A stretch of DNA of 64,000 nt, taken from Nitrosopumilus piranensis (GTDB lineage: Archaea; Thermoproteota; Nitrososphaeria; Nitrososphaerales; Nitrosopumilaceae). The position numbers and the translations under genes were made by a program. Below, in pieces: positions 1 through 64,000 of this stretch (position 1 is its first letter; every line of letters starts with the position of its first letter). The notes under the pieces were generated by a model that made no database searches, had not been told where the DNA came from, and saw only the letters and a program-made list of their open reading frames with translations. Location: NCBI RefSeq assembly GCF_000875775.1, contig NZ_CP010868.1:1313707-1377706 (forward strand), read 5' to 3'.

Positions 1-52
1 CAGGTAGAAAACACATTGAATAAAAGACTAGCATTCCCTTTCAAAAATTAAA

Positions 53-382
53 TTATTTGATAGGGCTTCCTAAAGGAACGTCTTCTTCCACGGTCAACCA
101 GAATGGTCTGTCATCTACATCTGCAGCTAAAAGCATTGCATTAGATTCCACTCCTGCCATCTTTTTTGGTTCCAGATTTGCAAGAACAATTACAGTTTTT
201 CCAATAATATCATCTGGTTGAAAATATTGAGCGCCACCAATAATCACATCACGTTGATCATCATTTCCTAAATCAATTTGGCCTTTGATTATTCTTGTTT
301 TTCCTTCAATTGGCTCTGTTGCGATAATTTTTGCAACCCTAATATCCAATTTTGCAAAATCATCATATGATACATTTGACAT
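53..382 (-). CDS. tRNA-binding domain protein (MetG C-terminal/CsaA-like)
   Basis: The 109-residue protein is a single OB-fold of the kind found at the C-terminus of methionyl-tRNA synthetase, in EMAP-II/Arc1p and in CsaA. Typical features are the N-terminal 'DFAKLDIRVAKI' strand, 'GGAQYFQPDDIIGK' in the middle and 'NLEPKKMAGVESNAMLLAA', the signature loop of this fold. No catalytic domain is attached, so it probably acts as a free tRNA- or synthetase-binding module. The start is the ATG at 382. A small unknown gene lies 38 bases upstream on the same strand and may share its transcript. The family call is firm; the physiological partner (MetRS or other) is inference. Confidence 0.85.
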   Translation of the reverse strand: MSNVSYDDFAKLDIRVAKIIATEPIEGKTRIIKGQIDLGNDDQRDVIIGGAQYFQPDDIIGKTVIVLANLEPKKMAGVESNAMLLAADVDDRPFWLTVEEDVPLGSPIK

Positions 383-420
383 GAAAAGACATTAATTTTG
401 CCTGTTAAATGAATTTCGAA

Positions 421-636
421 TTACTGTAAATCTTTTTTATCAATTCCACTAGTTTCAATCTCATATCGCAATGCAGCTGGAAGTTCCATATACTTTTTGT
501 TAACCATTTGAATAATTTGGTCTTCAGGCACATTGACTTTTTTTAATAATTTTCCACGTTGATGCGCATATGCATTTTTCCAAAAACCAGCACCATCAAA
601 GGTTCCTATTTTTGGCATGTATTTCGAGGGTTTCAT
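421..636 (-). CDS. small conserved-looking protein of unknown function
   Basis: A 71-residue basic, soluble protein with no signal peptide, membrane segment or Cys motif. I do not recognise the family. Its N-terminal half is rich in Lys and aromatic residues and the C-terminal half looks helical. It lies directly upstream of the tRNA-binding protein gene on the same strand (38-base gap), so co-transcription is plausible. Codon use resembles its neighbours, which supports it being real. Confidence 0.6.
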   Translation of the reverse strand: MKPSKYMPKIGTFDGAGFWKNAYAHQRGKLLKKVNVPEDQIIQMVNKKYMELPAALRYEIETSGIDKKDLQ

Positions 637-813
637 TTTCTTTCAAAGATTAATTGACTGTGACGGAAGAATGGCAAATGCCATTAGAACTGGAGTTACT
701 GTTCTGGATTTTAGGCATGTTGCCCATCACAGTCTATATTCTATGAAATCGGAATCTAATATATTTGATGAAGCTCAAAAGTTGCAATATAATACTTAGA
801 ATTTACGAGTAGA

Positions 814-963
814 TCAGGAATAACAAATAGTACACATGATTCTAGGATAGCGTTTTGTATTCCATAGAAGATATACACATTCATCATCTAAGAGAAATTT
901 TGTTTTGCACTTACGACAAACATATTCACATAAGGGTTCAGGGAGTCTATCCCCACATTCATG
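814..963 (-). pseudogene. possible zinc-ribbon remnant without a start codon
   Basis: Reading the minus strand up to the TGA at 814-816 gives about 49 codons with a Cys pattern 'CRKCKTKF' followed by 'CTICYS', as in small zinc ribbons. An in-frame TAA (964-966) lies immediately upstream and no ATG, GTG or TTG opens the frame before the first Cys pair. An ATG in another frame overlaps its beginning. It could be a frameshifted or truncated gene, or chance. Confidence 0.3.
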
Positions 964-977
964 TTACAGATTATTAC

Positions 978-985
978 ATATTTAA
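978..985 (+). promoter_or_regulatory. TATA-like box before the START-like gene
   Basis: An ATATTTAA element is centred about 27 bases before the ATG at 1009, the spacing expected for an archaeal TATA box driving a leaderless mRNA. Confidence 0.5.
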
Positions 986-1008
986 TGCAGGATGAATAAT
1001 TTTACCTC

Positions 1009-1425
1009 ATGGCAAAAATAGAAGTCAAAGTCCAAATTATTGCTCCTGTTGAAAAAGTATGGGATATTGTTTCAGATATCGATAATGAACCAAAATTTTG
1101 GAAGGGGACAAAAAAAGTAAGAAATATCTCAAAGAATGAAAATACCATCAACAGAGAAATTACAATAGCATTTCGTGATCAAAAATGTCTACAAGAGATC
1201 ACCATAGAGCCAAAGAAGAGAATTCATGCAAAATTCACCAAAGGAATAATCAATGGTGAAAAAATTGTCACTTTAATTCCAGAAGAAGGTAAGACCATTC
1301 TTCAAACTGTCTGGGACATTAAATTGACAGGAATGATGGGGATGTTTACTGGAATGATAAAAAAACACATCAAAAGCGGTACTGAGCAAGCTATGCAAAG
1401 TATCAAAGAAGAGATTGAGAGATAG
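1009..1425 (+). CDS. SRPBCC (START/polyketide-cyclase-like) protein
   Basis: A 138-residue protein with the layout of the SRPBCC/polyketide cyclase superfamily. It opens with 'VKVQIIAPVEKVWDIVSDIDNEPKFW', a strand followed by the helix that usually carries 'v..vw.vl.d...', and ends with a long C-terminal helix. These domains bind hydrophobic ligands in a helix-grip pocket. The stop is 3 bases from the start of the membrane glycosyltransferase gene, so the two are probably co-transcribed and may share a lipid-related role (inference). The ligand cannot be told from sequence. Confidence 0.75.
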   Translation: MAKIEVKVQIIAPVEKVWDIVSDIDNEPKFWKGTKKVRNISKNENTINREITIAFRDQKCLQEITIEPKKRIHAKFTKGIINGEKIVTLIPEEGKTILQTVWDIKLTGMMGMFTGMIKKHIKSGTEQAMQSIKEEIER

Positions 1426-1428
1426 TTC

Positions 1429-2637
1429 ATGGACATAGTATTTGATGTTTTTAATTATTCATTGTCTGCAATTCTAATTGGAATATGTGGAGCTTGGACA
1501 TATCTAATAAAATCAATGGTAGATTCATTTCGATTAACACCATATTTAGATAGATTCAAAAACACTGCACAAGCATCACCAAAAGTATCAATAATTCTTC
1601 CAGCAAGAAATGAAGAGGAATTTCTTGGTAGATGTTTAGATTCATTAATCAATCAAGATTATGAGAACTATGAGATTATTGTAATTGATGACTCATCAGA
1701 AGATTCCACAGCAAACATAATTTCAGAGTATGCCAAGAAAAATCTAAAAATTATTCATGTGTCGGCAAGACAAAAACCAGATGGATGGATGGGTAAGAAT
1801 TGGGCATGTATGGAAGGGTACAGAAAGGCAACTGGAGAACTTTTACTGTTTACAGACGCAGATACAACACATCAAAAAAACGTTGTATCACTTGCAGTGG
1901 CACACCTTCTTTCATTTGATTTAGATGCATTATCAACTATACCCAAAATGAGAACATTTGATTTTTGGACAAAAATTACACTTCCAATGATCTCAACATT
2001 TTTGCATACGCGATTTTCTGCATTAAATGTCAATAACCCTTCAAAAAAGACAGGGTATTTTTTTGGTAGTTTTTTCATTTTAAAGAAAACAACATATGAA
2101 CAAGTTGGAATGCACGAAGGTGTAAAACATGAAATAATTGAAGATGGTGCACTTGGTAAAAAAGTAAAGGAATCAGGTTATAAAATGAAGATGGTTAGAG
2201 GAGAACATCTTATTGATGCAGTTTGGGCAAGAGACAAAACCACACTTTGGAATGCACTAAAAAGATTGATGATTCCTTTATACCTTCAAAGTGGAAAAAT
2301 TGCGATAGGAATTTTCTTTGCAGTAATGTTTTTGCTCTTTGTTCCATTTCCAATTTTGGTGGCATCAATTTTATTACCTGCTGAAACTTTATCTTCAAAA
2401 ATTCTTTGCATCACATCACTAATCGGATCACTTTTGATTTATACTGGAGCAATAATCGAAGCCAAAAAAGGATTGGAGTTAAGATTTGCTCATGCATTAT
2501 TTGCCCCACTAGGCAGTTTGGTGGTAGTTTTAGGATTTTTGACAGGATTACTTCAAGCCAAAAAAACGTCATCAGTTACTTGGAGAGGAAGAAGTTACTC
2601 TATGAAGGATCATACTCAGAGTTCAATTAGCGTATAG
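1429..2637 (+). CDS. membrane-bound family 2 glycosyltransferase
   Basis: A 402-residue GT2 (GT-A fold) enzyme. An N-terminal membrane segment (about 8-30) is followed by the catalytic domain: 'VSIILPARNEEEFL' (53-66), the nucleotide-binding 'VIDDSSEDST' (85-94), a DAD metal-binding motif at 143-145 and 'EIIEDGALGKKVKESG' as the acid/base region. About three to four membrane helices follow (from about residue 285). The architecture resembles CrtQ/HpnB-type glycosyltransferases that act on lipid acceptors. Sugar donor and acceptor are unknown. It is 3 bases downstream of the START-like gene. Confidence 0.85.
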   Translation: MDIVFDVFNYSLSAILIGICGAWTYLIKSMVDSFRLTPYLDRFKNTAQASPKVSIILPARNEEEFLGRCLDSLINQDYENYEIIVIDDSSEDSTANIISEYAKKNLKIIHVSARQKPDGWMGKNWACMEGYRKATGELLLFTDADTTHQKNVVSLAVAHLLSFDLDALSTIPKMRTFDFWTKITLPMISTFLHTRFSALNVNNPSKKTGYFFGSFFILKKTTYEQVGMHEGVKHEIIEDGALGKKVKESGYKMKMVRGEHLIDAVWARDKTTLWNALKRLMIPLYLQSGKIAIGIFFAVMFLLFVPFPILVASILLPAETLSSKILCITSLIGSLLIYTGAIIEAKKGLELRFAHALFAPLGSLVVVLGFLTGLLQAKKTSSVTWRGRSYSMKDHTQSSISV

Positions 2638-2675
2638 CAAGCCTTTTAGATACAAAATAAGAAATAAAAAATCTC

Positions 2676-3818
2676 ATGGACAAATCAGGCGTATTTGTAG
2701 GTGGGGCCATAGGAGCTGCAATTGCAATAGTAGTTTTTGCAGTGTTATTTGTTTCACCACCAGAATCAGTAAAGCCAGACATTATTGTTAGTAATGGACA
2801 TAGTCCAAGTACTGTTGGAGAAACCACCCCAGCATACACAAAAAAATTATCATTAATAGAGATATTTGAAAAATCAGAACCAGGAGTCGTCAGAGTTAAT
2901 GTTCAAAGAGGTGAAACTGGCGATTCAGTTGGAGGAGTTGGCTCAGGTTTTGTCTTTGATAAAAATGGTCATGTAATAACAAACGCACATGTGATCAAAG
3001 AGTCTCAAAAAATTGTTGTAACTTTTCTTGATGGAAGATCATATAATGCAGAAATTATTGGAGTAGATACGTTCACAGATCTTGCAATAATCAAAGTTAA
3101 CGCAGATTTATCATTGCTACAACCATTATCAATTGGAGATTCTTCAAATCTCAAAGTTGGAGAACCAATAGCAGCCATTGGTAATCCATTTGGACTATCA
3201 GGGTCCATGACATCAGGCATTGTTAGCCAATTAGGAAGATTGCTTCCATCAGGTTCAGGATATTCAATCCCAGATGTTATTCAAACAGATGCAGCTATCA
3301 ACCCAGGAAACTCTGGAGGCCCATTATTGAATATGAGAGGAGAGGTAGTTGGAATCAATACTGCAATTCAATCAGCAACAGGGGAATTTACAGGTGTAGG
3401 ATTTGCAATTCCATCACAAACAGTTGCAAAAATAATTCCTACATTGATTGAAGATGGGGAATACAAACATCCATGGATAGGGATTTCAGGCAGAGATATC
3501 GACCCTGATCTAGCCAAAGTATTAGATCTTCAAGATGCAGTGGGCTTTTTGATAGTAACAGTAGTAGAAGATAGTCCAGCATCCAAAGCAGGATTAATAG
3601 GATCAGAGAAAACTATTGAGGTAAACGGAGTCAACTATCCAATGGGGGGGGATATTATTTTATCAGTTGATGATGTTGAAGTAAGAAAGATTGATGATAT
3701 TTTGATTCATCTTCAAAGAGCAAAATCAGTTGGGGATGAGATGATTTTAGAGGTGTTACGAGATGGTAGAACCACAGATGTTTCAATTATTCTTCAAGAA
3801 AGACCAAATGGGAATTAA
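2676..3818 (+). CDS. HtrA/DegP-like membrane-anchored serine protease with PDZ
   Basis: 380 residues. An N-terminal hydrophobic helix (about 6-27) serves as membrane anchor or signal. A trypsin-like protease domain follows with the catalytic triad visible: His105 in 'ITNAHVI', Asp135 in 'DLAIIKV' and Ser213 in 'GNSGGP'. A C-terminal PDZ domain runs from about 265 to 376, containing 'SPASKAGL'. Proteins of this family degrade or refold damaged extracytoplasmic proteins. The length and single PDZ match short HtrA proteins. The protease domain should lie outside the membrane. Confidence 0.93.
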   Translation: MDKSGVFVGGAIGAAIAIVVFAVLFVSPPESVKPDIIVSNGHSPSTVGETTPAYTKKLSLIEIFEKSEPGVVRVNVQRGETGDSVGGVGSGFVFDKNGHVITNAHVIKESQKIVVTFLDGRSYNAEIIGVDTFTDLAIIKVNADLSLLQPLSIGDSSNLKVGEPIAAIGNPFGLSGSMTSGIVSQLGRLLPSGSGYSIPDVIQTDAAINPGNSGGPLLNMRGEVVGINTAIQSATGEFTGVGFAIPSQTVAKIIPTLIEDGEYKHPWIGISGRDIDPDLAKVLDLQDAVGFLIVTVVEDSPASKAGLIGSEKTIEVNGVNYPMGGDIILSVDDVEVRKIDDILIHLQRAKSVGDEMILEVLRDGRTTDVSIILQERPNGN

Positions 3819-3892
3819 GTAATATAAAAATAAAAAAATTAAGTCTGAAGTAGAGTAATCTAATAAAATTTTAAAATTATTTGAGAATCACA

Positions 3893-4480
3893 TCAAGTAG
3901 ATATTTCTTTTAATTGGATATTAAAAAAATCAATGTCTGTCATCATGAGATGGTTCATTTCATCAATGACTTTTTGGACAACTTCAGTTTTTGATGTAAA
4001 AAATCCTTTAAACCAATCACCTTTTTCAACACCGCCAATATCTTGAGCAACTAATGCAAACAAGTAATCATTATGTTTAGAAATTACAATCCACATATCT
4101 TGAAGAGTGGTTCCAGCACATGTTAAAATTTCAGCCTTATCAGGTGGAGTTTGTGGTGCAAAGAACGGGTTATCAAATCCACCAATAATCCAAGCCTTTG
4201 GAATATTTTTTAACATTTCCAAATATCTATTTTCAACATATTTGTAAAGATGTTCGGTTTCAAATGTTGCAACTAGTGGCGCATATGCTCTTTGTGCATG
4301 CTCCTCAATCATCATACTAAGCCTATAGAGATCAGTTCTCTTCACTTTGTCAAAATTCAAATATTCTGCATTAATGTAGGACATAAGAGTATCAAACCGA
4401 TTTCTATCAGTGACATCCACTAACGAAGTATCTCTAAGTTCAGGAAATTGATTTGTAATGCTCTCTAAAAATTTCACCAT
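3893..4480 (-). CDS. unknown protein, possibly DICT-like sensory domain
   Basis: A 195-residue soluble protein without signal peptide or transmembrane helices. Its centre and C-terminal half ('AWIIGGFDNPFF', 'MWIVISKHNDYLFALVAQDI') have a flavour of DICT sensory domains, which often end in 'alvaRDl', but this is a weak resemblance by eye. It is the second gene of a pair with the 119-residue gene upstream (14-base gap). No DNA-binding or catalytic motif is seen. Confidence 0.6.
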   Translation of the reverse strand: MVKFLESITNQFPELRDTSLVDVTDRNRFDTLMSYINAEYLNFDKVKRTDLYRLSMMIEEHAQRAYAPLVATFETEHLYKYVENRYLEMLKNIPKAWIIGGFDNPFFAPQTPPDKAEILTCAGTTLQDMWIVISKHNDYLFALVAQDIGGVEKGDWFKGFFTSKTEVVQKVIDEMNHLMMTDIDFFNIQLKEIST

Positions 4481-4494
4481 ATCAGTTCTCCATT

Positions 4495-4854
4495 CTAGTT
4501 GTGTCTGGGGGACGCCTTACCAGTAATTCGTACGATATCTGGATCAGTTGCAATTTTTTCAATATGTCTTACACCCATCAAACCAGAAAATATCACACCA
4601 TCTCCCCATTTGTTGGTAGTAATTTCAATTGGGTATTTGTCTCGACCTTCCTCTTGTTTTTTATGTAAATCTGTCCCTTCCTTATAGGTGGCAGTGATAT
4701 TTACGTGTGGAATGTCTGGACCAACATATCTTTTTAGATTTAATTCAAACAACAATACACGAATTAAAAGTTCAGGATCAATTGTGGGATGGCTATTCAT
4801 AACATTATTTAAGAAAACACGAAAGTGTTCAGAGATTGTTAATGTTTGACTCAT
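4495..4854 (-). CDS. unknown 119-residue protein
   Basis: A soluble protein I cannot assign. The N-terminal 45 residues look helical and the rest looks beta-rich ('VNITATYKEG', 'YPIEITTNKWGDGVIFSGL'). It starts at an ATG at 4854 and is followed after 14 bases by the possible sensory-domain gene, so the two probably form one transcript. It is divergent from cofG across about 144 bases. Confidence 0.6.
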   Translation of the reverse strand: MSQTLTISEHFRVFLNNVMNSHPTIDPELLIRVLLFELNLKRYVGPDIPHVNITATYKEGTDLHKKQEEGRDKYPIEITTNKWGDGVIFSGLMGVRHIEKIATDPDIVRITGKASPRHN

Positions 4855-4968
4855 ACAGGCTTCACGTCAAAATCAAATTTAAGGGACATGACAAACAAAT
4901 CAACTTTGGCACTAGGAATTGTTTTTAATGCTGAATAGTACTCAGAAATTAATCAGCAACCACACAAG

Positions 4969-4977
4969 CATAAATAC
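4969..4977 (+). promoter_or_regulatory. TATA-like box of the cofG operon
   Basis: The CATAAATAC element is centred 26 bases before the TTG start at 4999. This supports both a leaderless transcript and the TTG as the true start of cofG. Confidence 0.55.
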
Positions 4978-4998
4978 TTCCCATCAAGAATTCTTCTG

Positions 4999-6168
4999 TT
5001 GAACAAACTTGTACTGAATTCTGAGAGTTTAAACAATGTTTTAGACAATAGGGGAATTTCGCGTCAAAATATATTAGAAATTTATCAACATGCAATAAAA
5101 GATCCAAATGAGCTTTTTTCAGCAGCACAAATTTTAAGAAAAAAATACAAAGGAAATGCAGTTACATTTTCAAAAAAGGCATTTTTCAATATTGTTAATC
5201 TATGCAAAGATAGTTGCTCATATTGCACATACAAAGCAGAGCCAGAGGAAGAAAAATTATCACTAATGTCAAAGCAACAAATTACAGAATTACTTGAACT
5301 GGCAAAAAAATACAGATGTGTTGAAGCATTATTTGTAACAGGTGAACAACCCGAACAGAGATATCAGGAAGCAAGAGATTGGTTAAAAGAAAATGAGGTT
5401 ACATCAACGTCAGAGTATCTAATTCATGCATCAGAAATAGCATTAGAAAAAGGGTTGTTCCCACATACCAACGCAGGCAATCTAAATTTTGAAGAGATGA
5501 GAGAGTTAAAGAAAACAAATATTTCGATGGGATTAATGCTTGAAAATGTTAGTGAAAGATTAACTGAAAAAGGAATGCCTCATTTCTTGGCAGCAAGTAA
5601 AAGACCAAAGGCAAGATTAGAGATTTTAGAAAACTCCGGAAAATTACGAATTCCAATGACCACAGGAATTCTTGTAGGGATTGGAGAAACCATAGAGGAA
5701 ATTATCGATTCATTACTGGCAATAAAACAATTACATCAAAAATACGGAAACATTCAAGAAATAATTTTACAAAATTTCCAACCAAAACAAGACACTAGAA
5801 TGAAAGACGAGCCATCAGCTGATGAGAAATATTTCAAGATTGTAGTGGCGCTATCTCGAATCATCATGCCAAAAATGAATATACAGATTCCACCAAATCT
5901 CTCTCCAAGATCATATCAAAGTTTTTTGTCAGTTGGAATAAATGATTGGGGAGGAATTTCTCCTCTAACACCTGATTTTGTAAATCCTGAATTTTCTTGG
6001 CCAGAAATAAACAAGGTAGAAGAAAATTCAAAGAATGCAGGATTTAATTTGAAATGTAGATTTCCAATATATCCTGAATTCTCTTCTTTTATTAGTAAAG
6101 AGTTACAAGATAAAATGGAAAAAATTCAAGATGAGGAAGGTCTAGTAAAAGAGGAGTATTGGAGATGA
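4999..6168 (+). CDS. cofG: 7,8-didemethyl-8-hydroxy-5-deazariboflavin synthase subunit CofG
   Basis: A 389-residue radical SAM enzyme with its cluster motif at Cys69, Cys73 and Cys76 ('CKDSCSYC'). With CofH it forms the deazaflavin chromophore (Fo) of coenzyme F420 from tyrosine and 5-amino-6-ribitylaminouracil. Other family marks are 'VEALFVTGEQPE', 'TNAGNL' and 'GILVGIGET'. Translation starts at TTG, supported by the TATA box 26 bases upstream. cofH follows with an ATGA overlap, so the two subunits are translationally coupled. F420 is a known cofactor in ammonia-oxidising archaea. Confidence 0.93.
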   Translation: MNKLVLNSESLNNVLDNRGISRQNILEIYQHAIKDPNELFSAAQILRKKYKGNAVTFSKKAFFNIVNLCKDSCSYCTYKAEPEEEKLSLMSKQQITELLELAKKYRCVEALFVTGEQPEQRYQEARDWLKENEVTSTSEYLIHASEIALEKGLFPHTNAGNLNFEEMRELKKTNISMGLMLENVSERLTEKGMPHFLAASKRPKARLEILENSGKLRIPMTTGILVGIGETIEEIIDSLLAIKQLHQKYGNIQEIILQNFQPKQDTRMKDEPSADEKYFKIVVALSRIIMPKMNIQIPPNLSPRSYQSFLSVGINDWGGISPLTPDFVNPEFSWPEINKVEENSKNAGFNLKCRFPIYPEFSSFISKELQDKMEKIQDEEGLVKEEYWR

Positions 6169-7424
6169 CAGCAAACATAGACTCACTTTTTAAAAATTCT
6201 GATCCAATTATTTCAGAAATTCTAAACAAGGCACTTTCAGAAAAAGAAGTATCAACAAAAGAAGGGCTAGCATTATACGATGCATCTGGAATTGATTTTC
6301 ATTTAGTAGGATTGGTTGCAGATGAATTGAGGAAGAGAAGAGTTGGAGACATTGTTTCGTATGTGGTAAATAGAAATATCAATTTTACAAACGTCTGTAT
6401 CAAGCAATGTGGATTTTGTGCATTTAGTAGAGATTTTAGAGAGGAAGAAGGATATTTTCTTCCAACAGAAGAAATTGTACGTAGAACAAAAGAAGCATAT
6501 CAATTAGGAGCAACTGAAGTTTGTGTGCAGGCAGGCCTTCCACCAGATATGGAGGGAGATGTGTATGAGAATATTTGTAGAGAAATAAAGAAAGAGGTCC
6601 CAGATATTCATATTCATGGTTTTTCACCTGAAGAGATACTATATGGAGCAACACGTTCTGGAGTTAACATTGAAGAATTTCTCAAAAGAATGAAAGAAGC
6701 AGGAGTAGACACACTCCCAGGAACATCAGCTGAAATTCTCGATCAAGAACTAAGAGATAAAATTTCACCAGGTAGAATAAGTGTAAAGGATTGGGAAAAA
6801 GTCATCAAGACTGCCCACAAAATGGGAATCAATACCACATCAACTATGATGTTTGGACATTTGGAATCACTTGAAGACAGAGTAAAACATATTGAAAAAC
6901 TCAGAGAGATTCAAAAGGAAACCAATGGATTTACAGAATTTGTTCCACTAAATTTTGTTCATACAGAGGCACCAATGTACAAACACCAATTGCATGAAGG
7001 AATTAGACAAGGCGGTAGCGGAAATGATGTCTTACTAACTCATGCCATTGCAAGAATTATGCTCAACAATTGTATAAACAACATACAGATGTCTTGGGTC
7101 AAAGAAGGACAAAAAATGTCTCAGCTTTTACTGATGTGGGGAGCTAATGACTTTGGGGGAACGTTGATCAATGAAAGTATTTCAACCTCTGCAGGTTCAG
7201 AACATGGTCAATTATTAAAACCAAAAGAAATTAGAAGGATGGTTAGAGAGATTAAAAGAACTCCTGCTGAAAGAAATACAAAATACAAAATACTGAAAAA
7301 ATTTGAAGATAATGAAGAACCAGAAGAGGGACTAGATAAAATTACAAACACATCACAATTTGGCTCATATGTAGAATTGATTAAAATAAATAAATTCAAT
7401 TATCAAAATCCAAGGAGAAAATAA
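6165..7424 (+). CDS. cofH: 5-amino-6-(D-ribitylamino)uracil--L-tyrosine transferase CofH
   Basis: The radical SAM partner of CofG, with the cluster motif 'CIKQCGFC' (Cys78, 82, 85 counted from this start), then 'VCVQAGLPPDM', 'HGFSPEEI' and 'ELRDKISPGRI', typical of CofH. I chose the ATG at 6165 because it overlaps the cofG stop as ATGA and has GAGGAG 8 bases upstream; a TTG at 6159 is also in frame. It transfers the tyrosine-derived fragment onto the ribitylaminouracil in F420 synthesis. The tldE-like gene follows directly. Confidence 0.93.
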   Translation: MTANIDSLFKNSDPIISEILNKALSEKEVSTKEGLALYDASGIDFHLVGLVADELRKRRVGDIVSYVVNRNINFTNVCIKQCGFCAFSRDFREEEGYFLPTEEIVRRTKEAYQLGATEVCVQAGLPPDMEGDVYENICREIKKEVPDIHIHGFSPEEILYGATRSGVNIEEFLKRMKEAGVDTLPGTSAEILDQELRDKISPGRISVKDWEKVIKTAHKMGINTTSTMMFGHLESLEDRVKHIEKLREIQKETNGFTEFVPLNFVHTEAPMYKHQLHEGIRQGGSGNDVLLTHAIARIMLNNCINNIQMSWVKEGQKMSQLLLMWGANDFGGTLINESISTSAGSEHGQLLKPKEIRRMVREIKRTPAERNTKYKILKKFEDNEEPEEGLDKITNTSQFGSYVELIKINKFNYQNPRRK

Positions 7425-8783
7425 TTGTCTGCCTTAGAAAAGGCATTACAACATTCAAAGAAAAAACGAATCGATGAATGTGAAATTATTTTTGTGAAAA
7501 AAAACATCACCACAGTAAGAATAACAGATTCAGAGATTGCAGAAATCAAACAAAATTATGATGAAAGTTTTGGAATAAGATTAATTCATGAGAAAAAAAT
7601 TGCAACAATCCAAACTACAAAAAAAGAAGAAATAGAAAATTCCGTGGATTTAGCATTTTCAACCATTTCAAATCTAAAATCAAGAGAATTTTGGAAAGGA
7701 CTGCCTGAAACTGCACAAAATACAAATCTCAAAGGAACGTACGATGATAAATTAGAAAATATTTCAGGCTCAAATTCAATGGATATCGCACAATCTATGA
7801 TAAATTCAGCAAATTCTAATAAAATTAATACGATTACAGGCTCATTAAACATTGTTTCAGAGCTTTTTGAGATAGAGAATTCAAACGGACTCCATTTCAA
7901 TGACAAATCAACATACATTTCAGGAATCATTAATGCAGAATCAGAGCAAGGGATTTTACCAGTATCAGGAATAGGACACGCAAATTGCAGAACCCTATCA
8001 AATTTTTCAGCAGAGCAGATTGGTCAAGATGCAAAAAAAATGTGTATTGAATCAATAAATCCAAAAAAAATTAACTCAGATGTTTATTCAATAATTTTTG
8101 AGCCGTATTCTGTGGGAGAATTATTAGCGTTTGTTGTTGGATCAAATTTCAATTTTAAAACATTTTCAGAAAAGAAGAGTTGCTTTTCAAATAATTTTGA
8201 AGATAAAATAGCAGTTGAGGATTTTAATTTAACAGATGATCCACATATACCAGAAGGGATAGGAACAAAATCAGTTGATGACGAAGGAATGACTACAAGA
8301 AAAAACAGTTTAGTTGAAAAAGGTGTTTTTAAAAATACTTTTTCTAATCTTTTTGATAGCTACAAAGAAGATAAAGAATCCACAGGAAATGCTGCAAGGT
8401 TAAGCTCATTGATGGGCAGAAGTTCAGAACCTATTCCAATTTCAGCACCACATAACCTAAAAATTGATTCAGGAAAATCCTCGCAAGAAGACATGATCAA
8501 AGATACAAAATACGGATTGTTAATTGGAAGATTATGGTATACATATGCAGTAAATCCCATAAAGGGTGATTTTTCATGTACTGCAAGAAGCGGCATTAGA
8601 ATTATAGAAAATGGTGAAATTAAGGGTCCGGGAAAATCTGTAAGAATTGTTCACAATCTTCCAACAATGTTAAAAAATATTTCAGAAATTGGAAACAATC
8701 AACAAAATGTTATCCAATGGGCATCATTGCCATCCATCACTCCTTCAATCAAGGCTGAAAATATCAAAGTAAATTCAATTTGA
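7425..8783 (+). CDS. TldD/PmbA family protein, TldE-like
   Basis: A 452-residue member of the TldD/TldE (PmbA) family: N-terminal domain with 'FGIRLIHEKKIATIQTT', middle 'EPYSVGELLAFVVGSNFNFKTFSEKKS', C-terminal 'DDEGMTTRKNSLVEKGVF'. I see no HExxxH zinc motif, which the catalytic TldD subunit carries, so this is the TldE-like (non-catalytic) type. The TTG start follows the cofH stop with no gap and has AAGGAG about 8 bases upstream. The position suggests co-expression with F420 synthesis; whether it works with a TldD encoded elsewhere cannot be seen. Confidence 0.85.
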   Translation: MSALEKALQHSKKKRIDECEIIFVKKNITTVRITDSEIAEIKQNYDESFGIRLIHEKKIATIQTTKKEEIENSVDLAFSTISNLKSREFWKGLPETAQNTNLKGTYDDKLENISGSNSMDIAQSMINSANSNKINTITGSLNIVSELFEIENSNGLHFNDKSTYISGIINAESEQGILPVSGIGHANCRTLSNFSAEQIGQDAKKMCIESINPKKINSDVYSIIFEPYSVGELLAFVVGSNFNFKTFSEKKSCFSNNFEDKIAVEDFNLTDDPHIPEGIGTKSVDDEGMTTRKNSLVEKGVFKNTFSNLFDSYKEDKESTGNAARLSSLMGRSSEPIPISAPHNLKIDSGKSSQEDMIKDTKYGLLIGRLWYTYAVNPIKGDFSCTARSGIRIIENGEIKGPGKSVRIVHNLPTMLKNISEIGNNQQNVIQWASLPSITPSIKAENIKVNSI

Positions 8784-8797
8784 AACAAATCAGAACA

Positions 8798-9733
8798 TTA
8801 TTTGAAAAAAGTCAACAAAAGATATGCCACATATCCTATTGCCAAACCTACGCCCACGACTCTATTAATCACGCCTGTTTTAAGACCAATTAGTAGTGCT
8901 AGACTAAACAATATCATAATTGCATAGTCAACGTAAACATCAGCTGAAATTATTACACCGCCAAGTGCAGCACCGACTCCCATTATCATTAAGATGTTGT
9001 AGATGTTGCTTCCTATGATGTTACCAACACCAATATCCCCATGTCCCTTTTTAATTGCAATAACTGATGTGATCAATTCTGGAAGAGATGTTCCAATTGC
9101 AATTATAGTTAAACCAATAATTTTTTCAGATAACCCAAATTCTTTAGCAAGAATTACTGCATTATCAACTGTTAGAATCGCACCAATATACAAAAGACCA
9201 ATACCAAGTCCAATCAGACCAATTGATTTTAGAAAGACATTTTCTTTTCCTTGAGGAAGTTCATCTTTGTTTTTTTGACGCTGTTTCATTGCATCCTTTA
9301 GAGTATAATATCCAAACACACCCAACCCAACAAGCAAAAGTATTCCATCATAATTAGATAGTTCACCATCAATTGAAATTAAAACAAGTAAGATAGAAAC
9401 TCCCAACATGATTGGAATTTCTTTTCGAAGTAATGATTTTTGAATTACAATTGGAGCAAGGATTGCTGCAACTCCAATTACCATTCCAACATTTGCAATA
9501 TTACTTCCAACAACATTTCCCAAAATGATTGCGCTGTGCTCACCTGCAGCTGCTACACTTGCTGCAAGTTCTGGCGTGGAAGTACCATACGCTACAATAG
9601 TCATTCCAATAACAAGATTGCTGATGCGGAATTTTCTAGCAATAGCAACGCCACCACTAACTAGCCAATTACCACCAAAGCACAGCATTACCAATCCTAC
9701 AAGAGTAAGAACTGCACTGATTACGATTTCCAC
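8798..9733 (-). CDS. sodium/calcium exchanger family membrane protein (CaCA, YrbG-like)
   Basis: 311 residues and about ten transmembrane helices in two inverted halves. Each half carries the alpha-repeat signature: 'GTSTPELAAS' with 'GNVVGSNIAN', then 'GTSLPELITS' with 'GNIIGSNIYN'. These acidic and Ser/Thr residues form the cation site of Na+/Ca2+ antiporters. Length matches the prokaryotic YrbG/NCX type. It is convergent with the tldE-like gene, with 14 bases between stops. Ion specificity is inferred from the family. Confidence 0.9.
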   Translation of the reverse strand: MEIVISAVLTLVGLVMLCFGGNWLVSGGVAIARKFRISNLVIGMTIVAYGTSTPELAASVAAAGEHSAIILGNVVGSNIANVGMVIGVAAILAPIVIQKSLLRKEIPIMLGVSILLVLISIDGELSNYDGILLLVGLGVFGYYTLKDAMKQRQKNKDELPQGKENVFLKSIGLIGLGIGLLYIGAILTVDNAVILAKEFGLSEKIIGLTIIAIGTSLPELITSVIAIKKGHGDIGVGNIIGSNIYNILMIMGVGAALGGVIISADVYVDYAIMILFSLALLIGLKTGVINRVVGVGLAIGYVAYLLLTFFK

Positions 9734-9847
9734 AAGAAACTTTCAGTTTATGATGGTTTAAAGTGAGACATTTACTATAATTTTACAATTCAAGCAATTC
9801 AAGCTATTCTAAATTCAAAGTTTAGGCTCAAATTATGACCTAAACGA

Positions 9848-10234
9848 TTATTCGGATTCTTTTAGGGAATCAAGTTTAGTACTTGCTGTATCAATAATTT
9901 TCAAATAGTCTGCTCTAGGTTCAGTGCTTATTAGAAATAACTCATTTGAATTTATTGGAATGGTAATCATTGTTACTTTTTCATATTCTGTAATAGAGGA
10001 TTTTTCATGACCTATCTTATAAGCCAGATTTGTATACAAATCCCGTTTTTGTAAAGCATAGTGAATAGACATTTTCACCTCATCACCAACCAGCAATTTT
10101 TCAACTTCATCTTTTTGCCCCCCTGCAATCAATTCGCCTTTATTATTTGCCACACCAGCAAATCGTACCTGAGGATCTAAATCAAGAATTTCTTTGGATA
10201 AAACATCATAATTAATTGCCAAAGAATACACCAA
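9848..10234 (-). CDS. unknown Amt-linked protein (128 aa)
   Basis: A small soluble alpha/beta protein: an N-terminal helix, then strand-rich 'VRFAGVANNKGELIAGG', then 'KVTMITIPINSNELFLISTE' and a C-terminal helix. This layout looks like a roadblock- or profilin-like sensory fold, but that is by eye only. It starts 2 bases after the amt stop, so it is certainly in the amt transcript and may modulate or report on ammonium uptake (inference). No catalytic residues are visible. Confidence 0.65.
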   Translation of the reverse strand: MVYSLAINYDVLSKEILDLDPQVRFAGVANNKGELIAGGQKDEVEKLLVGDEVKMSIHYALQKRDLYTNLAYKIGHEKSSITEYEKVTMITIPINSNELFLISTEPRADYLKIIDTASTKLDSLKESE

Positions 10235-10236
10235 AT

Positions 10237-11547
10237 CTACTTCTTTTTCTTTCTAAAGATTTCATCTTTTTCTTGTAATTCATCAGTGTACGTATCCATA
10301 TCCAGCATGAATTCCTCTTCATCTGAATACGCAGATTCAGCATGTTCGCTGATATCAAGACCGACATCTTCAACTTCAGGTGAAACTCTAATTCCAATCA
10401 AATGCTTAATTATTTGCATCAGTATCCAAGTTCCTCCAAATCCTATTGCTGCTGCAACACCAACGCCTACTGCTTGAATCCATAGTTGATCAGGATTTCC
10501 AAATAGCAATCCATCCACGCCACCAGGGTTAATCATAGTACTTGCAAAGATACCAATTGCAAGAGAACCTACAATGCCTGCAACACCGTGAACTGAGCTG
10601 ACATCAAGTGCATCATCAATGCGTAACTTCTCTTTGAATAACACTACACCAGAGTAAGAGATAACACCGATTGCAATTCCAATTACAAAGGCATGTTCAG
10701 CACTAACAAATCCAGATGCAGGTGTAATTCCAGCAAGACCAGCAATTGCACCATTAATTGTAGCAACAACAGAAGGTTTTCCTGTTCTTACCCATGAAAG
10801 TCCACCCCAAATCAGGGCTGAAACTGAAGAAGCCATATGTGTTACAATAACAGTATTTCCTGCAACACCGCCAGATGCTGCAAGTGCACTTCCTGCATTA
10901 AATCCAAACCAACCAAGCCACAACAAAGAAGAACCTAAGACTGCAAGTGGAATACTATGAGGAATCATAATAGCAGGACCGTAATTCCTTCTCTTTCCAA
11001 GAACTAGTGCAGCAGCTAAGGCTGCCATACCAACACTTGTGTGAATCACAATACCTCCGGCAAAGTCTACAACTCCTAGTTGAGATAACCAACCGCCACC
11101 CCATACCCAGTGTACAAGTGGATAGTAGATGAGCATAGACCATGCTGCAATAAATATGATAAATGAGCTGAACTTCATTCTTTCAGCAATTGTTCCTGTA
11201 AGAAGTAATGGAGTAATACATGCAAACATCAATTGGAATTTTACAAACAGCACTCCCGGAATTGTTGGTGCATAATCAAGTGGAGCGTCTGAGGGTATAC
11301 CCTTTAGGAATACCCAATCCATGTTTCCTACAAGACCAGTATCAGATGGACCAAATGATAAACTAAAACCAAAGACAAACCACATTACACTCAAAAGTGC
11401 CAAACCGAAAAATATTTGCATGAAAATTGAAGCGGCATTTTTCTTTCTTAGTAAACCAGATTCAAAAAGACCCAATGCAGGGATCATAAGCAATACAAGA
11501 CTTCCAGCTACGAGCATCCACGCGGTATCACCAGAGTCAAGTACCAT
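10237..11547 (-). CDS. amt: ammonium transporter Amt
   Basis: A 436-residue Amt/Rh channel with about eleven membrane helices. The conserved Asp161 ('DFAGGIVIH') and the twin pore histidines, His169 and a second in 'SSVHGVAG' (about 318), are present, as is the 'NAGSALAA' stretch. The cytoplasmic tail is unusually acidic and ends in a Lys run. It imports ammonium for assimilation and oxidation and is the usual partner of PII. glnB is divergent across 116 bases with a palindrome between them. The start 'MVLDSGDTAW' leads directly into the first helix. Confidence 0.95.
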   Translation of the reverse strand: MVLDSGDTAWMLVAGSLVLLMIPALGLFESGLLRKKNAASIFMQIFFGLALLSVMWFVFGFSLSFGPSDTGLVGNMDWVFLKGIPSDAPLDYAPTIPGVLFVKFQLMFACITPLLLTGTIAERMKFSSFIIFIAAWSMLIYYPLVHWVWGGGWLSQLGVVDFAGGIVIHTSVGMAALAAALVLGKRRNYGPAIMIPHSIPLAVLGSSLLWLGWFGFNAGSALAASGGVAGNTVIVTHMASSVSALIWGGLSWVRTGKPSVVATINGAIAGLAGITPASGFVSAEHAFVIGIAIGVISYSGVVLFKEKLRIDDALDVSSVHGVAGIVGSLAIGIFASTMINPGGVDGLLFGNPDQLWIQAVGVGVAAAIGFGGTWILMQIIKHLIGIRVSPEVEDVGLDISEHAESAYSDEEEFMLDMDTYTDELQEKDEIFRKKKK

Positions 11548-11596
11548 TAAAAAAAAGACTCGTTTTTAATTAATAACAATATCTAAATTTGATTGT

Positions 11597-11613
11597 CAAA
11601 TGATAATCATTTG
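11597..11613. promoter_or_regulatory. 17-bp palindrome between amt and glnB, candidate operator
   Basis: CAAATGAT-A-ATCATTTG is a perfect inverted repeat with one central base. It sits between the two divergent TATA-like boxes (near 11562-11575 for amt and 11631-11638 for glnB), just upstream of both. Such placement suits a dimeric regulator acting on both genes. Confidence 0.5.
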
Positions 11614-11630
11614 GTCTACAAAATCAGAAA

Positions 11631-11638
11631 TTATATTT
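11631..11638 (+). promoter_or_regulatory. TATA-like box of glnB
   Basis: TTATATTT is centred about 29 bases before the glnB ATG at 11664, consistent with a leaderless or nearly leaderless transcript. Confidence 0.5.
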
Positions 11639-11663
11639 ATCAAGTTGAAACTATAGTTATCAA

Positions 11664-11996
11664 ATGCTCAAAATACAAGCCATTCTTGGCGAAAATGACG
11701 TCATGGCAATAAGTGAAGCACTAAAAGTAGTTGGAATAGGGGGCCTTACTGTAACCAAAGTTAGAGGCAGGGGAAAGAGACCCGGTCCTGAAATTCACGC
11801 ATCAAAAGGAAGTGAGATTTTTGTTCCACAATTTAATGACAAGTATTTTATCGAGGCGATCATACCAGAGTCAAAAGAGGACGAAGTGGTAAACATCATC
11901 AAAGAAAATGGCAGAGTGGGAAAGATTTTTGTTTCACAAGTATTGCGTGCAATAGATATTGCAACAGGTGAAGAAGGCGAATCAACAATAATGTGA
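11664..11996 (+). CDS. glnB: nitrogen regulatory protein P-II
   Basis: A 110-residue PII trimer subunit. It has the N-terminal 'KIQAILGENDVMAISEAL', the T-loop region 'VTKVRGRGKRPGPEIH', the B-loop 'ENGRVGKIFVSQV' and a C-terminal loop. PII binds ATP/ADP and 2-oxoglutarate and controls Amt and other targets. The Tyr uridylylated in enteric PII is absent from the T-loop ('HASKGSEIFVPQF'), so control is probably by ligand binding only. It is divergent from amt. Confidence 0.93.
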   Translation: MLKIQAILGENDVMAISEALKVVGIGGLTVTKVRGRGKRPGPEIHASKGSEIFVPQFNDKYFIEAIIPESKEDEVVNIIKENGRVGKIFVSQVLRAIDIATGEEGESTIM

Positions 11997-12002
11997 TGTG
12001 GT

Positions 12003-12131
12003 ATGAATTTTCGTAAAAGTAAATTATTCCAAAGGGAAAAAATGCAACCAATTAAACCAAAAGATTATCCAAAAGTTGCAGCCATAGTAGGAATAATTGT
12101 TATACCACCAATACTTTTGTTGTTCATATGA
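12003..12131 (+). CDS. small single-span membrane protein (42 aa)
   Basis: A 42-codon ORF 6 bases after glnB. It has a basic N-terminus (an internal Met at codon 14 is an alternative start) and one hydrophobic segment, 'VAAIVGIIVIPPILLLFI', at the extreme C-terminus. Its stop overlaps the next tiny ORF as ATGA, a sign of coupled translation. The function is unknown; the link to PII/Amt is positional only. Confidence 0.5.
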   Translation: MNFRKSKLFQREKMQPIKPKDYPKVAAIVGIIVIPPILLLFI

Positions 12132-12223
12132 AAGTCTCTAAAATTACTATTGCAAAATTAATAATGGCCGCAGTTGGTCTAACTTTAGTTGGATTGTGGT
12201 TATTTTCAGATTATATTTTCTAA
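12128..12223 (+). CDS. small single-span membrane protein (31 aa)
   Basis: A 31-codon ORF overlapping the preceding one by ATGA. One membrane helix ('LIMAAVGLTLVGLWLF') follows a short basic N-terminus and a few polar residues end the protein. It probably belongs with glnB and the 42-aa gene in one transcript. The function is unknown. Confidence 0.5.
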   Translation: MKVSKITIAKLIMAAVGLTLVGLWLFSDYIF

Positions 12224-12226
12224 AAA

Positions 12227-12808
12227 TTAAAAATCTCCAAAATTGTTTTCATAAACAATTGTAGGATTTTTGAGTTGTTTTTCTAGTGCAGGTAAGGATT
12301 TCATTATACAATAATTTACAAAATCACTAAATGATTTTATTCTATAATCAGTTCGAAGTGTTTCTTTATTTTCCTCATAGATTACTTGGAGTTTATGTAA
12401 AGTAAATTTCTGTAATGGGACAAACCTACTTCGTTTTGGCAAAGGTCTTGATGCCACATTTTCTTCAAAAGTAATTTCAAGATCTTGTTTACCATCAATA
12501 GTTTCCATGTCAACAACTTCTTCCATTTCAGAGACAAAGATTTTTCCTCCATGTGTTGCAGACAAACCAGAATTTTTTGAAATCATCTCAACAATTTTTC
12601 GTGCATCTTTATCTGGAACAACAGTTTCAATTTTTGCAAGTGGTATAGATTTTAGGCCAGTTGAACCAACACGTGAGCCTTTTGATTCATCATAGATGTT
12701 ACTGTCTTCGAGATTTCGTTTATCAATAATGTAAGTGCCAACCATATTCAAATGAGTTTTAATCGTAGGAAAATTTTTTCTTTTGATTACAGCTTCTATC
12801 TTCTTCAC
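12227..12808 (-). CDS. PII-like protein with C-terminal extension
   Basis: 193 residues. The first ~110 follow the PII fold: 'MKKIEAVIKRKNFPTIKTHL', a T-loop-like 'DESKGSRVGSTG', 'IETVVPDKDARKIVEMI' and a B-loop-like 'LSATHGGKIFVSEMEEVVDM'. About 80 further residues are not seen in ordinary PII. They contain 'YRIKSFSDFVNYCIMKSLPAL', which recalls the helix-turn-helix of ribbon-helix-helix proteins, though only by eye. It faces glnB convergently. A ligand-sensing regulator with an added interaction or DNA-binding tail is the best guess. Confidence 0.75.
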   Translation of the reverse strand: MKKIEAVIKRKNFPTIKTHLNMVGTYIIDKRNLEDSNIYDESKGSRVGSTGLKSIPLAKIETVVPDKDARKIVEMISKNSGLSATHGGKIFVSEMEEVVDMETIDGKQDLEITFEENVASRPLPKRSRFVPLQKFTLHKLQVIYEENKETLRTDYRIKSFSDFVNYCIMKSLPALEKQLKNPTIVYENNFGDF

Positions 12809-12983
12809 AAGTAATTTTCAAAAAAAGGGGCTATTTATGAGAATAGGCAGTTATCAGCAATAAATTCAGATCGAATTTAGACTTTAGATCTAAAATTAGA
12901 AAATATAGGCACGAAAGAGTGTAAAAAAATCAGCTAGAAAGTTCAACAAAGCTCAAGTTAAAGACTAATAAGGTAATGTACCG

Positions 12984-12995
12984 TACTGTACAGTA
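12984..12995. promoter_or_regulatory. 12-bp palindrome touching the start codon, candidate auto-operator
   Basis: TACTGTACAGTA is a perfect palindrome whose last A is the A of the ATG at 12995. With leaderless transcription it would cover the transcription start, so a bound repressor would block initiation directly. A TAATAA element near 12966-12971 is the likely TATA region. Confidence 0.45.
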
Positions 12996-13342
12996 TGATG
13001 AGAGCAAGACTAACATATGTACCACTAGAAGTGGCAGAACAATTCGAAGATTTCATAATCAAAAGAGATGAAGAAATTCTTGGAGCAGTAAAAGCAAGAA
13101 CTAGAGATTACAGCACGTTATCTCTATTGAAATTATTGTATCAGTTAAGAGGAAACCCAATGACATTTTCGGAACTGTATTCAAAATCAAAGATCAGAAT
13201 GAAAAAGTCATTTCTGAACTATCTTCACTTATGTGTAGATTACAACTTTATCAAAAAAGAGGCAGTTGGATCAAACATGATCTATACAATAACTGACAAG
13301 GGACATACAATGCTAGGTCTCTTTATGCAGAAAAATAATTGA
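12995..13342 (+). CDS. winged-helix transcription regulator
   Basis: A 115-residue protein. From about residue 38 it has a winged helix: 'YSTLSLLKLLYQL', 'MTFSELYSKSKIRMKKSFLNYLHLCVDYNFI' (helix-turn-helix) and wing 'VGSNMIYTITDKGHTML'. This is the common archaeal ArnR/PadR-like one-domain type with 'YxITDKG'. The N-terminal 35 residues are an additional helix. A second Met directly follows the first. A palindrome at its start suggests autoregulation. Targets are unknown. Confidence 0.8.
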   Translation: MMRARLTYVPLEVAEQFEDFIIKRDEEILGAVKARTRDYSTLSLLKLLYQLRGNPMTFSELYSKSKIRMKKSFLNYLHLCVDYNFIKKEAVGSNMIYTITDKGHTMLGLFMQKNN

Positions 13343-13427
13343 CATGTAAATTCTCTGCATCATACCAAAGATATGTTTCGACAATTAGATGAAAATATCT
13401 AATTTTGTAAACATCTCGTATGACAGG

Positions 13428-14801
13428 TTAAATTGCATTAGAGTTTTTTTCTTTATGTGTAAATTTTACAATTGATTTTGTTTTTACATCTTTTAGAAAA
13501 CGCTCAATCATATCAAGTCCCTTTACAATTCTTGGTGCATTTTGATGAACAAATTCAAGTCTGGCAGATGCCGTAGATGGTTTTTTGGCAATCCAATTTT
13601 TCATTGCATTGTTTCCATCATAATCTACAAAAGCAATTCTAGCACTAAAATCAGTTCTTTCTAAAACAAGACTGTCCCCACCAACTAATGCAGTATGATA
13701 AGGGTGATCCAACAACGCAATAGAAAATTCTTGTGAGGTCTTGATGTTGTTTGCAGCAAAATCATCAGCATAATAATTAAAATTTGCAAGCAAATAGAAA
13801 GTTGCCTCAGGTTTTGTAGTGACTACGCCTTCAATTTCATTTAATCGATTGTACGTATACTCACCCATGATTTTATGCAGTTCACGAGTGACTTTGAAAT
13901 AGTCATCCATCTCAACGCTATTTTCAAATCCTGCAATGGCAGCATGTTGGATAGGAGTAGAAGTTGCAGTATATTCAGTGGCAAGGATTTTTTTGAATTG
14001 CTCTCTGAAATTAACCACATGTTGAGGAAACAATACATAGCCAATCCTATATCCGCCTGCAGCGTGGGATTTGGATAATCCGTTCGTAACAAATGTGCCT
14101 TCTGGATAAATTTGCAACATGCTTACAAATTGACTAAAATCATAAGTAGTCATGGCATAAATCTCATCAGAAATTACAGTAATTTTTTGTTGTCGACACA
14201 CATCAGCTATTTCTTCTAACTCTAGTTGTGAGTAAAATAATCCTGTAGGATTATTTGGATTGTTTAAGATCAAAATTTTTTGCCTATCATGCAATCTTAG
14301 TGCAAGATGTTTCAGTTTGTTTGGAGATATTTTTCCGTCTTTATTTACAGGTAACATGTGATAATTTTTTCTAAGAAATCTGATTTGTGGCAGATATCCC
14401 AACCAAGCAGGAGTAGGAAGAATTACGGTTCCATGTAAAAGTTCCAATAAATTAAAAATTAGTTCTTTAGTTCCAGGCCCGACAATAATTCGCTTAGGAT
14501 CAACGTTAATGTGAAAATAATGTTTGTTGTATTTGGAAATTGCATTTTTTAATTCTGTAATTCCAGAGACAGGAGCATAAGTTCCTTTATCCGCATTTTT
14601 TACTAGTGCATCAACTACAGGTTTTGGAACAGGAAAAGGAGCTTGACCAAATGCAAATCCATAGTTTCCAAAATTACATTCAGGGTGAGAACAGTCTACA
14701 CTAAACTCTTGCAAAAATGTGTTTAATTTGAGATTTTCAGGCATCTCAATATCTTCAACTTGTTGATCTATTACAAATCGATTAGAGTTAGGCGACGACA
14801 T
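13428..14801 (-). CDS. class I/II aminotransferase (PLP-dependent)
   Basis: A 457-residue fold type I aminotransferase. The substrate/PLP loops are visible as 'VGPGTKEL', 'LNNPNNPTGLFY' and 'VISDEIYAM', and the Schiff-base lysine is in 'GLSKSHAAGGYRIGY'. It is longer than the usual ~390 residues, with about 45 extra N-terminal residues and a C-terminal tail. The substrate cannot be told; aspartate- and tyrosine-type enzymes share these motifs. It stands alone, without an obvious operon. Confidence 0.85.
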   Translation of the reverse strand: MSSPNSNRFVIDQQVEDIEMPENLKLNTFLQEFSVDCSHPECNFGNYGFAFGQAPFPVPKPVVDALVKNADKGTYAPVSGITELKNAISKYNKHYFHINVDPKRIIVGPGTKELIFNLLELLHGTVILPTPAWLGYLPQIRFLRKNYHMLPVNKDGKISPNKLKHLALRLHDRQKILILNNPNNPTGLFYSQLELEEIADVCRQQKITVISDEIYAMTTYDFSQFVSMLQIYPEGTFVTNGLSKSHAAGGYRIGYVLFPQHVVNFREQFKKILATEYTATSTPIQHAAIAGFENSVEMDDYFKVTRELHKIMGEYTYNRLNEIEGVVTTKPEATFYLLANFNYYADDFAANNIKTSQEFSIALLDHPYHTALVGGDSLVLERTDFSARIAFVDYDGNNAMKNWIAKKPSTASARLEFVHQNAPRIVKGLDMIERFLKDVKTKSIVKFTHKEKNSNAI

Positions 14802-14885
14802 TTATTTCACTAATTAATATTAAAAGGAATAATTAAACTAGATGATATTGATTTTATCATAGCAATGCCAATCCAATTATGATAA

Positions 14886-15044
14886 TTATGTTGCTAACAT
14901 AATTAATGCAACATACTGAACTTTACCATTGTCTAACATAGTTGTAGATAGCTTAATATCTTCAACTTTACGAGATTGAATGCACTCGTTGATCATCTCA
15001 TCTAATTCCGATACGCTTTCAGATTGAACAATTTCTACTTTCAT
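14886..15044 (-). CDS. small unknown protein (52 aa)
   Basis: A 52-codon ORF beginning ATG at 15044, 3 bases after the Cys-rich gene upstream, with which it probably forms an operon. The predicted order is strand, helix ('SVSELDEMINECIQS'), strand, strand. No known motif is seen. Confidence 0.5.
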   Translation of the reverse strand: MKVEIVQSESVSELDEMINECIQSRKVEDIKLSTTMLDNGKVQYVALIMLAT

Positions 15045-15047
15045 AAA

Positions 15048-15263
15048 CTACCACCAATGTTTTGGATGACAATCGCAAATACATCCAGAGGTACATTTCA
15101 TCCTGGTACAATCCTCGCAAAGATTACTTACCATATGATACAGACTTTTCTTTTCAGCATAAGCAGTTGACCCCCTGTACGACTTTTTGTAAGATAGTGT
15201 GCCTCCAGCACTATCAGAATTTCCTTCTAATTTGAGATCACGGTATTTCCACGCATGTTTCAT
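15048..15263 (-). CDS. Cys-rich small protein (71 aa)
   Basis: The basic N-terminal half is followed by a C-terminal cluster 'LCEDCTRMKCTSGCICDCHPKHWW' region with six Cys and a His, which could bind zinc or an iron-sulfur cluster. No signal peptide is present. The 52-aa gene follows by 3 bases. The family is not recognised. Confidence 0.6.
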   Translation of the reverse strand: MKHAWKYRDLKLEGNSDSAGGTLSYKKSYRGSTAYAEKKSLYHMVSNLCEDCTRMKCTSGCICDCHPKHWW

Positions 15264-15405
15264 GAGTAATTATTGTAAATCAAGTTAATCAATTAGTTTG
15301 AAATTATCTAAAACCAGATCAGAGTAAACCAGTTGATAATATTCAGAACAAAGTCATTTCTAAATCTGCTTAATAATATTCTTGACAATTATCAATTGAT
15401 AAAAA

Positions 15406-15591
15406 ATGAATATCTACGATACAAAATCAGTTTACTGTAAAGACTGTGGAAAACCAATTGGTGAAATTGAATACGATGCCAATGTTATCCTACCAGAATG
15501 CGGACAGTGTGCGGATCCTATTCCCGAAGGAGACAAGATACTATACACTGTAAGTGCATTAAGTCAATCAAAGAAGATGATTGCAGCATGA
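15406..15591 (+). CDS. small zinc-ribbon protein (61 aa)
   Basis: Two CxxC pairs ('CKDCGKPIG' and 'CGQCADPI') about 20 residues apart give a zinc ribbon of the rubredoxin or RPB9-like size. No additional domain is present. The upstream region carries a TTAATAATATT element and an ATCAATTGAT palindrome (15389-15398), probably its promoter. The function is unknown; many such single-ribbon proteins occur in this lineage. Confidence 0.7.
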   Translation: MNIYDTKSVYCKDCGKPIGEIEYDANVILPECGQCADPIPEGDKILYTVSALSQSKKMIAA

Positions 15592-15653
15592 TTGAAATGA
15601 TAGATTTAGGAATTTACCTAATAAGATGGTGCAAGGATACCATACAGTTCAGA

Positions 15654-15663
15654 TTATATAAAA
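15654..15663 (+). promoter_or_regulatory. TATA box of a putative small RNA
   Basis: TTATATAAAA, a good match to the archaeal TATA consensus, is centred 27 bases before about 15685, exactly where the hairpin below begins. Confidence 0.5.
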
Positions 15664-15684
15664 ATTCCAATGCATTAACACACA

Positions 15685-15766
15685 ATAGTGTATGAGGCAA
15701 TCTTAGTTCCTCATACACACAAGAGCAAGGTTAGTTTTCATTTAATTTTTTGAAATGAAGGTTTTT
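15685..15766 (+). ncRNA. putative small RNA with 5' hairpin and terminator hairpin
   Basis: Stem GTGTATGAGG (15688-15697) pairs perfectly with CCTCATACAC (15709-15718) around an 11-base loop. A second stem TTCATTT/AAATGAA (15737-15743 and 15753-15759) is followed by GGTTTTTCTTT, like an intrinsic terminator. A TATA box lies 27 bases upstream of the predicted 5' end. No C/D or H/ACA box set is convincing. The alternative is a regulatory hairpin at the end of the zinc-ribbon transcript. Confidence 0.4.
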
Positions 15767-15945
15767 CTTTCCGTATGATATTATCAACTAGGTTTTACCT
15801 ACAAACCTTGTAACGGCAAATCTCAGATTTAATTCAGGGATTTAAACATAATGAATGACTTAGTTTACCTAGAATATGATTTAACAAAAAACATATCAAA
15901 AACAAAGTAACAAAAGTAATTAGATAGAACAAATCGACGTAAACA

Positions 15946-16671
15946 GTGACTAAAGAATTTCCTGAGGCTGAAGTCTTTGAGACAAAGAAAATTGAATTAA
16001 AAAGTCCCGTAATCTTTGCAGGGTTTGTAGGAGCAGGACTTGTTGGACCTGTTGCAATTAATCATATTATTGAAAAATTAAAGATGGAAGAAATTGGAGT
16101 AATGAGATCAAAATATCTTCCACCTTCAACAGTATTTATGCGAGGGAGGCTACGCCATCCGTTTAGGTTCTATTCAAACAAAGAAGGAACGGTCTGTGCC
16201 ATAATTTGTGAAATAACACTACGTATGGAAGGATTGTATTCATTAGTATCATCAATTTTAGATTGGGCAGCTGAAAAAGGATCAAAGGAGATTGTAATTT
16301 TAGATGGAGTTGCAGGTGTAGAACATGATGATAAAGCATATTGTGCTGCCGAAGAGGATTTGGTAAGAACAATGGCAGATAAAGACATCAGTATGATTCC
16401 GCAAGGATTCATCACAGGTATTCCAGGAGGAATTCTAAATGAATGTCTAGTAAGAGAGATTCAAGGAATCACGCTTTTGGCCAAAGCAAATAAAATCGCT
16501 CCAGACTCAGAGGCTGCAGCCACATTAATTGAGGCACTAAACAGATTCTATGACATGAATATTGATACAAAAGACCTACAAGAAGAAAAAGATAGGATTC
16601 ATTCAGAGTTTAGTGAATTATCACAAAAATACGTAGAACACAGAGAAGAAACATCTGGAATGTATATGTGA
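15946..16671 (+). CDS. proteasome assembly chaperone family (PAC2) protein
   Basis: A 241-residue PAC2/PbaB-type protein: 'PVIFAGFVGAGLVGPVAINHIIEKL', 'YLPPSTVFMRGRLRHPFRFY', 'VILDGVAG' and 'TGIPGGILNECLVREI'. Archaeal members help assemble 20S proteasome alpha subunits. Translation starts at GTG. The C-terminus is helical and extends past the core. It stands alone, with purM 49 bases downstream on the same strand. Confidence 0.85.
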   Translation: MTKEFPEAEVFETKKIELKSPVIFAGFVGAGLVGPVAINHIIEKLKMEEIGVMRSKYLPPSTVFMRGRLRHPFRFYSNKEGTVCAIICEITLRMEGLYSLVSSILDWAAEKGSKEIVILDGVAGVEHDDKAYCAAEEDLVRTMADKDISMIPQGFITGIPGGILNECLVREIQGITLLAKANKIAPDSEAAATLIEALNRFYDMNIDTKDLQEEKDRIHSEFSELSQKYVEHREETSGMYM

Positions 16672-16720
16672 TCGAAATAATAGGCAAATTCTTTTATTCA
16701 TATCAAAAGGGCAACAAACT

Positions 16721-17743
16721 ATGGTTCTAACCTACAAGAAAGCAGGAGTAGACATTTCTAAAATTAAACAGAGTCAACAAGCAATTGGAAAATTGATTTC
16801 ATCAACTCACAAATTACAGAAAAAAGCAAAGATAACACACGGGTTTGGACATTATGCTGGGATTGTAGAGATTCCAGGAGGAGAACTTTTAGCTACACAT
16901 ACAGACGGAGTTGGAACCAAAGTTGTAATTGCAAACATGATGAAAAAATACAACACAATAGGAATAGACTGTGTTGCAATGAATGTTAATGATATAATCT
17001 GTATTGGTGCAACACCAATATCATTTGTAGACTATATTGCTGCAAACAAAAATGATGTGATAATTTTTAAAAAAATTGTAGAAGGATTAGTTGTAGGGGC
17101 AAAAAAATCTGCCATGCCAATAGTAGGAGGAGAAACTGCAATAATGCCAGATGTAATCGAAGGAAAAGGATTTGCATTTGATTTGGCAGGAATGGTTGTA
17201 GGACTAGTAGAAAAAAAACAAATGGTTCTTGGAAACAAAATAAAAGCAGGAGACGTAATTATTGGCGCAAGCAGTACTGGGATTCATTCAAACGGGTATT
17301 CACTTGCAAGAAAAGCATTACTAAAAAAATATTCAATTAAAGACAAAGTAAAAGGGGTTGGAACTATAGGAGATGCGTTGCTAAAGCCAACAGAAATTTA
17401 CACAAAACCAGTTTTAGAAATGGTACAAAAATGCAAAATTAATGGTCTTGCCCACATTACAGGAGGAGCATTTACCAAGTTATTACGCCTCAAAAAGATA
17501 GGTTTTGAGATAGACAATCTACCAAAAACCCCACCAATTATGAAACTAGTAGAAGAACAAGGGGTAAAACCAGAGGAAATGTACAAGACGTTTAACATGG
17601 GAGTAGGATTCTGCGTGATTGCACCAAAAGATCAATCAACAAGAATAAAGTCAATATTCAAAAAACACAAGATCTCAAGTCAAGAGATTGGACAAATTGT
17701 TTCCAAAAAAGGAGTTTTTGTGAACTCTAAAAAAATTGCTTAA
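16721..17743 (+). CDS. purM: phosphoribosylformylglycinamidine cyclo-ligase PurM
   Basis: 340 residues with PurM signatures: 'GFGHYAGIVEIPGGELLATHTDGVGTK' near the N-terminus, 'DCVAMNVNDIICIGATP', 'GGETAIMPD' and 'STGIHSNGYSLAR'. It makes aminoimidazole ribonucleotide in purine synthesis using ATP. The length is standard and the start ATG at 16721 fits the family. No other purine gene is nearby. Confidence 0.95.
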   Translation: MVLTYKKAGVDISKIKQSQQAIGKLISSTHKLQKKAKITHGFGHYAGIVEIPGGELLATHTDGVGTKVVIANMMKKYNTIGIDCVAMNVNDIICIGATPISFVDYIAANKNDVIIFKKIVEGLVVGAKKSAMPIVGGETAIMPDVIEGKGFAFDLAGMVVGLVEKKQMVLGNKIKAGDVIIGASSTGIHSNGYSLARKALLKKYSIKDKVKGVGTIGDALLKPTEIYTKPVLEMVQKCKINGLAHITGGAFTKLLRLKKIGFEIDNLPKTPPIMKLVEEQGVKPEEMYKTFNMGVGFCVIAPKDQSTRIKSIFKKHKISSQEIGQIVSKKGVFVNSKKIA

Positions 17744-17817
17744 TTTTACTACAGCAAAATAATTTTCAACTTGGTATCGCCTTATATTACAGATTTTTCC
17801 AGAATTATTAGATAAAA

Positions 17818-19068
17818 ATGGCTGCAGAGGCACACTTCATTGAAACAATTATCGGAGTAGGTATACTTCTGTTTGCAGCTAAATTAATGGCAGAGCTCTT
17901 CTTGAGATTAAAACTTCCAATTGTATTAGGAGAGTTGTTAGCAGGAATGATTGTAGGTCCGTTTGCATTAGGATCATTTTTTGTTCTTGATGGAAAACAA
18001 CTGCTTCAGATTAGTGATGAAATCAAAATACTTGGAGAGATGGGCGCAATTGTAATTTTGTTTATGGCAGGGCTTGAGATGACACCAAAAGAATTTCTCA
18101 AAGGGGGTAAGGCGTCATTTACAGTAGGAACTTTAGGGGTAGTAGTACCGTTTTTCGCAGGTCTAGTAGTATTCCAAATGTTTGGATTTGATGCATTACA
18201 ATCAATGCTAATTGCCACAGCGCTAACTGCTACAAGTATCGCAATCTCTATTCAAGTACTCAGTGAGTTTGGAAAGCTAAAAGCTCCAGAAGCTAGACTA
18301 ATCATCGGTGCAGCAGTTGTAGATGATATTTTAGCAATTGCAGTATTATCAGTTGTCACATCAATTGCAGGAAGCGATGGGGGAGTAGACAATATTGACC
18401 TCATGGAAGTAACTATCACAATCTTACAAGTATTAGGATTCTTTGCAATTATGCTCATAGTAGCAGTAGTTGTAATTCCTAAAATCATTACACCAAGACT
18501 GTGGAAAGCAAAAGGTAGTGTTGAGGGAATTGCAACAGCGTCGTTCTTTGGTGCGGCTGCGCTTGCAGGCTCTATCGGACTATCACCGATTGTAGGAGCA
18601 TTTGCAGTAGGTATGGCATTATCAACTACCAAAGTATTTGAAAAGGTGGAAAATTATATTGGAAAGATTGGATTAATTTTTGCGCCATTATTCTTTGCAA
18701 TAATTGGAGCTCAAGTAGATCTTCGTGCAGTCGATTTGAATATTTTGATGATTAGTGGAGTAATCATTGCAGTTGCAATTGTTACAAAACTGTTGGGTTG
18801 TGGACTTCCAGCAATGTTTTTCTTGAAAAACAAGGCTCAAGGAATGAGGGTTGGAATTGGGATGATTTCAAGAGGAGAAGTAGGATTGATTGTTGCAGGA
18901 GTAGGAGTGACAGCAGGAGTCTTAACATCAGAAGTATACTCTACAATCGTAATTATGGTAGCAGTAACTACAATCATCACACCAATCTGGTTGAAGATAG
19001 AGTACAGAAAAGAACAGAAAAGTGGAAACAGCGGATCAGAGCAAAACATAGAACAAAAACACGAATAA
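17818..19068 (+). CDS. Na+/H+ antiporter, CPA2 (NapA/KefB-like) family
   Basis: 416 residues with about thirteen membrane helices. The family's key features are 'LPIVLGELLAGMIVGP' (33-48), the unwound-helix region 'TATSIAISIQVLSEFGKL' and the paired Asp169-Asp170 in 'GAAVVDDILAIAVLS', which in CPA2 antiporters marks electrogenic Na+/H+ exchange. A later 'MISRGEVGLIVAGVG' is also typical. There is no C-terminal TrkA-N domain, so it is the short NapA-like form rather than a KefB with a regulatory domain. The tail is polar. Confidence 0.9.
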   Translation: MAAEAHFIETIIGVGILLFAAKLMAELFLRLKLPIVLGELLAGMIVGPFALGSFFVLDGKQLLQISDEIKILGEMGAIVILFMAGLEMTPKEFLKGGKASFTVGTLGVVVPFFAGLVVFQMFGFDALQSMLIATALTATSIAISIQVLSEFGKLKAPEARLIIGAAVVDDILAIAVLSVVTSIAGSDGGVDNIDLMEVTITILQVLGFFAIMLIVAVVVIPKIITPRLWKAKGSVEGIATASFFGAAALAGSIGLSPIVGAFAVGMALSTTKVFEKVENYIGKIGLIFAPLFFAIIGAQVDLRAVDLNILMISGVIIAVAIVTKLLGCGLPAMFFLKNKAQGMRVGIGMISRGEVGLIVAGVGVTAGVLTSEVYSTIVIMVAVTTIITPIWLKIEYRKEQKSGNSGSEQNIEQKHE

Positions 19069-19114
19069 TTTCTAACAAAGTCTTAAATTCAGCAAAAATT
19101 TTTGAAAAGCAGCA

Positions 19115-19444
19115 ATGCTAGATGATCCAAGCAGTCAATCATTCAGAGAAAACATGATTGCAGAAATAAAACGAATTCAAAATGAATTAAACGAGATAAA
19201 AGCAATGAGAACTGAAATATCTGCGAAGAGAAAACCAGCTAAAAAGACTGTGAAGAGAAAACCAGCTAAAAAGACTGTGAAGAGAAAACCAGCTAAAAAG
19301 ACTGTGAAGAGAAAACCAGCTAAAAAGACTGTGAAGAGAAAACCAGCTAAAAAGACTGTGAAGAGAAAACCAGCTAAAAAGACTGTGAAGAGAAAACCAG
19401 CTAAAAAGACTGTGAAATCAAAAAGAAAAACTAGGCGACGGTAG
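19115..19444 (+). CDS. Lys-rich tandem-repeat protein, histone H1-like tail
   Basis: 109 residues in two parts: an N-terminal amphipathic/coiled-coil helix (about 10-37), then seven identical copies of KRKPAKKTV (38-100) and a basic end (KSKRKTRRR). K/P/A-rich tails of this type bind nucleic acid in eukaryotic linker histone H1 and bacterial AlgP/Hc1. The coding DNA is seven perfect 27-base repeats, so copy number may vary between strains. It lies 46 bases after the antiporter gene. DNA or RNA binding is inferred from composition. Confidence 0.8.
   Translation: MLDDPSSQSFRENMIAEIKRIQNELNEIKAMRTEISAKRKPAKKTVKRKPAKKTVKRKPAKKTVKRKPAKKTVKRKPAKKTVKRKPAKKTVKRKPAKKTVKSKRKTRRR
19226..19414 (+). repeat. 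seven perfect 27-bp tandem repeats inside a gene
   Basis: Seven head-to-tail copies of the unit that begins aagagaaaacc and ends gactgtg, with no mismatches I can see, encode KRKPAKKTV. Perfect DNA identity points to recent expansion by slippage or unequal recombination. It is coding, with no spacers, so it is not a CRISPR array. Confidence 0.95.
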
Positions 19445-19500
19445 GCTCAAAATTAGCCAAATTATTTAACGAATTTATGTCCAATTTAGTGTGAGTACCT

Positions 19501-21090
19501 ATGAGTAAGTTAGATTCAATATTTTCAAAGGCATGTAGTGAAATTACTCAAAATTTGCTAACAATTAATGAACCTAACAAAAAGCAGGTTAAAGAAGAAA
19601 TTAAGAAAATTTGTGCCAAATATTCGTTAGAAAGAATTCCAAGAAATCATGAAATACTTTCCATGGCAAGTGAATCAGAATTTGACAAACTTAAAAAAGT
19701 ATTACTAAAAAAACCTGCAAAAACAGCATCAGGGGTTGCCGTAGTAGCACTAATGCCAAAGCCATTTGCATGTCCACATGGAAGATGTACATATTGTCCA
19801 GGAGGTATTGAATTTAATTCGCCAAATAGTTATACAGGAAAGGAACCATCCACATTAAATGCAATTGAAAATGAGTATGATCCAAAATTACAAATAACAA
19901 CAAAGATTGACAAGTTGATTGCATTTGGACATGATCCATCGAAAATGGAAATTGTAATTGTTGGAGGAACATTTCTATTTATGCCAAAAGATTATCAAGA
20001 AAATTTTATCAAATCATGTTATGATGCACTAAATGGTACAGACTCAAAAAATTTGCAAGAAGCAAAATCCAGCAATGAGCATGCATCAATTAGAAATGTA
20101 GGATTTACAATTGAGACAAAGCCAGACTATTGTAAGAAGGAACATGTTGATTGGATGTTAGATTATGGAATAACAAGAATAGAAATTGGTGTTCAATCAT
20201 TACAAGAAAGAGTTTACGATATTGTTAACAGAGGACACAATTATAATGACGTGATAGAATCATTTCAAATTTCAAAGGATGCAGGATACAAAATTGTTGC
20301 ACATATGATGCCAGGTTTACCATCAATGACACCAAAAGAAGACATTACAGATTTTAAGAAATTATTTTCAGATTCACAATTACGTCCAGATATGCTAAAA
20401 ATTTACCCATCATTGGTTATTGAAAACACTCCAATGTACAAAGAATACAAAGATGGAAAGTACACACCGTATTCTGATGAAGACATGATCAATGTATTGA
20501 CAGAGGTCAAGAAAGATATTCCAAAATGGGTAAGAATTATGCGTGTTCAAAGAGAGATTTCTCCAAATGAGATCATTGCAGGTCCTAAATCAGGCAATCT
20601 AAGGCAGATTGTACATCAAAACCTAGCAAAACAAGGCACAAAGTGCAAGTGTATTAGATGTAGGGAGGCAGGACTAAACAAAAAATCAGAGCCAAAAGAC
20701 ATCAAATTAAACAGAATTAATTATGATTCATCAGGAGGCAAAGAAGTATTTTTGTCATATGAAGACAATAACGAATCAATCTATGGGTTTTTGAGATTGA
20801 GAAAGCCAAGTAATGATGCACACAGAGATGAAGTAGGGACAAATTCTTGCATCGTCAGAGAACTTCATGTTTATGGAAAGTCAGTAAAGATTGGACAAAA
20901 GGAAGAAAGTGAGATACAACACTCAGGTCTAGGGAAAAATTTGATGAAAGAGGCAGAAAGAATTTCAAAAGAAGAGTTGGACGCAAAAAAGTTATTGGTA
21001 ATTAGTGCAGTTGGTACCAGAGAGTACTATCAAAAGTTAGGGTATTCGTTATATGGGCCATACATGTCCAAAATATTAAACAAGGGATAA
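19501..21090 (+). CDS. elp3: tRNA uridine-34 carboxymethyl-synthase Elp3
   Basis: 529 residues. The radical SAM domain has Cys91, Cys96 and Cys99 ('CPHGRCTYC') and 'GGTFLFMPKDYQENF'. It is followed by a zinc-binding 'CKCIRCREAG' region and a C-terminal GNAT acetyltransferase domain ('SGLGKNLMKEAERISKEE', 'YYQKLGYSLYGPYMSK'). Archaeal Elp3 works alone to make the cm5U-type modification at the tRNA wobble base. It is followed by lysS after 3 bases, a sensible pairing of translation genes. Confidence 0.95.
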   Translation: MSKLDSIFSKACSEITQNLLTINEPNKKQVKEEIKKICAKYSLERIPRNHEILSMASESEFDKLKKVLLKKPAKTASGVAVVALMPKPFACPHGRCTYCPGGIEFNSPNSYTGKEPSTLNAIENEYDPKLQITTKIDKLIAFGHDPSKMEIVIVGGTFLFMPKDYQENFIKSCYDALNGTDSKNLQEAKSSNEHASIRNVGFTIETKPDYCKKEHVDWMLDYGITRIEIGVQSLQERVYDIVNRGHNYNDVIESFQISKDAGYKIVAHMMPGLPSMTPKEDITDFKKLFSDSQLRPDMLKIYPSLVIENTPMYKEYKDGKYTPYSDEDMINVLTEVKKDIPKWVRIMRVQREISPNEIIAGPKSGNLRQIVHQNLAKQGTKCKCIRCREAGLNKKSEPKDIKLNRINYDSSGGKEVFLSYEDNNESIYGFLRLRKPSNDAHRDEVGTNSCIVRELHVYGKSVKIGQKEESEIQHSGLGKNLMKEAERISKEELDAKKLLVISAVGTREYYQKLGYSLYGPYMSKILNKG

Positions 21091-21093
21091 GAT

Positions 21094-22683
21094 ATGTCAG
21101 AACAAGAAATTATCGGAAAGGGTACTTGGATTGACAAATTAGCTTCCGAATTACTTGAAAGGGAAAAATCACTTGGAAGAAATTTAGAACTTCTTAAAGT
21201 AGAAAGTGGTCTAGGAGCATCAGGAATTCCGCATATTGGAAGTTTGGGCGATGCAGTAAGAGCTTATGGAGTAAAGCTAGCTTTAGAGAATTTAGGTTAC
21301 AAATCAGAATTAATTGCATATTCAGATGATCTTGACGGATTGCGAAAAATCCCAGAAGGAATGCAAGAGTTTGGTTTGGAAGAACATCTAGCAAAACCAG
21401 TATCACTCATTCCAGATCCATATGGATGCCATGATTCATACGGCATGCACATGAGCAGTATTCTTTTAGATGGACTAGACAAAGTTGGAATTAAATACAA
21501 ATTTAGAAGAGCAATTGACACATACAAACAAGGATTACTAAAAAACAACATCCACACCATTTTACAAAACAGCACAAAGATCGGAGAAAAAATTTCAGAG
21601 TTAGTAGGACAAGAGAAATATCAAAAGTACCTGCCATATTTTCCAGTATGTGCAAGCTGTAATCGACTCTACACAGCAGAAGCAACAGAGTATATAGCAG
21701 ATGAAAAGAAAGTCAAGTATCATTGTCATGATGCTGAAATAGGCTCAAAAATGATCAAAGGATGTGGGCATGAAGGAGAAGCAGACATTGCAAAAGATCT
21801 TGGAAAACTTGCCTGGAAGGTAGAATTTGCAGCAAGATGGTCAGCATTTGATATTAGATTTGAGGCGTATGGAAAAGACATCATGGATTCTGTTAAAGTA
21901 AATGATTGGGTAGCAGATGAGATTTTAGATTTCCCACACCCACATCACGTAAAATATGAAATGTTCTTAGACAAAGGCGGAAAAAAGATTTCAAAATCAT
22001 TAGGAAATGTGTTGACTGCACAAAGATGGTTAAAGTTTGGCAGTTCAAAATCAATTCTATTGTTACTTTACAAAAGAATCACAGGGGCTAGAGAGTTGGG
22101 ATTAGAAGACATACCATCTCTGATGAATGAATACAATGAATTAGAAGACATCAATTTTGGAAGAATTAAGATAGATAATCAAGCAAAACTTGTAAAGTCA
22201 AAAGGACTCTACGAATATGTTAATCTATTAAATCCCCCAAAACAGCCAAGTACACATGTTAACTATAGACTATTAATTGAATTAGCAAAAATTTTCAAAG
22301 AAAATAGAAATGAAAGGGTGATGAAAAAGTTAATTGACTATGGGGTAATAAAAAACCCAGAACCAGAAATTGAAAAACTCATTGAACTTGCAGGAAATTA
22401 CTCTGATGAGTTTGATGAACAAGAAAAAATGCAAATTGAACTAGATGGCACTGCAAAAAAAGCATTAAAAATTTTAGCAGAAACTCTTGGAGCAGAGGAT
22501 GAACCAGAAGACATTCAAAATACAATTTACCAAATTGCAAAATCAAATGATGTACAACCAAAAGATTTCTTTAAAATATTATATCAGATAATTCTTGGAA
22601 CCTCCAGAGGACCAAAAATTGGTCCATTTATCTCAGATATTGGAAGAAAACAAGTAGCAGAGAAACTTTTAGAGTACACGTAA
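21094..22683 (+). CDS. lysS: lysyl-tRNA synthetase, class I
   Basis: 529 residues of the archaeal class I LysRS. The nucleotide-binding 'PHIGS' lies at 46-50 and 'KKISKS' at about 300, the two signature motifs of the Rossmann class. Cys/His pairs ('CASCNRLY', 'CHD', 'CGHEGE') suggest a zinc-binding insert. The C-terminal helical bundle is the anticodon-binding domain. It sits 3 bases after elp3 and 2 bases before a small membrane protein gene. Confidence 0.95.
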   Translation: MSEQEIIGKGTWIDKLASELLEREKSLGRNLELLKVESGLGASGIPHIGSLGDAVRAYGVKLALENLGYKSELIAYSDDLDGLRKIPEGMQEFGLEEHLAKPVSLIPDPYGCHDSYGMHMSSILLDGLDKVGIKYKFRRAIDTYKQGLLKNNIHTILQNSTKIGEKISELVGQEKYQKYLPYFPVCASCNRLYTAEATEYIADEKKVKYHCHDAEIGSKMIKGCGHEGEADIAKDLGKLAWKVEFAARWSAFDIRFEAYGKDIMDSVKVNDWVADEILDFPHPHHVKYEMFLDKGGKKISKSLGNVLTAQRWLKFGSSKSILLLLYKRITGARELGLEDIPSLMNEYNELEDINFGRIKIDNQAKLVKSKGLYEYVNLLNPPKQPSTHVNYRLLIELAKIFKENRNERVMKKLIDYGVIKNPEPEIEKLIELAGNYSDEFDEQEKMQIELDGTAKKALKILAETLGAEDEPEDIQNTIYQIAKSNDVQPKDFFKILYQIILGTSRGPKIGPFISDIGRKQVAEKLLEYT

Positions 22684-22685
22684 AA

Positions 22686-22886
22686 TTGGTCCATTCTGAG
22701 CATAACAGATCAAAAAACAGTGGGGGATTTGCCCTAATTATTTTGGGGGCATTATTACTAATTATTGGCCCACAAGAAGCAATTGTTCCAAAAAGTATGA
22801 GCATAGCAACATGGATTGTAGGACTAATAATTGGAGGATTAGGATTTTACCTTAAATTTTTGAGAGGCAGAACAAAACAACAATAA
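22686..22886 (+). CDS. small two-span membrane protein (66 aa)
   Basis: Two hydrophobic helices ('GFALIILGALLLIIGP' and 'IATWIVGLIIGGLGFYLKF') are joined by a short loop, and the C-terminus is basic. The TTG start lies 2 bases after lysS, so it is probably translated from the same mRNA. The family is not recognised. Confidence 0.6.
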   Translation: MVHSEHNRSKNSGGFALIILGALLLIIGPQEAIVPKSMSIATWIVGLIIGGLGFYLKFLRGRTKQQ

Positions 22887-22926
22887 AGAAAGATTCATCT
22901 TTTAGAGAAAGACGGTGAAAAATGAT

Positions 22927-23685
22927 ATGGGGTTGTTTGGTAAAAAGGAAGAAACAGTATCAGAAAACAGTGATGAATATGTACTAAAAGAAGAACTAGA
23001 AACAGAAGTAGAAAATCTCCAAAATGAATTTAGAGCAAAACAAGATGAATTAAAGAGTATTCAGCAAAAAATTGAATCAGTAAAAGGAGAATATGAAACA
23101 GCAGTAAGTAGTTTGATGTCCGTCAAAAAAGAGCTAAATCAAAAAAGAATGGAGCTTGACATATCTATTCGTGAGTATAAAGAAACTAAAGAAAAAACAA
23201 AAAATTCTGAACAAATCAAAGATTCAAAATCAATTACAGAGTTTAATAAAACAGAAGATGACTTGTCAAAGATGAAACAAGAGTTAGAAGAAATGACTAA
23301 AGAATATGATGAAATTAAAGAAAAAATTACATCAGAACAATTAGCACTTGCTCAGATTAGAAAGCAACAGATAGATGCAGAAAAAGAACTTGATGAAGCA
23401 AATTCACGATTGTATAATGCAAAAGAGGAATTGGACAAAAAAGATCAATTTCAAGACACCAGTATTCTCACACCCAAGGAGAAAGAGTTCATTCAAGGAA
23501 ATAACAAAAGTTCTGCAGGCGTAATTGAGGCTGCTAGTGCCGTTGTAGGATCACTGAAATCAAAACTCAACATGACACAAAAAGAATTAGAAGCAATACA
23601 GTCACTGTTAGAAAAAGAGAGAGAAGAGCACGAAGAAACTAAAAAAGAATTAAAAAAACTCAAATCCGAAAATCAGAAATTATAG
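22927..23685 (+). CDS. long coiled-coil protein
   Basis: 252 residues, almost all heptad-rich helix with Lys/Glu alternation (about 18-165 and 195-252), broken by a linker with 'GVIEAASAVVGSLKSKLN'. I start it at the ATG at 22927, which gives 'MGLFGKKEE', a common opening for such proteins in this lineage, with GGTGA (22913-22917) 9 bases before it; an in-frame GTG lies at 22915. There is no membrane segment. A structural or scaffolding role is likely; no enzyme motif is seen. It overlaps the next, convergent gene by 6 bases. Confidence 0.7.
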   Translation: MGLFGKKEETVSENSDEYVLKEELETEVENLQNEFRAKQDELKSIQQKIESVKGEYETAVSSLMSVKKELNQKRMELDISIREYKETKEKTKNSEQIKDSKSITEFNKTEDDLSKMKQELEEMTKEYDEIKEKITSEQLALAQIRKQQIDAEKELDEANSRLYNAKEELDKKDQFQDTSILTPKEKEFIQGNNKSSAGVIEAASAVVGSLKSKLNMTQKELEAIQSLLEKEREEHEETKKELKKLKSENQKL

Positions 23686-24126
23686 ACTTTCAAAATGCTT
23701 TTTCCATTTCAACTTGATTTCCTCTTCACTGATTCCCAAATCATACAATGGAGAAATTACCTCTGAGATATCAGTTACATCAACTAATACAATAGAACCA
23801 ATTGGACTTTTGATTCCACTATCACGATAGTGTTTTAAAATATCATCATAAGGATTGGAATTACTTAAGATTTTGGCTACACCCTTGAACAAAAACCCCT
23901 TTCGCAACAAGGGATCAATGACGTTAATTTCCACATTAGGATTTGTTTTCAAATTAGTCATTGTGTCAGGAGAACGAATGTCTGCAAATGCTAATTGAGT
24001 TTTAGACCATCCAATTATAGTTCCTTTAGGCGAAATATTTGGAGTGCCATCAGAAGAAACAGTTGCGATATAACCTAACTTTTGAAGATCCAAAAATTTT
24101 TTGATTTGAGGAGTGATTTCAGACAA
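23680..24126 (-). CDS. pyridoxamine 5'-phosphate oxidase-like FMN-binding protein
   Basis: A 148-residue split-barrel flavoprotein: 'FLDLQKLGYIATVSSDGTPNISPKGTIIGW', 'LAFADIRSPDTMTNLKTNPNVEINVID' and 'KGFLFKGVAKIL'. This pattern is typical of PNPOx-like proteins that use FMN or F420 to reduce small molecules. The substrate is unknown. Given that F420 is made in this organism, either cofactor is possible. It is convergent with the coiled-coil gene. Confidence 0.85.
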   Translation of the reverse strand: MSEITPQIKKFLDLQKLGYIATVSSDGTPNISPKGTIIGWSKTQLAFADIRSPDTMTNLKTNPNVEINVIDPLLRKGFLFKGVAKILSNSNPYDDILKHYRDSGIKSPIGSIVLVDVTDISEVISPLYDLGISEEEIKLKWKKHFESL

Positions 24127-24164
24127 TATTTTTAGGAATTCTTACAGTGTAATTAATTTTTGAG

Positions 24165-24263
24165 TTATCGCATGAATTCAGCAGCTTCTATAGAAAAGAA
24201 GAAGAACCCTATTCCGCCCCCAATAATTCCAATCCAAATAGCAATTTGTTTTATTCTAGACAT
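24165..24263 (-). CDS. small single-span membrane protein (32 aa)
   Basis: A 32-codon ORF with one membrane helix ('IAIWIGIIGGGIGFFFF') between a basic N-terminus and a short acidic end. It lies upstream of the FMN-protein gene on the same strand. It resembles other one-helix micro-proteins in this window. The function is unknown. Confidence 0.45.
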   Translation of the reverse strand: MSRIKQIAIWIGIIGGGIGFFFFSIEAAEFMR

Positions 24264-24346
24264 ATGATAGGAATCATTCAAACTCATTATTGAATCTAAT
24301 TAGTCATTCAGACAATTATAATTAGAATGACTACAATCAAGCATTA

Positions 24347-24490
24347 TTGGCCAGCATAAAGGATGTAGGGAGATTTTTTATTTTCATAGTTGGAGGATTA
24401 GTAGCAATTATTGTAGGCTCATTTATGATTAGAGGAACTATGCACATGTGGGATAACCCAGACAATGCAGATGATGAAAAAAAGGACTAA
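24347..24490 (+). CDS. small single-span membrane protein (47 aa)
   Basis: A TTG-started ORF of 47 codons. One helix ('FFIFIVGGLVAIIVGSFMI') is followed by a charged, Asp-rich C-terminus. It is divergent from the 32-aa ORF and precedes another unknown gene by 27 bases. The function is unknown. Confidence 0.5.
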   Translation: MASIKDVGRFFIFIVGGLVAIIVGSFMIRGTMHMWDNPDNADDEKKD

Positions 24491-24517
24491 AAAACAAGTA
24501 TACTAAACAAGTTACAA

Positions 24518-24820
24518 TTGCTTCAAGACTCATCAATAAGAAAATCACTTGACTTATACATTAAAAATAGAATTTTAGATGTAGACTCTGAAATCAAACA
24601 AACATTTCCAAATGTCAAAAAGATTTGGAAGTGTGAAAATGAATTAGATTTTCTATATGGATATTATGTTGGAAAAATAGAAGAAGGGGCATTGCGTTAT
24701 TTGCTAAAAGCAACTAGGGCATCAGCAGGAGGATACGTGGATTCATTTGAGATACGAGGAATCATAGAATCATACAAAAATCAATTATACAACACAATAA
24801 AGACTGCAATAAATCAGTGA
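24518..24820 (+). CDS. unknown soluble protein (100 aa)
   Basis: A helical, soluble protein with a central 'FLYGYYVGKIEEGALRYLLKATRASAGGYVDSFEIRGIIESY'-like block that looks conserved, though I do not know the family. It starts at TTG. The gene opens a run of short same-strand ORFs. Confidence 0.6.
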   Translation: MLQDSSIRKSLDLYIKNRILDVDSEIKQTFPNVKKIWKCENELDFLYGYYVGKIEEGALRYLLKATRASAGGYVDSFEIRGIIESYKNQLYNTIKTAINQ

Positions 24821-24851
24821 ACTAGAAATACTACATCACACATCTAAAAAC

Positions 24852-25025
24852 ATGGTAGGCCCACAAGATGGCGGTTTTGGATTTGACCAATCAAAAAAAT
24901 ATACCAAGGTAGACAATATTGATGAGGTTTGTGTACAATGTCAAGCAGGCCAACACAAAAACTGTTTGAAAAAAGCAAAAAAACAAGATGATTGTGAATG
25001 CGAGCATTGTATAATTTACGGTTAA
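24852..25025 (+). CDS. Cys-rich small protein (57 aa), likely metal-binding
   Basis: ATG start; seven-residue-spaced Cys pairs occur in the second half: 'VCVQCQAGQHKNCLKK' and 'DDCECEHCIIYG'. The pattern CxxC, then C, then CxCxxC suits zinc binding. There is no signal peptide. It is the second of four short ORFs in a row. Confidence 0.55.
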   Translation: MVGPQDGGFGFDQSKKYTKVDNIDEVCVQCQAGQHKNCLKKAKKQDDCECEHCIIYG

Positions 25026-25077
25026 ATTAATCAAAAATCAAGAAATTTTTTAATAATATTATGTTTAAGGATTAATC

Positions 25078-25197
25078 TTGTCAAATGAATACACCTTCTA
25101 TTGTAAGTTTTGTGGAAAAGACTTTGGCAGTAGTGTTATTGACCTTGCAGCACATATCGGCAAGGAACATGATGAACCCAAAAAAAATAATTTCTAA
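25078..25197 (+). CDS. C2H2 zinc-finger micro-protein (39 aa)
   Basis: A TTG-started 39-codon ORF that consists of one classical-looking zinc finger, C-x2-C-x13-H-x4-H ('CKFCGKDF...LAAHIGKEH'). Such single fingers can bind DNA or protein. A TTTTTTAATAATATT stretch upstream could be its promoter. It is an unusually small stand-alone finger. Confidence 0.55.
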   Translation: MSNEYTFYCKFCGKDFGSSVIDLAAHIGKEHDEPKKNNF

Positions 25198-25206
25198 GAT
25201 GGGAAA

Positions 25207-25317
25207 ATGAAATGTAGTAATGATGGAATCGGATGCTATCATGATAACTCAATCCACATGGACGGAAATAGTAAATGTCTAGTCAGAGGATGCAAATGTC
25301 AAAAGTACAAACCTTAG
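25207..25317 (+). CDS. Cys/His-rich micro-protein (36 aa)
   Basis: A 36-codon ORF with five Cys and two His ('CSNDGIGCYHDNSIH' and 'CLVRGCKCQKYKP'), 9 bases after the zinc-finger ORF. Metal binding is likely. Its stop overlaps that of the convergent gene by 4 bases. Confidence 0.45.
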   Translation: MKCSNDGIGCYHDNSIHMDGNSKCLVRGCKCQKYKP

Positions 25318-25646
25318 ATACCAGATAACTTGTTTTCAAGTTCTGTGATTTCTTTTTGGTATGATTCGGAAATATTGTTTGCAAATTCTTTGTGTTCTGC
25401 AATTATTCTAGTCAATGCATCTTTGTATTCGGGGTGACCATTTTTTAACACATCACATGATTCCAAAGAAGTTACATGGCCAGTAACAGTAGCTATTGCA
25501 TCTTTTTGATTAAATTTTACAATCCCACCAAATGCCTCAATTAGCATGTATGCAGAATCTGCTTTACATTTGTAAGTCACACGTCCAGTATCAGTATTGA
25601 ATAGTTGTGTTATTCCACCAGGTTTTCGTGTAACAGTGACTGTCAT
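25314..25646 (-). CDS. unknown protein (110 aa)
   Basis: The N-terminal ~65 residues look like a small beta-rich domain ('VTVTRKPGGITQLFNTDTGRVTYKC', 'ATVTGHVTSLESC'), followed by a long C-terminal helix. It is not recognised. It lies 44 bases downstream of the ferritin gene on the same strand. Confidence 0.6.
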   Translation of the reverse strand: MTVTVTRKPGGITQLFNTDTGRVTYKCKADSAYMLIEAFGGIVKFNQKDAIATVTGHVTSLESCDVLKNGHPEYKDALTRIIAEHKEFANNISESYQKEITELENKLSGI

Positions 25647-25690
25647 GGATGAATTGTAAAATATGAAGTATTAATTATTTTAGAAAAAAA

Positions 25691-26215
25691 TTAGGCGGTA
25701 GAAGAAGGTGGATCACCAGAATCAGAAGCTAAGAATTTATCAACTTCATTAATTCCGAGTTTGTCCCTACCAAGAAGATCAAACTTTTGCAAGATTGTTT
25801 CAAATTTTGTTTCTTCTTGAACTTGTTCGTTTACAAACCATTCTAGAAATGCATATGTGCAATGATCTTTTTCTTTATGTGCAAGTTCAACAATTTTATG
25901 AATTGCTTTTGTTACAGATTGTTCATTTTTGAGAGCAGTTTTGATTGTTTCTTCAAGGGATCTGTATGAACTTTTTGGTGCTTTGACTGCAGGTATTGTT
26001 GCAATTGCCCCAACATCATTTAAGTAATGAATTATTTTTAGCATGTGTGTTTTTTCTTCGTCTGATTGAGCATAGAAGAATGTTGCACCGCCTTGGTATC
26101 CTGTAACTTCACACCAAGAAGCCATTGCAAGATAACTGTTAGATGCTGCAGATTCTAGAGCAATCTGATCATTTAGTGCTTTTTTCATTTTAGTAGAGAT
26201 TCTCATTGTTATCAT
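25691..26215 (-). CDS. ferritin
   Basis: A 174-residue non-haem ferritin: a four-helix bundle with ferroxidase ligands in 'ALESAASNSYLAMASWC' (Glu), 'QSDEEKTHMLKI' (Glu-Glu-x-x-His) and 'LEWFVNEQVQEETKF'. It oxidises and stores iron in a 24-mer. The C-terminal tail is Ser/Pro-rich. The start is at 26215, but 'MRIS' three codons in (26206) is equally plausible. An Nramp-type transporter gene lies 31 bases upstream, which suggests linked metal handling. Confidence 0.93.
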   Translation of the reverse strand: MITMRISTKMKKALNDQIALESAASNSYLAMASWCEVTGYQGGATFFYAQSDEEKTHMLKIIHYLNDVGAIATIPAVKAPKSSYRSLEETIKTALKNEQSVTKAIHKIVELAHKEKDHCTYAFLEWFVNEQVQEETKFETILQKFDLLGRDKLGINEVDKFLASDSGDPPSSTA

Positions 26216-26246
26216 AAGGAGGTCATTTCTTTTTAAATTTAAAGGA

Positions 26247-27512
26247 TTATGAATAAAACTTCATAATTAAGAATATCATTGCAAATCCACTAAGAAAAAT
26301 TATTCCTGCAAAACTCAAAATCCTCAATATCCCAGATGGTTGAGATTCTTTATTCAAGAATTTACCAGTAACTAGTCGGAAATTAAATACTGCAATTATA
26401 GGTGCAATAATAAATGAAAGAACTGTTGCAAAATCAACTAATTCCTTTAGATTATTCCCAAACTGAAATATTACAACAAGTGAACCTGTAGCGATTACGA
26501 GTAAGAACACTACATACAAGGTTCGAAATTTTGTGTGTATTTTTTCCTCTTTTTTGGTAAAAATCAACTCTATTGTTCTTTGTAAGGAACGAGAATATCC
26601 ATCAAACACTGCAATTATGGTTCCAAACATAACAGTGAATGCAGATGCAGTAATTATCAGGTAGCTCCAATCCCCAATTGTTTTAGTGTACAATGAAACA
26701 ATCTCATTTGCAAATAGAGCATTGTTGTTTGGTAATTCATGACCAGAACCATAAAAGATGAAGGCACCTAATGTGACAAACATTATTGCAAGAATTCCCG
26801 TGATAAGATATGCCAATCGGAATTCAAACAAAGTTTCTTTGAGTTTTGGTTTGTAGTTTGTTTGTTTCATTCGTTCCAGCGTCCACAAACTATTCCAACT
26901 AGAAAGATCAACTGCAGTTGGCATCCACCCCATTAGTGCAAGCAAGAAAAAGATTCCAGACACACCCCAAAGATCTTTTGGTTCAAATCCTGCAACAGGT
27001 TCTATAGGGCCATTATAAAGAGAAAGTAGAAATGCTGAAACCGTAGATACAAGCAAAACTATTGCAATAATCTTAATCAAACTATCAAGAACATGATATT
27101 TTCCAATTCCAAGTATGCCAACACAGACAGCAAACAAAATGATTATCGTCCATTCTCCAAGAAAATCAAGTCCAAAAAGATTCTCAAAGAATCCTGCAGT
27201 AACAAATCCTACAGCTCCTGTAACAAAGAACATGGAAGCAATTGTAATGAAAAAGTACAACCACAATGCAGGTTTTCCAAGTTTTTTGTATCCATCAATT
27301 ATACTAGTTTGAGTAGAATTTGCATAACGAGAACCATATTCAAAGAAAGGATATTTTAACAAAGTAACTACAACCACAAACCCTAAAATCAGCAAGCCAT
27401 AATCTGCGCCTGCTCTAGTAGATTGAACAAGATGAGACACACCTATTGCAGTACAGGCAAATAAGATTCCAGGTCCAGCTGTTTTAGAAAAATGAGAAAG
27501 TTTTGAATCCAT
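26247..27512 (-). CDS. divergent Nramp-family transporter
   Basis: About 421 residues and eleven membrane helices, with the Nramp opening 'FSKTAGPGILF' in helix 1. I chose the ATG at 27512 ('MDSKLSHFSKTAGPG'); an upstream in-frame start at 27560 would overlap the preceding gene by 44 bases. In canonical Mn2+/Fe2+ transporters helix 1 carries DPGN and helix 6 MPH; here these align with GVSH and MPT, so the metal site is altered. It may carry another substrate. It lies between ferritin and a carbonic anhydrase-like gene, all on one strand. Confidence 0.8.
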   Translation of the reverse strand: MDSKLSHFSKTAGPGILFACTAIGVSHLVQSTRAGADYGLLILGFVVVVTLLKYPFFEYGSRYANSTQTSIIDGYKKLGKPALWLYFFITIASMFFVTGAVGFVTAGFFENLFGLDFLGEWTIIILFAVCVGILGIGKYHVLDSLIKIIAIVLLVSTVSAFLLSLYNGPIEPVAGFEPKDLWGVSGIFFLLALMGWMPTAVDLSSWNSLWTLERMKQTNYKPKLKETLFEFRLAYLITGILAIMFVTLGAFIFYGSGHELPNNNALFANEIVSLYTKTIGDWSYLIITASAFTVMFGTIIAVFDGYSRSLQRTIELIFTKKEEKIHTKFRTLYVVFLLVIATGSLVVIFQFGNNLKELVDFATVLSFIIAPIIAVFNFRLVTGKFLNKESQPSGILRILSFAGIIFLSGFAMIFLIMKFYS

Positions 27513-27516
27513 TATT

Positions 27517-27888
27517 CTAGACAGGGTTGATATTCCAAGAGCCATCAACCCAAACTCCAATAACTTTAGCGCCAGTGTTCCAAGATGAAATCACATCCAC
27601 ACCTTTTTTGATTTGAGATATGTGCTCTTCATCAGATACAGGATTTCCAGCGCAGTCATAGTGACCTGACACTACAATTAGTTCGGATTTGTGTGCATTA
27701 ATTGAAATTCCAACTTTTGTCTTAATTGATTCAAGATCAGAATTGTCTGCAACTTTTTTGTCAACACCAGGTTCTGTAATGGCATCAACATAATTAACAG
27801 AATAATTTTCTTTAATCCATTGTGCTAGTGGTAGTTGAATTCTTCCATCCATACAGGAAACAGATGTTGCAAATTTTCCTTCTGCCAT
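27517..27888 (-). CDS. small beta-carbonic anhydrase-like protein
   Basis: Only 123 residues, but with the beta-carbonic anhydrase active-site set: Cys12-x-Asp14-x-Arg16 in 'SCMDGR', and His76-x-x-Cys79 in 'SGHYDCAG', which would bind zinc. Usual enzymes have 170-220 residues, so this is a minimal form lacking the flanking helices. It ends 4 bases before the transporter gene, so the two are probably co-transcribed. Interconversion of CO2 and bicarbonate would fit an autotroph; activity remains inference. Confidence 0.7.
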   Translation of the reverse strand: MAEGKFATSVSCMDGRIQLPLAQWIKENYSVNYVDAITEPGVDKKVADNSDLESIKTKVGISINAHKSELIVVSGHYDCAGNPVSDEEHISQIKKGVDVISSWNTGAKVIGVWVDGSWNINPV

Positions 27889-27917
27889 GCTTTATCAGAA
27901 ATAGAGGAGAATAAAAA

Positions 27918-28469
27918 TTATTTTCCATACAAAAAGCATCCAGTAGTGTGATCATTTACCATGCCTATTGCCTGCATTAAGGCATAGCATATTGTTGGGC
28001 CCACAAAACTAAATCCACGTTTTTTTAGATCTTTACTTAATTTTTCAGATATTTCAGTAGATGTGGGGAGATCAGATAATTTTTTGAATTTATTTTTAAT
28101 TGGTTTGTAACCTACAAAGCCCCAAAGATATCTATCAAAAGACTCAAACTCTTCTTGGACTTTAAGGAATTGTTTTGCATTATTTATTGCAGAATTGATT
28201 TTGAGTTTATTTCGAATTATGAATTCATCTCGTAGTAGTTTTGATACATGTTTTTGAGAGTATTTTGAAACTTTGAGCGCATCAAAATTAGAAAATGCCT
28301 TTTTGTAGCCTTCCCTGCGCTTTAGTATAGTTACCCATGAAAGACCAGCCTGGGCACCCTCCAAGATTAAAAATTCAAACAATTTTTGATCATTATGTTG
28401 AGGTCTTCCCCATTCTTTATCATGATAGGTAATGTTTGGTTCTTGAGTTGCCCACTCACATCTATTCAT
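27918..28469 (-). CDS. tag: DNA-3-methyladenine glycosylase I
   Basis: 183 residues matching Tag throughout: N-terminal 'RCEWATQEPNITYHDKEWGRP', 'LFEFLILEGAQAGLSWVTILKRRE', 'GFSFVGPTICYALMQAIGMVNDH' and a final 'TTGCFLY'. The zinc ligands (Cys4, His16 region, and His/Cys near the C-terminus) are present. It removes 3-methyladenine from alkylated DNA. The length is normal. It shares its strand with the carbonic anhydrase-like gene, 29 bases downstream. Confidence 0.95.
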   Translation of the reverse strand: MNRCEWATQEPNITYHDKEWGRPQHNDQKLFEFLILEGAQAGLSWVTILKRREGYKKAFSNFDALKVSKYSQKHVSKLLRDEFIIRNKLKINSAINNAKQFLKVQEEFESFDRYLWGFVGYKPIKNKFKKLSDLPTSTEISEKLSKDLKKRGFSFVGPTICYALMQAIGMVNDHTTGCFLYGK

Positions 28470-28519
28470 GATTATTTAAAATTCTAACAAAATATTAGTT
28501 ATCAAATTTTAAAAAAATC

Positions 28520-28945
28520 ATGAAATTAAATCAGCAGTTACTGAGAATTAACAGAAGTTTTCTAATTTGCTTTGTAATTTCAGCATCACTTTCTGCAGTA
28601 TTTGCACAAATGTTATCTGACTATGACAATTATCTTAACACAACATTTACAATAATTTTTGGTTATGTTGTTTACTTTGGAATATTTTCAGGATTATTTT
28701 ACTGGGACAACAAAGATCGCTACAAATCAATGGGAAAGGAGTTAATCAGAAAAGAGTTACTTGCTTTAGTTTCTTCTTTTGGGGTTGGAGAGATTATTTA
28801 TCTTGGGATAAGATGGCCAACTTTGTATTATTTTCTAGAAATAGGAATTGAACCATTTTTGGCATCATTGATTTCAGAAGTAATTGCCACAGGATGTTAT
28901 ATGGCATCAGTTACAATATTTCTTAGAAAGACAAAAACTTTCTAG
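28520..28945 (+). CDS. unknown four-helix membrane protein (141 aa)
   Basis: Four predicted membrane segments ('FLICFVISASLSAVFA', 'IIFGYVVYFGIFSGLFYW', 'LLALVSSFGVGEIIYLGI', 'LASLISEVIATGCYMASVTIFL') are linked by short charged loops. It is not recognised. It is divergent from tag and its stop directly abuts that of the CBS gene. Confidence 0.6.
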   Translation: MKLNQQLLRINRSFLICFVISASLSAVFAQMLSDYDNYLNTTFTIIFGYVVYFGIFSGLFYWDNKDRYKSMGKELIRKELLALVSSFGVGEIIYLGIRWPTLYYFLEIGIEPFLASLISEVIATGCYMASVTIFLRKTKTF

Positions 28946-29353
28946 TTATTTTGCTAGTTGATTTACTAGATCAGTAGAAGTGATGATTCCAGTAATGGTG
29001 CCGTTATCAGATACTGCTAGTTTTCTTATTTTTTTAGTGGCCATCATTTTTGCAGCTGCAGAAATTGACTCATCTGGATTAATTGTAATTAATGGAGAAG
29101 ACATTATTTTCTCAACAGGAGTGTCTAAGGAAAGACTGTTTGCAGCAATTTTTGTAGCATAGTCTCTGTCAGTAACAATTCCAACAAGATTGTCGGCATC
29201 TTTTACAATGATTGCACCTATTCCACCTTGCTCCATCATCTTTGCCACTTGCAGTGCAGTAGTATTAGTATTGACAGTAATCAAAGCACGTCTCATTATA
29301 TCCTGAACCTTGATTGATGAAAAATTGAAATCTTCCTGAGTCACTATTGACAT
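28946..29353 (-). CDS. two-CBS-domain protein
   Basis: 135 residues forming a CBS pair: 'VQDIMRRALITVNTNTTALQVAKMMEQGGIGAIIVKD' then 'VGIVTDRD', followed by 'PVEKIMSSPLITINPDESISAAAKMMATKKIRKLAV' and 'ITGIITSTDL'. Such stand-alone pairs sense adenine nucleotides or similar ligands and regulate a partner protein. The partner is unknown. Confidence 0.9.
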   Translation of the reverse strand: MSIVTQEDFNFSSIKVQDIMRRALITVNTNTTALQVAKMMEQGGIGAIIVKDADNLVGIVTDRDYATKIAANSLSLDTPVEKIMSSPLITINPDESISAAAKMMATKKIRKLAVSDNGTITGIITSTDLVNQLAK

Positions 29354-29419
29354 ATGATGTCATAATATTTAAGATATTCATATCACAGAAAACAGATTTT
29401 TTATTTAAAATTCAGATTA

Positions 29420-30604
29420 TTATTCGTCGTCTTCATCCTCATCTTCACCCTCATCTTTGATAGAATCAATTTCAAATTCAATTACTTCTTCTATCTGTGC
29501 AATAGTTAATCCCGTAACAGAAGCAATTTCTGCAATAATATTTTGCTCATTAGTCCATTCAATTTCAAACTCTCGTTCACCATCATTTTTTTCAATTTTA
29601 ATTTTAGCAATTCCATCTTCTACTTCCACTTCAATTTCTAATTCATTTTCATGTTTATCATCAAGATTTTCGGCAGATTTTCCAAGGAATTTCATTCTAG
29701 ATTCAGATGCCAAATCTTTTGCATCCTCTGCTAAATCTTCAGCTTTGGAAAAAGCATCAGCAGCAAAATGGTCTTTTGCAAATATTAAAAGTTCTTTTGC
29801 TTCATCTAATTTTTCTAGTGAAATAAAAACATCCTTTCCATCCCTTTGTGCTTCATTGATTTTCTTTTCTGCCCTTGTAATTGCTTGTGATGCTTCTCTA
29901 ATTTCTTTTGCTGCATCTTTTGCGCCATCTGAACCAGCTAGAATTGTTTTTAGTTCATCACGTTCTTTTTTGTGCTTTTCTCGTAATTCATCACGTTCTC
30001 TTTTTTCTTGTTCACGCAGGTGCTTTTTCTCTTCTCTTAGTTGTTCACTTATTTTCTGTTTTAGTTCTCTTAATTTTTCCCTTTTTTCAGTTGAATCAGA
30101 AATAGATTCAATATCTGCTATTGCGGCATCTCTTTGAGCAGAATTAACTGGTAGGCCTTTTGATTCTTGTATGAATATCTTCATGTTTTCTCTAAATTCT
30201 TTAAAAGTCTCACGATATATTTCTCTAAGTTCTTTGTAAGATTCTCTAATTTCTTCTAAATTAGATCTACACTCCTCTCTAACTGACTTTCTTTCAGAGG
30301 GTTCTGCATTTCTCATATTCTCTCTGCATTGTAAAATTACTTCTTTAGTCTCTGCTTTTTGTTGTTTAAATAATTCTCGTGATTCATGAACAAAATTTGA
30401 AACTTGTTGTCCTAAATTGCTCGCTATACTATCAATGTCTGTATCTTGTGTGTCTGTATCCTCACTAGTAATAGAGATAGATTCTTCTAATTCAATTGTA
30501 ATATTTTCAAATTCATCATCAATGGTTTGAGCAAATGAAAATGGGCTGGAAAGTAATCCTAAAACAGATATTGAAACAACAAAAACATTGAGAGTGAATC
30601 TCAC
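29420..30604 (-). CDS. secreted coiled-coil protein with acidic tail
   Basis: 394 residues beginning with a signal peptide ('FVVSISVLGLLSSPFSFAQ', cleavage near residue 25). A long Lys/Glu-rich coiled coil (about 65-235) and a second helical part follow. The C-terminal domain (about 315-385) is beta-like, with 'ENELEIEVEVEDGIAKIKIEKNDGEREFEIEW', and the protein ends in a run of Asp/Glu. It is probably extracytoplasmic and possibly cell-envelope associated. The family is not recognised. A TPR membrane protein gene is upstream on the same strand. Confidence 0.65.
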   Translation of the reverse strand: MRFTLNVFVVSISVLGLLSSPFSFAQTIDDEFENITIELEESISITSEDTDTQDTDIDSIASNLGQQVSNFVHESRELFKQQKAETKEVILQCRENMRNAEPSERKSVREECRSNLEEIRESYKELREIYRETFKEFRENMKIFIQESKGLPVNSAQRDAAIADIESISDSTEKREKLRELKQKISEQLREEKKHLREQEKRERDELREKHKKERDELKTILAGSDGAKDAAKEIREASQAITRAEKKINEAQRDGKDVFISLEKLDEAKELLIFAKDHFAADAFSKAEDLAEDAKDLASESRMKFLGKSAENLDDKHENELEIEVEVEDGIAKIKIEKNDGEREFEIEWTNEQNIIAEIASVTGLTIAQIEEVIEFEIDSIKDEGEDEDEDDE

Positions 30605-30681
30605 ATCAAAAAATTGTGTTGATGATATATAGCAATTGCGAACAATTTCATAGTTTAATATTCTAATTGCAATAAAAAATT

Positions 30682-31839
30682 CTAGTTTCTAATCTCTTTA
30701 TTCAAAGGTTTAGATTCTTTTTTGGCCATATTCTTCATCATTTTATATACCAAATCCTCAATTTGTTCATTAGAATCTATCAATCTACGCCTCAAGTCTG
30801 CATTTTCTCTAATTTTGAACATTACAACAATAAATGAAAAGACTGACGTGATACTGCCAATAATTGTAACAATCAGTATCAAGTCAAGTGAATCGCCTAC
30901 TTTGTCTTCTAAAATCAAATCTTTACCACTAATTGCAGCTTGATTAGTAGGGTCAAGTTCAAGGGCTTCATCAAAATATTCCAATGCATCATCAATTCTA
31001 CCCAATTCGACTAAAACTGATGCATCTCCAATCAACGCTTTTGTATTATCAGGATCAAGCTGTAATACCCGCTCATAAATTTTGTGAGACTTGATGTTTT
31101 TTTCTTCTAGAAAATGTATCTCAGCTAAACCTAGCAATGCAGTAATGTTTTCTGGATCCTTTTCAAGTGCAATGTTAAAGGCGTTTCTAGAAGGATCATA
31201 TCGTTCTAATTCTAAGAACACATTACCAATTCCATTTAAGGCATTAACATTGTCAAGATCAATTTCAAGAATTTTTTCATAGAATCTCATAGCAGGACCA
31301 TATTGATTTGTAGCTAATAACGCATCAGCTTTTCCTTGCAGTCCTGCTAAATTATTGGGATCTCTTTCCAATACAAGATTAAAAAATAATATAGAATCAT
31401 CATGTTGCTCTAACTTTAGTAAAACATTACCACTTCCTACGAGAGCATCTGCATTTCTCCTATCTTTTTTTAAGATAAATTCATAATAATCCAAAGCATC
31501 ATCATACCTATCAAGAAAGTAATACGAATTTCCTATTCCGTTAATAGAGTCAAAATTATTTGGATCAATACTTGCAGCTCGTTCAAAATTTTGCAAGGAG
31601 CTAACATATTTTCCTTGAAGTAATAAAATTGAGCCTTTCATATTTAGCGCATCAACATTTTCTGGTTCTATTTCCAGTATTTTATCTAATTCTAAAATAG
31701 ATTCATCATATTTTTTTTCTTGGTAAAAATTTTTAGCGTTTTCCATAAATCGTGTATCCATGTCATTGAATCCAAAAGCTGGCGGCAATACCAAAAACGG
31801 TAAAATAATTCCAGGTAAAATAATCACGAGAAAGTTCAT
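30682..31839 (-). CDS. membrane-anchored TPR repeat protein
   Basis: 385 residues: an N-terminal signal/anchor ('FLVIILPGIILPFLVLPPAFGF'), then about eight to nine tetratricopeptide repeats (about 28-305), each with the 'A...G....L..y..A...y..al..dP.n' pattern, and a C-terminal membrane helix ('LDLILIVTIIGSITSVFSFIVVMF') followed by a short basic tail. TPR arrays scaffold protein complexes; here the array faces outside. A structured element (31851-31919) lies 12 bases upstream of its start. Confidence 0.85.
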   Translation of the reverse strand: MNFLVIILPGIILPFLVLPPAFGFNDMDTRFMENAKNFYQEKKYDESILELDKILEIEPENVDALNMKGSILLLQGKYVSSLQNFERAASIDPNNFDSINGIGNSYYFLDRYDDALDYYEFILKKDRRNADALVGSGNVLLKLEQHDDSILFFNLVLERDPNNLAGLQGKADALLATNQYGPAMRFYEKILEIDLDNVNALNGIGNVFLELERYDPSRNAFNIALEKDPENITALLGLAEIHFLEEKNIKSHKIYERVLQLDPDNTKALIGDASVLVELGRIDDALEYFDEALELDPTNQAAISGKDLILEDKVGDSLDLILIVTIIGSITSVFSFIVVMFKIRENADLRRRLIDSNEQIEDLVYKMMKNMAKKESKPLNKEIRN

Positions 31840-31850
31840 TTCTAATTATT

Positions 31851-31919
31851 TGTGTGTCATCAGGCTCTGCTGTCCGGATACAAGAGCATCACTCTGACAT
31901 GCCATGCCTGGGTCACACA
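31851..31919 (-). ncRNA. putative structured RNA or 5' leader of the TPR gene
   Basis: TGTGTG (31851-31856) pairs with CACACA (31914-31919), and CAGGC (31861-31865) with GCCTG (31906-31910), enclosing a GC-rich apical part where GCTCT can also pair with AGAGC. A TTATTAATC element at 31943-31951 on the minus strand is about 27 bases from 31920, so a minus-strand RNA would begin at this stem and run into the TPR gene. It is either a leader element or a small RNA. Confidence 0.35.
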
Positions 31920-32039
31920 TACAAAATGACTTTGATTTTGATTAATAAGGAAAAAGATAGTTGATTTCAACCAAAACAAAGTCAACTCGCTCGTAGTTAA
32001 TTAATTTGGAAGCTTGAATGGTGTTCCGAGGTGAAAGAT

Positions 32040-32180
32040 ATGCAAACTCAAAAAATCGACACATGGAATAAAATAGTTAAGGCCCCATTCAAGAAGGTCG
32101 TAAAATTCGATCTTATTTGTATGAGCATTGGTGTTGTAATGGGTATGGGTATTGGTGCCTTTATTGCAACCAACCTATAA
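32040..32180 (+). CDS. small single-span membrane protein (46 aa)
   Basis: ATG start with a good GAGGTG Shine-Dalgarno sequence 5 bases ahead. The basic N-terminal half ('WNKIVKAPFKKVVKFD') precedes one Gly/Met-rich helix ('LICMSIGVVMGMGIGAFIA'). A strong terminator hairpin follows 21 bases after the stop, so this looks like a single-gene transcript. The function is unknown. Confidence 0.65.
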   Translation: MQTQKIDTWNKIVKAPFKKVVKFDLICMSIGVVMGMGIGAFIATNL

Positions 32181-32201
32181 CTTTTCTAGTGCACCTCATT
32201 T

Positions 32202-32233
32202 TGACAGACAATTTGTCTGTCATTTTTTATTTT
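32202..32233 (+). terminator. strong hairpin terminator
   Basis: TGACAGACAA pairs perfectly with TTGTCTGTCA around a very small loop (32202-32222), followed by TTTTTTATTTT. It is well placed to end the transcript of the 46-aa gene. The rest of 32234-32361 is AT-rich with no feature I can support. Confidence 0.75.
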
Positions 32234-32361
32234 AATCCAATCATAAAATATAACAAAATACAATAATTCTAACCAAAGGAGTTTCGAACAATGAATTAAT
32301 TTATCTCTGAAAGTCAAAAGTAGACAAAACTCAGTTTTTATTTAAAATTTAATTTTTATAA

Positions 32362-34110
32362 TTATGAAAGGTTGTCATCTAGAGGTAAAATTACAGAGAA
32401 GGTGGTAGGATCGTTTTTTACTGTAATCTTTCCACCGTGTTGTTCAACAATTGTCTTGCAACTAACAAGACTCAACCCAAGTCCTTCTTGTTTTGTTGTT
32501 AACAATGGTTCAAACAGTTTAGATAATACATCATCAGGCATATCAGGGCCAGAATTAATAAAATCAATGTTTAGATAACTCTTTTCTTTAGTCATTTTGA
32601 TAGTAATTGTTCCCTCCCCATTAACTGCTTGAATTGCGTTTTTAATTAAATTAACAAAAACGATTTCTATTTTATGAGGGTCACATACAAGCTCATAATC
32701 TTCAGTGGGTTTGTTAACAATCACTTTATCAGGAATTATCACAGATTTTAATGATTTTGTGATAATTTTAGAGAGCAAAATTTTCTCTTTTTTCATAGTT
32801 TTTCCAACAAGAACAAGCAAATTGTCAATATGATCTTTTAGTTTGTCAGAAGCAATAGATACGCGTTCAAAATCTTCTTTGTCTTTATCACTCAATATGT
32901 TTTGATTTCTTTTTTTTATCAGATATACAAGTGTAGAAATTACATCTAAAGGATTTTTTAGTTCATTAATCAGTCGTGATGAAAATTCACTCACAGCATA
33001 CATTTTAGCATTTTTTATTATGCGGTTTTCTGCTTTTTCCAATTCAGTTTTCATTGTTTGGATATCAGATGCTAACCCAATAATTTCATCAGGTCCGTTA
33101 AGTGTGATCTTAGTCTCTAGATTTCCTTTAGCAATATCTTTGGTTGCTTTACGCAAAGCAATGATTGGGGATGATATGTTTCGTGAAAACAGAATGGATA
33201 AAATCAATGAAATTATCGCAACAACAAAAACATTTCCAGCTGAAATTAATTGGACATATGTAAGATTTTGAAATATCTCAGATTTGTCAATTTTTACTAC
33301 TAATCCCCAATCTGTTTTTTCAATATATTTTGAGGAGGATAAGACTTCAACACCCCTATAATCAACAGTGTCTATGAAATTAGATTCTTGTTTTGATAGT
33401 GCACGAATTATTGGAACATTTGATTGTTCAGAAGATATAACTTTGTTTAGCTGTGCATTAGAATCAAATCGTAGTGGAGTCAAAAACAAAGCATCACCAT
33501 CTGCATTGCGTTGAGCCAAAAATGATTCTCCAGTAAGACCTAATCCAGTATGATCACTAGTAATATCCAAGATGGAATCAGGAATAGCAACTATCACAAG
33601 AGTTGCAAGAATTTTTTCATCAAGAATTAGAGGTGCAGACATTACAAGTTTTGGATTTATTCCATCATGTACAAAGTTAAGAAAATTGTCTTGATCAGAT
33701 GAAATTATATCATCTGGAATAAAATTATGTGATGCATAATTCATGGTTGAGAACTTTTCATTGCCGTTTAAATCATAAATTATAATCTCTTCATAATCTA
33801 CAATTGAGGCTACAGCGTCATTTAGAATGTGGCGGATTTTATCCCCATCAATTTCATTAGGGTTCTGGTTATATGCATCAAGACTCAAACGTAACTGTGT
33901 TCTACTAGTAACACTTTGCAGTCTTTCAAGATTTCGGTCTATAGAATCATTAACTCGTTCTTTTTGGATGGTTGCAATAGCATTAAGATGATCTAATGTA
34001 TCTTCAATAATATGAAATTGTGAAGCATGGTAGTTCAAGGTGCCTGCTATTATAATCATTGGAATTGAGCTGATCATTATCACAATCAAAAATTTGTTTC
34101 TAAGATTCAT
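32362..34110 (-). CDS. dCache-HAMP sensor histidine kinase-like protein lacking the H-box His
   Basis: 582 residues: N-terminal membrane helix (7-29), an extracellular double-Cache-like sensor (about 30-285), second membrane helix (about 290-312), HAMP ('NISSPIIALRKATKDIAKGNLETKI'), a dimerisation helix and a HATPase domain (about 470-580) with an N-box 'FVNLIKNAIQAV' and 'GLGLSLVSCKTIVEQHGG'. In the H-box the phospho-acceptor His is Asn382 ('LINELKNPLDV', where relatives have H-E/D-x-x-N-P). The G1 box is also unusual ('NSGPDMP'). No response regulator is adjacent. It may be a pseudokinase that signals allosterically. Confidence 0.85.
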   Translation of the reverse strand: MNLRNKFLIVIMISSIPMIIIAGTLNYHASQFHIIEDTLDHLNAIATIQKERVNDSIDRNLERLQSVTSRTQLRLSLDAYNQNPNEIDGDKIRHILNDAVASIVDYEEIIIYDLNGNEKFSTMNYASHNFIPDDIISSDQDNFLNFVHDGINPKLVMSAPLILDEKILATLVIVAIPDSILDITSDHTGLGLTGESFLAQRNADGDALFLTPLRFDSNAQLNKVISSEQSNVPIIRALSKQESNFIDTVDYRGVEVLSSSKYIEKTDWGLVVKIDKSEIFQNLTYVQLISAGNVFVVAIISLILSILFSRNISSPIIALRKATKDIAKGNLETKITLNGPDEIIGLASDIQTMKTELEKAENRIIKNAKMYAVSEFSSRLINELKNPLDVISTLVYLIKKRNQNILSDKDKEDFERVSIASDKLKDHIDNLLVLVGKTMKKEKILLSKIITKSLKSVIIPDKVIVNKPTEDYELVCDPHKIEIVFVNLIKNAIQAVNGEGTITIKMTKEKSYLNIDFINSGPDMPDDVLSKLFEPLLTTKQEGLGLSLVSCKTIVEQHGGKITVKNDPTTFSVILPLDDNLS

Positions 34111-34218
34111 ACAAAAAACTTGAAAGAATACCTTAAAAACATATAAAATATTAGATCAGGTTAGCACTAGAAAAAAATCATTGGACACTATTAATAGAAA
34201 AAAATATTTTCAAGCAAT

Positions 34219-34365
34219 ATGCACACTAGAGGCCAAACTAATTTCAATACAAAACCATGTTCAATTTTAGTGACAGGAATGTGCGACGGTTGTTGCAATG
34301 TGTGTTGCAGAAGATGTCTAGAGGTCATCTACTACAGAAGAAGCGGAGAATCGGATTATAGATGA
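34219..34365 (+). CDS. Cys-rich micro-protein (48 aa)
   Basis: A 48-codon ORF with seven Cys, six in 'CDGCCNVCCRRC' (residues 22-33), a dense cluster able to bind a metal or an iron-sulfur cluster. The N-terminus is polar and the C-terminus basic ('YYRRSGESDYR'). It stands alone, divergent from the kinase gene, and just outside the putative island. The function is unknown. Confidence 0.55.
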   Translation: MHTRGQTNFNTKPCSILVTGMCDGCCNVCCRRCLEVIYYRRSGESDYR

Positions 34366-34426
34366 CTACAAGTTTGTGGTAAACTTTCCAAATGTAGTCA
34401 GGAAAGGTTCCGGACATACATGATAG

Positions 34427-34441
34427 ACGGACCCGATCGGA
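34427..34441 (+). repeat. copy of the tRNA-Arg 3' end, candidate att site
   Basis: ACGGACCCGATCGGA matches ACGGACCCGACCGGA at 40765-40779, the 3' end of tRNA-Arg, at 14 of 15 bases and in the same orientation. The tRNA's 3' side faces this copy. It could be the distal attachment site of an integrated element. Confidence 0.4.
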
Positions 34442-34468
34442 CTGTTCTTCATTAATCAGTTCCAGTTT

Positions 34469-35260
34469 TTATTTTGAAACAGTAGTGAATATCCTGATGT
34501 GTAGATATTGACCAAAGGCATACAGGATGTATGACCATATCCAGAAAATATTGATTATGTGGGTTGGGCCATATGTGGCATCTAGTGACGTGACAAGATA
34601 AAGAGTGTCAACACCAATATCCAAAATGGTGGCAAGAAGGATCATAATCCAAAGCAAACTCACTTTGCCACCAAAAAATAGGAATACTGTAATTATTGAA
34701 GGTACAAAAATTATTCCACCTAAAACTGGATAGACCACATAAAAAAACATGGTCAGTACATCTATTTCTGCCTCACCAGATAATGATATGTAAATACTGG
34801 GGGCAACAAATGTCAGAGACATTAGCGATGCAAACACAATCATGGTTTTTGTTATGATCTTTTGTCTTGGTTTTAGATAGAATACCAAAAACGCAAAAAA
34901 GAAGGGATAACCCAAGATGTAAAAAATATCACTTGCTAGTGTGGAGAAATCATCTATATCATATTCATAATCATAACTATATGACAACTCTCCAATAAAC
35001 CAACTTACAATTGCAATTGTGAAAAACAACCATGCCTTACCATGATATCCCTTAAGCCCATACTTCAAGTTGAGAATTATGCCAAGAATTATCACGATGC
35101 TCGGAGCGATAATAAACGCAATGTCTGTAGGATACCAATCCTCTGCCAGTGGATAATTTTCTTGCTCAAATACATCCGCAGCAACATAAATTACAACTAC
35201 AGCTGCAAGGGACAAAAACAGAAACTGTTTCCAATGATGTGTTTTGGTGTTTATTTCCAA
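34469..35260 (-). CDS. unknown eight-helix membrane protein (263 aa)
   Basis: Eight predicted membrane segments with short loops and an acidic stretch ('SYDYEYDIDDFS') after helix 3. The layout recalls small integral sensor domains such as MHYT or 7TM types, but no diagnostic motif is seen. Its ATG is 2 bases from the stop of the upstream NitrOD5-like gene, so they form an operon: a possible membrane sensor plus a small helical partner. Confidence 0.6.
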   Translation of the reverse strand: MEINTKTHHWKQFLFLSLAAVVVIYVAADVFEQENYPLAEDWYPTDIAFIIAPSIVIILGIILNLKYGLKGYHGKAWLFFTIAIVSWFIGELSYSYDYEYDIDDFSTLASDIFYILGYPFFFAFLVFYLKPRQKIITKTMIVFASLMSLTFVAPSIYISLSGEAEIDVLTMFFYVVYPVLGGIIFVPSIITVFLFFGGKVSLLWIMILLATILDIGVDTLYLVTSLDATYGPTHIINIFWIWSYILYAFGQYLHIRIFTTVSK

Positions 35261-35262
35261 CT

Positions 35263-35547
35263 CTAAGTACCCATCACATAAAGAAAATCTTTTATGACTT
35301 TGACATCTTTTTTATCATCTATTACCTGATAGATTGTATCCAATATGTCCTGATATGAATTTCCAAAATAGTCACGTAGAATATTTTTAAGATATTCTGG
35401 ATTATCAAGTGAATTGGCCGTAGTGATTCCATATCTTTCATGTAGAACGGATTGGATTTTATGAAATTCTAGCTTTCCCATTACCAAAAGTGCATGCTCT
35501 ACTGCAACTGCTACCAGTTCCCGGTATTCATCATATGATTCACTCAA
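35263..35547 (-). CDS. small helical protein, NitrOD5-like
   Basis: A 94-residue, all-helical soluble protein: 'VAVEHALLVMGKLEFHKIQSVLHERYGI' followed by 'NPEYLKNILRDYFGNSYQDILDTIYQVI'. The pattern resembles the NitrOD5 domain, a thaumarchaeal output domain found in signalling proteins; I judge this by eye only. It is co-transcribed with the eight-helix membrane protein. It may be the cytoplasmic effector of that protein. Confidence 0.6.
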   Translation of the reverse strand: MSESYDEYRELVAVAVEHALLVMGKLEFHKIQSVLHERYGITTANSLDNPEYLKNILRDYFGNSYQDILDTIYQVIDDKKDVKVIKDFLYVMGT

Positions 35548-35628
35548 TATTTGTACAAAGATCTTAAGTTGATAAAATTTTAATGGTTGTTTTTATTGGT
35601 TTGGAAGTAAAAAAACATGATGATTGAA

Positions 35629-36897
35629 TCACACATCAATTGTTGCGTTATAGGTATTTTGCTTATCATTCCAGACAATCTTGATTTCAGAATCATGATC
35701 ATATTTTGATATCAATGTATCCAGATTTTCTTTCATTGACTTTTCCATGATGTCCAGTACCTGAAATTTTTCCTTGATCATGTTCTTTTCAACCTCATTG
35801 TATTTTTCACGAATGTCTATAATCTGTGCACTAAAGTTTTCAGCATCAATCTCGTCGGAGTTTAGTTTGTTTAGTACAGTCTTCTCCTCGTCTTTTTGCT
35901 GTTGTTCCATCTGTACGAACATGTGAGCATATTTTTTCTCCATGTTTTGGACTTGGGCCTCATAGTTATCGTGGATTTTTTGGATTTTCAAGTTTATTGC
36001 AGATACTTTTTCTCCAATTCGATCTTGGTTTAGTTGAACTCTTGTCAGTTCATCGGGAACTGAGTATTTCTCTTTGTGAATGGGGATTCCCATGCCATGT
36101 CGTTGCCACATCTCTGCAGTGTATTCAGTTACACAGACATAATCATCTGCATGATTTCTGTATATCAGTAGATATTCGTCTCTGCATTGTGTACTGGGAT
36201 TGGTTTCACTCAAGTCTTCCCAAGATAACGTGTCTTTTGGATTTGCAGACAGATAGCCAGGGTTTGTTCTGTAATCAAGATAGTATTTTCGTAACTGCTC
36301 TCCGGACAAGTCAAGATTGAACTGCCCATCAGATTCAAACAGAATTTGCTGATTATAGTAAGCATTGCCGCTTAAAACATTGAATAAAGCATTGGCAGTA
36401 ATCATCTCTGCCTGTGTTATCTTTGCCGCATTTGCAAAAGCGTCTCTTGCCTCTTCAGGGCCTCCGCCATTCTCAATTACTTGTGCCAAAGCAGCACGTC
36501 CTGCATTAATCTTTGAGGCAGTAAACTTTAGCGGATGATCATAAATGGTATCTGTGTCCTTTGCAAGGCTATCTTTGAGTGCACGCTCTAGCATTTTATC
36601 AAATGTATAATACCCCCACAAATCATCCCATTTCTTCAAGTCAGCATTCAGGTGCTCCAGCACTTCGGCCCTCTTTTCTTCTAGTTCGCGCTGTCTTTCA
36701 GAGGCCTCAAAATTTCTTTCTTGCAGTTTTGCAATCCATTTCTTGCTTTTCTCGATTTTCTCTAAAATATCCTGAGCCACTGGATTGTTCTCCAAGTCAC
36801 CAGACAGAGTGACTTGTTCGTCGGCAATTTGGGCATATGCAGTATTGGTAAATATCAAAGCAACAGATACCAGTATTACAACCCCTGCAACCACCAT
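35629..36897 (-). CDS. secreted coiled-coil protein with a Cys-pair motif
   Basis: 422 residues. The signal peptide ('VVAGVVILVSVALIFTNTAYA', cleavage near 22) is followed by a coiled coil (about 35-85), an alpha-helical middle, a motif 'QCRDEYLLIYRNHADDYVCV' with 'TAEMWQRHGMG', and a long C-terminal coiled coil (about 290-400). The C-x-x-x-L-x-x-x-K/R...C-V motif recurs in exported proteins of this lineage (my recollection, not checked). It is probably extracellular. Base composition looks more GC-rich than neighbours outside the island. Confidence 0.65.
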   Translation of the reverse strand: MVVAGVVILVSVALIFTNTAYAQIADEQVTLSGDLENNPVAQDILEKIEKSKKWIAKLQERNFEASERQRELEEKRAEVLEHLNADLKKWDDLWGYYTFDKMLERALKDSLAKDTDTIYDHPLKFTASKINAGRAALAQVIENGGGPEEARDAFANAAKITQAEMITANALFNVLSGNAYYNQQILFESDGQFNLDLSGEQLRKYYLDYRTNPGYLSANPKDTLSWEDLSETNPSTQCRDEYLLIYRNHADDYVCVTEYTAEMWQRHGMGIPIHKEKYSVPDELTRVQLNQDRIGEKVSAINLKIQKIHDNYEAQVQNMEKKYAHMFVQMEQQQKDEEKTVLNKLNSDEIDAENFSAQIIDIREKYNEVEKNMIKEKFQVLDIMEKSMKENLDTLISKYDHDSEIKIVWNDKQNTYNATIDV

Positions 36898-37073
36898 ATG
36901 AAAAAAATTGGTTTTTTGTATTTATAATGCACTGATGAATCATTAGTAAAAATATGATTTTTGCGCACAAAGCATGATGCAAAAGTTATACAGATTTGTC
37001 ATTTGACATGACATGGTATGGCAAAGTTTGCTTAAAACACTAGTGAACAAATCATTCATAGAATTTCTAGTTT

Positions 37074-37172
37074 TTATTTTTCAAAGTAACATCCCATAGT
37101 TTTTCCCAAAATTATTGCAATTACCGACAGAATTGCAGCAAACACAATATTCTTTGTCCCAACCTTGTCCAT
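37074..37172 (-). CDS. possible small single-span membrane protein (32 aa)
   Basis: A 32-codon ORF with one hydrophobic helix ('IVFAAILSVIAIILGKTMG') and a charged N-terminus. It sits in the otherwise empty 36898-37292 stretch. It is similar in plan to other micro-proteins here; support is composition only. Confidence 0.35.
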   Translation of the reverse strand: MDKVGTKNIVFAAILSVIAIILGKTMGCYFEK

Positions 37173-37292
37173 TCTCAAACCTTTGAATCTTGTCTTTTAA
37201 GCATGTCGTAGAATTCACACCATATGAACAAACAGCTACAACAGATCATCAATAATTCAAGCGATTAAATAGAGTATTACCCATATAGAATC

Positions 37293-37667
37293 ATGGATGA
37301 AGAATCCTTGCGATTCTGGATAATTCCTATGGTGTGTGTTGTTGTAGTTGCAATAATTTTTGGCGCATCTCTTGATTATAGATACAACGTGGTGTATCCA
37401 AATGCTGCAATAGAAAAAGAGATGTTAAAAACAATCACATGTCCTGAAATTCTTGAAAAACAAAAAACAGGAAGATACTGGAGTTCTGAAAATGCACTAG
37501 TGGGAGCTGAAAAAGCTTTGGCATGTATTCCGGCACCAGCAGAAAAATCTACAGGAGGCAATCCATACGTAGAGTTTTGTACTCCAGGAGGATTTGCACC
37601 TGTTAAAATAATTGAAAACAGTACCCATTCATTTAATCACGACACATGCATTTGGGATTTAAAGTAG
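37293..37667 (+). CDS. membrane-anchored extracytoplasmic protein (124 aa)
   Basis: An N-terminal membrane helix ('IIPMVCVVVVAIIFGASL', about 11-28) is followed by an external domain with four Cys. The C-terminus, 'NSTHSFNHDTCIWDL', closely resembles 'NDTHLIDLDTCKWDT' in the neighbouring 310-residue gene, so both carry one small Cys-containing module. The TATA-like region near 37265 ('GATTAAATAG') could be the promoter. The function is unknown. Confidence 0.6.
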   Translation: MDEESLRFWIIPMVCVVVVAIIFGASLDYRYNVVYPNAAIEKEMLKTITCPEILEKQKTGRYWSSENALVGAEKALACIPAPAEKSTGGNPYVEFCTPGGFAPVKIIENSTHSFNHDTCIWDLK

Positions 37668-37764
37668 GTTTAGACACTTTAATCCATTCAGTTTCAATGG
37701 GAATTGTCTAAATAGAATTAGAACTACTCAAGTAGAATCAACATCATAATAGATTTTCTAGTTT

Positions 37765-38682
37765 TCATTTTCTTCTCTTCCTTATTGCATAAATTACAAT
37801 GAATAAAATTATGAGTATTGCTCCAAGACTCTGGATTACTACAATCACTTCAGGATTTGATATGGTTTCGCCCGTTTGCAAATCTCGAAAATCAGAGGGT
37901 TTTGGTTTTGGAACACATATTCCATATACTAGCACATGCTCATCTTCACAAAGTACCTTTGCTTGTTCAGATTTTTCTCCAGAAAATGGTACAGTATAAA
38001 CAGTTCTGTCCAAACTTATTCCACTGTTGGATCTAGTATCCCATTTACAAGTATCAAGATCTATCAAATGGGTGTCATTAAGATATCTTAGTTCTCCAAC
38101 ATAATCAAGTGGGCCATGTTTTTCACAGTGCTCCAAGATGAATTGCAATCTTTGTGGATCATCAGATTTGGACAAGCTGATGTCTCTTAGCGGATTACCC
38201 ATAGGTTCATCATAACAATTGTATTTCCAGTCAGTGGGAATTTCATTTTTTACTGCTTCTTTGCAATTAAAACTAGAGTTTGCAGCATCTAGAGACATTG
38301 GAGGAAACCACTTGTCACACATTGAATCATTTCTATAATCTTCTAAACTTGAAATTCGATAGTCATCTTTCCATTGTAACATTCGGTAGTGGGTCTGATC
38401 TTTCCAATCAAACGCAGTACAAATTATTGTTGGATGTTCATAGATCACATCAGTGCTTGTCCAGCTTCTGTCAGTTTGAATCCAGCCATCATAGTTTATT
38501 TCAAGATTTCTGTATATAGTATCCATGATCAATTCTTCTGTAAGAGGTTCTTGTGATACTAGAAAGCTGTCAAAACAAGGTTCTGGTAGAATTGTTGTAG
38601 CACAAGATGCATAAGAATACTGAATTACTGTAACACCAATCAACCCAATACATCCAATGACTATCAAAAGTCTAGTTTTCAT
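37765..38682 (-). CDS. exported protein with C-terminal membrane helix
   Basis: About 305 residues from the ATG at 38682, which overlaps the preceding stop as ATGA; an in-frame start at 38697 is possible. A signal peptide ('LLIVIGCIGLIGVTVIQYSYA') is followed by a Cys-rich external domain that ends in 'NDTHLIDLDTCKWDT', a module shared with the 124-aa protein. A membrane helix ('VIVVIQSLGAILIILFIVIYAI') and a basic tail end the protein. The topology suggests a surface protein anchored at the C-terminus. Confidence 0.6.
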   Translation of the reverse strand: MKTRLLIVIGCIGLIGVTVIQYSYASCATTILPEPCFDSFLVSQEPLTEELIMDTIYRNLEINYDGWIQTDRSWTSTDVIYEHPTIICTAFDWKDQTHYRMLQWKDDYRISSLEDYRNDSMCDKWFPPMSLDAANSSFNCKEAVKNEIPTDWKYNCYDEPMGNPLRDISLSKSDDPQRLQFILEHCEKHGPLDYVGELRYLNDTHLIDLDTCKWDTRSNSGISLDRTVYTVPFSGEKSEQAKVLCEDEHVLVYGICVPKPKPSDFRDLQTGETISNPEVIVVIQSLGAILIILFIVIYAIRKRRK

Positions 38683-38903
38683 TTTCCATAACTCCATTCT
38701 GTAAAATTTTCAGAAATTATTGCTCTAATATTTTCATTAAACAAATTTGTGTCCAGTAAATGTCCAAAAAAGTTAACACCAGTAATTGAACACACATTAG
38801 GCTCAGTCATACTATAATTATTGCTTACTCCCTTTCTGTTTTGAGAGAAATTATCAAGTGCTGCCAAAATATCAAATAGTCTAGGCTCTAGTGGAGAATC
38901 CAT
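38679..38903 (-). CDS. unknown small protein (74 aa)
   Basis: A soluble 74-residue protein without motif, translationally coupled (ATGA) to the anchored surface-protein gene downstream. It begins 'MDSPLEPRLFDILAAL' and is otherwise polar. The family is not recognised; I rate it real mainly because of the overlap. Confidence 0.45.
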   Translation of the reverse strand: MDSPLEPRLFDILAALDNFSQNRKGVSNNYSMTEPNVCSITGVNFFGHLLDTNLFNENIRAIISENFTEWSYGK

Positions 38904-38940
38904 ATGCCAAGATACAGTGTCATGAGTTCAAGTTAGGACA

Positions 38941-38985
38941 AAAAAAATCCCAATGTATGAACAAAACCAAGCATGTTGGGATTTT
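38941..38985 (-). terminator. hairpin terminator of the copper oxidase gene
   Basis: AAAATCCCAA (38944-38953) pairs with TTGGGATTTT (38976-38985) with a 22-base loop. Read on the minus strand the hairpin is followed by seven T. It lies about 80 bases after the oxidase stop. Confidence 0.5.
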
Positions 38986-39065
38986 ATTCCAAAATTATCC
39001 TCAAACATTAAGGTCAACATGAATTCCCACCATTCAGTTGTTTTCAGCATCTTATTTGCTCCTAT

Positions 39066-40601
39066 CTAATGCGTTATCCTCACAAATGGTGCAATACATG
39101 GTACTCCCGAATGATTTCTGACAAATAACATATAGTATCCCGGTGGAACCAAGTTCTCATTTTTTGGAATCTTTGAGGAAATCTTATCCCCATTTTGCAC
39201 AGTGTCGATCTCAATATAGCGTTGTTCAGGATTAAGACAGTGTGTAGTGTTGGATGGTCTTATCAGTGCAGTATCCAGGATCTCTGTACCATCATGCATT
39301 TGAATCTCAAATGATTCTTCATATTTTAACACAGATTTAACATCATCGATGACGGGCCTATCTCCTGCAAACAGATATGGTGGTGAAAAAATCTCTATTC
39401 TTTTTTCAACACATTTTCTTGTAGGATTGCTTCCCATAGTCATTACTTTGCCATCTGGCAACAAAATTGCATTAGCATGATACAGTCTGTCTACTTTCAT
39501 TGGTTCTAACTTGCTCCATTCTTCAGTTTCTGTATTGTACAGTTCGGTGTCTAGTATTGCCTTATCGTTATGTTTGATTTCTTCTGGTGCAATCTCTTCA
39601 CATTTGTGTTTGATTGAGTGACTGTTGTGACCTGACTTGCCACCTACAACCAAAATATTTCTATCCGGTAGAATTACAGGATATACATAGTATCTATCGT
39701 TATCCATACTTTTTGTTGGAATATATTTTTGCTTTGTTCCCGATTTGAATGAAATTTTTTCACAAGTTCTGGTTGCATGTGCATTCATGTCTCCACCTCC
39801 TATCAGAATTACTTCTGCAAGATAGTTTTTGCTTTTCACCAATGGCAACAACACAGTACTGCCTTCTTGTCGATGCATGTCTTTTGGATGCTCCAAATGT
39901 TTCCATTTCTTTTCTACAAAACTAAATGTTGCAATTTTGAATCCCCATCTGGAAAATGGAAACGTCATGTGTGTGTTGTATGAGCCCGCATAGAAAAGAT
40001 CGCCATTTGGCAAAAGATGCATTCTAGGGTATAGTGGCATCAGGTTGTTTCCTCCTTCAATTTTTTGCCAAGAATTGTTTTGTTCATCATAGATTTCATT
40101 TACTGGTTGCCAAACCCATGGTGGCCATTTTGAGAGTCCTGCAAATGTCGCAATTTTTCCATCACCCATTGTTACACAAGTAGGATACCATCGACCATAT
40201 CTCATGTTAGGTAGTCTAGTGAATTTTTCGGTATCTGGATCAAAGGTGTAAGTATGATCTAGACCCCAAAATGGCGGAAATGGAGCAGTCACAATTCCTA
40301 ATCCATCATAAAGGTATGTACCACCTGCCAAAAACAATTTGCCATCTGGAAGATATGCATGACCTACACAAAATAGATCTCCTTCTATTCCATCATTGCT
40401 TATTTTTCGAATTGTGCCGTCTGTTGAACCTGTATAATCAGGTTCATAAATCTCGGGCTCATACCAGTTATTGAGCCGTCCGGGTTCATTTCCTGAACCT
40501 CCAAAGGCCAAAACCTTACCTGTATGTAATAGTGCTGTATGTACTGGTAGTGCATTAAACTTTGGTCCGATGGTTTTCCATTGACCCAAATGTGAGGACA
40601 A
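39066..40601 (-). CDS. copper radical oxidase (galactose/glyoxal oxidase-like, AA5)
   Basis: 511 residues: a seven-bladed kelch-type propeller (repeats of 'LPDGK...GG') and a C-terminal Early-set domain (about 415-511). The active site of this family is complete: Cys78 in 'DLFCVGH' and Tyr139 in 'RWYPT' (the pair that forms the Cys-Tyr radical cofactor), Tyr374-His375 in 'RLYHAN' and His454 in 'NTTHCLN' (copper ligands). These enzymes oxidise primary alcohols or aldehydes to give H2O2. No signal peptide is evident, which is odd for a usually secreted enzyme. It is the last gene before the tRNA in the island. Confidence 0.85.
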   Translation of the reverse strand: MSSHLGQWKTIGPKFNALPVHTALLHTGKVLAFGGSGNEPGRLNNWYEPEIYEPDYTGSTDGTIRKISNDGIEGDLFCVGHAYLPDGKLFLAGGTYLYDGLGIVTAPFPPFWGLDHTYTFDPDTEKFTRLPNMRYGRWYPTCVTMGDGKIATFAGLSKWPPWVWQPVNEIYDEQNNSWQKIEGGNNLMPLYPRMHLLPNGDLFYAGSYNTHMTFPFSRWGFKIATFSFVEKKWKHLEHPKDMHRQEGSTVLLPLVKSKNYLAEVILIGGGDMNAHATRTCEKISFKSGTKQKYIPTKSMDNDRYYVYPVILPDRNILVVGGKSGHNSHSIKHKCEEIAPEEIKHNDKAILDTELYNTETEEWSKLEPMKVDRLYHANAILLPDGKVMTMGSNPTRKCVEKRIEIFSPPYLFAGDRPVIDDVKSVLKYEESFEIQMHDGTEILDTALIRPSNTTHCLNPEQRYIEIDTVQNGDKISSKIPKNENLVPPGYYMLFVRNHSGVPCIAPFVRITH

Positions 40602-40765
40602 TGTTATTCTAATATTCTCCCACTATATTACATTCTCTGAATTACTCAACATATTATATAGTATGAATGTCATACAAATGGGTTTGAATCCATAAAAATT
40701 CAGATACGAACATACCAAAATATTCCAAAAATTTCAAGAAAACAGAGTTCGTTGATAAATGTAAA

Positions 40766-40840
40766 CGGACCCGACCGGATTCGAACCGGCGACCTAACGC
40801 TCCGCAAGCGTTCGCACTATCCAAGCTATGCAACGAGTCC
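40766..40840 (-). tRNA. tRNA-Arg (anticodon GCG)
   Basis: The minus strand folds into a full cloverleaf. The acceptor GGACUCG pairs with CGGGUCC, the D-stem is GCAU/GUGC, and the anticodon stem AACGC/GCGUU carries loop UUGCGGA with anticodon GCG. The T-arm is CCGGUUCGAAUCCGG. The discriminator base is G; CCA is not encoded and there is no intron. It reads CGC/CGU codons. Its 3' end faces the putative island. Confidence 0.95.
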
Positions 40841-40878
40841 GAAAACTTTGGTAAATTTACACTTAATTTGGATTGCTA

Positions 40879-41697
40879 TTAGATAGATTCGGCAAAAATA
40901 TACGGGGTTTCATCAGTTTCATGAAAGGTCCAAACAGTAGGCAAAGAAATTATTTTGATTTTTTTGAGTTTATTATTTTCAATAAGAGTCCCCCAACCAG
41001 CCTCATTTTTAGGATCAGGAGCGTATTTTTGAGAGTGTGTACCTGCAAAAACCCAACCAGCACTTTTCCTCAAATCATCAGATACAATATTTTCAATTAC
41101 GCCGGTTGCCAAAGCAACGCCGCCCATCTGTGCAAGCCCTCCAATGAAAAAGACAGGACTAGACAAATTCAATGACTCATAATCAAAAGTTATAGCATTT
41201 GAGCAAAACGGATGAAAGTCAAGTGTTGTAACAAGAATCTTTTGAAGATCAACTAGTGACTCGTCTAGTTCTATACTATATGCTTCCATGTCCAAAACTT
41301 TGGCACAAAAAGCAATTCTTCCATCACCTGAGCCAATATCAATTACTTCAGAATACCCAAGATCTTTTGCCATCAATATTGCAACATAAGCAGACAGTAT
41401 CCAGGTTGGAGAAAAGGGGGCATTACTAGAGCCATGTTGAATACTATTCAACCAATATTTGTTGATATCTCCCTCATATACAATACATTTTGTGTCATCA
41501 ATTATTTTTTCATACGAGTTGTAGTAGATAGGATTCTTTGTTGCAAACTGATGCAGTAATTCTAGATCTTGTTGCTTAATTTGAAATAAATCAGATGTAG
41601 ATATTGGAATTACTTCTTGCATCTGACTATTGCCATCATATGTTTTTGCAAATTCTTTTTTTAATGAAATAAGATTTTTTGCAAGTTGATCAATCAT
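40879..41697 (-). CDS. class I SAM-dependent methyltransferase-like protein
   Basis: 272 residues. The central part is a Rossmann methyltransferase with motif I 'VIDIGSGDGRIAFCAKVL' and the following acidic residue in 'AYSIELDESL'. The N-terminal ~120 residues ('YYNSYEKIIDDTKCIVYEGD') form an added helical part. The substrate is unknown. It overlaps the upstream 140-aa gene as ATGA. Confidence 0.75.
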   Translation of the reverse strand: MIDQLAKNLISLKKEFAKTYDGNSQMQEVIPISTSDLFQIKQQDLELLHQFATKNPIYYNSYEKIIDDTKCIVYEGDINKYWLNSIQHGSSNAPFSPTWILSAYVAILMAKDLGYSEVIDIGSGDGRIAFCAKVLDMEAYSIELDESLVDLQKILVTTLDFHPFCSNAITFDYESLNLSSPVFFIGGLAQMGGVALATGVIENIVSDDLRKSAGWVFAGTHSQKYAPDPKNEAGWGTLIENNKLKKIKIISLPTVWTFHETDETPYIFAESI

Positions 41698-42116
41698 GTC
41701 AATCCTTTGTCATATTGCTCAACAAATTCTTTAGTACTCATTTTTTTTCGTAACTCTTCAAATAGTTTTGACTCGTTTTTAATTTGCTCTTTAGTTTTTT
41801 CTCCAGAATTTGATTGAAGTGATTTTGTTGTTTCCTGGATAGAATTTGAAAGTGTTTGCAAAATTTTTGGGTGAATGTCAGTGTTAAACTTCTCTGAAAT
41901 GAGTTTCTCAGTTTTTCCAATTTGTTCTAACAAAGCATTGGGATTTTGGGAATCTAGTTGTTGTTTGAGCATTGAAATCATGGATGAGACATTCATCACT
42001 TGATAATACACCTCAACAATTTGAGAAATTTCCATATTTTCAGAAACATTTGAAATTAGATTTTGGAGTTTTTGTGTTTCTATATCAAACATTGAAGAAA
42101 TTTCATCAGAACTCAT
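41694..42116 (-). CDS. unknown coiled-coil protein (140 aa)
   Basis: A helical, highly polar protein with heptad-like stretches ('FDIETQKLQNLISNVSENMEISQIVEVYYQVMNVSSMISMLKQQL'-type pattern in the first half and another helix near 105-135). There is no membrane segment. It is translationally coupled (ATGA) to the methyltransferase gene, so a joint role is likely. I do not recognise it. Confidence 0.6.
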   Translation of the reverse strand: MSSDEISSMFDIETQKLQNLISNVSENMEISQIVEVYYQVMNVSSMISMLKQQLDSQNPNALLEQIGKTEKLISEKFNTDIHPKILQTLSNSIQETTKSLQSNSGEKTKEQIKNESKLFEELRKKMSTKEFVEQYDKGLT

Positions 42117-42153
42117 ACCAGAAAAATGATTTCAAATTTTTAAAAATGTTAGG

Positions 42154-42858
42154 TTATGCTTCTTGTTCTGCTTGCTTTACAAAGACGTAATTCATTATCA
42201 ATCCAGCAATTATACCGCCCAAGATTGGGGCTGCCCAATATAACCAGTGGAATTCCCAGAATCCTGAAATTAATGCAGGACCAAATGTTCTTGCAGGATT
42301 CACTGATGCACCAGTTAGTGGAACTGCAATCAAGTGAATTAAAAATACCATACCACCGATTGTAAATCCATGCCAACCAGGAGATGCTTTTTTGTGAACA
42401 GCACTCATGAAGATTACTGTAACTAAGAAGAATGTCAAGATTGCCTCAATTGCAAATCCTGAACCAATACTGTTATTGATCAAGTCACTTGGTCCACCTT
42501 GAGTTGCAAAGTTTACTTTGGCTCCTAGTTCAGGTAAGATTGCTTTGAGTGTTGCAGCTGCTGCAACTGCACCAATTAATTGTGAAATAATATAACCAAT
42601 TCCATCTGCAATTCCAATCTTTCTAGTAATCATCATTGGAATTGTAACTGCAGGATTAATGTGGGCGCCAGATACATGACCAAATGCATAGATCATCAAT
42701 GCAATAGCACCACCGTGTCCAAGAGAAATGAATAGTACTGACATTGTTGTCAATTCCTCACCAAAAGATGCAATTGCCAAAATTACTGAGAGGGGTCCGA
42801 AAAATACCAATCCGTATGTAGATATTGCTTCAGCAAGGTATGCTCTTGGATTAACCAT
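42154..42858 (-). CDS. aquaporin (MIP family)
   Basis: A six-helix aquaporin with both pore motifs: 'SGAHINPAVTIPM' in the first half and 'TGASVNPARTFGPAL' in the second (NPA-NPA). The Arg after the second NPA is the selectivity-filter residue. I start at the ATG at 42858 ('MVNPRAYLAEAI') because a TATA box lies 27 bases upstream; a TTG at 42876 is in frame. It conducts water and possibly small neutral solutes such as ammonia or glycerol. Confidence 0.93.
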   Translation of the reverse strand: MVNPRAYLAEAISTYGLVFFGPLSVILAIASFGEELTTMSVLFISLGHGGAIALMIYAFGHVSGAHINPAVTIPMMITRKIGIADGIGYIISQLIGAVAAAATLKAILPELGAKVNFATQGGPSDLINNSIGSGFAIEAILTFFLVTVIFMSAVHKKASPGWHGFTIGGMVFLIHLIAVPLTGASVNPARTFGPALISGFWEFHWLYWAAPILGGIIAGLIMNYVFVKQAEQEA

Positions 42859-42881
42859 TAGCAAAAACCCCGTCAATTTCC

Positions 42882-42889
42882 ATATAAAA
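42882..42889 (-). promoter_or_regulatory. TATA box of the aquaporin gene
   Basis: TTTTATAT on the minus strand is centred 27 bases before the ATG at 42858 and decides the start in favour of that ATG. Confidence 0.55.
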
Positions 42890-42960
42890 GATTCGGATTA
42901 AAATTGTGATCAGCTAGGATCAAAAAGTAATTAATTACAGGCATATTCACTTGAGAACAT

Positions 42961-43425
42961 ATGATTTCAGAAGGGGATCCTGTTCCAAAATTTGAATTAA
43001 ATGATGCAAATGGAAACAAGGTAAAATCTTTAGATTTCAAAGGTAAAAAACATGCCATCTATTTTTACCCAAAAGATTTCACTCCAGGATGCACTACAGA
43101 AGCAGATGAGTTTTCAAAAGATTATAAAAAATTTCAAAAAGAGGAAATTGAAATTATTGGAATCAGTCCTGATGATGTAGATTCACACAAAAAATTCTGT
43201 GATAAGATGAAAATCAAATATCCATTATTGGCAGATGTAGATAAAGAAATATCAAAGATGTTTGGTGTTTGGGGCAAGAAAAAATTCATGGGTAGAGAGT
43301 ACATGGGAGTTATGAGAAGCACATTTCTTGTAAATGAAAAAGGAAAAATTTTCAAAATATATCCCAAAGTAAAACCTGCTGGACATTCAAAACAAGTTTT
43401 TGAAGATTTTAAGAGTTCAGAATAA
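42961..43425 (+). CDS. bcp: peroxiredoxin, Bcp/PrxQ type
   Basis: 154 residues with the peroxidatic Cys44 in 'FTPGCTTEADEF', the thioredoxin-fold 'HAIYFYPKDFTPG' and a late conserved Arg ('MRSTFLV'). The resolving Cys five residues after the peroxidatic one in E. coli Bcp is missing; Cys80 could serve instead. It reduces H2O2 and organic peroxides. It is divergent from the aquaporin gene. Confidence 0.92.
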   Translation: MISEGDPVPKFELNDANGNKVKSLDFKGKKHAIYFYPKDFTPGCTTEADEFSKDYKKFQKEEIEIIGISPDDVDSHKKFCDKMKIKYPLLADVDKEISKMFGVWGKKKFMGREYMGVMRSTFLVNEKGKIFKIYPKVKPAGHSKQVFEDFKSSE

Positions 43426-43449
43426 AATAAAGTAAAAAGGTATAGAAGG

Positions 43450-44421
43450 TTAGAAACCTTTTGGAAGTGTACCTTTTGGTTTTGGTGGTTCAGGTTCTGG
43501 TTCAGATTTGGGTTCAAAACCTTTTGGTAAGCTACCACGTGATTGCTTAGCTCTTGCGTCCACTTCAGATTGAAGGGCCTCTTGATAAGCTTGTTCACGT
43601 TCTGCTTTTTCTTGTTCAATTCTTTGCAAGTAATCTTTTTCGTACTCTTCTAGTTGTTCTTGTCTTGATTTTCCATCTCCACTACTAGCAGTAGTTTGAG
43701 GCTTTTCGGCCGTACCTTTTGGAAGTGTACCTTTTGGTTTTGGTGGTTCTGGTTGGGGTGGCGGAGGTGCTTGCTGTGTTTGTGCTTTTGCTTCAACTCC
43801 TTCAACACTCATGTTTACTCCACTAAAACTTCCAAATCTTTTATCAGCTGGATGATAAGCCAATCTTGCTCTTGTTGCATAGTATTGGTTTGAACATGCT
43901 GTGTAACCAGTTACGGATGCCTTTTGTTGATTCCAATCAGATGTTGGAACTTTACCAACAGGAGCAGTCATTCTAACAAAATATCTGTTAGGTGCTGGAG
44001 AATAACCTGTTACTTTTGCTCTGTACTGATGGAAATCAGTCATAGGAGCATCATAGTATGCGGCCTCTAAAGCGTCTTGTACTGTTGCTGGAGGTTGTGC
44101 GGTTGTCTCAGCTGGTTTTGGTGCTTCTTGTGGTTTAGGAGTTTCTGCTGGTTTGTCGTCCATACCTTTTGGCAATGTTGCTTTAGGTTTGGCAGTTTCA
44201 GCAGGTTTTATCTCGGCTGGTTTTTCAGAGGGTTTTGTTTCAGATGGTTTCACTTCAGCTGGTTTGGTTTCAGCTGGCTTTGCTTCAGCTGGTTTTTCTG
44301 CGGGTTTGGTTTCAGCAGGTTTAGCCTCAATTTCTGAGGAAAGTTTTGACAGTTTTGCCTCGAGTTCGGCAATCTTGGCTTCAAGATCTTTTTTCGTACT
44401 TGCTTTTCGTTTTGCTGCCAT
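43450..44421 (-). CDS. Pro/Ala/Lys repeat protein with LPKG motifs, long paralogue
   Basis: 323 residues. A coiled-coil start ('TKKDLEAKIAELEAKLSKLSSEI') is followed by a (K)PAE-rich low-complexity linker (about 38-115) and a folded domain with two similar halves, each containing 'KVTGYSPAPNRYFVR' / 'SVTGYTACSNQYYATR' (about 116-205). Then comes a Pro-rich tail, a second coiled coil and the C-terminal 'PKGTLPKGF'. The motif [ST]LPKG occurs four times. It shares an identical 610-bp core with the gene at 44804-45511. The function is unknown; modular protein-protein binding is likely. Confidence 0.75.
   Translation of the reverse strand: MAAKRKASTKKDLEAKIAELEAKLSKLSSEIEAKPAETKPAEKPAEAKPAETKPAEVKPSETKPSEKPAEIKPAETAKPKATLPKGMDDKPAETPKPQEAPKPAETTAQPPATVQDALEAAYYDAPMTDFHQYRAKVTGYSPAPNRYFVRMTAPVGKVPTSDWNQQKASVTGYTACSNQYYATRARLAYHPADKRFGSFSGVNMSVEGVEAKAQTQQAPPPPQPEPPKPKGTLPKGTAEKPQTTASSGDGKSRQEQLEEYEKDYLQRIEQEKAEREQAYQEALQSEVDARAKQSRGSLPKGFEPKSEPEPEPPKPKGTLPKGF
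43715..44324 (-). repeat. 610-bp direct repeat, copy A
   Basis: The segment is identical by eye, with no gap, to 44811-45420 (constant offset of 1096 bases). It covers the central domain and linker of the two paralogous genes. The flanking parts of the genes differ. Confidence 0.9.
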
Positions 44422-44542
44422 TTCTTACAATAGATTAGGCATTGTTTATTTACATTTTGTTCAGTAAAGGATCTTTGATCAAATAAATTCGTAAAATCAA
44501 TTGATTATTTGTAAAAATTATAATGTCTAAACTATTCAGCAG

Positions 44543-44734
44543 TTAGTCAGGTTCCCAAAATTGCATCATGTACATACAATTGTTACAACGCCAAATCTTG
44601 ACATGGGTTCCATTAGCAGTATCTGCAACATATTTCCCATCATCCATTTTTGCAACTCTAGGCAAATAACTCAATTCAGGGTTTTCAAGCCATTCGTTTT
44701 GCTGGCAGTTAGGACATTGGATTTTTGGAGGCAT
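44543..44734 (-). CDS. small zinc-ribbon protein (63 aa)
   Basis: Two pairs, 'CPNCQQNEW' and 'CNNCMYMM', with 36 residues between, give a zinc ribbon. It lies between the two repeat-protein paralogues on the same strand. The function is unknown. Confidence 0.7.
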   Translation of the reverse strand: MPPKIQCPNCQQNEWLENPELSYLPRVAKMDDGKYVADTANGTHVKIWRCNNCMYMMQFWEPD

Positions 44735-44803
44735 GTAATATTAGAAAATGTGATCAAAGAAAAATATTATTATTAAAAATAGAAAATAAAAGATGTTTTT
44801 GAA

Positions 44804-45511
44804 TTAGAATCCTTTTGGAAGTGTACCTTTTGGTTTTGGTGGTTCTGGTTGGGGTGGCGGAGGTGCTTGCTGTGTTTGTGCTTTTGCTTCAACTCCTTCA
44901 ACACTCATGTTTACTCCACTAAAACTTCCAAATCTTTTATCAGCTGGATGATAAGCCAATCTTGCTCTTGTTGCATAGTATTGGTTTGAACATGCTGTGT
45001 AACCAGTTACGGATGCCTTTTGTTGATTCCAATCAGATGTTGGAACTTTACCAACAGGAGCAGTCATTCTAACAAAATATCTGTTAGGTGCTGGAGAATA
45101 ACCTGTTACTTTTGCTCTGTACTGATGGAAATCAGTCATAGGAGCATCATAGTATGCGGCCTCTAAAGCGTCTTGTACTGTTGCTGGAGGTTGTGCGGTT
45201 GTCTCAGCTGGTTTTGGTGCTTCTTGTGGTTTAGGAGTTTCTGCTGGTTTGTCGTCCATACCTTTTGGCAATGTTGCTTTAGGTTTGGCAGTTTCAGCAG
45301 GTTTTATCTCGGCTGGTTTTTCAGAGGGTTTTGTTTCAGATGGTTTCACTTCAGCTGGTTTGGTTTCAGCTGGCTTTGCTTCAGCTGGTTTTTCTGCGGG
45401 TTTGGTTTCAGCAGGTTTAGAAAGCTGAGATGAAAGTGAGTTTAGTTTTGCTTCTAATTCGGCAATCTTGGCTTCAAGATCTTTTTTAGTTTGCTTTTTA
45501 GCAGTTGCCAT
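44804..45511 (-). CDS. Pro/Ala/Lys repeat protein with LPKG motifs, short paralogue
   Basis: 235 residues: a coiled-coil start ('TKKDLEAKIAELEAKLNSLSSQL') similar to but distinct from that of the long paralogue, then the same linker and double 'VTGY' domain, identical residue for residue, ending directly in 'PKGTLPKGF'. It lacks the long paralogue's second coiled coil. Both genes point the same way with a zinc-ribbon gene between them. The identical core suggests gene conversion or very recent duplication. Confidence 0.75.
   Translation of the reverse strand: MATAKKQTKKDLEAKIAELEAKLNSLSSQLSKPAETKPAEKPAEAKPAETKPAEVKPSETKPSEKPAEIKPAETAKPKATLPKGMDDKPAETPKPQEAPKPAETTAQPPATVQDALEAAYYDAPMTDFHQYRAKVTGYSPAPNRYFVRMTAPVGKVPTSDWNQQKASVTGYTACSNQYYATRARLAYHPADKRFGSFSGVNMSVEGVEAKAQTQQAPPPPQPEPPKPKGTLPKGF
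44811..45420 (-). repeat. 610-bp direct repeat, copy B
   Basis: Second copy of the segment at 43715-44324. Its left edge coincides with the C-terminal LPKG-coding sequence and its right edge with the end of the PAE linker. Confidence 0.9.
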
Positions 45512-45577
45512 TAGTCTGCATGGATAATCCGGGGTTTATGAGCATTTGGGTTATTTCCATACACAGATTTGATCAAG

Positions 45578-45586
45578 TTTTATAAG
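45578..45586 (+). promoter_or_regulatory. TATA box deciding the next start
   Basis: TTTTATAAG is centred 26 bases before the ATG at 45608. The upstream in-frame ATG (45569) would lie before this promoter, so it is not used. Confidence 0.6.
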
Positions 45587-45607
45587 CACAAATTGCTTAC
45601 TGATCAT

Positions 45608-45982
45608 ATGGACGACTTTGAAAAAGAATTTCCAGAATTTGACTGGAAAAATACACCTGCATACAAACACCCAGGTGGAAAAGATTGTCCATGCCCAAAA
45701 CACGAGTACATCAGAGAGCAGATCAATTTTACAAAGCAGGTAAATGAAAAAGGTAAGGAACCAGCAAAAGTTACTCTCAAATTTTGCCCCGATCATTACA
45801 GAGTATACATGGATGAAGTGATCCCTGCAATGCCACTAAAGTACAAAATTCTAACAAAGATTGCACTAAAACTTGGTGCAATTCAAGTGGAGCAATTAAA
45901 GTACATGGAATCAGAATTATGCTTCTACTGCAAATTTGGTTCTGGCGGACATGACAAAAAGACAGAACTTCCACCAATGTAA
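45608..45982 (+). CDS. unknown Cys-containing protein (124 aa)
   Basis: Starts 'MDDFEKEFPEFDW' at 45608, chosen from the TATA box. Cys clusters at 'DCPCPKH', 'KFCPDHY' and 'LCFYCKFGSGGH' could bind one or two metals. The middle is helical ('MPLKYKILTKIALKLGAIQVEQLKYM'). There is no signal peptide. I do not recognise the family. Confidence 0.65.
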   Translation: MDDFEKEFPEFDWKNTPAYKHPGGKDCPCPKHEYIREQINFTKQVNEKGKEPAKVTLKFCPDHYRVYMDEVIPAMPLKYKILTKIALKLGAIQVEQLKYMESELCFYCKFGSGGHDKKTELPPM

Positions 45983-46056
45983 AATATAGTATTTTTCAAG
46001 TGTAAATTCAAAGAAAATCTAGTTAAGCTTATACTTGAACCAGATTCAGAATTAAT

Positions 46057-47499
46057 GTGCCAATAGAAGATATCCACGAGTTTATTTCAGAACTTGAAAG
46101 AAATGGCGAATTAAAGAGAGTAAAAACAGAAGTTGACTCGAATTTAGAGATTGCAGAAATTATGAGAAGAGAGATGTATTCAAACGGACCTGCGGTTCTT
46201 TTTGAGAATGTAAAAGATTATGATATGCCAGTTTTAGGAAATGCGTTTGGTTCTATGAAAAGATTAGAGATAGGACTTGAAATGACAGACTTTACTGAAA
46301 TTGGTAAACGTATTGCAGATATGACAAAGATGGATGTGCCATCAGGTTTACTAAATAAAATAAAAAAACTTCCAGAACTCTCAAAGATGACAGCATCATT
46401 TCCAAAATCAGAATCGGATGGACCAGTAACTGAGATTACATCAACTGATGCGTCATTTGAGGATTTGCCAATTCTAAAATCTTGGCCAAATGATGCAGGA
46501 CGATTTATCACATTAGGTTTAGTTGCAACAAAACATCCAGAAACAGGAGTTAGAAATCTAGGAGTATACAGAATGCAAATTGTAGACAAAACGCATGCAT
46601 TAATGCATTGGCAAAAACACAAAAGAGGTGCCCACCATGGAGACATTTCAAAAGATAGAGGAGAAAAAATTCCAACTGCAATAATCATTGGTGGAGACCC
46701 TGCAACAATTTTTTCATCAATTGCTCCAGTTCCAGAAGGACTTGACAAATACTTGTTTGCAGGAATTACAAGAAAAGAAGGGATTAAGACTGTAAAATGT
46801 AAAACAATTGATTTGGATGTTCCTGCAAATGCAGAGATTGTTTTAGAGGGATATGTAGATCCAGCAGACATTAGAGATGAGGGCCCGTTTGGAGATCATA
46901 CAGGATACTACACACCAGTAGAACCATACCCAACATTCACACTAACAGGAATTATGAGAAGAAAAGATCCTGTATATGTTACAACGGTAGTTGGAAAACC
47001 AATACTTGAAGACGCATATATTGGAAAAGTAATTGAGCGCTCATTTTTGCCATTAGTTCAGATGTTTCATCCAGAAGTAGTTGACTTTAGTATGCCAGCA
47101 GCAGGATGGTTCCAAGGATTTGCTATAATTTCAATTAAGAAAAGGTATCCAGGCCAAGCAAAAAAAGTGATGATGGGACTATGGGGAATGGGGCAATTAT
47201 CACTAACAAAGATGTTCGTAGTAGTAGATGAAGACATCAACGTTCATGATATCAATGATGTTATTTGGGCAATCACAACCAGGGCAGATGCAGCAAGAGA
47301 CACTACCATAATCAATAATGCCCCGACAGACACCCTTGATCCTGCATCACCACTTGTAAACTTGGGTTCAAAGATGGGAATTGATGCAACACAAAAAACA
47401 AAAGAAGAGGGATATGATAGAGAAATTCAGCAGCAAGTAAAAGTTGATAATAAAACAAGGAATCTAGTAGATTCTAAATGGTCTGATTATGGACTATAG
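46057..47499 (+). CDS. UbiD-family decarboxylase
   Basis: 480 residues matching UbiD (3-octaprenyl-4-hydroxybenzoate decarboxylase family) across the length: 'GNAFGSMKRLEIGL', 'YRMQIVDKTHALMHWQKHKRGAHH', 'AIIIGGDPATIFSSIAPVP', 'EGPFGDHTGYYTP' and 'DEDINVHDINDVIWAITTR'. The enzymes use prenylated FMN made by UbiX. Archaeal members act in menaquinone synthesis or, as anhydromevalonate phosphate decarboxylase, in the mevalonate pathway. The convergent mqnC neighbour favours the quinone option only weakly. Starts at GTG. Confidence 0.9.
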   Translation: MPIEDIHEFISELERNGELKRVKTEVDSNLEIAEIMRREMYSNGPAVLFENVKDYDMPVLGNAFGSMKRLEIGLEMTDFTEIGKRIADMTKMDVPSGLLNKIKKLPELSKMTASFPKSESDGPVTEITSTDASFEDLPILKSWPNDAGRFITLGLVATKHPETGVRNLGVYRMQIVDKTHALMHWQKHKRGAHHGDISKDRGEKIPTAIIIGGDPATIFSSIAPVPEGLDKYLFAGITRKEGIKTVKCKTIDLDVPANAEIVLEGYVDPADIRDEGPFGDHTGYYTPVEPYPTFTLTGIMRRKDPVYVTTVVGKPILEDAYIGKVIERSFLPLVQMFHPEVVDFSMPAAGWFQGFAIISIKKRYPGQAKKVMMGLWGMGQLSLTKMFVVVDEDINVHDINDVIWAITTRADAARDTTIINNAPTDTLDPASPLVNLGSKMGIDATQKTKEEGYDREIQQQVKVDNKTRNLVDSKWSDYGL

Positions 47500-48612
47500 T
47501 GTTGAGACAGGATTATAGAAATTATCACGTTCTTCAACAGAGTAACCAATTTGATGAATTGCATCTATGATTATTTTGTCAGTGAGTTCAGTTGAGCGTG
47601 CACCGGTACAAGAAACTACTTCTTCTCCAATCAAAGTTCCACCAAAATCATCTGCACCATACTGCAAAGCAAGTTGAGCCATACCTACACCGTTTGTCAG
47701 CCATGAGGATTGAATATGAGGGATAAGCCCATCAAAGATCAATCTAGAAATAGCAATCATCTTCAAGAGTTGAATTCCACCAGTACCATATTCTACCAAA
47801 CCTTCCTCATGCATCAAAGTATTGTTTGGCTCAAAATTCCATGGAATAAATGCCATGAATCCTTTTGTTTTTTCTTGTAGTTTTACGAGTTTGAAAAAGT
47901 GATCAACAATATCTTTGTTATTTTCTACATGTCCATACATCATTGTTGCAGAAGACGGGATTCCAAGAGAATGAGATTCATCCATAATTCTAATCCAATC
48001 ATCACTTGAAATTTTCTTTGGGCTAATAATTTCTTTAACAGAATCAGTCAAAATTTCAGCTCCTGCTCCAGGCATTGATTGCAGACCAGCGTCTTTGAGT
48101 CTAGATAAAATTTCCTTAGTTGATGATTTTTCAACTCTTGCAATCATATCAATTTCAGATGTAGATAGTCCATGAACACCAACTTTGGGGAACTTTTCTC
48201 TAATCATTCTAAACGCATCTTCATAATATTCAATTTTCAGATTTGGGTTATGACCTCCTTGAATCAAAACTTGACGAATCTTGAACATGTCCCATGCAGT
48301 TTTCACTCTGGATTCAATTTGATCCAATGTTAATGTATAAGAATCATCAGCTCCAGGTGATCGGTAAAATGCACAAAACTTGCAATCAGTAATACAGACA
48401 TTGGTATAATTCAAAATTATATTATTTACAAAAGATGCTTTTTTCCCAAATTGTTTTCTTGTCAAATGACCAGATACAAGTCCCATCAAATGAACATCAT
48501 CAGATTCCAATAATCTGACACAATCTTCAGATCCAGGTCGTTGACCATTTAGAGAATTTTCTAAAATATCTTTAATGTCACTTTTTTGTAGTTGCTCAGT
48601 TGTCTGACTCAA
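47494..48612 (-). CDS. mqnC: cyclic dehypoxanthinyl futalosine synthase-like radical SAM enzyme MqnC
   Basis: 372 residues of the CofH/MqnC/MqnE group, with the cluster motif at Cys73, Cys77 and Cys80 ('CITDCKFC'). 'FIPWNFEPNNT' distinguishes MqnC from CofH. 'LIQGGHNPNLKI' and 'SMPGAGAEIL' are further MqnC marks. It cyclises dehypoxanthine futalosine in the menaquinone futalosine pathway. Its 3' end overlaps the UbiD gene's by 6 bases. Other mqn genes are not in this window. Confidence 0.88.
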   Translation of the reverse strand: MSQTTEQLQKSDIKDILENSLNGQRPGSEDCVRLLESDDVHLMGLVSGHLTRKQFGKKASFVNNIILNYTNVCITDCKFCAFYRSPGADDSYTLTLDQIESRVKTAWDMFKIRQVLIQGGHNPNLKIEYYEDAFRMIREKFPKVGVHGLSTSEIDMIARVEKSSTKEILSRLKDAGLQSMPGAGAEILTDSVKEIISPKKISSDDWIRIMDESHSLGIPSSATMMYGHVENNKDIVDHFFKLVKLQEKTKGFMAFIPWNFEPNNTLMHEEGLVEYGTGGIQLLKMIAISRLIFDGLIPHIQSSWLTNGVGMAQLALQYGADDFGGTLIGEEVVSCTGARSTELTDKIIIDAIHQIGYSVEERDNFYNPVSTL

Positions 48613-48675
48613 TTGTCTTTCATCCTTTGTAATTTCTATTTAATCCTTGATAGAAAAAGTAATTGAGGCTTTGTG

Positions 48676-48697
48676 CTCAAATCTTAATGAATTTGAG
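48676..48697. promoter_or_regulatory. inverted repeat upstream of the shikimate operon
   Basis: CTCAAAT and ATTTGAG are separated by 8 bases, between mqnC and the first aromatic gene. It lies just upstream of the TATA-like box at 48715-48722 and may be a regulator site. Confidence 0.4.
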
Positions 48698-48714
48698 ATT
48701 AATGGTTCACGTTA

Positions 48715-48722
48715 TTTTTAAG
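48715..48722 (+). promoter_or_regulatory. TATA-like box of the aromatic amino acid operon
   Basis: TTTTTAAG is centred 29 bases before the ATG at 48748. Confidence 0.45.
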
Positions 48723-48747
48723 TAGGGCACAAAAAGCAGATCAACTC

Positions 48748-49530
48748 ATGGTATCTGGCAACCAAATTAGACTTAATCGTATTCTTAGGAAAGGAAGAAT
48801 GTTATGCATTCCAATGGATCATGGAATTTCAAATGGTCCTATTGAGGGTCTTGAAGACCCAGCATCAACAATTTACAAATGTGAAGGACATGGCCTTACA
48901 AGTGTAATAATTAACAAAGGGATCATCAAATCACTACCAAAACCACCCAAAGTTGGAGTTTTAGTTCATTTTTCAAGCAGTACAGCATTATCATTATCAC
49001 CTAATCGAAAGATGCTCACAGGTACCGTGAAAGAAGCCGTTGCACTTGGAGCAGATGGAGTTTCTTTGCACATCAACATTGGTGGAAAAGAAGAACCAGA
49101 AATGTTAGAACAATTAGGATTAACTGCAGATCAATGTCACAGATGGAATATGCCACTTTTAGCAATGATGTACCCAAGAGGTGAAAATATCAAAGACCCA
49201 CATGATCCAGAAATTGTTGCACATGTTGCAAGAATTGGAGCAGAGTGTGGAGCAGATATTGTTAAGACATTATACACAGGAGACATTGATTCATTTTCAA
49301 AAGTTGTAAAGAGCACACCAGTTCCAATTGTAATTGCAGGAGGACCAAAAGCAAAAACAGATTTAGATATTCTTCAAATGACAGAAGATGCCATGACTGC
49401 TGGAGCAAAAGGTGTCACATATGGGAGAAACATCTTTGCACATAAAGCACCTGAAAAAATGGTAGAAGCACTAGCTGAAATAATTTTTAGAAAGGGTACA
49501 GCAAAGGAAGCAATGAAGAAAATTGAATAA
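48748..49530 (+). CDS. aroA': 2-amino-3,7-dideoxy-D-threo-hept-6-ulosonate synthase
   Basis: 260 residues of the DhnA/FbaB aldolase family: '[14 protein letters not shown]', 'VIINKGII' and the Schiff-base region '[10 protein letters not shown]', with 'PIVIAGGPK' near the phosphate site. In archaea that lack DAHP synthase this enzyme makes ADH, the first intermediate of the archaeal shikimate route. It opens the aromatic operon and the next gene overlaps it by 8 bases, which fixes the assignment over a plain fructose-bisphosphate aldolase. Confidence 0.92.
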
Positions 49531-50584
49531 GAACAGAGAATTAATTATTTCCCCTAAAGGCTCACAGGCACAATTATCTAAACTTCTCCCACAATTAGAA
49601 GAAGATGGAATCAAGATGGTATATCTAGATCCAAAAAAAATTGGCAAGAAAAAAACAAAACTACAAACTGTTTATCCATCAAACAATGCAAATTATGTAA
49701 TTCTTGAAAAAGAAAATGCTGTAAAACCAAAGGGCAAAAAAGTTGGAAGAAAGTTCAAAGTGTTATCAAATACAGATATCGAGAACATTTTATCTATTGC
49801 AAAAAAAGGTCTAGACTTTGTAGTAGTAGAAGTTAAAGATTGGAAAATTATTCCATTGGAGAACATTATTGCAAAGCTTCACAAAATTCATACCAAAATT
49901 TTTGCAATTGCTAGAACACCTGAAGAAGTTAGAAAGATGTTCTCAATTCTAGAAGTAGGAGTAGACGGAGTAATTTTCAGCACATCATCAATTAACCAAG
50001 TTAGAGAAGCAATGGTGTATTTAGGAACAAGAAGTTTTGACATGAAACCTGCAAAAATTATTGACATTAAAGAAGTTGGTGATGGAGAAAGAGTTTGCGT
50101 AGATACAGCATCAATGCTTCACAAAGGAGAAGGGATGTTAATTGGAAGTAGATCAAACTTTTTGTTTTTAGTTCATAATGAATCAGTTGGTTCATCATTT
50201 ACATCACCAAGACCATTTAGAGTCAATGCCGGAGCTGTGCATTGTTACACATTATCACCAGATGGAACTACCAACTATCTATCAGAAGTAGAAACAGGCT
50301 CAGAAGTACTAATTTTAAACTCTAAAGGTAAAGCAAGAAGAGCCACAGTAGGAAGATCAAAGATTGAAAGAAGACCTATGTTAATGATTAAAGCAAAAGC
50401 AGGTGATGAAGTAGGGGGAATAATTGCACAAGATGCAGAGACAATCCGTTTTGTAAAACCTAACGGGCAACTAGTATCAGTTACACACCTTAAGAAAGGA
50501 GATATTGTAATGGTTCATTCAAAACCTGCAACAGGCAGACATTTTGGTATGGAAGTCTCAGACGAATACATTTTAGAAAAATAA
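49523..50584 (+). CDS. aroB': 3-dehydroquinate synthase II
   Basis: 353 residues of the archaeal NAD-dependent enzyme that deaminates and cyclises ADH to 3-dehydroquinate. Family features are 'VGVDGVIFSTSSINQVREA', 'ERVCVDTASMLHKGEGMLIGSRSNFLFLVHNES', 'FRVNAGAVHCYTLSPDG' and 'VHSKPATGRHFGM' at the end. It starts at TTG inside the end of the ADH synthase gene, indicating coupled translation. Confidence 0.95.
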   Translation: MNKNRELIISPKGSQAQLSKLLPQLEEDGIKMVYLDPKKIGKKKTKLQTVYPSNNANYVILEKENAVKPKGKKVGRKFKVLSNTDIENILSIAKKGLDFVVVEVKDWKIIPLENIIAKLHKIHTKIFAIARTPEEVRKMFSILEVGVDGVIFSTSSINQVREAMVYLGTRSFDMKPAKIIDIKEVGDGERVCVDTASMLHKGEGMLIGSRSNFLFLVHNESVGSSFTSPRPFRVNAGAVHCYTLSPDGTTNYLSEVETGSEVLILNSKGKARRATVGRSKIERRPMLMIKAKAGDEVGGIIAQDAETIRFVKPNGQLVSVTHLKKGDIVMVHSKPATGRHFGMEVSDEYILEK

Positions 50585-50585
50585 A

Positions 50586-51257
50586 ATGAAATACAAAACA
50601 TGTGTATCAGTTGCAGAGAAGACACCACAAAAAGTAAAACAGACACTAAAAACAGCTTTGAAGAAATCAGATTTTGTCGAAATACGACTGGACTTTCTAA
50701 AAATTGAACAAATCCCACAAACATTGGAATTAATCAAAAAGGATCTAAAAAAATCAGTTTGCACATTAAGACCAAAAACAGAAGGAGGTCAGTTTTCAGG
50801 AAACGAAAAAGAGCGAATTGCAACAATAAAATTAATTGCAGAATACAATCCGTTTTTACTGGATGTAGAATTTAATACTCTTAAAAAAAATTCATCACTA
50901 ATCAAATATCTAAAATCAACTAAAACAAAGTTACTTGTATCCTGGCACGACTTTAAAAAAACTCCAAACTCAGCAGAATTAAAAAAGAAGATGAACCAAA
51001 TGAGTAAGTTTTCAAATTTTGTGAAAATTGTCAGTACTGCAAAATCAACTGATGACTCTACTAGAATGCTCGAATTATACAGCAAGAAAGGGAAAAACAA
51101 TCTAATCGCATTTGCCATGGGAGATTTTGGCAGAATTTCAAGAATTTTATGCCTATATTTGGGCAGTCCATACACATATGTCTCCCTAGGAAAAGCAGTA
51201 GCACCAGGGCAGTTTAGTGTAGACGAAGTAAACAAAATCACAAACTTGAAAAAATAA
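50586..51257 (+). CDS. aroD: 3-dehydroquinate dehydratase, type I
   Basis: A 223-residue TIM-barrel enzyme. 'VEIRLDFLK' (substrate-binding), 'SWHDFKKTP' (catalytic His) and 'FVKIVSTAKS' (Schiff-base Lys) are in order, and the C-terminal 'APGQFSVDEV' closes the active site. It converts dehydroquinate to dehydroshikimate. It begins 1 base after the preceding stop. Confidence 0.95.
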   Translation: MKYKTCVSVAEKTPQKVKQTLKTALKKSDFVEIRLDFLKIEQIPQTLELIKKDLKKSVCTLRPKTEGGQFSGNEKERIATIKLIAEYNPFLLDVEFNTLKKNSSLIKYLKSTKTKLLVSWHDFKKTPNSAELKKKMNQMSKFSNFVKIVSTAKSTDDSTRMLELYSKKGKNNLIAFAMGDFGRISRILCLYLGSPYTYVSLGKAVAPGQFSVDEVNKITNLKK

Positions 51258-51307
51258 TCCATTTCATCAATTGAGAGTTTAAATCAATCATATTACTCGA
51301 AGATAAC

Positions 51308-52129
51308 ATGGGAAAGACATTTGCAGTAATTGGAGATCCAATTAATCATTCATTATCTCCAAATATTCACAGTGCAGCATTTAGAGAACTGAATCTAGAT
51401 TGCTCGTACATTGCATATAGAATTCCAAAAGGAGAATTAGAAGAGGGAATAGAAAGTTTGAAAAAAATTAAAATTGATGGATTCAATGTAACCATTCCTC
51501 ATAAAATTGAGATGATGAAATATTTAGATAAAATTGATGAATCATGTAGTTTGATTGGAGCAGTAAACACAGTAGTAAACAATGATGGAATACTAAAAGG
51601 ATACAATACAGACATGGAAGGTTTTCTAGAACCAATAAAGAAAAAGAAGATAAACATTGCAAATTCAAATGTGCTGTTGTTGGGTGCAGGGGGAGCTGCA
51701 AGAGCAATTGTGGCAGGATTTGCAAAAGAAAAAGCAAAAAGCATTACAATAGCAAACAGAACAATTGAAAAAGCAAATGACTTGGTGGAATTTGCACAAA
51801 AGATTAGCCTGAATGCAAATTCCATAACTATTGAGCAAGTTAAAGACACTGCAAAAAATTACAACATTATTGTTAACGCAACATCAATAGGACTGCAAAA
51901 TGAATCAAGCCTGATATCACTTGATGGAATTAATGACAAGACAGTGGTATATGATATTGTGTACATGCCATTGAATACCGATTTTCTAAAAAAAGCAAAA
52001 GAAAAAAACGCTATTGTTATTTTTGGATATGAGATGTTATTAGGCCAAGCAATAAGAGCATTTGAGATTTGGCACAGCATGGAAGCACCTTATAATGCCA
52101 TGAAAAAAGCATTGTTAGGAGGGTTTTGA
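51308..52129 (+). CDS. aroE: shikimate dehydrogenase
   Basis: 273 residues. The N-terminal substrate domain has 'GDPINHSLSPNIHSAAF' and 'FNVTIPHKIEMMKYLD' with the catalytic Lys, and the NADP domain has 'LLLGAGGAARAIV' and 'ANRTIEKA'. 'GYEMLLGQAIRAFEIW' near the end is standard. It reduces dehydroshikimate to shikimate. The kinase gene follows with a one-base overlap (TGATG). Confidence 0.95.
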   Translation: MGKTFAVIGDPINHSLSPNIHSAAFRELNLDCSYIAYRIPKGELEEGIESLKKIKIDGFNVTIPHKIEMMKYLDKIDESCSLIGAVNTVVNNDGILKGYNTDMEGFLEPIKKKKINIANSNVLLLGAGGAARAIVAGFAKEKAKSITIANRTIEKANDLVEFAQKISLNANSITIEQVKDTAKNYNIIVNATSIGLQNESSLISLDGINDKTVVYDIVYMPLNTDFLKKAKEKNAIVIFGYEMLLGQAIRAFEIWHSMEAPYNAMKKALLGGF

Positions 52130-52983
52130 TGGCAAAGGCAAAGGCAACCGTGCATGGGGCAGTTTCACTAGTAAATGCAATAGCAAATCAAAAAGGAGCC
52201 ACGTTAGGAATTGATCTAAAAGTAGAGGCAACAGTTGAGACATCGCCAGGTAAAGGCATAATCATTCAATCAAAAAATAAAACACTCAGTTCACGTTTAA
52301 TCAACAAGACAGTTGAAAAAATTGTTACAAAAAAAGACATGGAGCAAAACAAAATAACAATAACATTAGAATCAGAAATTCCAACAGGGTACGGATTAAA
52401 GAGTTCTAGTGCAATATCGTCTGCAGTTGCATTAGGATGCGCAAAAATTTTTAAATCAAAATTTACTGATCAGCAGATCCTACTTGCAGGAGTTGATGCA
52501 TCAATTGAATCAAAGGTTAGCATTACAGGAGCATATGATGATGCGTGTTCATGCTACTATGGCGGATTTAATGTTACAGATAATGCAAAGAAAAAAAGAG
52601 TGAGTTATGAAAAAGGTCCATCAAATTTAATTGCAGTAATTTTTATTCCAAAAAATAGAAAACGGGGAAACCTAAAAAAACTCAAAGTGTTATCATCAGT
52701 TTTTGATCATGCTTGGAATTTAGCAAGAAAAGCAAACTATTGGGAAGCAATGATAATTAACGGATTAGCTACATCATCAATTCTAAGTTCAAATCCAGAA
52801 ATCATACCAAGTTTAATTGAAAGAGGCTCTTTAGGAGCATCAGTTTCAGGGAATGGACCCGCAATTGCAGCAATTACAAAAAAAGAAAATGAATCTAATA
52901 TCAAAAAAGCATTTTCAGCACTAGAAGGTAGTATTATAGTTTCAAAAATCAGTAACAAAAAGGCTGAAGTTCATGAAGTGTAA
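52129..52983 (+). CDS. aroK: shikimate kinase, archaeal GHMP type
   Basis: 284 residues of the GHMP kinase superfamily, the archaeal non-homologous replacement of bacterial AroK. The ATP-binding motif is 'PTGYGLKSSSAISSAVALG', and 'GAYDDACSCYYGGF' and 'GASVSGNGPAIAAI' are the other two GHMP motifs. I start at the ATG at 52129, overlapping the aroE stop; a TTG one codon upstream is possible. Confidence 0.94.
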   Translation: MAKAKATVHGAVSLVNAIANQKGATLGIDLKVEATVETSPGKGIIIQSKNKTLSSRLINKTVEKIVTKKDMEQNKITITLESEIPTGYGLKSSSAISSAVALGCAKIFKSKFTDQQILLAGVDASIESKVSITGAYDDACSCYYGGFNVTDNAKKKRVSYEKGPSNLIAVIFIPKNRKRGNLKKLKVLSSVFDHAWNLARKANYWEAMIINGLATSSILSSNPEIIPSLIERGSLGASVSGNGPAIAAITKKENESNIKKAFSALEGSIIVSKISNKKAEVHEV

Positions 52984-54241
52984 AGTAGAAAAGTCAAAAA
53001 TTTCAGGACAGATAGTTTGTCCTCCAAACAAAAGCTATACACACAGAGCAATTTTTCTTGCATCACTTGCTGGAAATGATAGTAGGGTAGTCAATATATT
53101 ATCATCAGCTGATACTGCAGCAACAATTGAGACCTGCAAAAAATTTGGTGCTGAAATAGAAACAGAAAACTCTTCAATAATTATCAAAAAACCCATAAAA
53201 TTTGATAAAATTGTGCCTGAAATCAACACAGAAAACTCTGGAACAACAATCAGAATAGCCTCAGGAATTGCAAGTTTGTTTTCTGAAGAGATTACTTTGA
53301 CAGGGGATGAGAGTCTCCAAAAAAGACCCATGCAGCCTCTTTTAGATGCATTATCAAGTATGGGGGCTCAATGTCAATCAACAGATGGAAAGCCACCAAT
53401 CAAAATTAAAGGAAAGATTTCAGGAGGAGATGTTACAATTCCAGGAAACTTTTCTAGCCAGTTTATTTCTGCATTATTAATTAGTGCACCATTAACTGAA
53501 AATGGAATCAATCTTTCAATAAAAGACAATCTAGTTTCAAAACCATATCTTGATGCAACTATTGCAACAATGAGAAAATTTGGAGTTAGTGTGCAAACAT
53601 TGATACCATATAAGAGATATAACATATCACCACAAATCTATAAAGCAACAACATTTACAGTTCCAATTGATTTCTCTAGTCTTGCATTACTTTTATCAGC
53701 AGCAGTACTCAATGGAGATAAAACAATAATCAAAGGAGATATTGGGGATTTACCACAGGGCGATGAAGTTTTCATTGACATTTTAGAACAGTTAGGAGTT
53801 ACTATCAATATTGATGAAGATGAAATTAAAATTATATCACCTAAGAAATTAAAAGGTGGAAGATTTGACTTAAGTAATTCACCAGATCTTTTACCACCAT
53901 TAGCAATATTGGCATTAAATTCAGAAACCCCAATTGAGATTGTCAATGTCAAACATGCAAGATTAAAAGAAACAGACAGAATTGCAATTACATCTAGGGA
54001 GTTGAAAAAACTGGGAATCAAAGTTGAAGAAAAAGAAGACGGATTAATTTTAGAATCATCTGAAAACCTTAATGGTGCAGAATTAAATTCTGAAAATGAT
54101 CACAGATTATTCATGGCATTTTGTATTGCAGGAATATATGTAGGAAATTGTAGTGTTACAGATCCAGAGTCAGTTAAAGTGTCATATCCTAATTTCATTG
54201 AAGAGATGAATAGATTGGGAGCAAAAATTCAGATTCCATAA
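52973..54241 (+). CDS. aroA: 3-phosphoshikimate 1-carboxyvinyltransferase (EPSP synthase)
   Basis: 422 residues with 'PPNKSYTHRAIFLASLA' (the shikimate-binding Lys-Ser...Arg), 'NSGTTIRIASGIASL' (PEP site), 'KRPMQPLLDAL', 'SSQFISALLISAPL' and 'RLKETDRIAI'. It forms EPSP from shikimate 3-phosphate and PEP. It overlaps aroK by 11 bases. aroC follows only after a 326-base gap that holds a structured element. Confidence 0.95.
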   Translation: MKCKVEKSKISGQIVCPPNKSYTHRAIFLASLAGNDSRVVNILSSADTAATIETCKKFGAEIETENSSIIIKKPIKFDKIVPEINTENSGTTIRIASGIASLFSEEITLTGDESLQKRPMQPLLDALSSMGAQCQSTDGKPPIKIKGKISGGDVTIPGNFSSQFISALLISAPLTENGINLSIKDNLVSKPYLDATIATMRKFGVSVQTLIPYKRYNISPQIYKATTFTVPIDFSSLALLLSAAVLNGDKTIIKGDIGDLPQGDEVFIDILEQLGVTINIDEDEIKIISPKKLKGGRFDLSNSPDLLPPLAILALNSETPIEIVNVKHARLKETDRIAITSRELKKLGIKVEEKEDGLILESSENLNGAELNSENDHRLFMAFCIAGIYVGNCSVTDPESVKVSYPNFIEEMNRLGAKIQIP

Positions 54242-54272
54242 TTTTTAAAAAAATCAACTAAAAGGGGTAAAA

Positions 54273-54358
54273 GGCGCGACCTTGGATAGGGTGAAAAGCA
54301 TTCTCCACACCCTCAACGCTTTTGCGTAGATAACATGTCATTTTTCGCAAGGCCGCGC
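54273..54358 (-). ncRNA. putative structured RNA with three-way junction
   Basis: A closing stem of 11 pairs with one A-C mismatch joins 54274-54284 and 54348-54358. Inside are a 6-bp hairpin (54288-54293 with 54308-54313) and a 4-bp hairpin with a TTTT loop (54316-54327). The GC content contrasts sharply with the surroundings. The minus strand is preferred because a TATATAATATAT box (54389-54402) lies upstream and a T-run follows at 54245-54253. No known RNA family is recognised; the strand is uncertain. Confidence 0.5.
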
Positions 54359-54540
54359 AAATTATGCAGTAAAATTTGCACGTTTTTCCATATATTATAT
54401 ATGTAATGATAATATTTAAGAATATATTATAATTATTTCATAAAACAAAGTTAAATTTTATAATTTATAATCACACCTAAATTTCATCTTAAAAATAATC
54501 CAAAACTACTTAAAAATTTTTGAAAATTCAGAATGAGGAA

Positions 54541-54548
54541 TTATAAGC
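54541..54548 (+). promoter_or_regulatory. TATA box of aroC
   Basis: TTATAAGC is centred 24 bases before the aroC ATG at 54568, so aroC and the genes after it have their own, leaderless promoter. Confidence 0.55.
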
Positions 54549-54567
54549 ATCATTTAGCTTTGATAGT

Positions 54568-55665
54568 ATGTTGCCGGGAAGTTCTATTGGTCAGCGTCTT
54601 GTGTTGACAAGTTTTGGTGAAAGTCATGGGAAATCCATTGGCGCAGTTTTAGATGGTTGTCCTGCAGGATTAGAAATTGATGAAAAAGACATTCAAAAAA
54701 TGTTAGATCAAAGAAAACCAGGTCAGAATCTAATTTCAACACAAAGAAAAGAAGGCGATGTTATAGAAATTATCTCAGGAGTGTTTAGGGGACATACAAC
54801 CGGTGCTCCAATAACAATGGTAATTTGGAACAGTGATCAAAAATCAAAAGATTATGAAAATTTGAAAACAAAACTTAGGCCCGGACATTCAGATTATACG
54901 GCCATGGTAAAATATAATCAAAAAAATGATTATAGAGGAGGAGGACGATTTTCTGGAAGATTAACTGCAACACATGTGATGGGAGGAGCCATTGCAAGAA
55001 AACTTCTAAAAGTAACATTGGGAATTGAAACAAATTCGTTTACATCACAAATTGGAAAAATAAAGATGGAAAGACAATTCAATGAAAAAATGATTAATTC
55101 AATTTATAAAAATGAAGTTAGATGTCCTGAAACTAAAACAGCAAAAATGATGAGAACAAGTATTTTGGATGCACGAAAGAAAGGAGACTCGTTAGGAGGA
55201 ATTATTGAATCAGTAACAACAAATGTTCCAGTAGGTTTAGGGGAACCAATTTTCAGTTCATTAGAATCAGATTTGAGTAAAGCAATATTTTCCATTCCAT
55301 CTGTAAAAGGTGTAGAGTTTGGTTCAGGGTTTAGAGGATCAGAGCTTTATGGTTCAGAAAATAACGACTTGTATACAGTAAAGAGAGGCAAAATCATTAC
55401 AAAAACAAATAATTCTGGAGGAATTCTAGGAGGAATTTCAAACGGCATGCCTATTACTATGAGAATCGCATTCAAACCTGCATCATCTATTTCACAAAAA
55501 CAAAGTACCATAGACATTAAAACCAAAAAAGAAACTACGCTTCAAGTAAAAGGAAGACATGACCCATGTGTTGTTCCAAGGGCACCACCTGTAGTTGACT
55601 CCCTTGTAGCACTAACAATTGCAGATCATGCTCTAATTTCAGGGCAAATTAAGCCTGTTTTGTAA
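54568..55665 (+). CDS. aroC: chorismate synthase
   Basis: 365 residues with all AroC signatures: 'TSFGESHGKSIGAVLDGCPAGL', 'RPGHSDYTAMVKY', 'YRGGGRFSGRLTATHVMGGAIA' and 'GRHDPCVVPRAPPVVD'. It makes chorismate from EPSP using reduced FMN. It has its own promoter and is followed after 4 bases by the chorismate mutase fusion. Confidence 0.96.
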   Translation: MLPGSSIGQRLVLTSFGESHGKSIGAVLDGCPAGLEIDEKDIQKMLDQRKPGQNLISTQRKEGDVIEIISGVFRGHTTGAPITMVIWNSDQKSKDYENLKTKLRPGHSDYTAMVKYNQKNDYRGGGRFSGRLTATHVMGGAIARKLLKVTLGIETNSFTSQIGKIKMERQFNEKMINSIYKNEVRCPETKTAKMMRTSILDARKKGDSLGGIIESVTTNVPVGLGEPIFSSLESDLSKAIFSIPSVKGVEFGSGFRGSELYGSENNDLYTVKRGKIITKTNNSGGILGGISNGMPITMRIAFKPASSISQKQSTIDIKTKKETTLQVKGRHDPCVVPRAPPVVDSLVALTIADHALISGQIKPVL

Positions 55666-55669
55666 GAAA

Positions 55670-57040
55670 ATGTCAGATATCAACGACCTACGAGACAAGA
55701 TGGAGGAAGTAACTCTTGAAATGATAAAGTTACTAAAAACTAGAACAGATATTGCAAAAAAGATAGGAGAAGTAAAGAAAAACATAGGTAAAGTAGTAAC
55801 AGATGAAACACGCGAAGAAAATCTTCGTACAAAAGTAATTTCAGTATGTCAGGAAATTGGATTAGATGAAAAAATTGCTACAAAGTTTTTGAATTTTCTA
55901 CTAAACGAATCAATCAAAGTACAATCAACAAACAAACAGACACATCTTTCAATATTTCTTAAAGCAAAAGAACTGGAACAGCAGGGTAAAAAAATTATCC
56001 ATATGGAGGTAGGAGAACCAGACTTTTTACCCCCAACAATTGTCAAAGATGCATTAGAAGAAGTGTATGATAAAGGATTTTTGAAATATGGGCAAGTAAG
56101 GGGAATGCCAATCTTCAGAGAGACACTAGCCAAATATGTCAATAAAAAATTCAAAACAAGCATCACACAAGAAAATATCATAGTAAGCCCAGGTGCAAGA
56201 TTTTCAATATTTACAGCGATTACTACACTTCTAAATCCAGGTGACGAAATAATTGTAATTGAGCCTGCATGGCCTGCATACAAAGATTGTGCACTAAATT
56301 CAGGAATTAAGGTTAGAACAATTAATACAACATTAGAAAGTAAATGGGAGCCTTCAATAGAACAAATCCAAAAAACAATAAATCCAAATACAAAAATGAT
56401 TGTCTTGAATTATCCTAATAATCCAACAGGAAAAATTCTTCCAGAAAAACTACAAGATGAGATTATTGAGATTGCTAAAAAGAATAATCTCTATGTTCTA
56501 AGTGATGAAATTTATTCAGAATATGTAAAGGAAAGCTGGAAAAGTATTTTGAGTTATAATTATGAAAAAGGTATTGTAACACAATCGTTTTCAAAATCTC
56601 ACGCAATGACTGGATTTAGAATTGGATATGCAATTGCAGACCACAAAATCATTGAAAAAATGTCAAAGCTTCAAGCTTTGTGTCTAACAAATGTATCAGA
56701 ACCCATCCAATACATTGCTATGAAGGCATTAGAATCAGATACATCCAACAATAATAAAACAGTTCAAAATAGATTAGATCTATTGATCCAAAAAGCAGAT
56801 GAATTGAATTTAGATATCATTGTTCCAGATGGAGCGATGTATGTTTTTGCTAGAATTAACAAAGATGGTTTTGATGGAGTGCAATTTGCAAATAAAACTC
56901 TTGAAAAGGGTTTAGCAATAGCTCCTGGAGAAGGATTTGGAGATTACAAAAATTTCATAAGAATTTCTGCATGTCAAGACGAGAAGACACTAATTGAGGG
57001 AATGAATATACTAAAGGAGACCATGAGTGAATATCAATGA
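55670..57040 (+). CDS. fused chorismate mutase-aminotransferase
   Basis: 456 residues in two parts. Residues 1-85 are an AroQ-type chorismate mutase helix bundle ('LRDKMEEVTLEMIKLLKTRTDIAKKIGEVKK'). Residues about 95-456 are a class I aminotransferase with 'NYPNNPTGK', 'VLSDEIYSEY' and the PLP lysine in 'SFSKSHAMTGFRIGYA'. The pair would convert chorismate to prephenate and transaminate prephenate or a phenylpyruvate-type keto acid. The fusion and its place before tyrA fix an aromatic role. Confidence 0.9.
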   Translation: MSDINDLRDKMEEVTLEMIKLLKTRTDIAKKIGEVKKNIGKVVTDETREENLRTKVISVCQEIGLDEKIATKFLNFLLNESIKVQSTNKQTHLSIFLKAKELEQQGKKIIHMEVGEPDFLPPTIVKDALEEVYDKGFLKYGQVRGMPIFRETLAKYVNKKFKTSITQENIIVSPGARFSIFTAITTLLNPGDEIIVIEPAWPAYKDCALNSGIKVRTINTTLESKWEPSIEQIQKTINPNTKMIVLNYPNNPTGKILPEKLQDEIIEIAKKNNLYVLSDEIYSEYVKESWKSILSYNYEKGIVTQSFSKSHAMTGFRIGYAIADHKIIEKMSKLQALCLTNVSEPIQYIAMKALESDTSNNNKTVQNRLDLLIQKADELNLDIIVPDGAMYVFARINKDGFDGVQFANKTLEKGLAIAPGEGFGDYKNFIRISACQDEKTLIEGMNILKETMSEYQ

Positions 57041-57888
57041 AGAAAGTTACAGTTATTGGAGCAGGAGGCCAAATGGGTCAATGGTTTGCAAAATATTTTG
57101 CAGATAAAGGATTTGAAGTTACAGGATTTGATTCAGAAAATAAGATTCCAGGTAAAAACATCATACAATCAGATTCATTAGTAGGTGGAATTCTGAAGGC
57201 AGATTATGTAGTGCTATGCACCCCAACAAGAAGAACTCCTGAAATCATCAGGTTGATTGCAAAAGAAATGAAAAGAGGAACATATCTAATTGAAATTTCA
57301 TCTGAAAAATCTAAAGTTGTATCATCATTATCAAAAATGCCGGCAAAAATTAATCCAATTTGTATTCATCCAATGTTTGGCCCAGGTGTAAAAACAATTA
57401 AAGGCCAAAATATAATTTCAGTTCCAATTAAAGATGCAAAAAAAGAGCTTACTGTAACAAAATCATTATTTGAAGGAGCGAATTTTGTTACAATTGATGC
57501 AGTAGAACATGACAAAAAAATTGCAGTTATTTTGGGATTAACACATTTGATGAATTTAGTTTTTGCAAACATTGTTTCAAAGGACGAAAAAATGTTACTT
57601 ACAGAAAAAATGTCAGGTACAACTTTCAGAGTTCAAAAAACTTTGGCAGAAAGTATTATGACAGAGTCACCAGAATTAATTGAGACCATCATTGCTAATC
57701 CAGAAATTCGTAGAGTTGCAGAAGAACTTTGGAAAGATATTGGCAGACTGCTTACTGCAGTTCAAGAATCAAAGACAGAAGAAGTAGTAAACTACATCAA
57801 AGATTGTCAGGAAAGACTAGCCAAGCATACAGACATCAATGAGTCATACAAGAAACTTACAAAGATGGTCAAAGCCGTTGAAAAATAA
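57037..57888 (+). CDS. tyrA: prephenate dehydrogenase
   Basis: 283 residues: an N-terminal NAD(P) Rossmann domain ('VIGAGGQMGQWFAKYFADKGFEVTGFD'), 'YVVLCTPTRRTPEII', then 'ICIHPMFGPGVKTIKGQNII', the TyrA substrate motif, and a helical C-terminal dimerisation domain. It forms 4-hydroxyphenylpyruvate from prephenate (or tyrosine from arogenate). It overlaps the preceding gene by 4 bases (ATGA). Confidence 0.92.
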   Translation: MKKVTVIGAGGQMGQWFAKYFADKGFEVTGFDSENKIPGKNIIQSDSLVGGILKADYVVLCTPTRRTPEIIRLIAKEMKRGTYLIEISSEKSKVVSSLSKMPAKINPICIHPMFGPGVKTIKGQNIISVPIKDAKKELTVTKSLFEGANFVTIDAVEHDKKIAVILGLTHLMNLVFANIVSKDEKMLLTEKMSGTTFRVQKTLAESIMTESPELIETIIANPEIRRVAEELWKDIGRLLTAVQESKTEEVVNYIKDCQERLAKHTDINESYKKLTKMVKAVEK

Positions 57889-57893
57889 CGGAT

Positions 57894-58298
57894 ATGCGTT
57901 CAACAAAGATAGTTACATCTTTTATCAAAAGTAATGAAAAATTACTGATTCTAAAGAGAAGTGAAGAAGTCAAAACTATGAAAGGTTTGTGGGCAGGCAT
58001 TAGTGGAATCATAGAGAAAAATGAAGAGCCATTGAAAAGAGCAAAAATTGAAATTTTTGAGGAAGTTGGAATTACAGAAGATAAAATAACTTTGATCAAA
58101 GCTGCAGAAGAAATAAGAGTAAATTCACCCCAATACCAAAATCACGAATGGGAGATTTTTCCATTTTTATTTGAAGCAAAAAATCCAACTATCAAACTCA
58201 ATTGGGAAAATTCTGATTTTAGATGGATTAAAGTAGATGAATTAGAAAAGTTTGAAACAGTTCCTAGCCTTCAAAAAGTATTATTCAATTTGTTGTAA
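57894..58298 (+). CDS. Nudix hydrolase
   Basis: 134 residues with a Nudix box at 'GIIEKNEEPLKRAKIEIFEEVGI' type sequence: the Gly, first Glu and the metal-binding E-x-x-E-E-x-G are in place, but the Arg before the first of these Glu is Ile. These enzymes hydrolyse nucleoside diphosphates linked to another group. It sits 5 bases after tyrA, so it is co-transcribed, though its link to aromatic metabolism is unclear. Its end overlaps thiC's by 18 bases. Confidence 0.85.
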   Translation: MRSTKIVTSFIKSNEKLLILKRSEEVKTMKGLWAGISGIIEKNEEPLKRAKIEIFEEVGITEDKITLIKAAEEIRVNSPQYQNHEWEIFPFLFEAKNPTIKLNWENSDFRWIKVDELEKFETVPSLQKVLFNLL

Positions 58299-59609
58299 AT
58301 TTTCATTTTCTTTTTCATACTTTTTTTGTTGTGGCAGCATCATATAGACACATGCACCACCACACATAGTACAAGGAACATTATTGCCAGGATGCTGGCC
58401 AGTTCTACTATGAATTTTTGCTGCTTCTTCAGGATCAATTGATAATGCAAGTTGTTTTTCCCAATCCAAAGTACGACGGGCCTCAGTCATTTCCATATCC
58501 CATTTGATAGCTTTATCACGAATTTTTACAAGATCACCTGCATGCGCAGCTATTCTATATGCAATTAATCCAGCCTTTACTTCATCGGCATTAGGTAATG
58601 CAAGATGTTCTGAAGGGGTAAGATAACACAAAAGATCAACACCCTCACTTGCAGATACGGCTGCACCAATTGCACTTGCTATATGATCATGTCCAGATGC
58701 AACATCAGTCACTAACGGACCTAGAACATAATATGGAACATCACCGATTAGAGATTTTGCAAGTCTAACATTTGCTGCAACTTCATTTAATGGAACATGC
58801 CCTGGTCCTTCAACCATTACTTGCACATCTTGTTCATGTGCACGTTTAGTTAATTGTGAGATATTGATCATTTCTTGAACTTGTAATTCATCATGCGAAT
58901 CCAAAATTGAGCCGGGTCTCAGGGCATCACCAAGGCTAAAAGTTACATCATATTTCTTTGCCATTTCAACAAGGTAATCATAATGAGTCAAGTAGGGATT
59001 TTCTTTGTCATGTTTTAACATCCATGCCGCAGTAATCGTACCCCCCTTACTAACTACACCACCATGTCTCTGAACCTTGAGAATCCTTTTAGCAATATCT
59101 TTTGTAATTCCACAGTGTATAGTAGTATAATCAACACCGTCTTTTGCATTATTTTCAAATGCATTTAGATAATCATCTTCAGTAAGATTCAGAGGATTTT
59201 TGTGAATCTCAACACCATAATTGTATGCCTCATAGATTGGAACAGTTCCAAAAGTTATCGGAGCAGTTTCTAGCAAAGTCTTTCTTATTTGCTTAACATC
59301 ACCACCATCACTAAGATCCATCATAGTGTCAGCATGATACTTTACGGCAACCTTTGCTTTTTCAATCTCTTCTTCAAGATTTACATTTAATGTTGATGTT
59401 CCAATGTTTACATTAACTTTAGTTTTAAGGCCCTTACCAATTCCAACATTGTGAATTTTTTGTGGTCTGCAATTGTTACTTGGAATAATTATAGAGCCCT
59501 TTGCAATTTTTGGAATTAGCCATTCAAGTGAAACATCTTCATCTTTTGCAACTTGTTTCATTTCATCAGTTGCAACACCACGTCGTGCAGCAGTCATTTG
59601 AGTTGCCAT
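58281..59609 (-). CDS. thiC: phosphomethylpyrimidine synthase ThiC
   Basis: 442 residues from the ATG at 59609 ('MATQMTAARRGV'). I prefer this start because a TTTAAA element lies 26 bases upstream; a TTG at 59642 would add 11 residues. The C-terminal cluster motif C-x2-C-x4-C ('CTMCGGAC') of this non-canonical radical SAM enzyme is present, together with 'GPGHVPLNEVAANV', 'YVLGPLVTDVASGHDHI' and 'HAGDLVKI'. It makes HMP phosphate from AIR for thiamine. thiDN lies 745 bases away on the other strand. Confidence 0.95.
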   Translation of the reverse strand: MATQMTAARRGVATDEMKQVAKDEDVSLEWLIPKIAKGSIIIPSNNCRPQKIHNVGIGKGLKTKVNVNIGTSTLNVNLEEEIEKAKVAVKYHADTMMDLSDGGDVKQIRKTLLETAPITFGTVPIYEAYNYGVEIHKNPLNLTEDDYLNAFENNAKDGVDYTTIHCGITKDIAKRILKVQRHGGVVSKGGTITAAWMLKHDKENPYLTHYDYLVEMAKKYDVTFSLGDALRPGSILDSHDELQVQEMINISQLTKRAHEQDVQVMVEGPGHVPLNEVAANVRLAKSLIGDVPYYVLGPLVTDVASGHDHIASAIGAAVSASEGVDLLCYLTPSEHLALPNADEVKAGLIAYRIAAHAGDLVKIRDKAIKWDMEMTEARRTLDWEKQLALSIDPEEAAKIHSRTGQHPGNNVPCTMCGGACVYMMLPQQKKYEKENENLQQIE

Positions 59610-59732
59610 ATAGTAATCTAGGCTTTTGCCTGATTTAAACAATCATAAAGTTACAGAAATTTGTTGATCGCTGGATATTTTCTGAACACTATATTAAGAA
59701 AATAGATCGTTCTTAAATGCAATTATGTGATA

Positions 59733-59840
59733 ATGGATCCCATGAGAACTATTAGAGAATGCAGACATTGTGGAAGGGAATTTTACAGTATGAAAGATGA
59801 GTTTTGTTCTTTTGATTGTGTCACTCAATCATCATCATAA
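59733..59840 (+). CDS. zinc-ribbon micro-protein (35 aa)
   Basis: 35 codons with 'CRHCGREF' and, 11 residues on, 'CSFDC', a compact treble-clef-like zinc site. It is divergent from thiC. The function is unknown. Confidence 0.5.
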   Translation: MDPMRTIRECRHCGREFYSMKDEFCSFDCVTQSSS

Positions 59841-59842
59841 AA

Positions 59843-59917
59843 TTAGTTCAGATTCAGTTCTTTTTCAAGAGACTGCTTTTCAAATTGTATTTTAGAAATT
59901 CTATCCAAAATAGGCAT
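59843..59917 (-). CDS. possible micro-ORF (24 aa)
   Basis: A 24-codon amphipathic, basic/acidic helix ('ISKIQFEKQSLEKELN') with an ATG preceded by TATAAT-like sequence. It is very short and follows another helical small ORF on the same strand. Weak support. Confidence 0.25.
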   Translation of the reverse strand: MPILDRISKIQFEKQSLEKELNLN

Positions 59918-59935
59918 AATTATACGCTCAAGATT

Positions 59936-60061
59936 TTAAGAATTTACAAAATTTTGTTTTATTTCAGCAACCCTTTGAGATAATTCTAGCTCAGCTTTAA
60001 TCAATTCAATATATTCACGCAGTTTTTTGTTTTCTAAATTCACATAATCTTTTTCAGGCAT
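59936..60061 (-). CDS. small coiled-coil protein (41 aa)
   Basis: 41 codons forming one amphipathic helix ('NLENKKLREYIELIKAELELSQRVAEI'). It starts 3 bases after the stop of the zinc-ribbon gene upstream, so the pair form an operon. It may be a small binding partner. The function is unknown. Confidence 0.5.
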   Translation of the reverse strand: MPEKDYVNLENKKLREYIELIKAELELSQRVAEIKQNFVNS

Positions 60062-60064
60062 AAT

Positions 60065-60262
60065 TTACCTAGGCGGACTCCAACTTTCCTCAAGAGAATC
60101 GTCATTATTTTGTGATACAAGATATTGCTTTCCACATTTGAAACATTGCCAAAGAAATTTTCCATCTTTTTTTATTTGATATTGCATTGGCAACAAACAA
60201 GTTGTGCAACGTAATTCTTCTGGAGGAGAATCATTAATAATTGGAATTTCAGTCATTAACAT
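60065..60262 (-). CDS. zinc-ribbon protein (65 aa)
   Basis: 'CTTCLLPM' and 'CFKCGKQYLV' form a zinc ribbon, followed by a short acidic tail ending 'WSPPR'. It is upstream of the 41-aa coiled-coil gene. The function is unknown. Confidence 0.65.
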   Translation of the reverse strand: MLMTEIPIINDSPPEELRCTTCLLPMQYQIKKDGKFLWQCFKCGKQYLVSQNNDDSLEESWSPPR

Positions 60263-60353
60263 AAAATAAACTTCAGACTATAAAATAAATATCAAAAATT
60301 TAGAAGTTTGATTAAAAGGAAAAATAGATTAGTACTCACAATAAGAAAATAGT

Positions 60354-61655
60354 GTGAACATACTTTCTATTGGTGGATCTGATCCGTCATCAGGTGCAGG
60401 AATTCAAAGTGACATTACAATGTTTTCAAAATTGAATGTTCATACATTGACAGCAATAACAGCAATTACAAGTCAAAATACTTCTAGTTTTGGAATAGTT
60501 GAACCAGTATCACCAAAAATATTAAAAAAACAGTTGGAATCATTGTTTTCAGATTTTAAAATTGATGGGATCAAAATTGGAATGGTGTATAATGCAAAAT
60601 TAATGAAAGTGATTTATCAACAATTAAAAAAATTAAAAATTCCTATTGTAGTTGATCCAGTAATAAAATCAACTACAGGAGGAAAACTATTAGAATTCAA
60701 ATCAGTAAAAGACTTTCAAAAATACATCATCCCACTTGCCACAGTTCTTACACCAAACAAATTTGAAGCAGAGATTCTTTCAAAAATAAAAATTTCATCA
60801 AAAAATACTCCTGAAACAGTTGCTAAAACCCTTCAAAAAATGGGTGCAAAAAATGTTGTAATTACAGGAATTGAAGAAAACAACAACAAAGTATCAGACT
60901 TTGTTCTAGAAAAGAATTCAATGTATATGATTTCAGATGAAAAAATTTCAAAAATTAATCATGGTAGTGGATGTACCTATTCTGCAGCTATAGTATATTC
61001 ACTTGTAAACAAAAAAAATATCAAAGAATCACTATATTTTGCAAAAAAATTTACACATAATTCAATAAAAAATGCAAAAAAGTTCGGGAGAGGAATACCA
61101 ATTACAAACATAGAAAATAAAAAAAGTATCGAAGAAGAACTATCATCTGCAATAACAAAGTTTACAAAAATTAACGGAATTTACAAGAACATTCCAGAGT
61201 GTCAAACAAATTTTGTATTCTCAAAACAAAAACCAAAATCTACAAAAGATGTTTTAGGAATTTCAGGTAGAATTGTAAGGGCAGGAAAAAATGTTATTGT
61301 TGCAGGGAATTTAGAATACGGAGGTTCAAAACATGTAGCAACTGCACTCTTGGCAATGAATAAAAAATACCCCCAGATTTGCTCTGCAATTAATTTAAAA
61401 TACCAAAATGAAACCATATCAAAAATTAAAAAATCTAAATTAGTTGTTAGTAATTATGATAGAAATAAGGAACCCCAAGATGTTAAAAATAAAGGTTCAA
61501 CAATCAAGTGGGGGATAAATTCTGCAATTAAAAATTCAAAAAGTTGTCCAGACATAATTTATCATAAAGGGGATTTTGGAAAAGAACCAATGATAATTGT
61601 TTTTGGAAATACTCCAAAAAATATTTTGAAAAAAATCTCAAAAATAACAAGATGA
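60354..61655 (+). CDS. thiDN: HMP/HMP-phosphate kinase fused to thiamine-phosphate synthase (ThiD-ThiN)
   Basis: 433 residues in two domains. ThiD (about 1-245) has 'SIGGSDPSSGAGIQSDITMF', 'VVDPVIKSTTGGKLL' and 'GSGCTYSAAIVYSL'. ThiN (about 262-433) has 'GISGRIVRAGKNVIVAGNLEYGGSKHVA' and ends with 'KEPMIIVFGNTPKNI'. ThiN replaces ThiE in many archaea. The fusion phosphorylates the HMP-P made by ThiC and joins it to the thiazole. Starts at GTG. Confidence 0.94.
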   Translation: MNILSIGGSDPSSGAGIQSDITMFSKLNVHTLTAITAITSQNTSSFGIVEPVSPKILKKQLESLFSDFKIDGIKIGMVYNAKLMKVIYQQLKKLKIPIVVDPVIKSTTGGKLLEFKSVKDFQKYIIPLATVLTPNKFEAEILSKIKISSKNTPETVAKTLQKMGAKNVVITGIEENNNKVSDFVLEKNSMYMISDEKISKINHGSGCTYSAAIVYSLVNKKNIKESLYFAKKFTHNSIKNAKKFGRGIPITNIENKKSIEEELSSAITKFTKINGIYKNIPECQTNFVFSKQKPKSTKDVLGISGRIVRAGKNVIVAGNLEYGGSKHVATALLAMNKKYPQICSAINLKYQNETISKIKKSKLVVSNYDRNKEPQDVKNKGSTIKWGINSAIKNSKSCPDIIYHKGDFGKEPMIIVFGNTPKNILKKISKITR

Positions 61656-61710
61656 AATTTCAACATCAATTCATCCTTGAACATAAATAGTCACACATGA
61701 AATAATATTT

Positions 61711-62415
61711 GTGAAGGCAGTAATTTTAGCAGGAGGGTTAGGTATGAGATTACGCCCAATAACACTCAAAACTCCAAAACCAATGTTACTATTAGGTAAA
61801 AAACCAATTTTGGAGCACCTCATAGATTGGAATAAAAAAAATGGTGTAAAATCAATTGTGTTGTGTGTAAGTTATCTTCGAAAAACAATCGAAGGTTATT
61901 TTGAAGACGGTAAAAAATTTGGAGTTAAGATAGAATATGCTGTTTCAAATAAGCCATTAGCTACTGCAGGTCAACTTAAAACTGCAGAAGAATTCATTGA
62001 CGATACTTTTGTTTGTGTGTACGGGGATTCAATTTTTGATTTTAGTCTTAGAAATATGATCAAACAACACAAAGCAAAGAAAGCATTTGCAACAATGAGT
62101 CTATATGAATACAAAACTAACTTGGAATATGGAGTGATTAATACTTCAAAAACAGGTAAAGTGACAAGTTGGATAGAAAAACCAGAGATTAAGGCAAACA
62201 TCAACATGGGATGTTATGTAATGGAACCAGGAATTTTGAAGTACATTCCAAAAAACAAGCCATATGGTATGGATGACGTCATTAAAAAAGCGATGAATAG
62301 AAAAAAGATTGTCAATAGTTTCATTACAAAAAAAGGTTTTACTGATATTGGAAATAAAGAATCATATGAACAAGCAAATAAAGAATATGCTAAAAAATTC
62401 AGAAAGAAAGGATAG
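61711..62415 (+). CDS. sugar-phosphate nucleotidyltransferase
   Basis: 234 residues of the NTP_transferase family with the pyrophosphorylase signature 'LAGGLGMRLRPITLKTPKPML', then 'YGDSIFDFSL' (metal site) and 'VEKP'-like 'WIEKPEIKANINMGCYV'. There is no C-terminal left-handed beta-helix, so it lacks an acetyltransferase domain. Starts at GTG. The GNA1-like gene follows by 2 bases, which suggests a hexosamine or other surface-sugar nucleotide as product. Confidence 0.88.
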   Translation: MKAVILAGGLGMRLRPITLKTPKPMLLLGKKPILEHLIDWNKKNGVKSIVLCVSYLRKTIEGYFEDGKKFGVKIEYAVSNKPLATAGQLKTAEEFIDDTFVCVYGDSIFDFSLRNMIKQHKAKKAFATMSLYEYKTNLEYGVINTSKTGKVTSWIEKPEIKANINMGCYVMEPGILKYIPKNKPYGMDDVIKKAMNRKKIVNSFITKKGFTDIGNKESYEQANKEYAKKFRKKG

Positions 62416-62417
62416 AA

Positions 62418-62855
62418 ATGAGTACACCAATAATTAGAAAATTAAAAAAAGATGATTTGAATAAGGGATTTCTCACTACGCTTGATTCATTAAGAAAAGC
62501 AAGTGACATTGACAAAAATAAAGCAGAAGAGATTTTTAAAAAAATTGATTCAAATCCAGATTATACCATAGCAATAGCAGAAATAGATGGAAAGATAGTT
62601 GGTTCAACTACACTTTTGATTGAGCAAAAATTCATCCACAAGGGCGGACTAGTAGGCCATATTGAGGATGTGGTAGTGGATAAAAATTTTCAAGGACAAA
62701 AAATAGGAGAGAAAATCATGAGATATCTTCTTGAAATTGCAAAAAATCAAGGCTGTTACAAGACAATTTTAGATTGTACGGATGATGTAAAACCATTTTA
62801 TGAAAAACTGGGATTCAAACAAGTAGCAAATGAATTAAGATATGATCATACTTAG
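62418..62855 (+). CDS. GNAT acetyltransferase, glucosamine-6-phosphate N-acetyltransferase (GNA1)-like
   Basis: 145 residues. Beyond the GNAT fold ('NFQGQKIGEKIMRYLLEIA' acetyl-CoA loop), it matches eukaryotic GNA1 closely: 'LLIEQKFIHKGGLVGHIEDVVVD', 'CYKTILDCTDDVKPFYEKLGFK'. In eukaryotes this makes GlcNAc-6-P for UDP-GlcNAc. The upstream nucleotidyltransferase (2-base gap) fits the same pathway. It could alternatively acetylate another amine. Confidence 0.82.
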   Translation: MSTPIIRKLKKDDLNKGFLTTLDSLRKASDIDKNKAEEIFKKIDSNPDYTIAIAEIDGKIVGSTTLLIEQKFIHKGGLVGHIEDVVVDKNFQGQKIGEKIMRYLLEIAKNQGCYKTILDCTDDVKPFYEKLGFKQVANELRYDHT

Positions 62856-63298
62856 AAGTATTCTTTTTTTGGACGAGCCTTTCTAACTTTCATTAGTCGT
62901 ATTCCAAAATACATTACAGGTGCAGACAATACCATGAACAGAGGAGGCACAAGTAAAACAGTATCTGTCATGTATGAATCATTAATTTTTTCTACGAGAG
63001 TTTGACAAAATGCCATTCCAACAAGTAAAATAATTCCGTCTACTAAAAGCATCATACCTATTTTTTTAGAGCCATAGTATTTTGATAGAATGAACGCAAC
63101 TGCAGCTAAAATTCCTCCAGGGGCAATGGTAATTGAAATAAACTGAAGGAGTTTTGGATTTGCAAAGTTATCTGGATTTATAGGAAGATCAGAAGTATTT
63201 GGATCATCAAACATGAAAAAATATAGTGAACTTACTACGAGAACAAATAATACAAAAAAAGCAATACTACCAAGCCCTAACCAGTATTCGAGTTGCAT
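62852..63298 (-). CDS. unknown four-helix membrane protein (148 aa)
   Basis: Four membrane segments ('GSIAFFVLFVLVVSSLYFFMF', 'SITIAPGGILAAVAFIL', 'MMLLVDGIILLVGMAFC', 'LLVPPLFMVLSAPVMYFGIRL') and a basic C-terminus. The family is not recognised. It is convergent with the acetyltransferase gene with a 4-base overlap and lies 43 bases after the GalT-like gene. Confidence 0.6.
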   Translation of the reverse strand: MQLEYWLGLGSIAFFVLFVLVVSSLYFFMFDDPNTSDLPINPDNFANPKLLQFISITIAPGGILAAVAFILSKYYGSKKIGMMLLVDGIILLVGMAFCQTLVEKINDSYMTDTVLLVPPLFMVLSAPVMYFGIRLMKVRKARPKKEYF

Positions 63299-63341
63299 GG
63301 TTTATGAAAGATATTAGTCAGATAATAAACTATTCAAAAAG

Positions 63342-64000
63342 TTATACAATTCCAACTAGGTTTGCCAATTCTTTTCTGCATGCTGCACCAAGTTTTTCTG
63401 CAGCCTCCTCAGGAGAGATATCATTTAAGAAAATTCCATATCCCCGTTCTAATCCAGACCAGGATTTGGTGATTGGATAAATTTCAATATGCCAATGAAT
63501 CTGTCTACTGTTTTTTTTCTCAGGAGAAAGATGGAATACAAGATTATAGGACACATTTTTGATAGTTTGAGACAATCCACCAAGTGTGGCCCGGAGGATC
63601 AGAGACAAATCATTGATTTCTTTTTGGGTGATTTTAGAGAAACTAGTAGTGTGTTTTTTAGGAGCAATCCAAAATTCGTATGGATATGAAGGAGACCAAG
63701 GGCAAAATGCAATAAATCCTTCAGTTTGAAGAACCTGCCTAGGGCCACTTATTTCCTCATTTACGGTTTGGCACATAGGACACACTCCTTTTTCATTTAG
63801 AATTTTGTGTGAGGCTTCTGCCTCTTCCTCAATAATTGGAGGAATTGTAGAAAAGGTCAGTATGTTAAGATGTGGATGAGGGGTGGTGCTTCCAGATAAT
63901 TCACCTTGATCAGCATAAATTGAAACGTATGTGACACCTTTTTGGGTATAAAGCCATCTTAATCTATCTTGAACAACAACTAGAATGTTGGACCATTGCT
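63342..64000 (-). CDS. galT: galactose-1-phosphate uridylyltransferase-like protein, 5' end beyond the window
   Basis: The frame is open from the window edge to the TAA at 63342, giving about 219 residues of the C-terminal part. It carries the catalytic 'TTPHPHLNI' (H-P-H), a Cys pair 'CPMC', 'FWIAPKKHTTSF' and the second-half 'QIHWHIEIYP', all of the GalT/HIT superfamily. An internal GTG at 63785 is not the start, because the active site lies before it. It exchanges UMP between hexose-1-phosphate and UDP-glucose; sugar specificity is open. Confidence 0.85.
   Translation of the reverse strand, partial: QWSNILVVVQDRLRWLYTQKGVTYVSIYADQGELSGSTTPHPHLNILTFSTIPPIIEEEAEASHKILNEKGVCPMCQTVNEEISGPRQVLQTEGFIAFCPWSPSYPYEFWIAPKKHTTSFSKITQKEINDLSLILRATLGGLSQTIKNVSYNLVFHLSPEKKNSRQIHWHIEIYPITKSWSGLERGYGIFLNDISPEEAAEKLGAACRKELANLVGIV

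Follow-up and report, generated by a model that had tools for sequence, protein, structure and literature searches.

An old gene pair of Nitrosopumilaceae whose common core is very probably matched by recurrent, domain-limited gene conversion

The stretch of DNA analysed here, referred to as the window, comprises 64,000 nucleotides of the genome of Nitrosopumilus piranensis, which is a single contig of 1,713,078 bp and is 99.86% complete. The window contains, on its reverse strand, two neighbouring paralogues: a short copy, S (44804..45511), coding for 235 aa, and a long copy, L (43450..44421), coding for 323 aa. From the N- to the C-terminus, L comprises a basic leader and the N-terminal helix, a KPAE-repeat linker, a double-VTGY core, a GTLPKG motif, a second charged helix, a GSLPKG motif and a GTLPKGF end; S has its own N-terminus, the same linker and core as L, and likewise ends with GTLPKGF. 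The core domain has the same sequence in both proteins (102 aa; 43777..44082 in L and 44873..45178 in S, reverse strand) and consists of two diverged repeats of the WNxQKxxVTGYxxxxNxYFATR type. Between S and L, also on the reverse strand, lies a 63-aa Zn-ribbon ORF with two CxxC motifs (44543..44734). The conserved flanks are two genes on the forward strand, a Bcp-like peroxiredoxin (42961..43425) and a 137-aa Cys-rich protein (45569..45982), the latter adjoining a gene for a UbiD-like decarboxylase (46057-47499).

The maximal exact match between the two genes is exactly 610 bp long, with an offset of 1096 and no gaps, and occupies 43715..44324 in L and 44811..45420 in S, both on the reverse strand; an earlier note on this DNA had described these tracts as identical base for base, and the match ends precisely at those positions. 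The tract is larger than the double 'VTGY' domain that the note had assigned to it: it begins in the KPAE-repeat linker (about codon 31 of S), spans the double-VTGY core and reaches the GTLPKG motif at the S end. Outside the exact tract are the L-specific N-terminus (MAAKRKASTKKDLE..., 44325..44421, reverse strand), which is predicted to be helical, and the S-specific N-terminus (MATAKKQTKKDLE..., 45421..45511, reverse strand). As previously proposed, these parts differ at both synonymous and non-synonymous sites, and an anchored stretch of 54 nt is 76% identical in this genome. At the opposite end, the L-only C-terminal extension (43450..43714, reverse strand) contains a confidently modelled helix (residues 253-294) and two further LPKG motifs; together with the last shared GTLPKG, it forms a 93-aa C-terminal part where S stops at GTLPKGF, in agreement with the difference in architecture noticed before. 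The LPKG motif, which was said to mark both proteins and to form both C-termini, is found twice in S and four times in L, and both proteins do end with it. A scan of the whole window for exact repeats of at least 30 bp revealed, besides this match, only a tandem array of a 27-bp unit at 19.2 kb and, inside the S/L locus, short LPKG and N-terminal matches; since no comparable exact repeat occurs elsewhere in the window, a chance origin of the 610-bp match is excluded.

Other features were observed in the window and in the genome. A 109-aa ORF at 19115-19444 opens with a short, helix-like segment; about seven near-perfect 27-bp repeats, coding for KRKPAKKTV, then form a histone-H1-like basic tail. 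Elsewhere in the same genome (L003:928-1782, near C1:1621 kb), a protein with a coiled-coil start has a long AKTKKADAKP repeat array in front of a C-terminal part that looks folded; this suggests that linkers made of Lys/Pro/Ala repeats are found more than once in this genome. Two homologous proteins with 36% identity, coded at 6165-7424 and 47494-48612, look from their sequences like radical-SAM enzymes of the CofH/MqnE kind.

Relatives of S and L are present in 86 of 95 Nitrosopumilus genomes, and core matches were found in all 20 Nitrosopumilaceae genera sampled. The class sample outside the family gave no core match save one, in genome G240, which holds internal stop codons and was taken as a chance match. 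The order UbiD, 137-aa protein, S, Zn-ribbon, L, peroxiredoxin is conserved, with single elements lost in some species; most Nitrosopumilus, as well as other genera of the family, have a pair in this order, single-contig genomes included. The two copies are distinguishable by how they begin, within Nitrosopumilus with MAAAKKQTKKDLE in S and MAAKRKASTKKDLE in L, and by a second marker, the helix of the YExDYLxRxEQ type carried by the L-only tail; the S and L types of ends were recognised in all the genera compared. The Zn-ribbon ORF was found in 34 of the 95 Nitrosopumilus genomes searched; it is missing in G032 and G092, and it is thus not needed for the pair, since both copies persist there. 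Shorter relatives with a single STGYTGNKYFATR-type repeat, and with LPAG replacing LPKG, occur in genera g14 and g17 (L166 and L168) and likely represent a simpler form of the family.

Over a 92-codon (276-nt) core, 13 of 21 Nitrosopumilus genomes have no difference between S and L and the remaining ones have 94-99.6% identity, while core orthologues between Nitrosopumilus species have a median identity of 81.5%. With the exception of G003 and G085, the identity of the two cores within a genome exceeds that with the best orthologue (19 of 21 genomes), which is the result that the earlier note had expected from its proposed comparison if an old duplication had its core kept identical by gene conversion, and it supports that reading. 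The same excess of paralogue over orthologue identity, which indicates recurrent concerted evolution when found in at least five species, extends to four further genera: g5, g10, g12 and g15 have no codon difference at all between the S and L cores of a genome. Exact matches between S and L are 110-610 bp at their longest within a genome; the longest ones between species do not exceed 118 bp, with a median of 32, in a comparison that leaves out rows G071 and G065. Over the same core codons, species differ by a median of 17 synonymous and 13 non-synonymous codons; with so many synonymous differences between species, the identity cannot be put down to purifying selection acting on the protein alone. 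Homogenisation is weaker in G003 and only partial in G188 (g16) and G135 (g13), thus conversion is recurrent but not uniform.

The phylogenetic trees of the two parts of the genes have different topologies. In the core tree, S pairs with L by species and the S/L label changes 20 times, starred branches forcing at least 18 of these changes; in the N-terminal tree, S and L separate by locus with two label changes, and none of 500 shuffles gives so low a number (average 13.9). This separation, together with the conserved gene order, indicates that the duplication is older than the species splits. S and L are, with high confidence, paralogues of one tandem duplication that preceded the separation of no fewer than five to seven genera of Nitrosopumilaceae, and their subsequent evolution was shaped by recurrent, domain-limited gene conversion.

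Mapping of the homogenised segment in 30 genomes gave a median length of 492 bp (range 110-610 bp) for the exact tract that includes the core. In most genomes its beginning lies in the KPAE linker or immediately after the N-terminal helix, and as a rule it does not extend past the GTLPKG motif close to the stop codon of S; its edges are inside the coding sequences. Where the tract spans the linker, the number of linker repeats is common to S and L within the species, and in a few species (G032, G092 and some of g10) the N-terminal helix is also included in the identity. The 60 bp upstream of S and of L are no more similar than expected by chance, with a median of 47% for the best of seven shifts. 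With median identities of 100% for the core, 79% for the N-terminal parts and 47% for the 5′ flanks, and with a C-terminal extension found in L only, conversion is limited to one domain.

An in silico duplication of one gene, about which the earlier note had been concerned, would be suggested by the many draft contigs that end within the repeat, which is hard to assemble; such ends, found in several drafts, are expected from a near-identical duplicate. However, the flanks, the N-termini and the C-termini of the two copies are distinct, an ORF lies in between, and the pair is found in many single-contig genomes, in several of which (G006, G004, G007 and G003) the identity is imperfect. The recurrence of the pair, of the synteny and of the distinct S and L ends in dozens of independent assemblies, single-contig genomes included, leaves an assembly artefact with a negligible probability, and it gives no support to the recent domain transfer that had been considered as an alternative. 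Near-identical copies within each genome would also be expected from recent and independent tandem duplications in each species, with no long-term conversion; however, the same S and L N-termini, L-only extension and gene order recur across genera, the N-terminal sequences group by locus across species, and this reading would require dozens of parallel duplications, each with identical swaps of head and tail. Recent duplication or transfer is accordingly very improbable. In the old pair, homologous recombination between the two direct repeats, located about 1.1 kb apart, has very probably written the linker-core-LPKG segment of one copy over that of the other repeatedly and without exchange of the ends. 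Each genome therefore contains two genes with different upstream regions and N-termini, the C-terminal extension of L and a common core; the expected machinery would be a RadA-type, non-reciprocal recombination between sister copies. Unequal crossover would be a destructive side-product of this process, deleting the Zn-ribbon ORF and leaving one candidate S-head/L-tail hybrid.

Genes of this hybrid kind were identified. G013, G017 and G091 each have a single gene that begins like S and ends like L, and no Zn-ribbon was detected at any position of the three genomes; G009, a single contig, has at the syntenic site an in-frame 150-aa S-head/L-tail fusion (L058:2630-3082) from which both the core and the Zn-ribbon are missing, and the core is thus not indispensable in this genome, where only the core-less fusion is left. 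That one copy can lose its core is indicated by G036 (L054:1063-1326), in which S is reduced to an 88-aa ORF without the core and L is intact. The hybrids of G013, G017 and G091 may derive from recombination between the repeats, which would yield them, or, in drafts, from assembly collapse. Since one product of an unequal crossover looks like them, these genes and the fusion of G009 also favour a process in which recurrent unequal crossing-over, through triplication and contraction, homogenises the copies in place of non-reciprocal conversion. This process is rather unlikely, as no intact triplication occurs among the single-contig genomes examined, both ends are kept in most pairs, and the hybrids in short-read assemblies may be collapsed repeats; conversion is the likely main route. 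A different question is why conversion persists. Any close direct repeat may be homogenised in these archaea, and the cores would then match without any benefit, which is compatible with the evolutionary history outlined above. The short distance between the copies, the variation of tract length between species and the overwriting of N-terminal stretches in some of them are all in favour of such a neutral identity, to which a substantial probability, somewhat below even, is assigned; however, the borders of conversion are near-constant in most species and the ends stay distinct, which suggests that selection eliminates conversions that extend into them.

Pfam and NCBIfam contain no match to S or L above the cut-off, PHROGs gave nothing convincing, the PDB search gave no meaningful match, and no relatives were found in the viral contigs searched. 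The nearest candidate, PF01693 (the RNase H1 hybrid-binding domain, Cauli_VI), gained no support: its best E-values (0.018-0.037), obtained for a minority of members, are not significant, and nothing exceeds its gathering cut-off in this genome or in any genome of the phylum sample; the likeness of some core members to this RNase H1 N-terminal domain is weak (E 0.018), and the core model is not confident. PDB matches to CFA/I fimbrial fusions were discarded, as they involve 16 residues that recur in an engineered protein. S and L have no hydrophobic segment. In the AlphaFold2 model of full-length L, two helices are confident, the N-terminal one (residues 2-32, pLDDT about 88) and the second one (residues 253-294, pLDDT about 93), and the rest of the protein has low confidence; the core models reach a pLDDT of about 35-60 (40 for the core alone). 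Aromatic residues account for 15% of the core versus 0% of the linker. In G135 the two diverged repeats of the core are identical at 13 of 26 positions, a value not reached in 100,000 shuffles. The VTG motifs of the core may resemble those of VTG-repeat disordered scaffolds, such as the carboxysome protein CsoS2.

From this anatomy, the N-terminal helix, a predicted coiled coil, would join chains and the Pro/Lys/Glu/Ala linker would act as a spacer, while the double-VTGY core would bind a partner common to S and L; the LPKG motifs could provide repeated short contacts, with L contributing the additional second helix. Conversion would then keep the shared binding module matched in the two proteins. 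On these grounds, S and L may tentatively be viewed as cytosolic adaptors that oligomerise, are largely disordered and have a double-VTGY binding module in common. That they are two isoforms of a multivalent scaffold specific to Nitrosopumilaceae, with cores that must match because the proteins co-assemble, is slightly more doubtful still.

The process of conversion is already known in kind, and its closest parallel is represented by mtrA-1 and mtrA-2 of Methanococcales and Methanomicrobiales, neighbouring paralogues of an ancient duplication, a recent one being excluded by synteny; in these genes only one domain has been homogenised by gene conversion in the long term, and the other part differs in architecture (PMC4632066). 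S and L are similarly archaeal neighbouring paralogues with an old duplication and domain-limited conversion. However, mtrA codes for a known enzyme subunit with a membrane anchor (PMC4632066), whereas the S and L proteins, from the Nitrosopumilaceae, are uncharacterised, mostly disordered and soluble, and both their ends are distinct. Long-lasting concerted evolution in prokaryotes has been surveyed, with 26 genes listed in Tables 1 and 2, including tuf, psbA and amoCAB of Nitrosomonadales; neither the S/L locus nor any thaumarchaeal case is among them (PMC6053082). The S/L pair shares the pattern of that survey, being more alike within than between species, with conserved synteny and in more than five species; unlike S and L, most of the surveyed genes are homogenised over nearly their full length and have a known function. 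A search of the literature on Nitrosopumilus gene conversion and on the likely SCM1 locus tags, with a coverage that excludes most subscription journals, found no description of the pair. The S/L pair adds an uncharacterised protein family to the genes with conversion of the mtrA kind.

Gene conversion that persists through whole families is rare in prokaryotes, and the S/L locus provides a case in ocean ammonia oxidisers that affects only part of a gene. The repeat accounts for the breaks of many draft genomes at this locus and, being traceable in about 30 genomes, the pair is a good natural test of selected versus passive conversion. S and L define a conserved, uncharacterised protein family of Nitrosopumilaceae; if the scaffold reading were true, selection would use gene conversion as a device to match the copies, while the upstream regions and the tails would set the roles of the isoforms.
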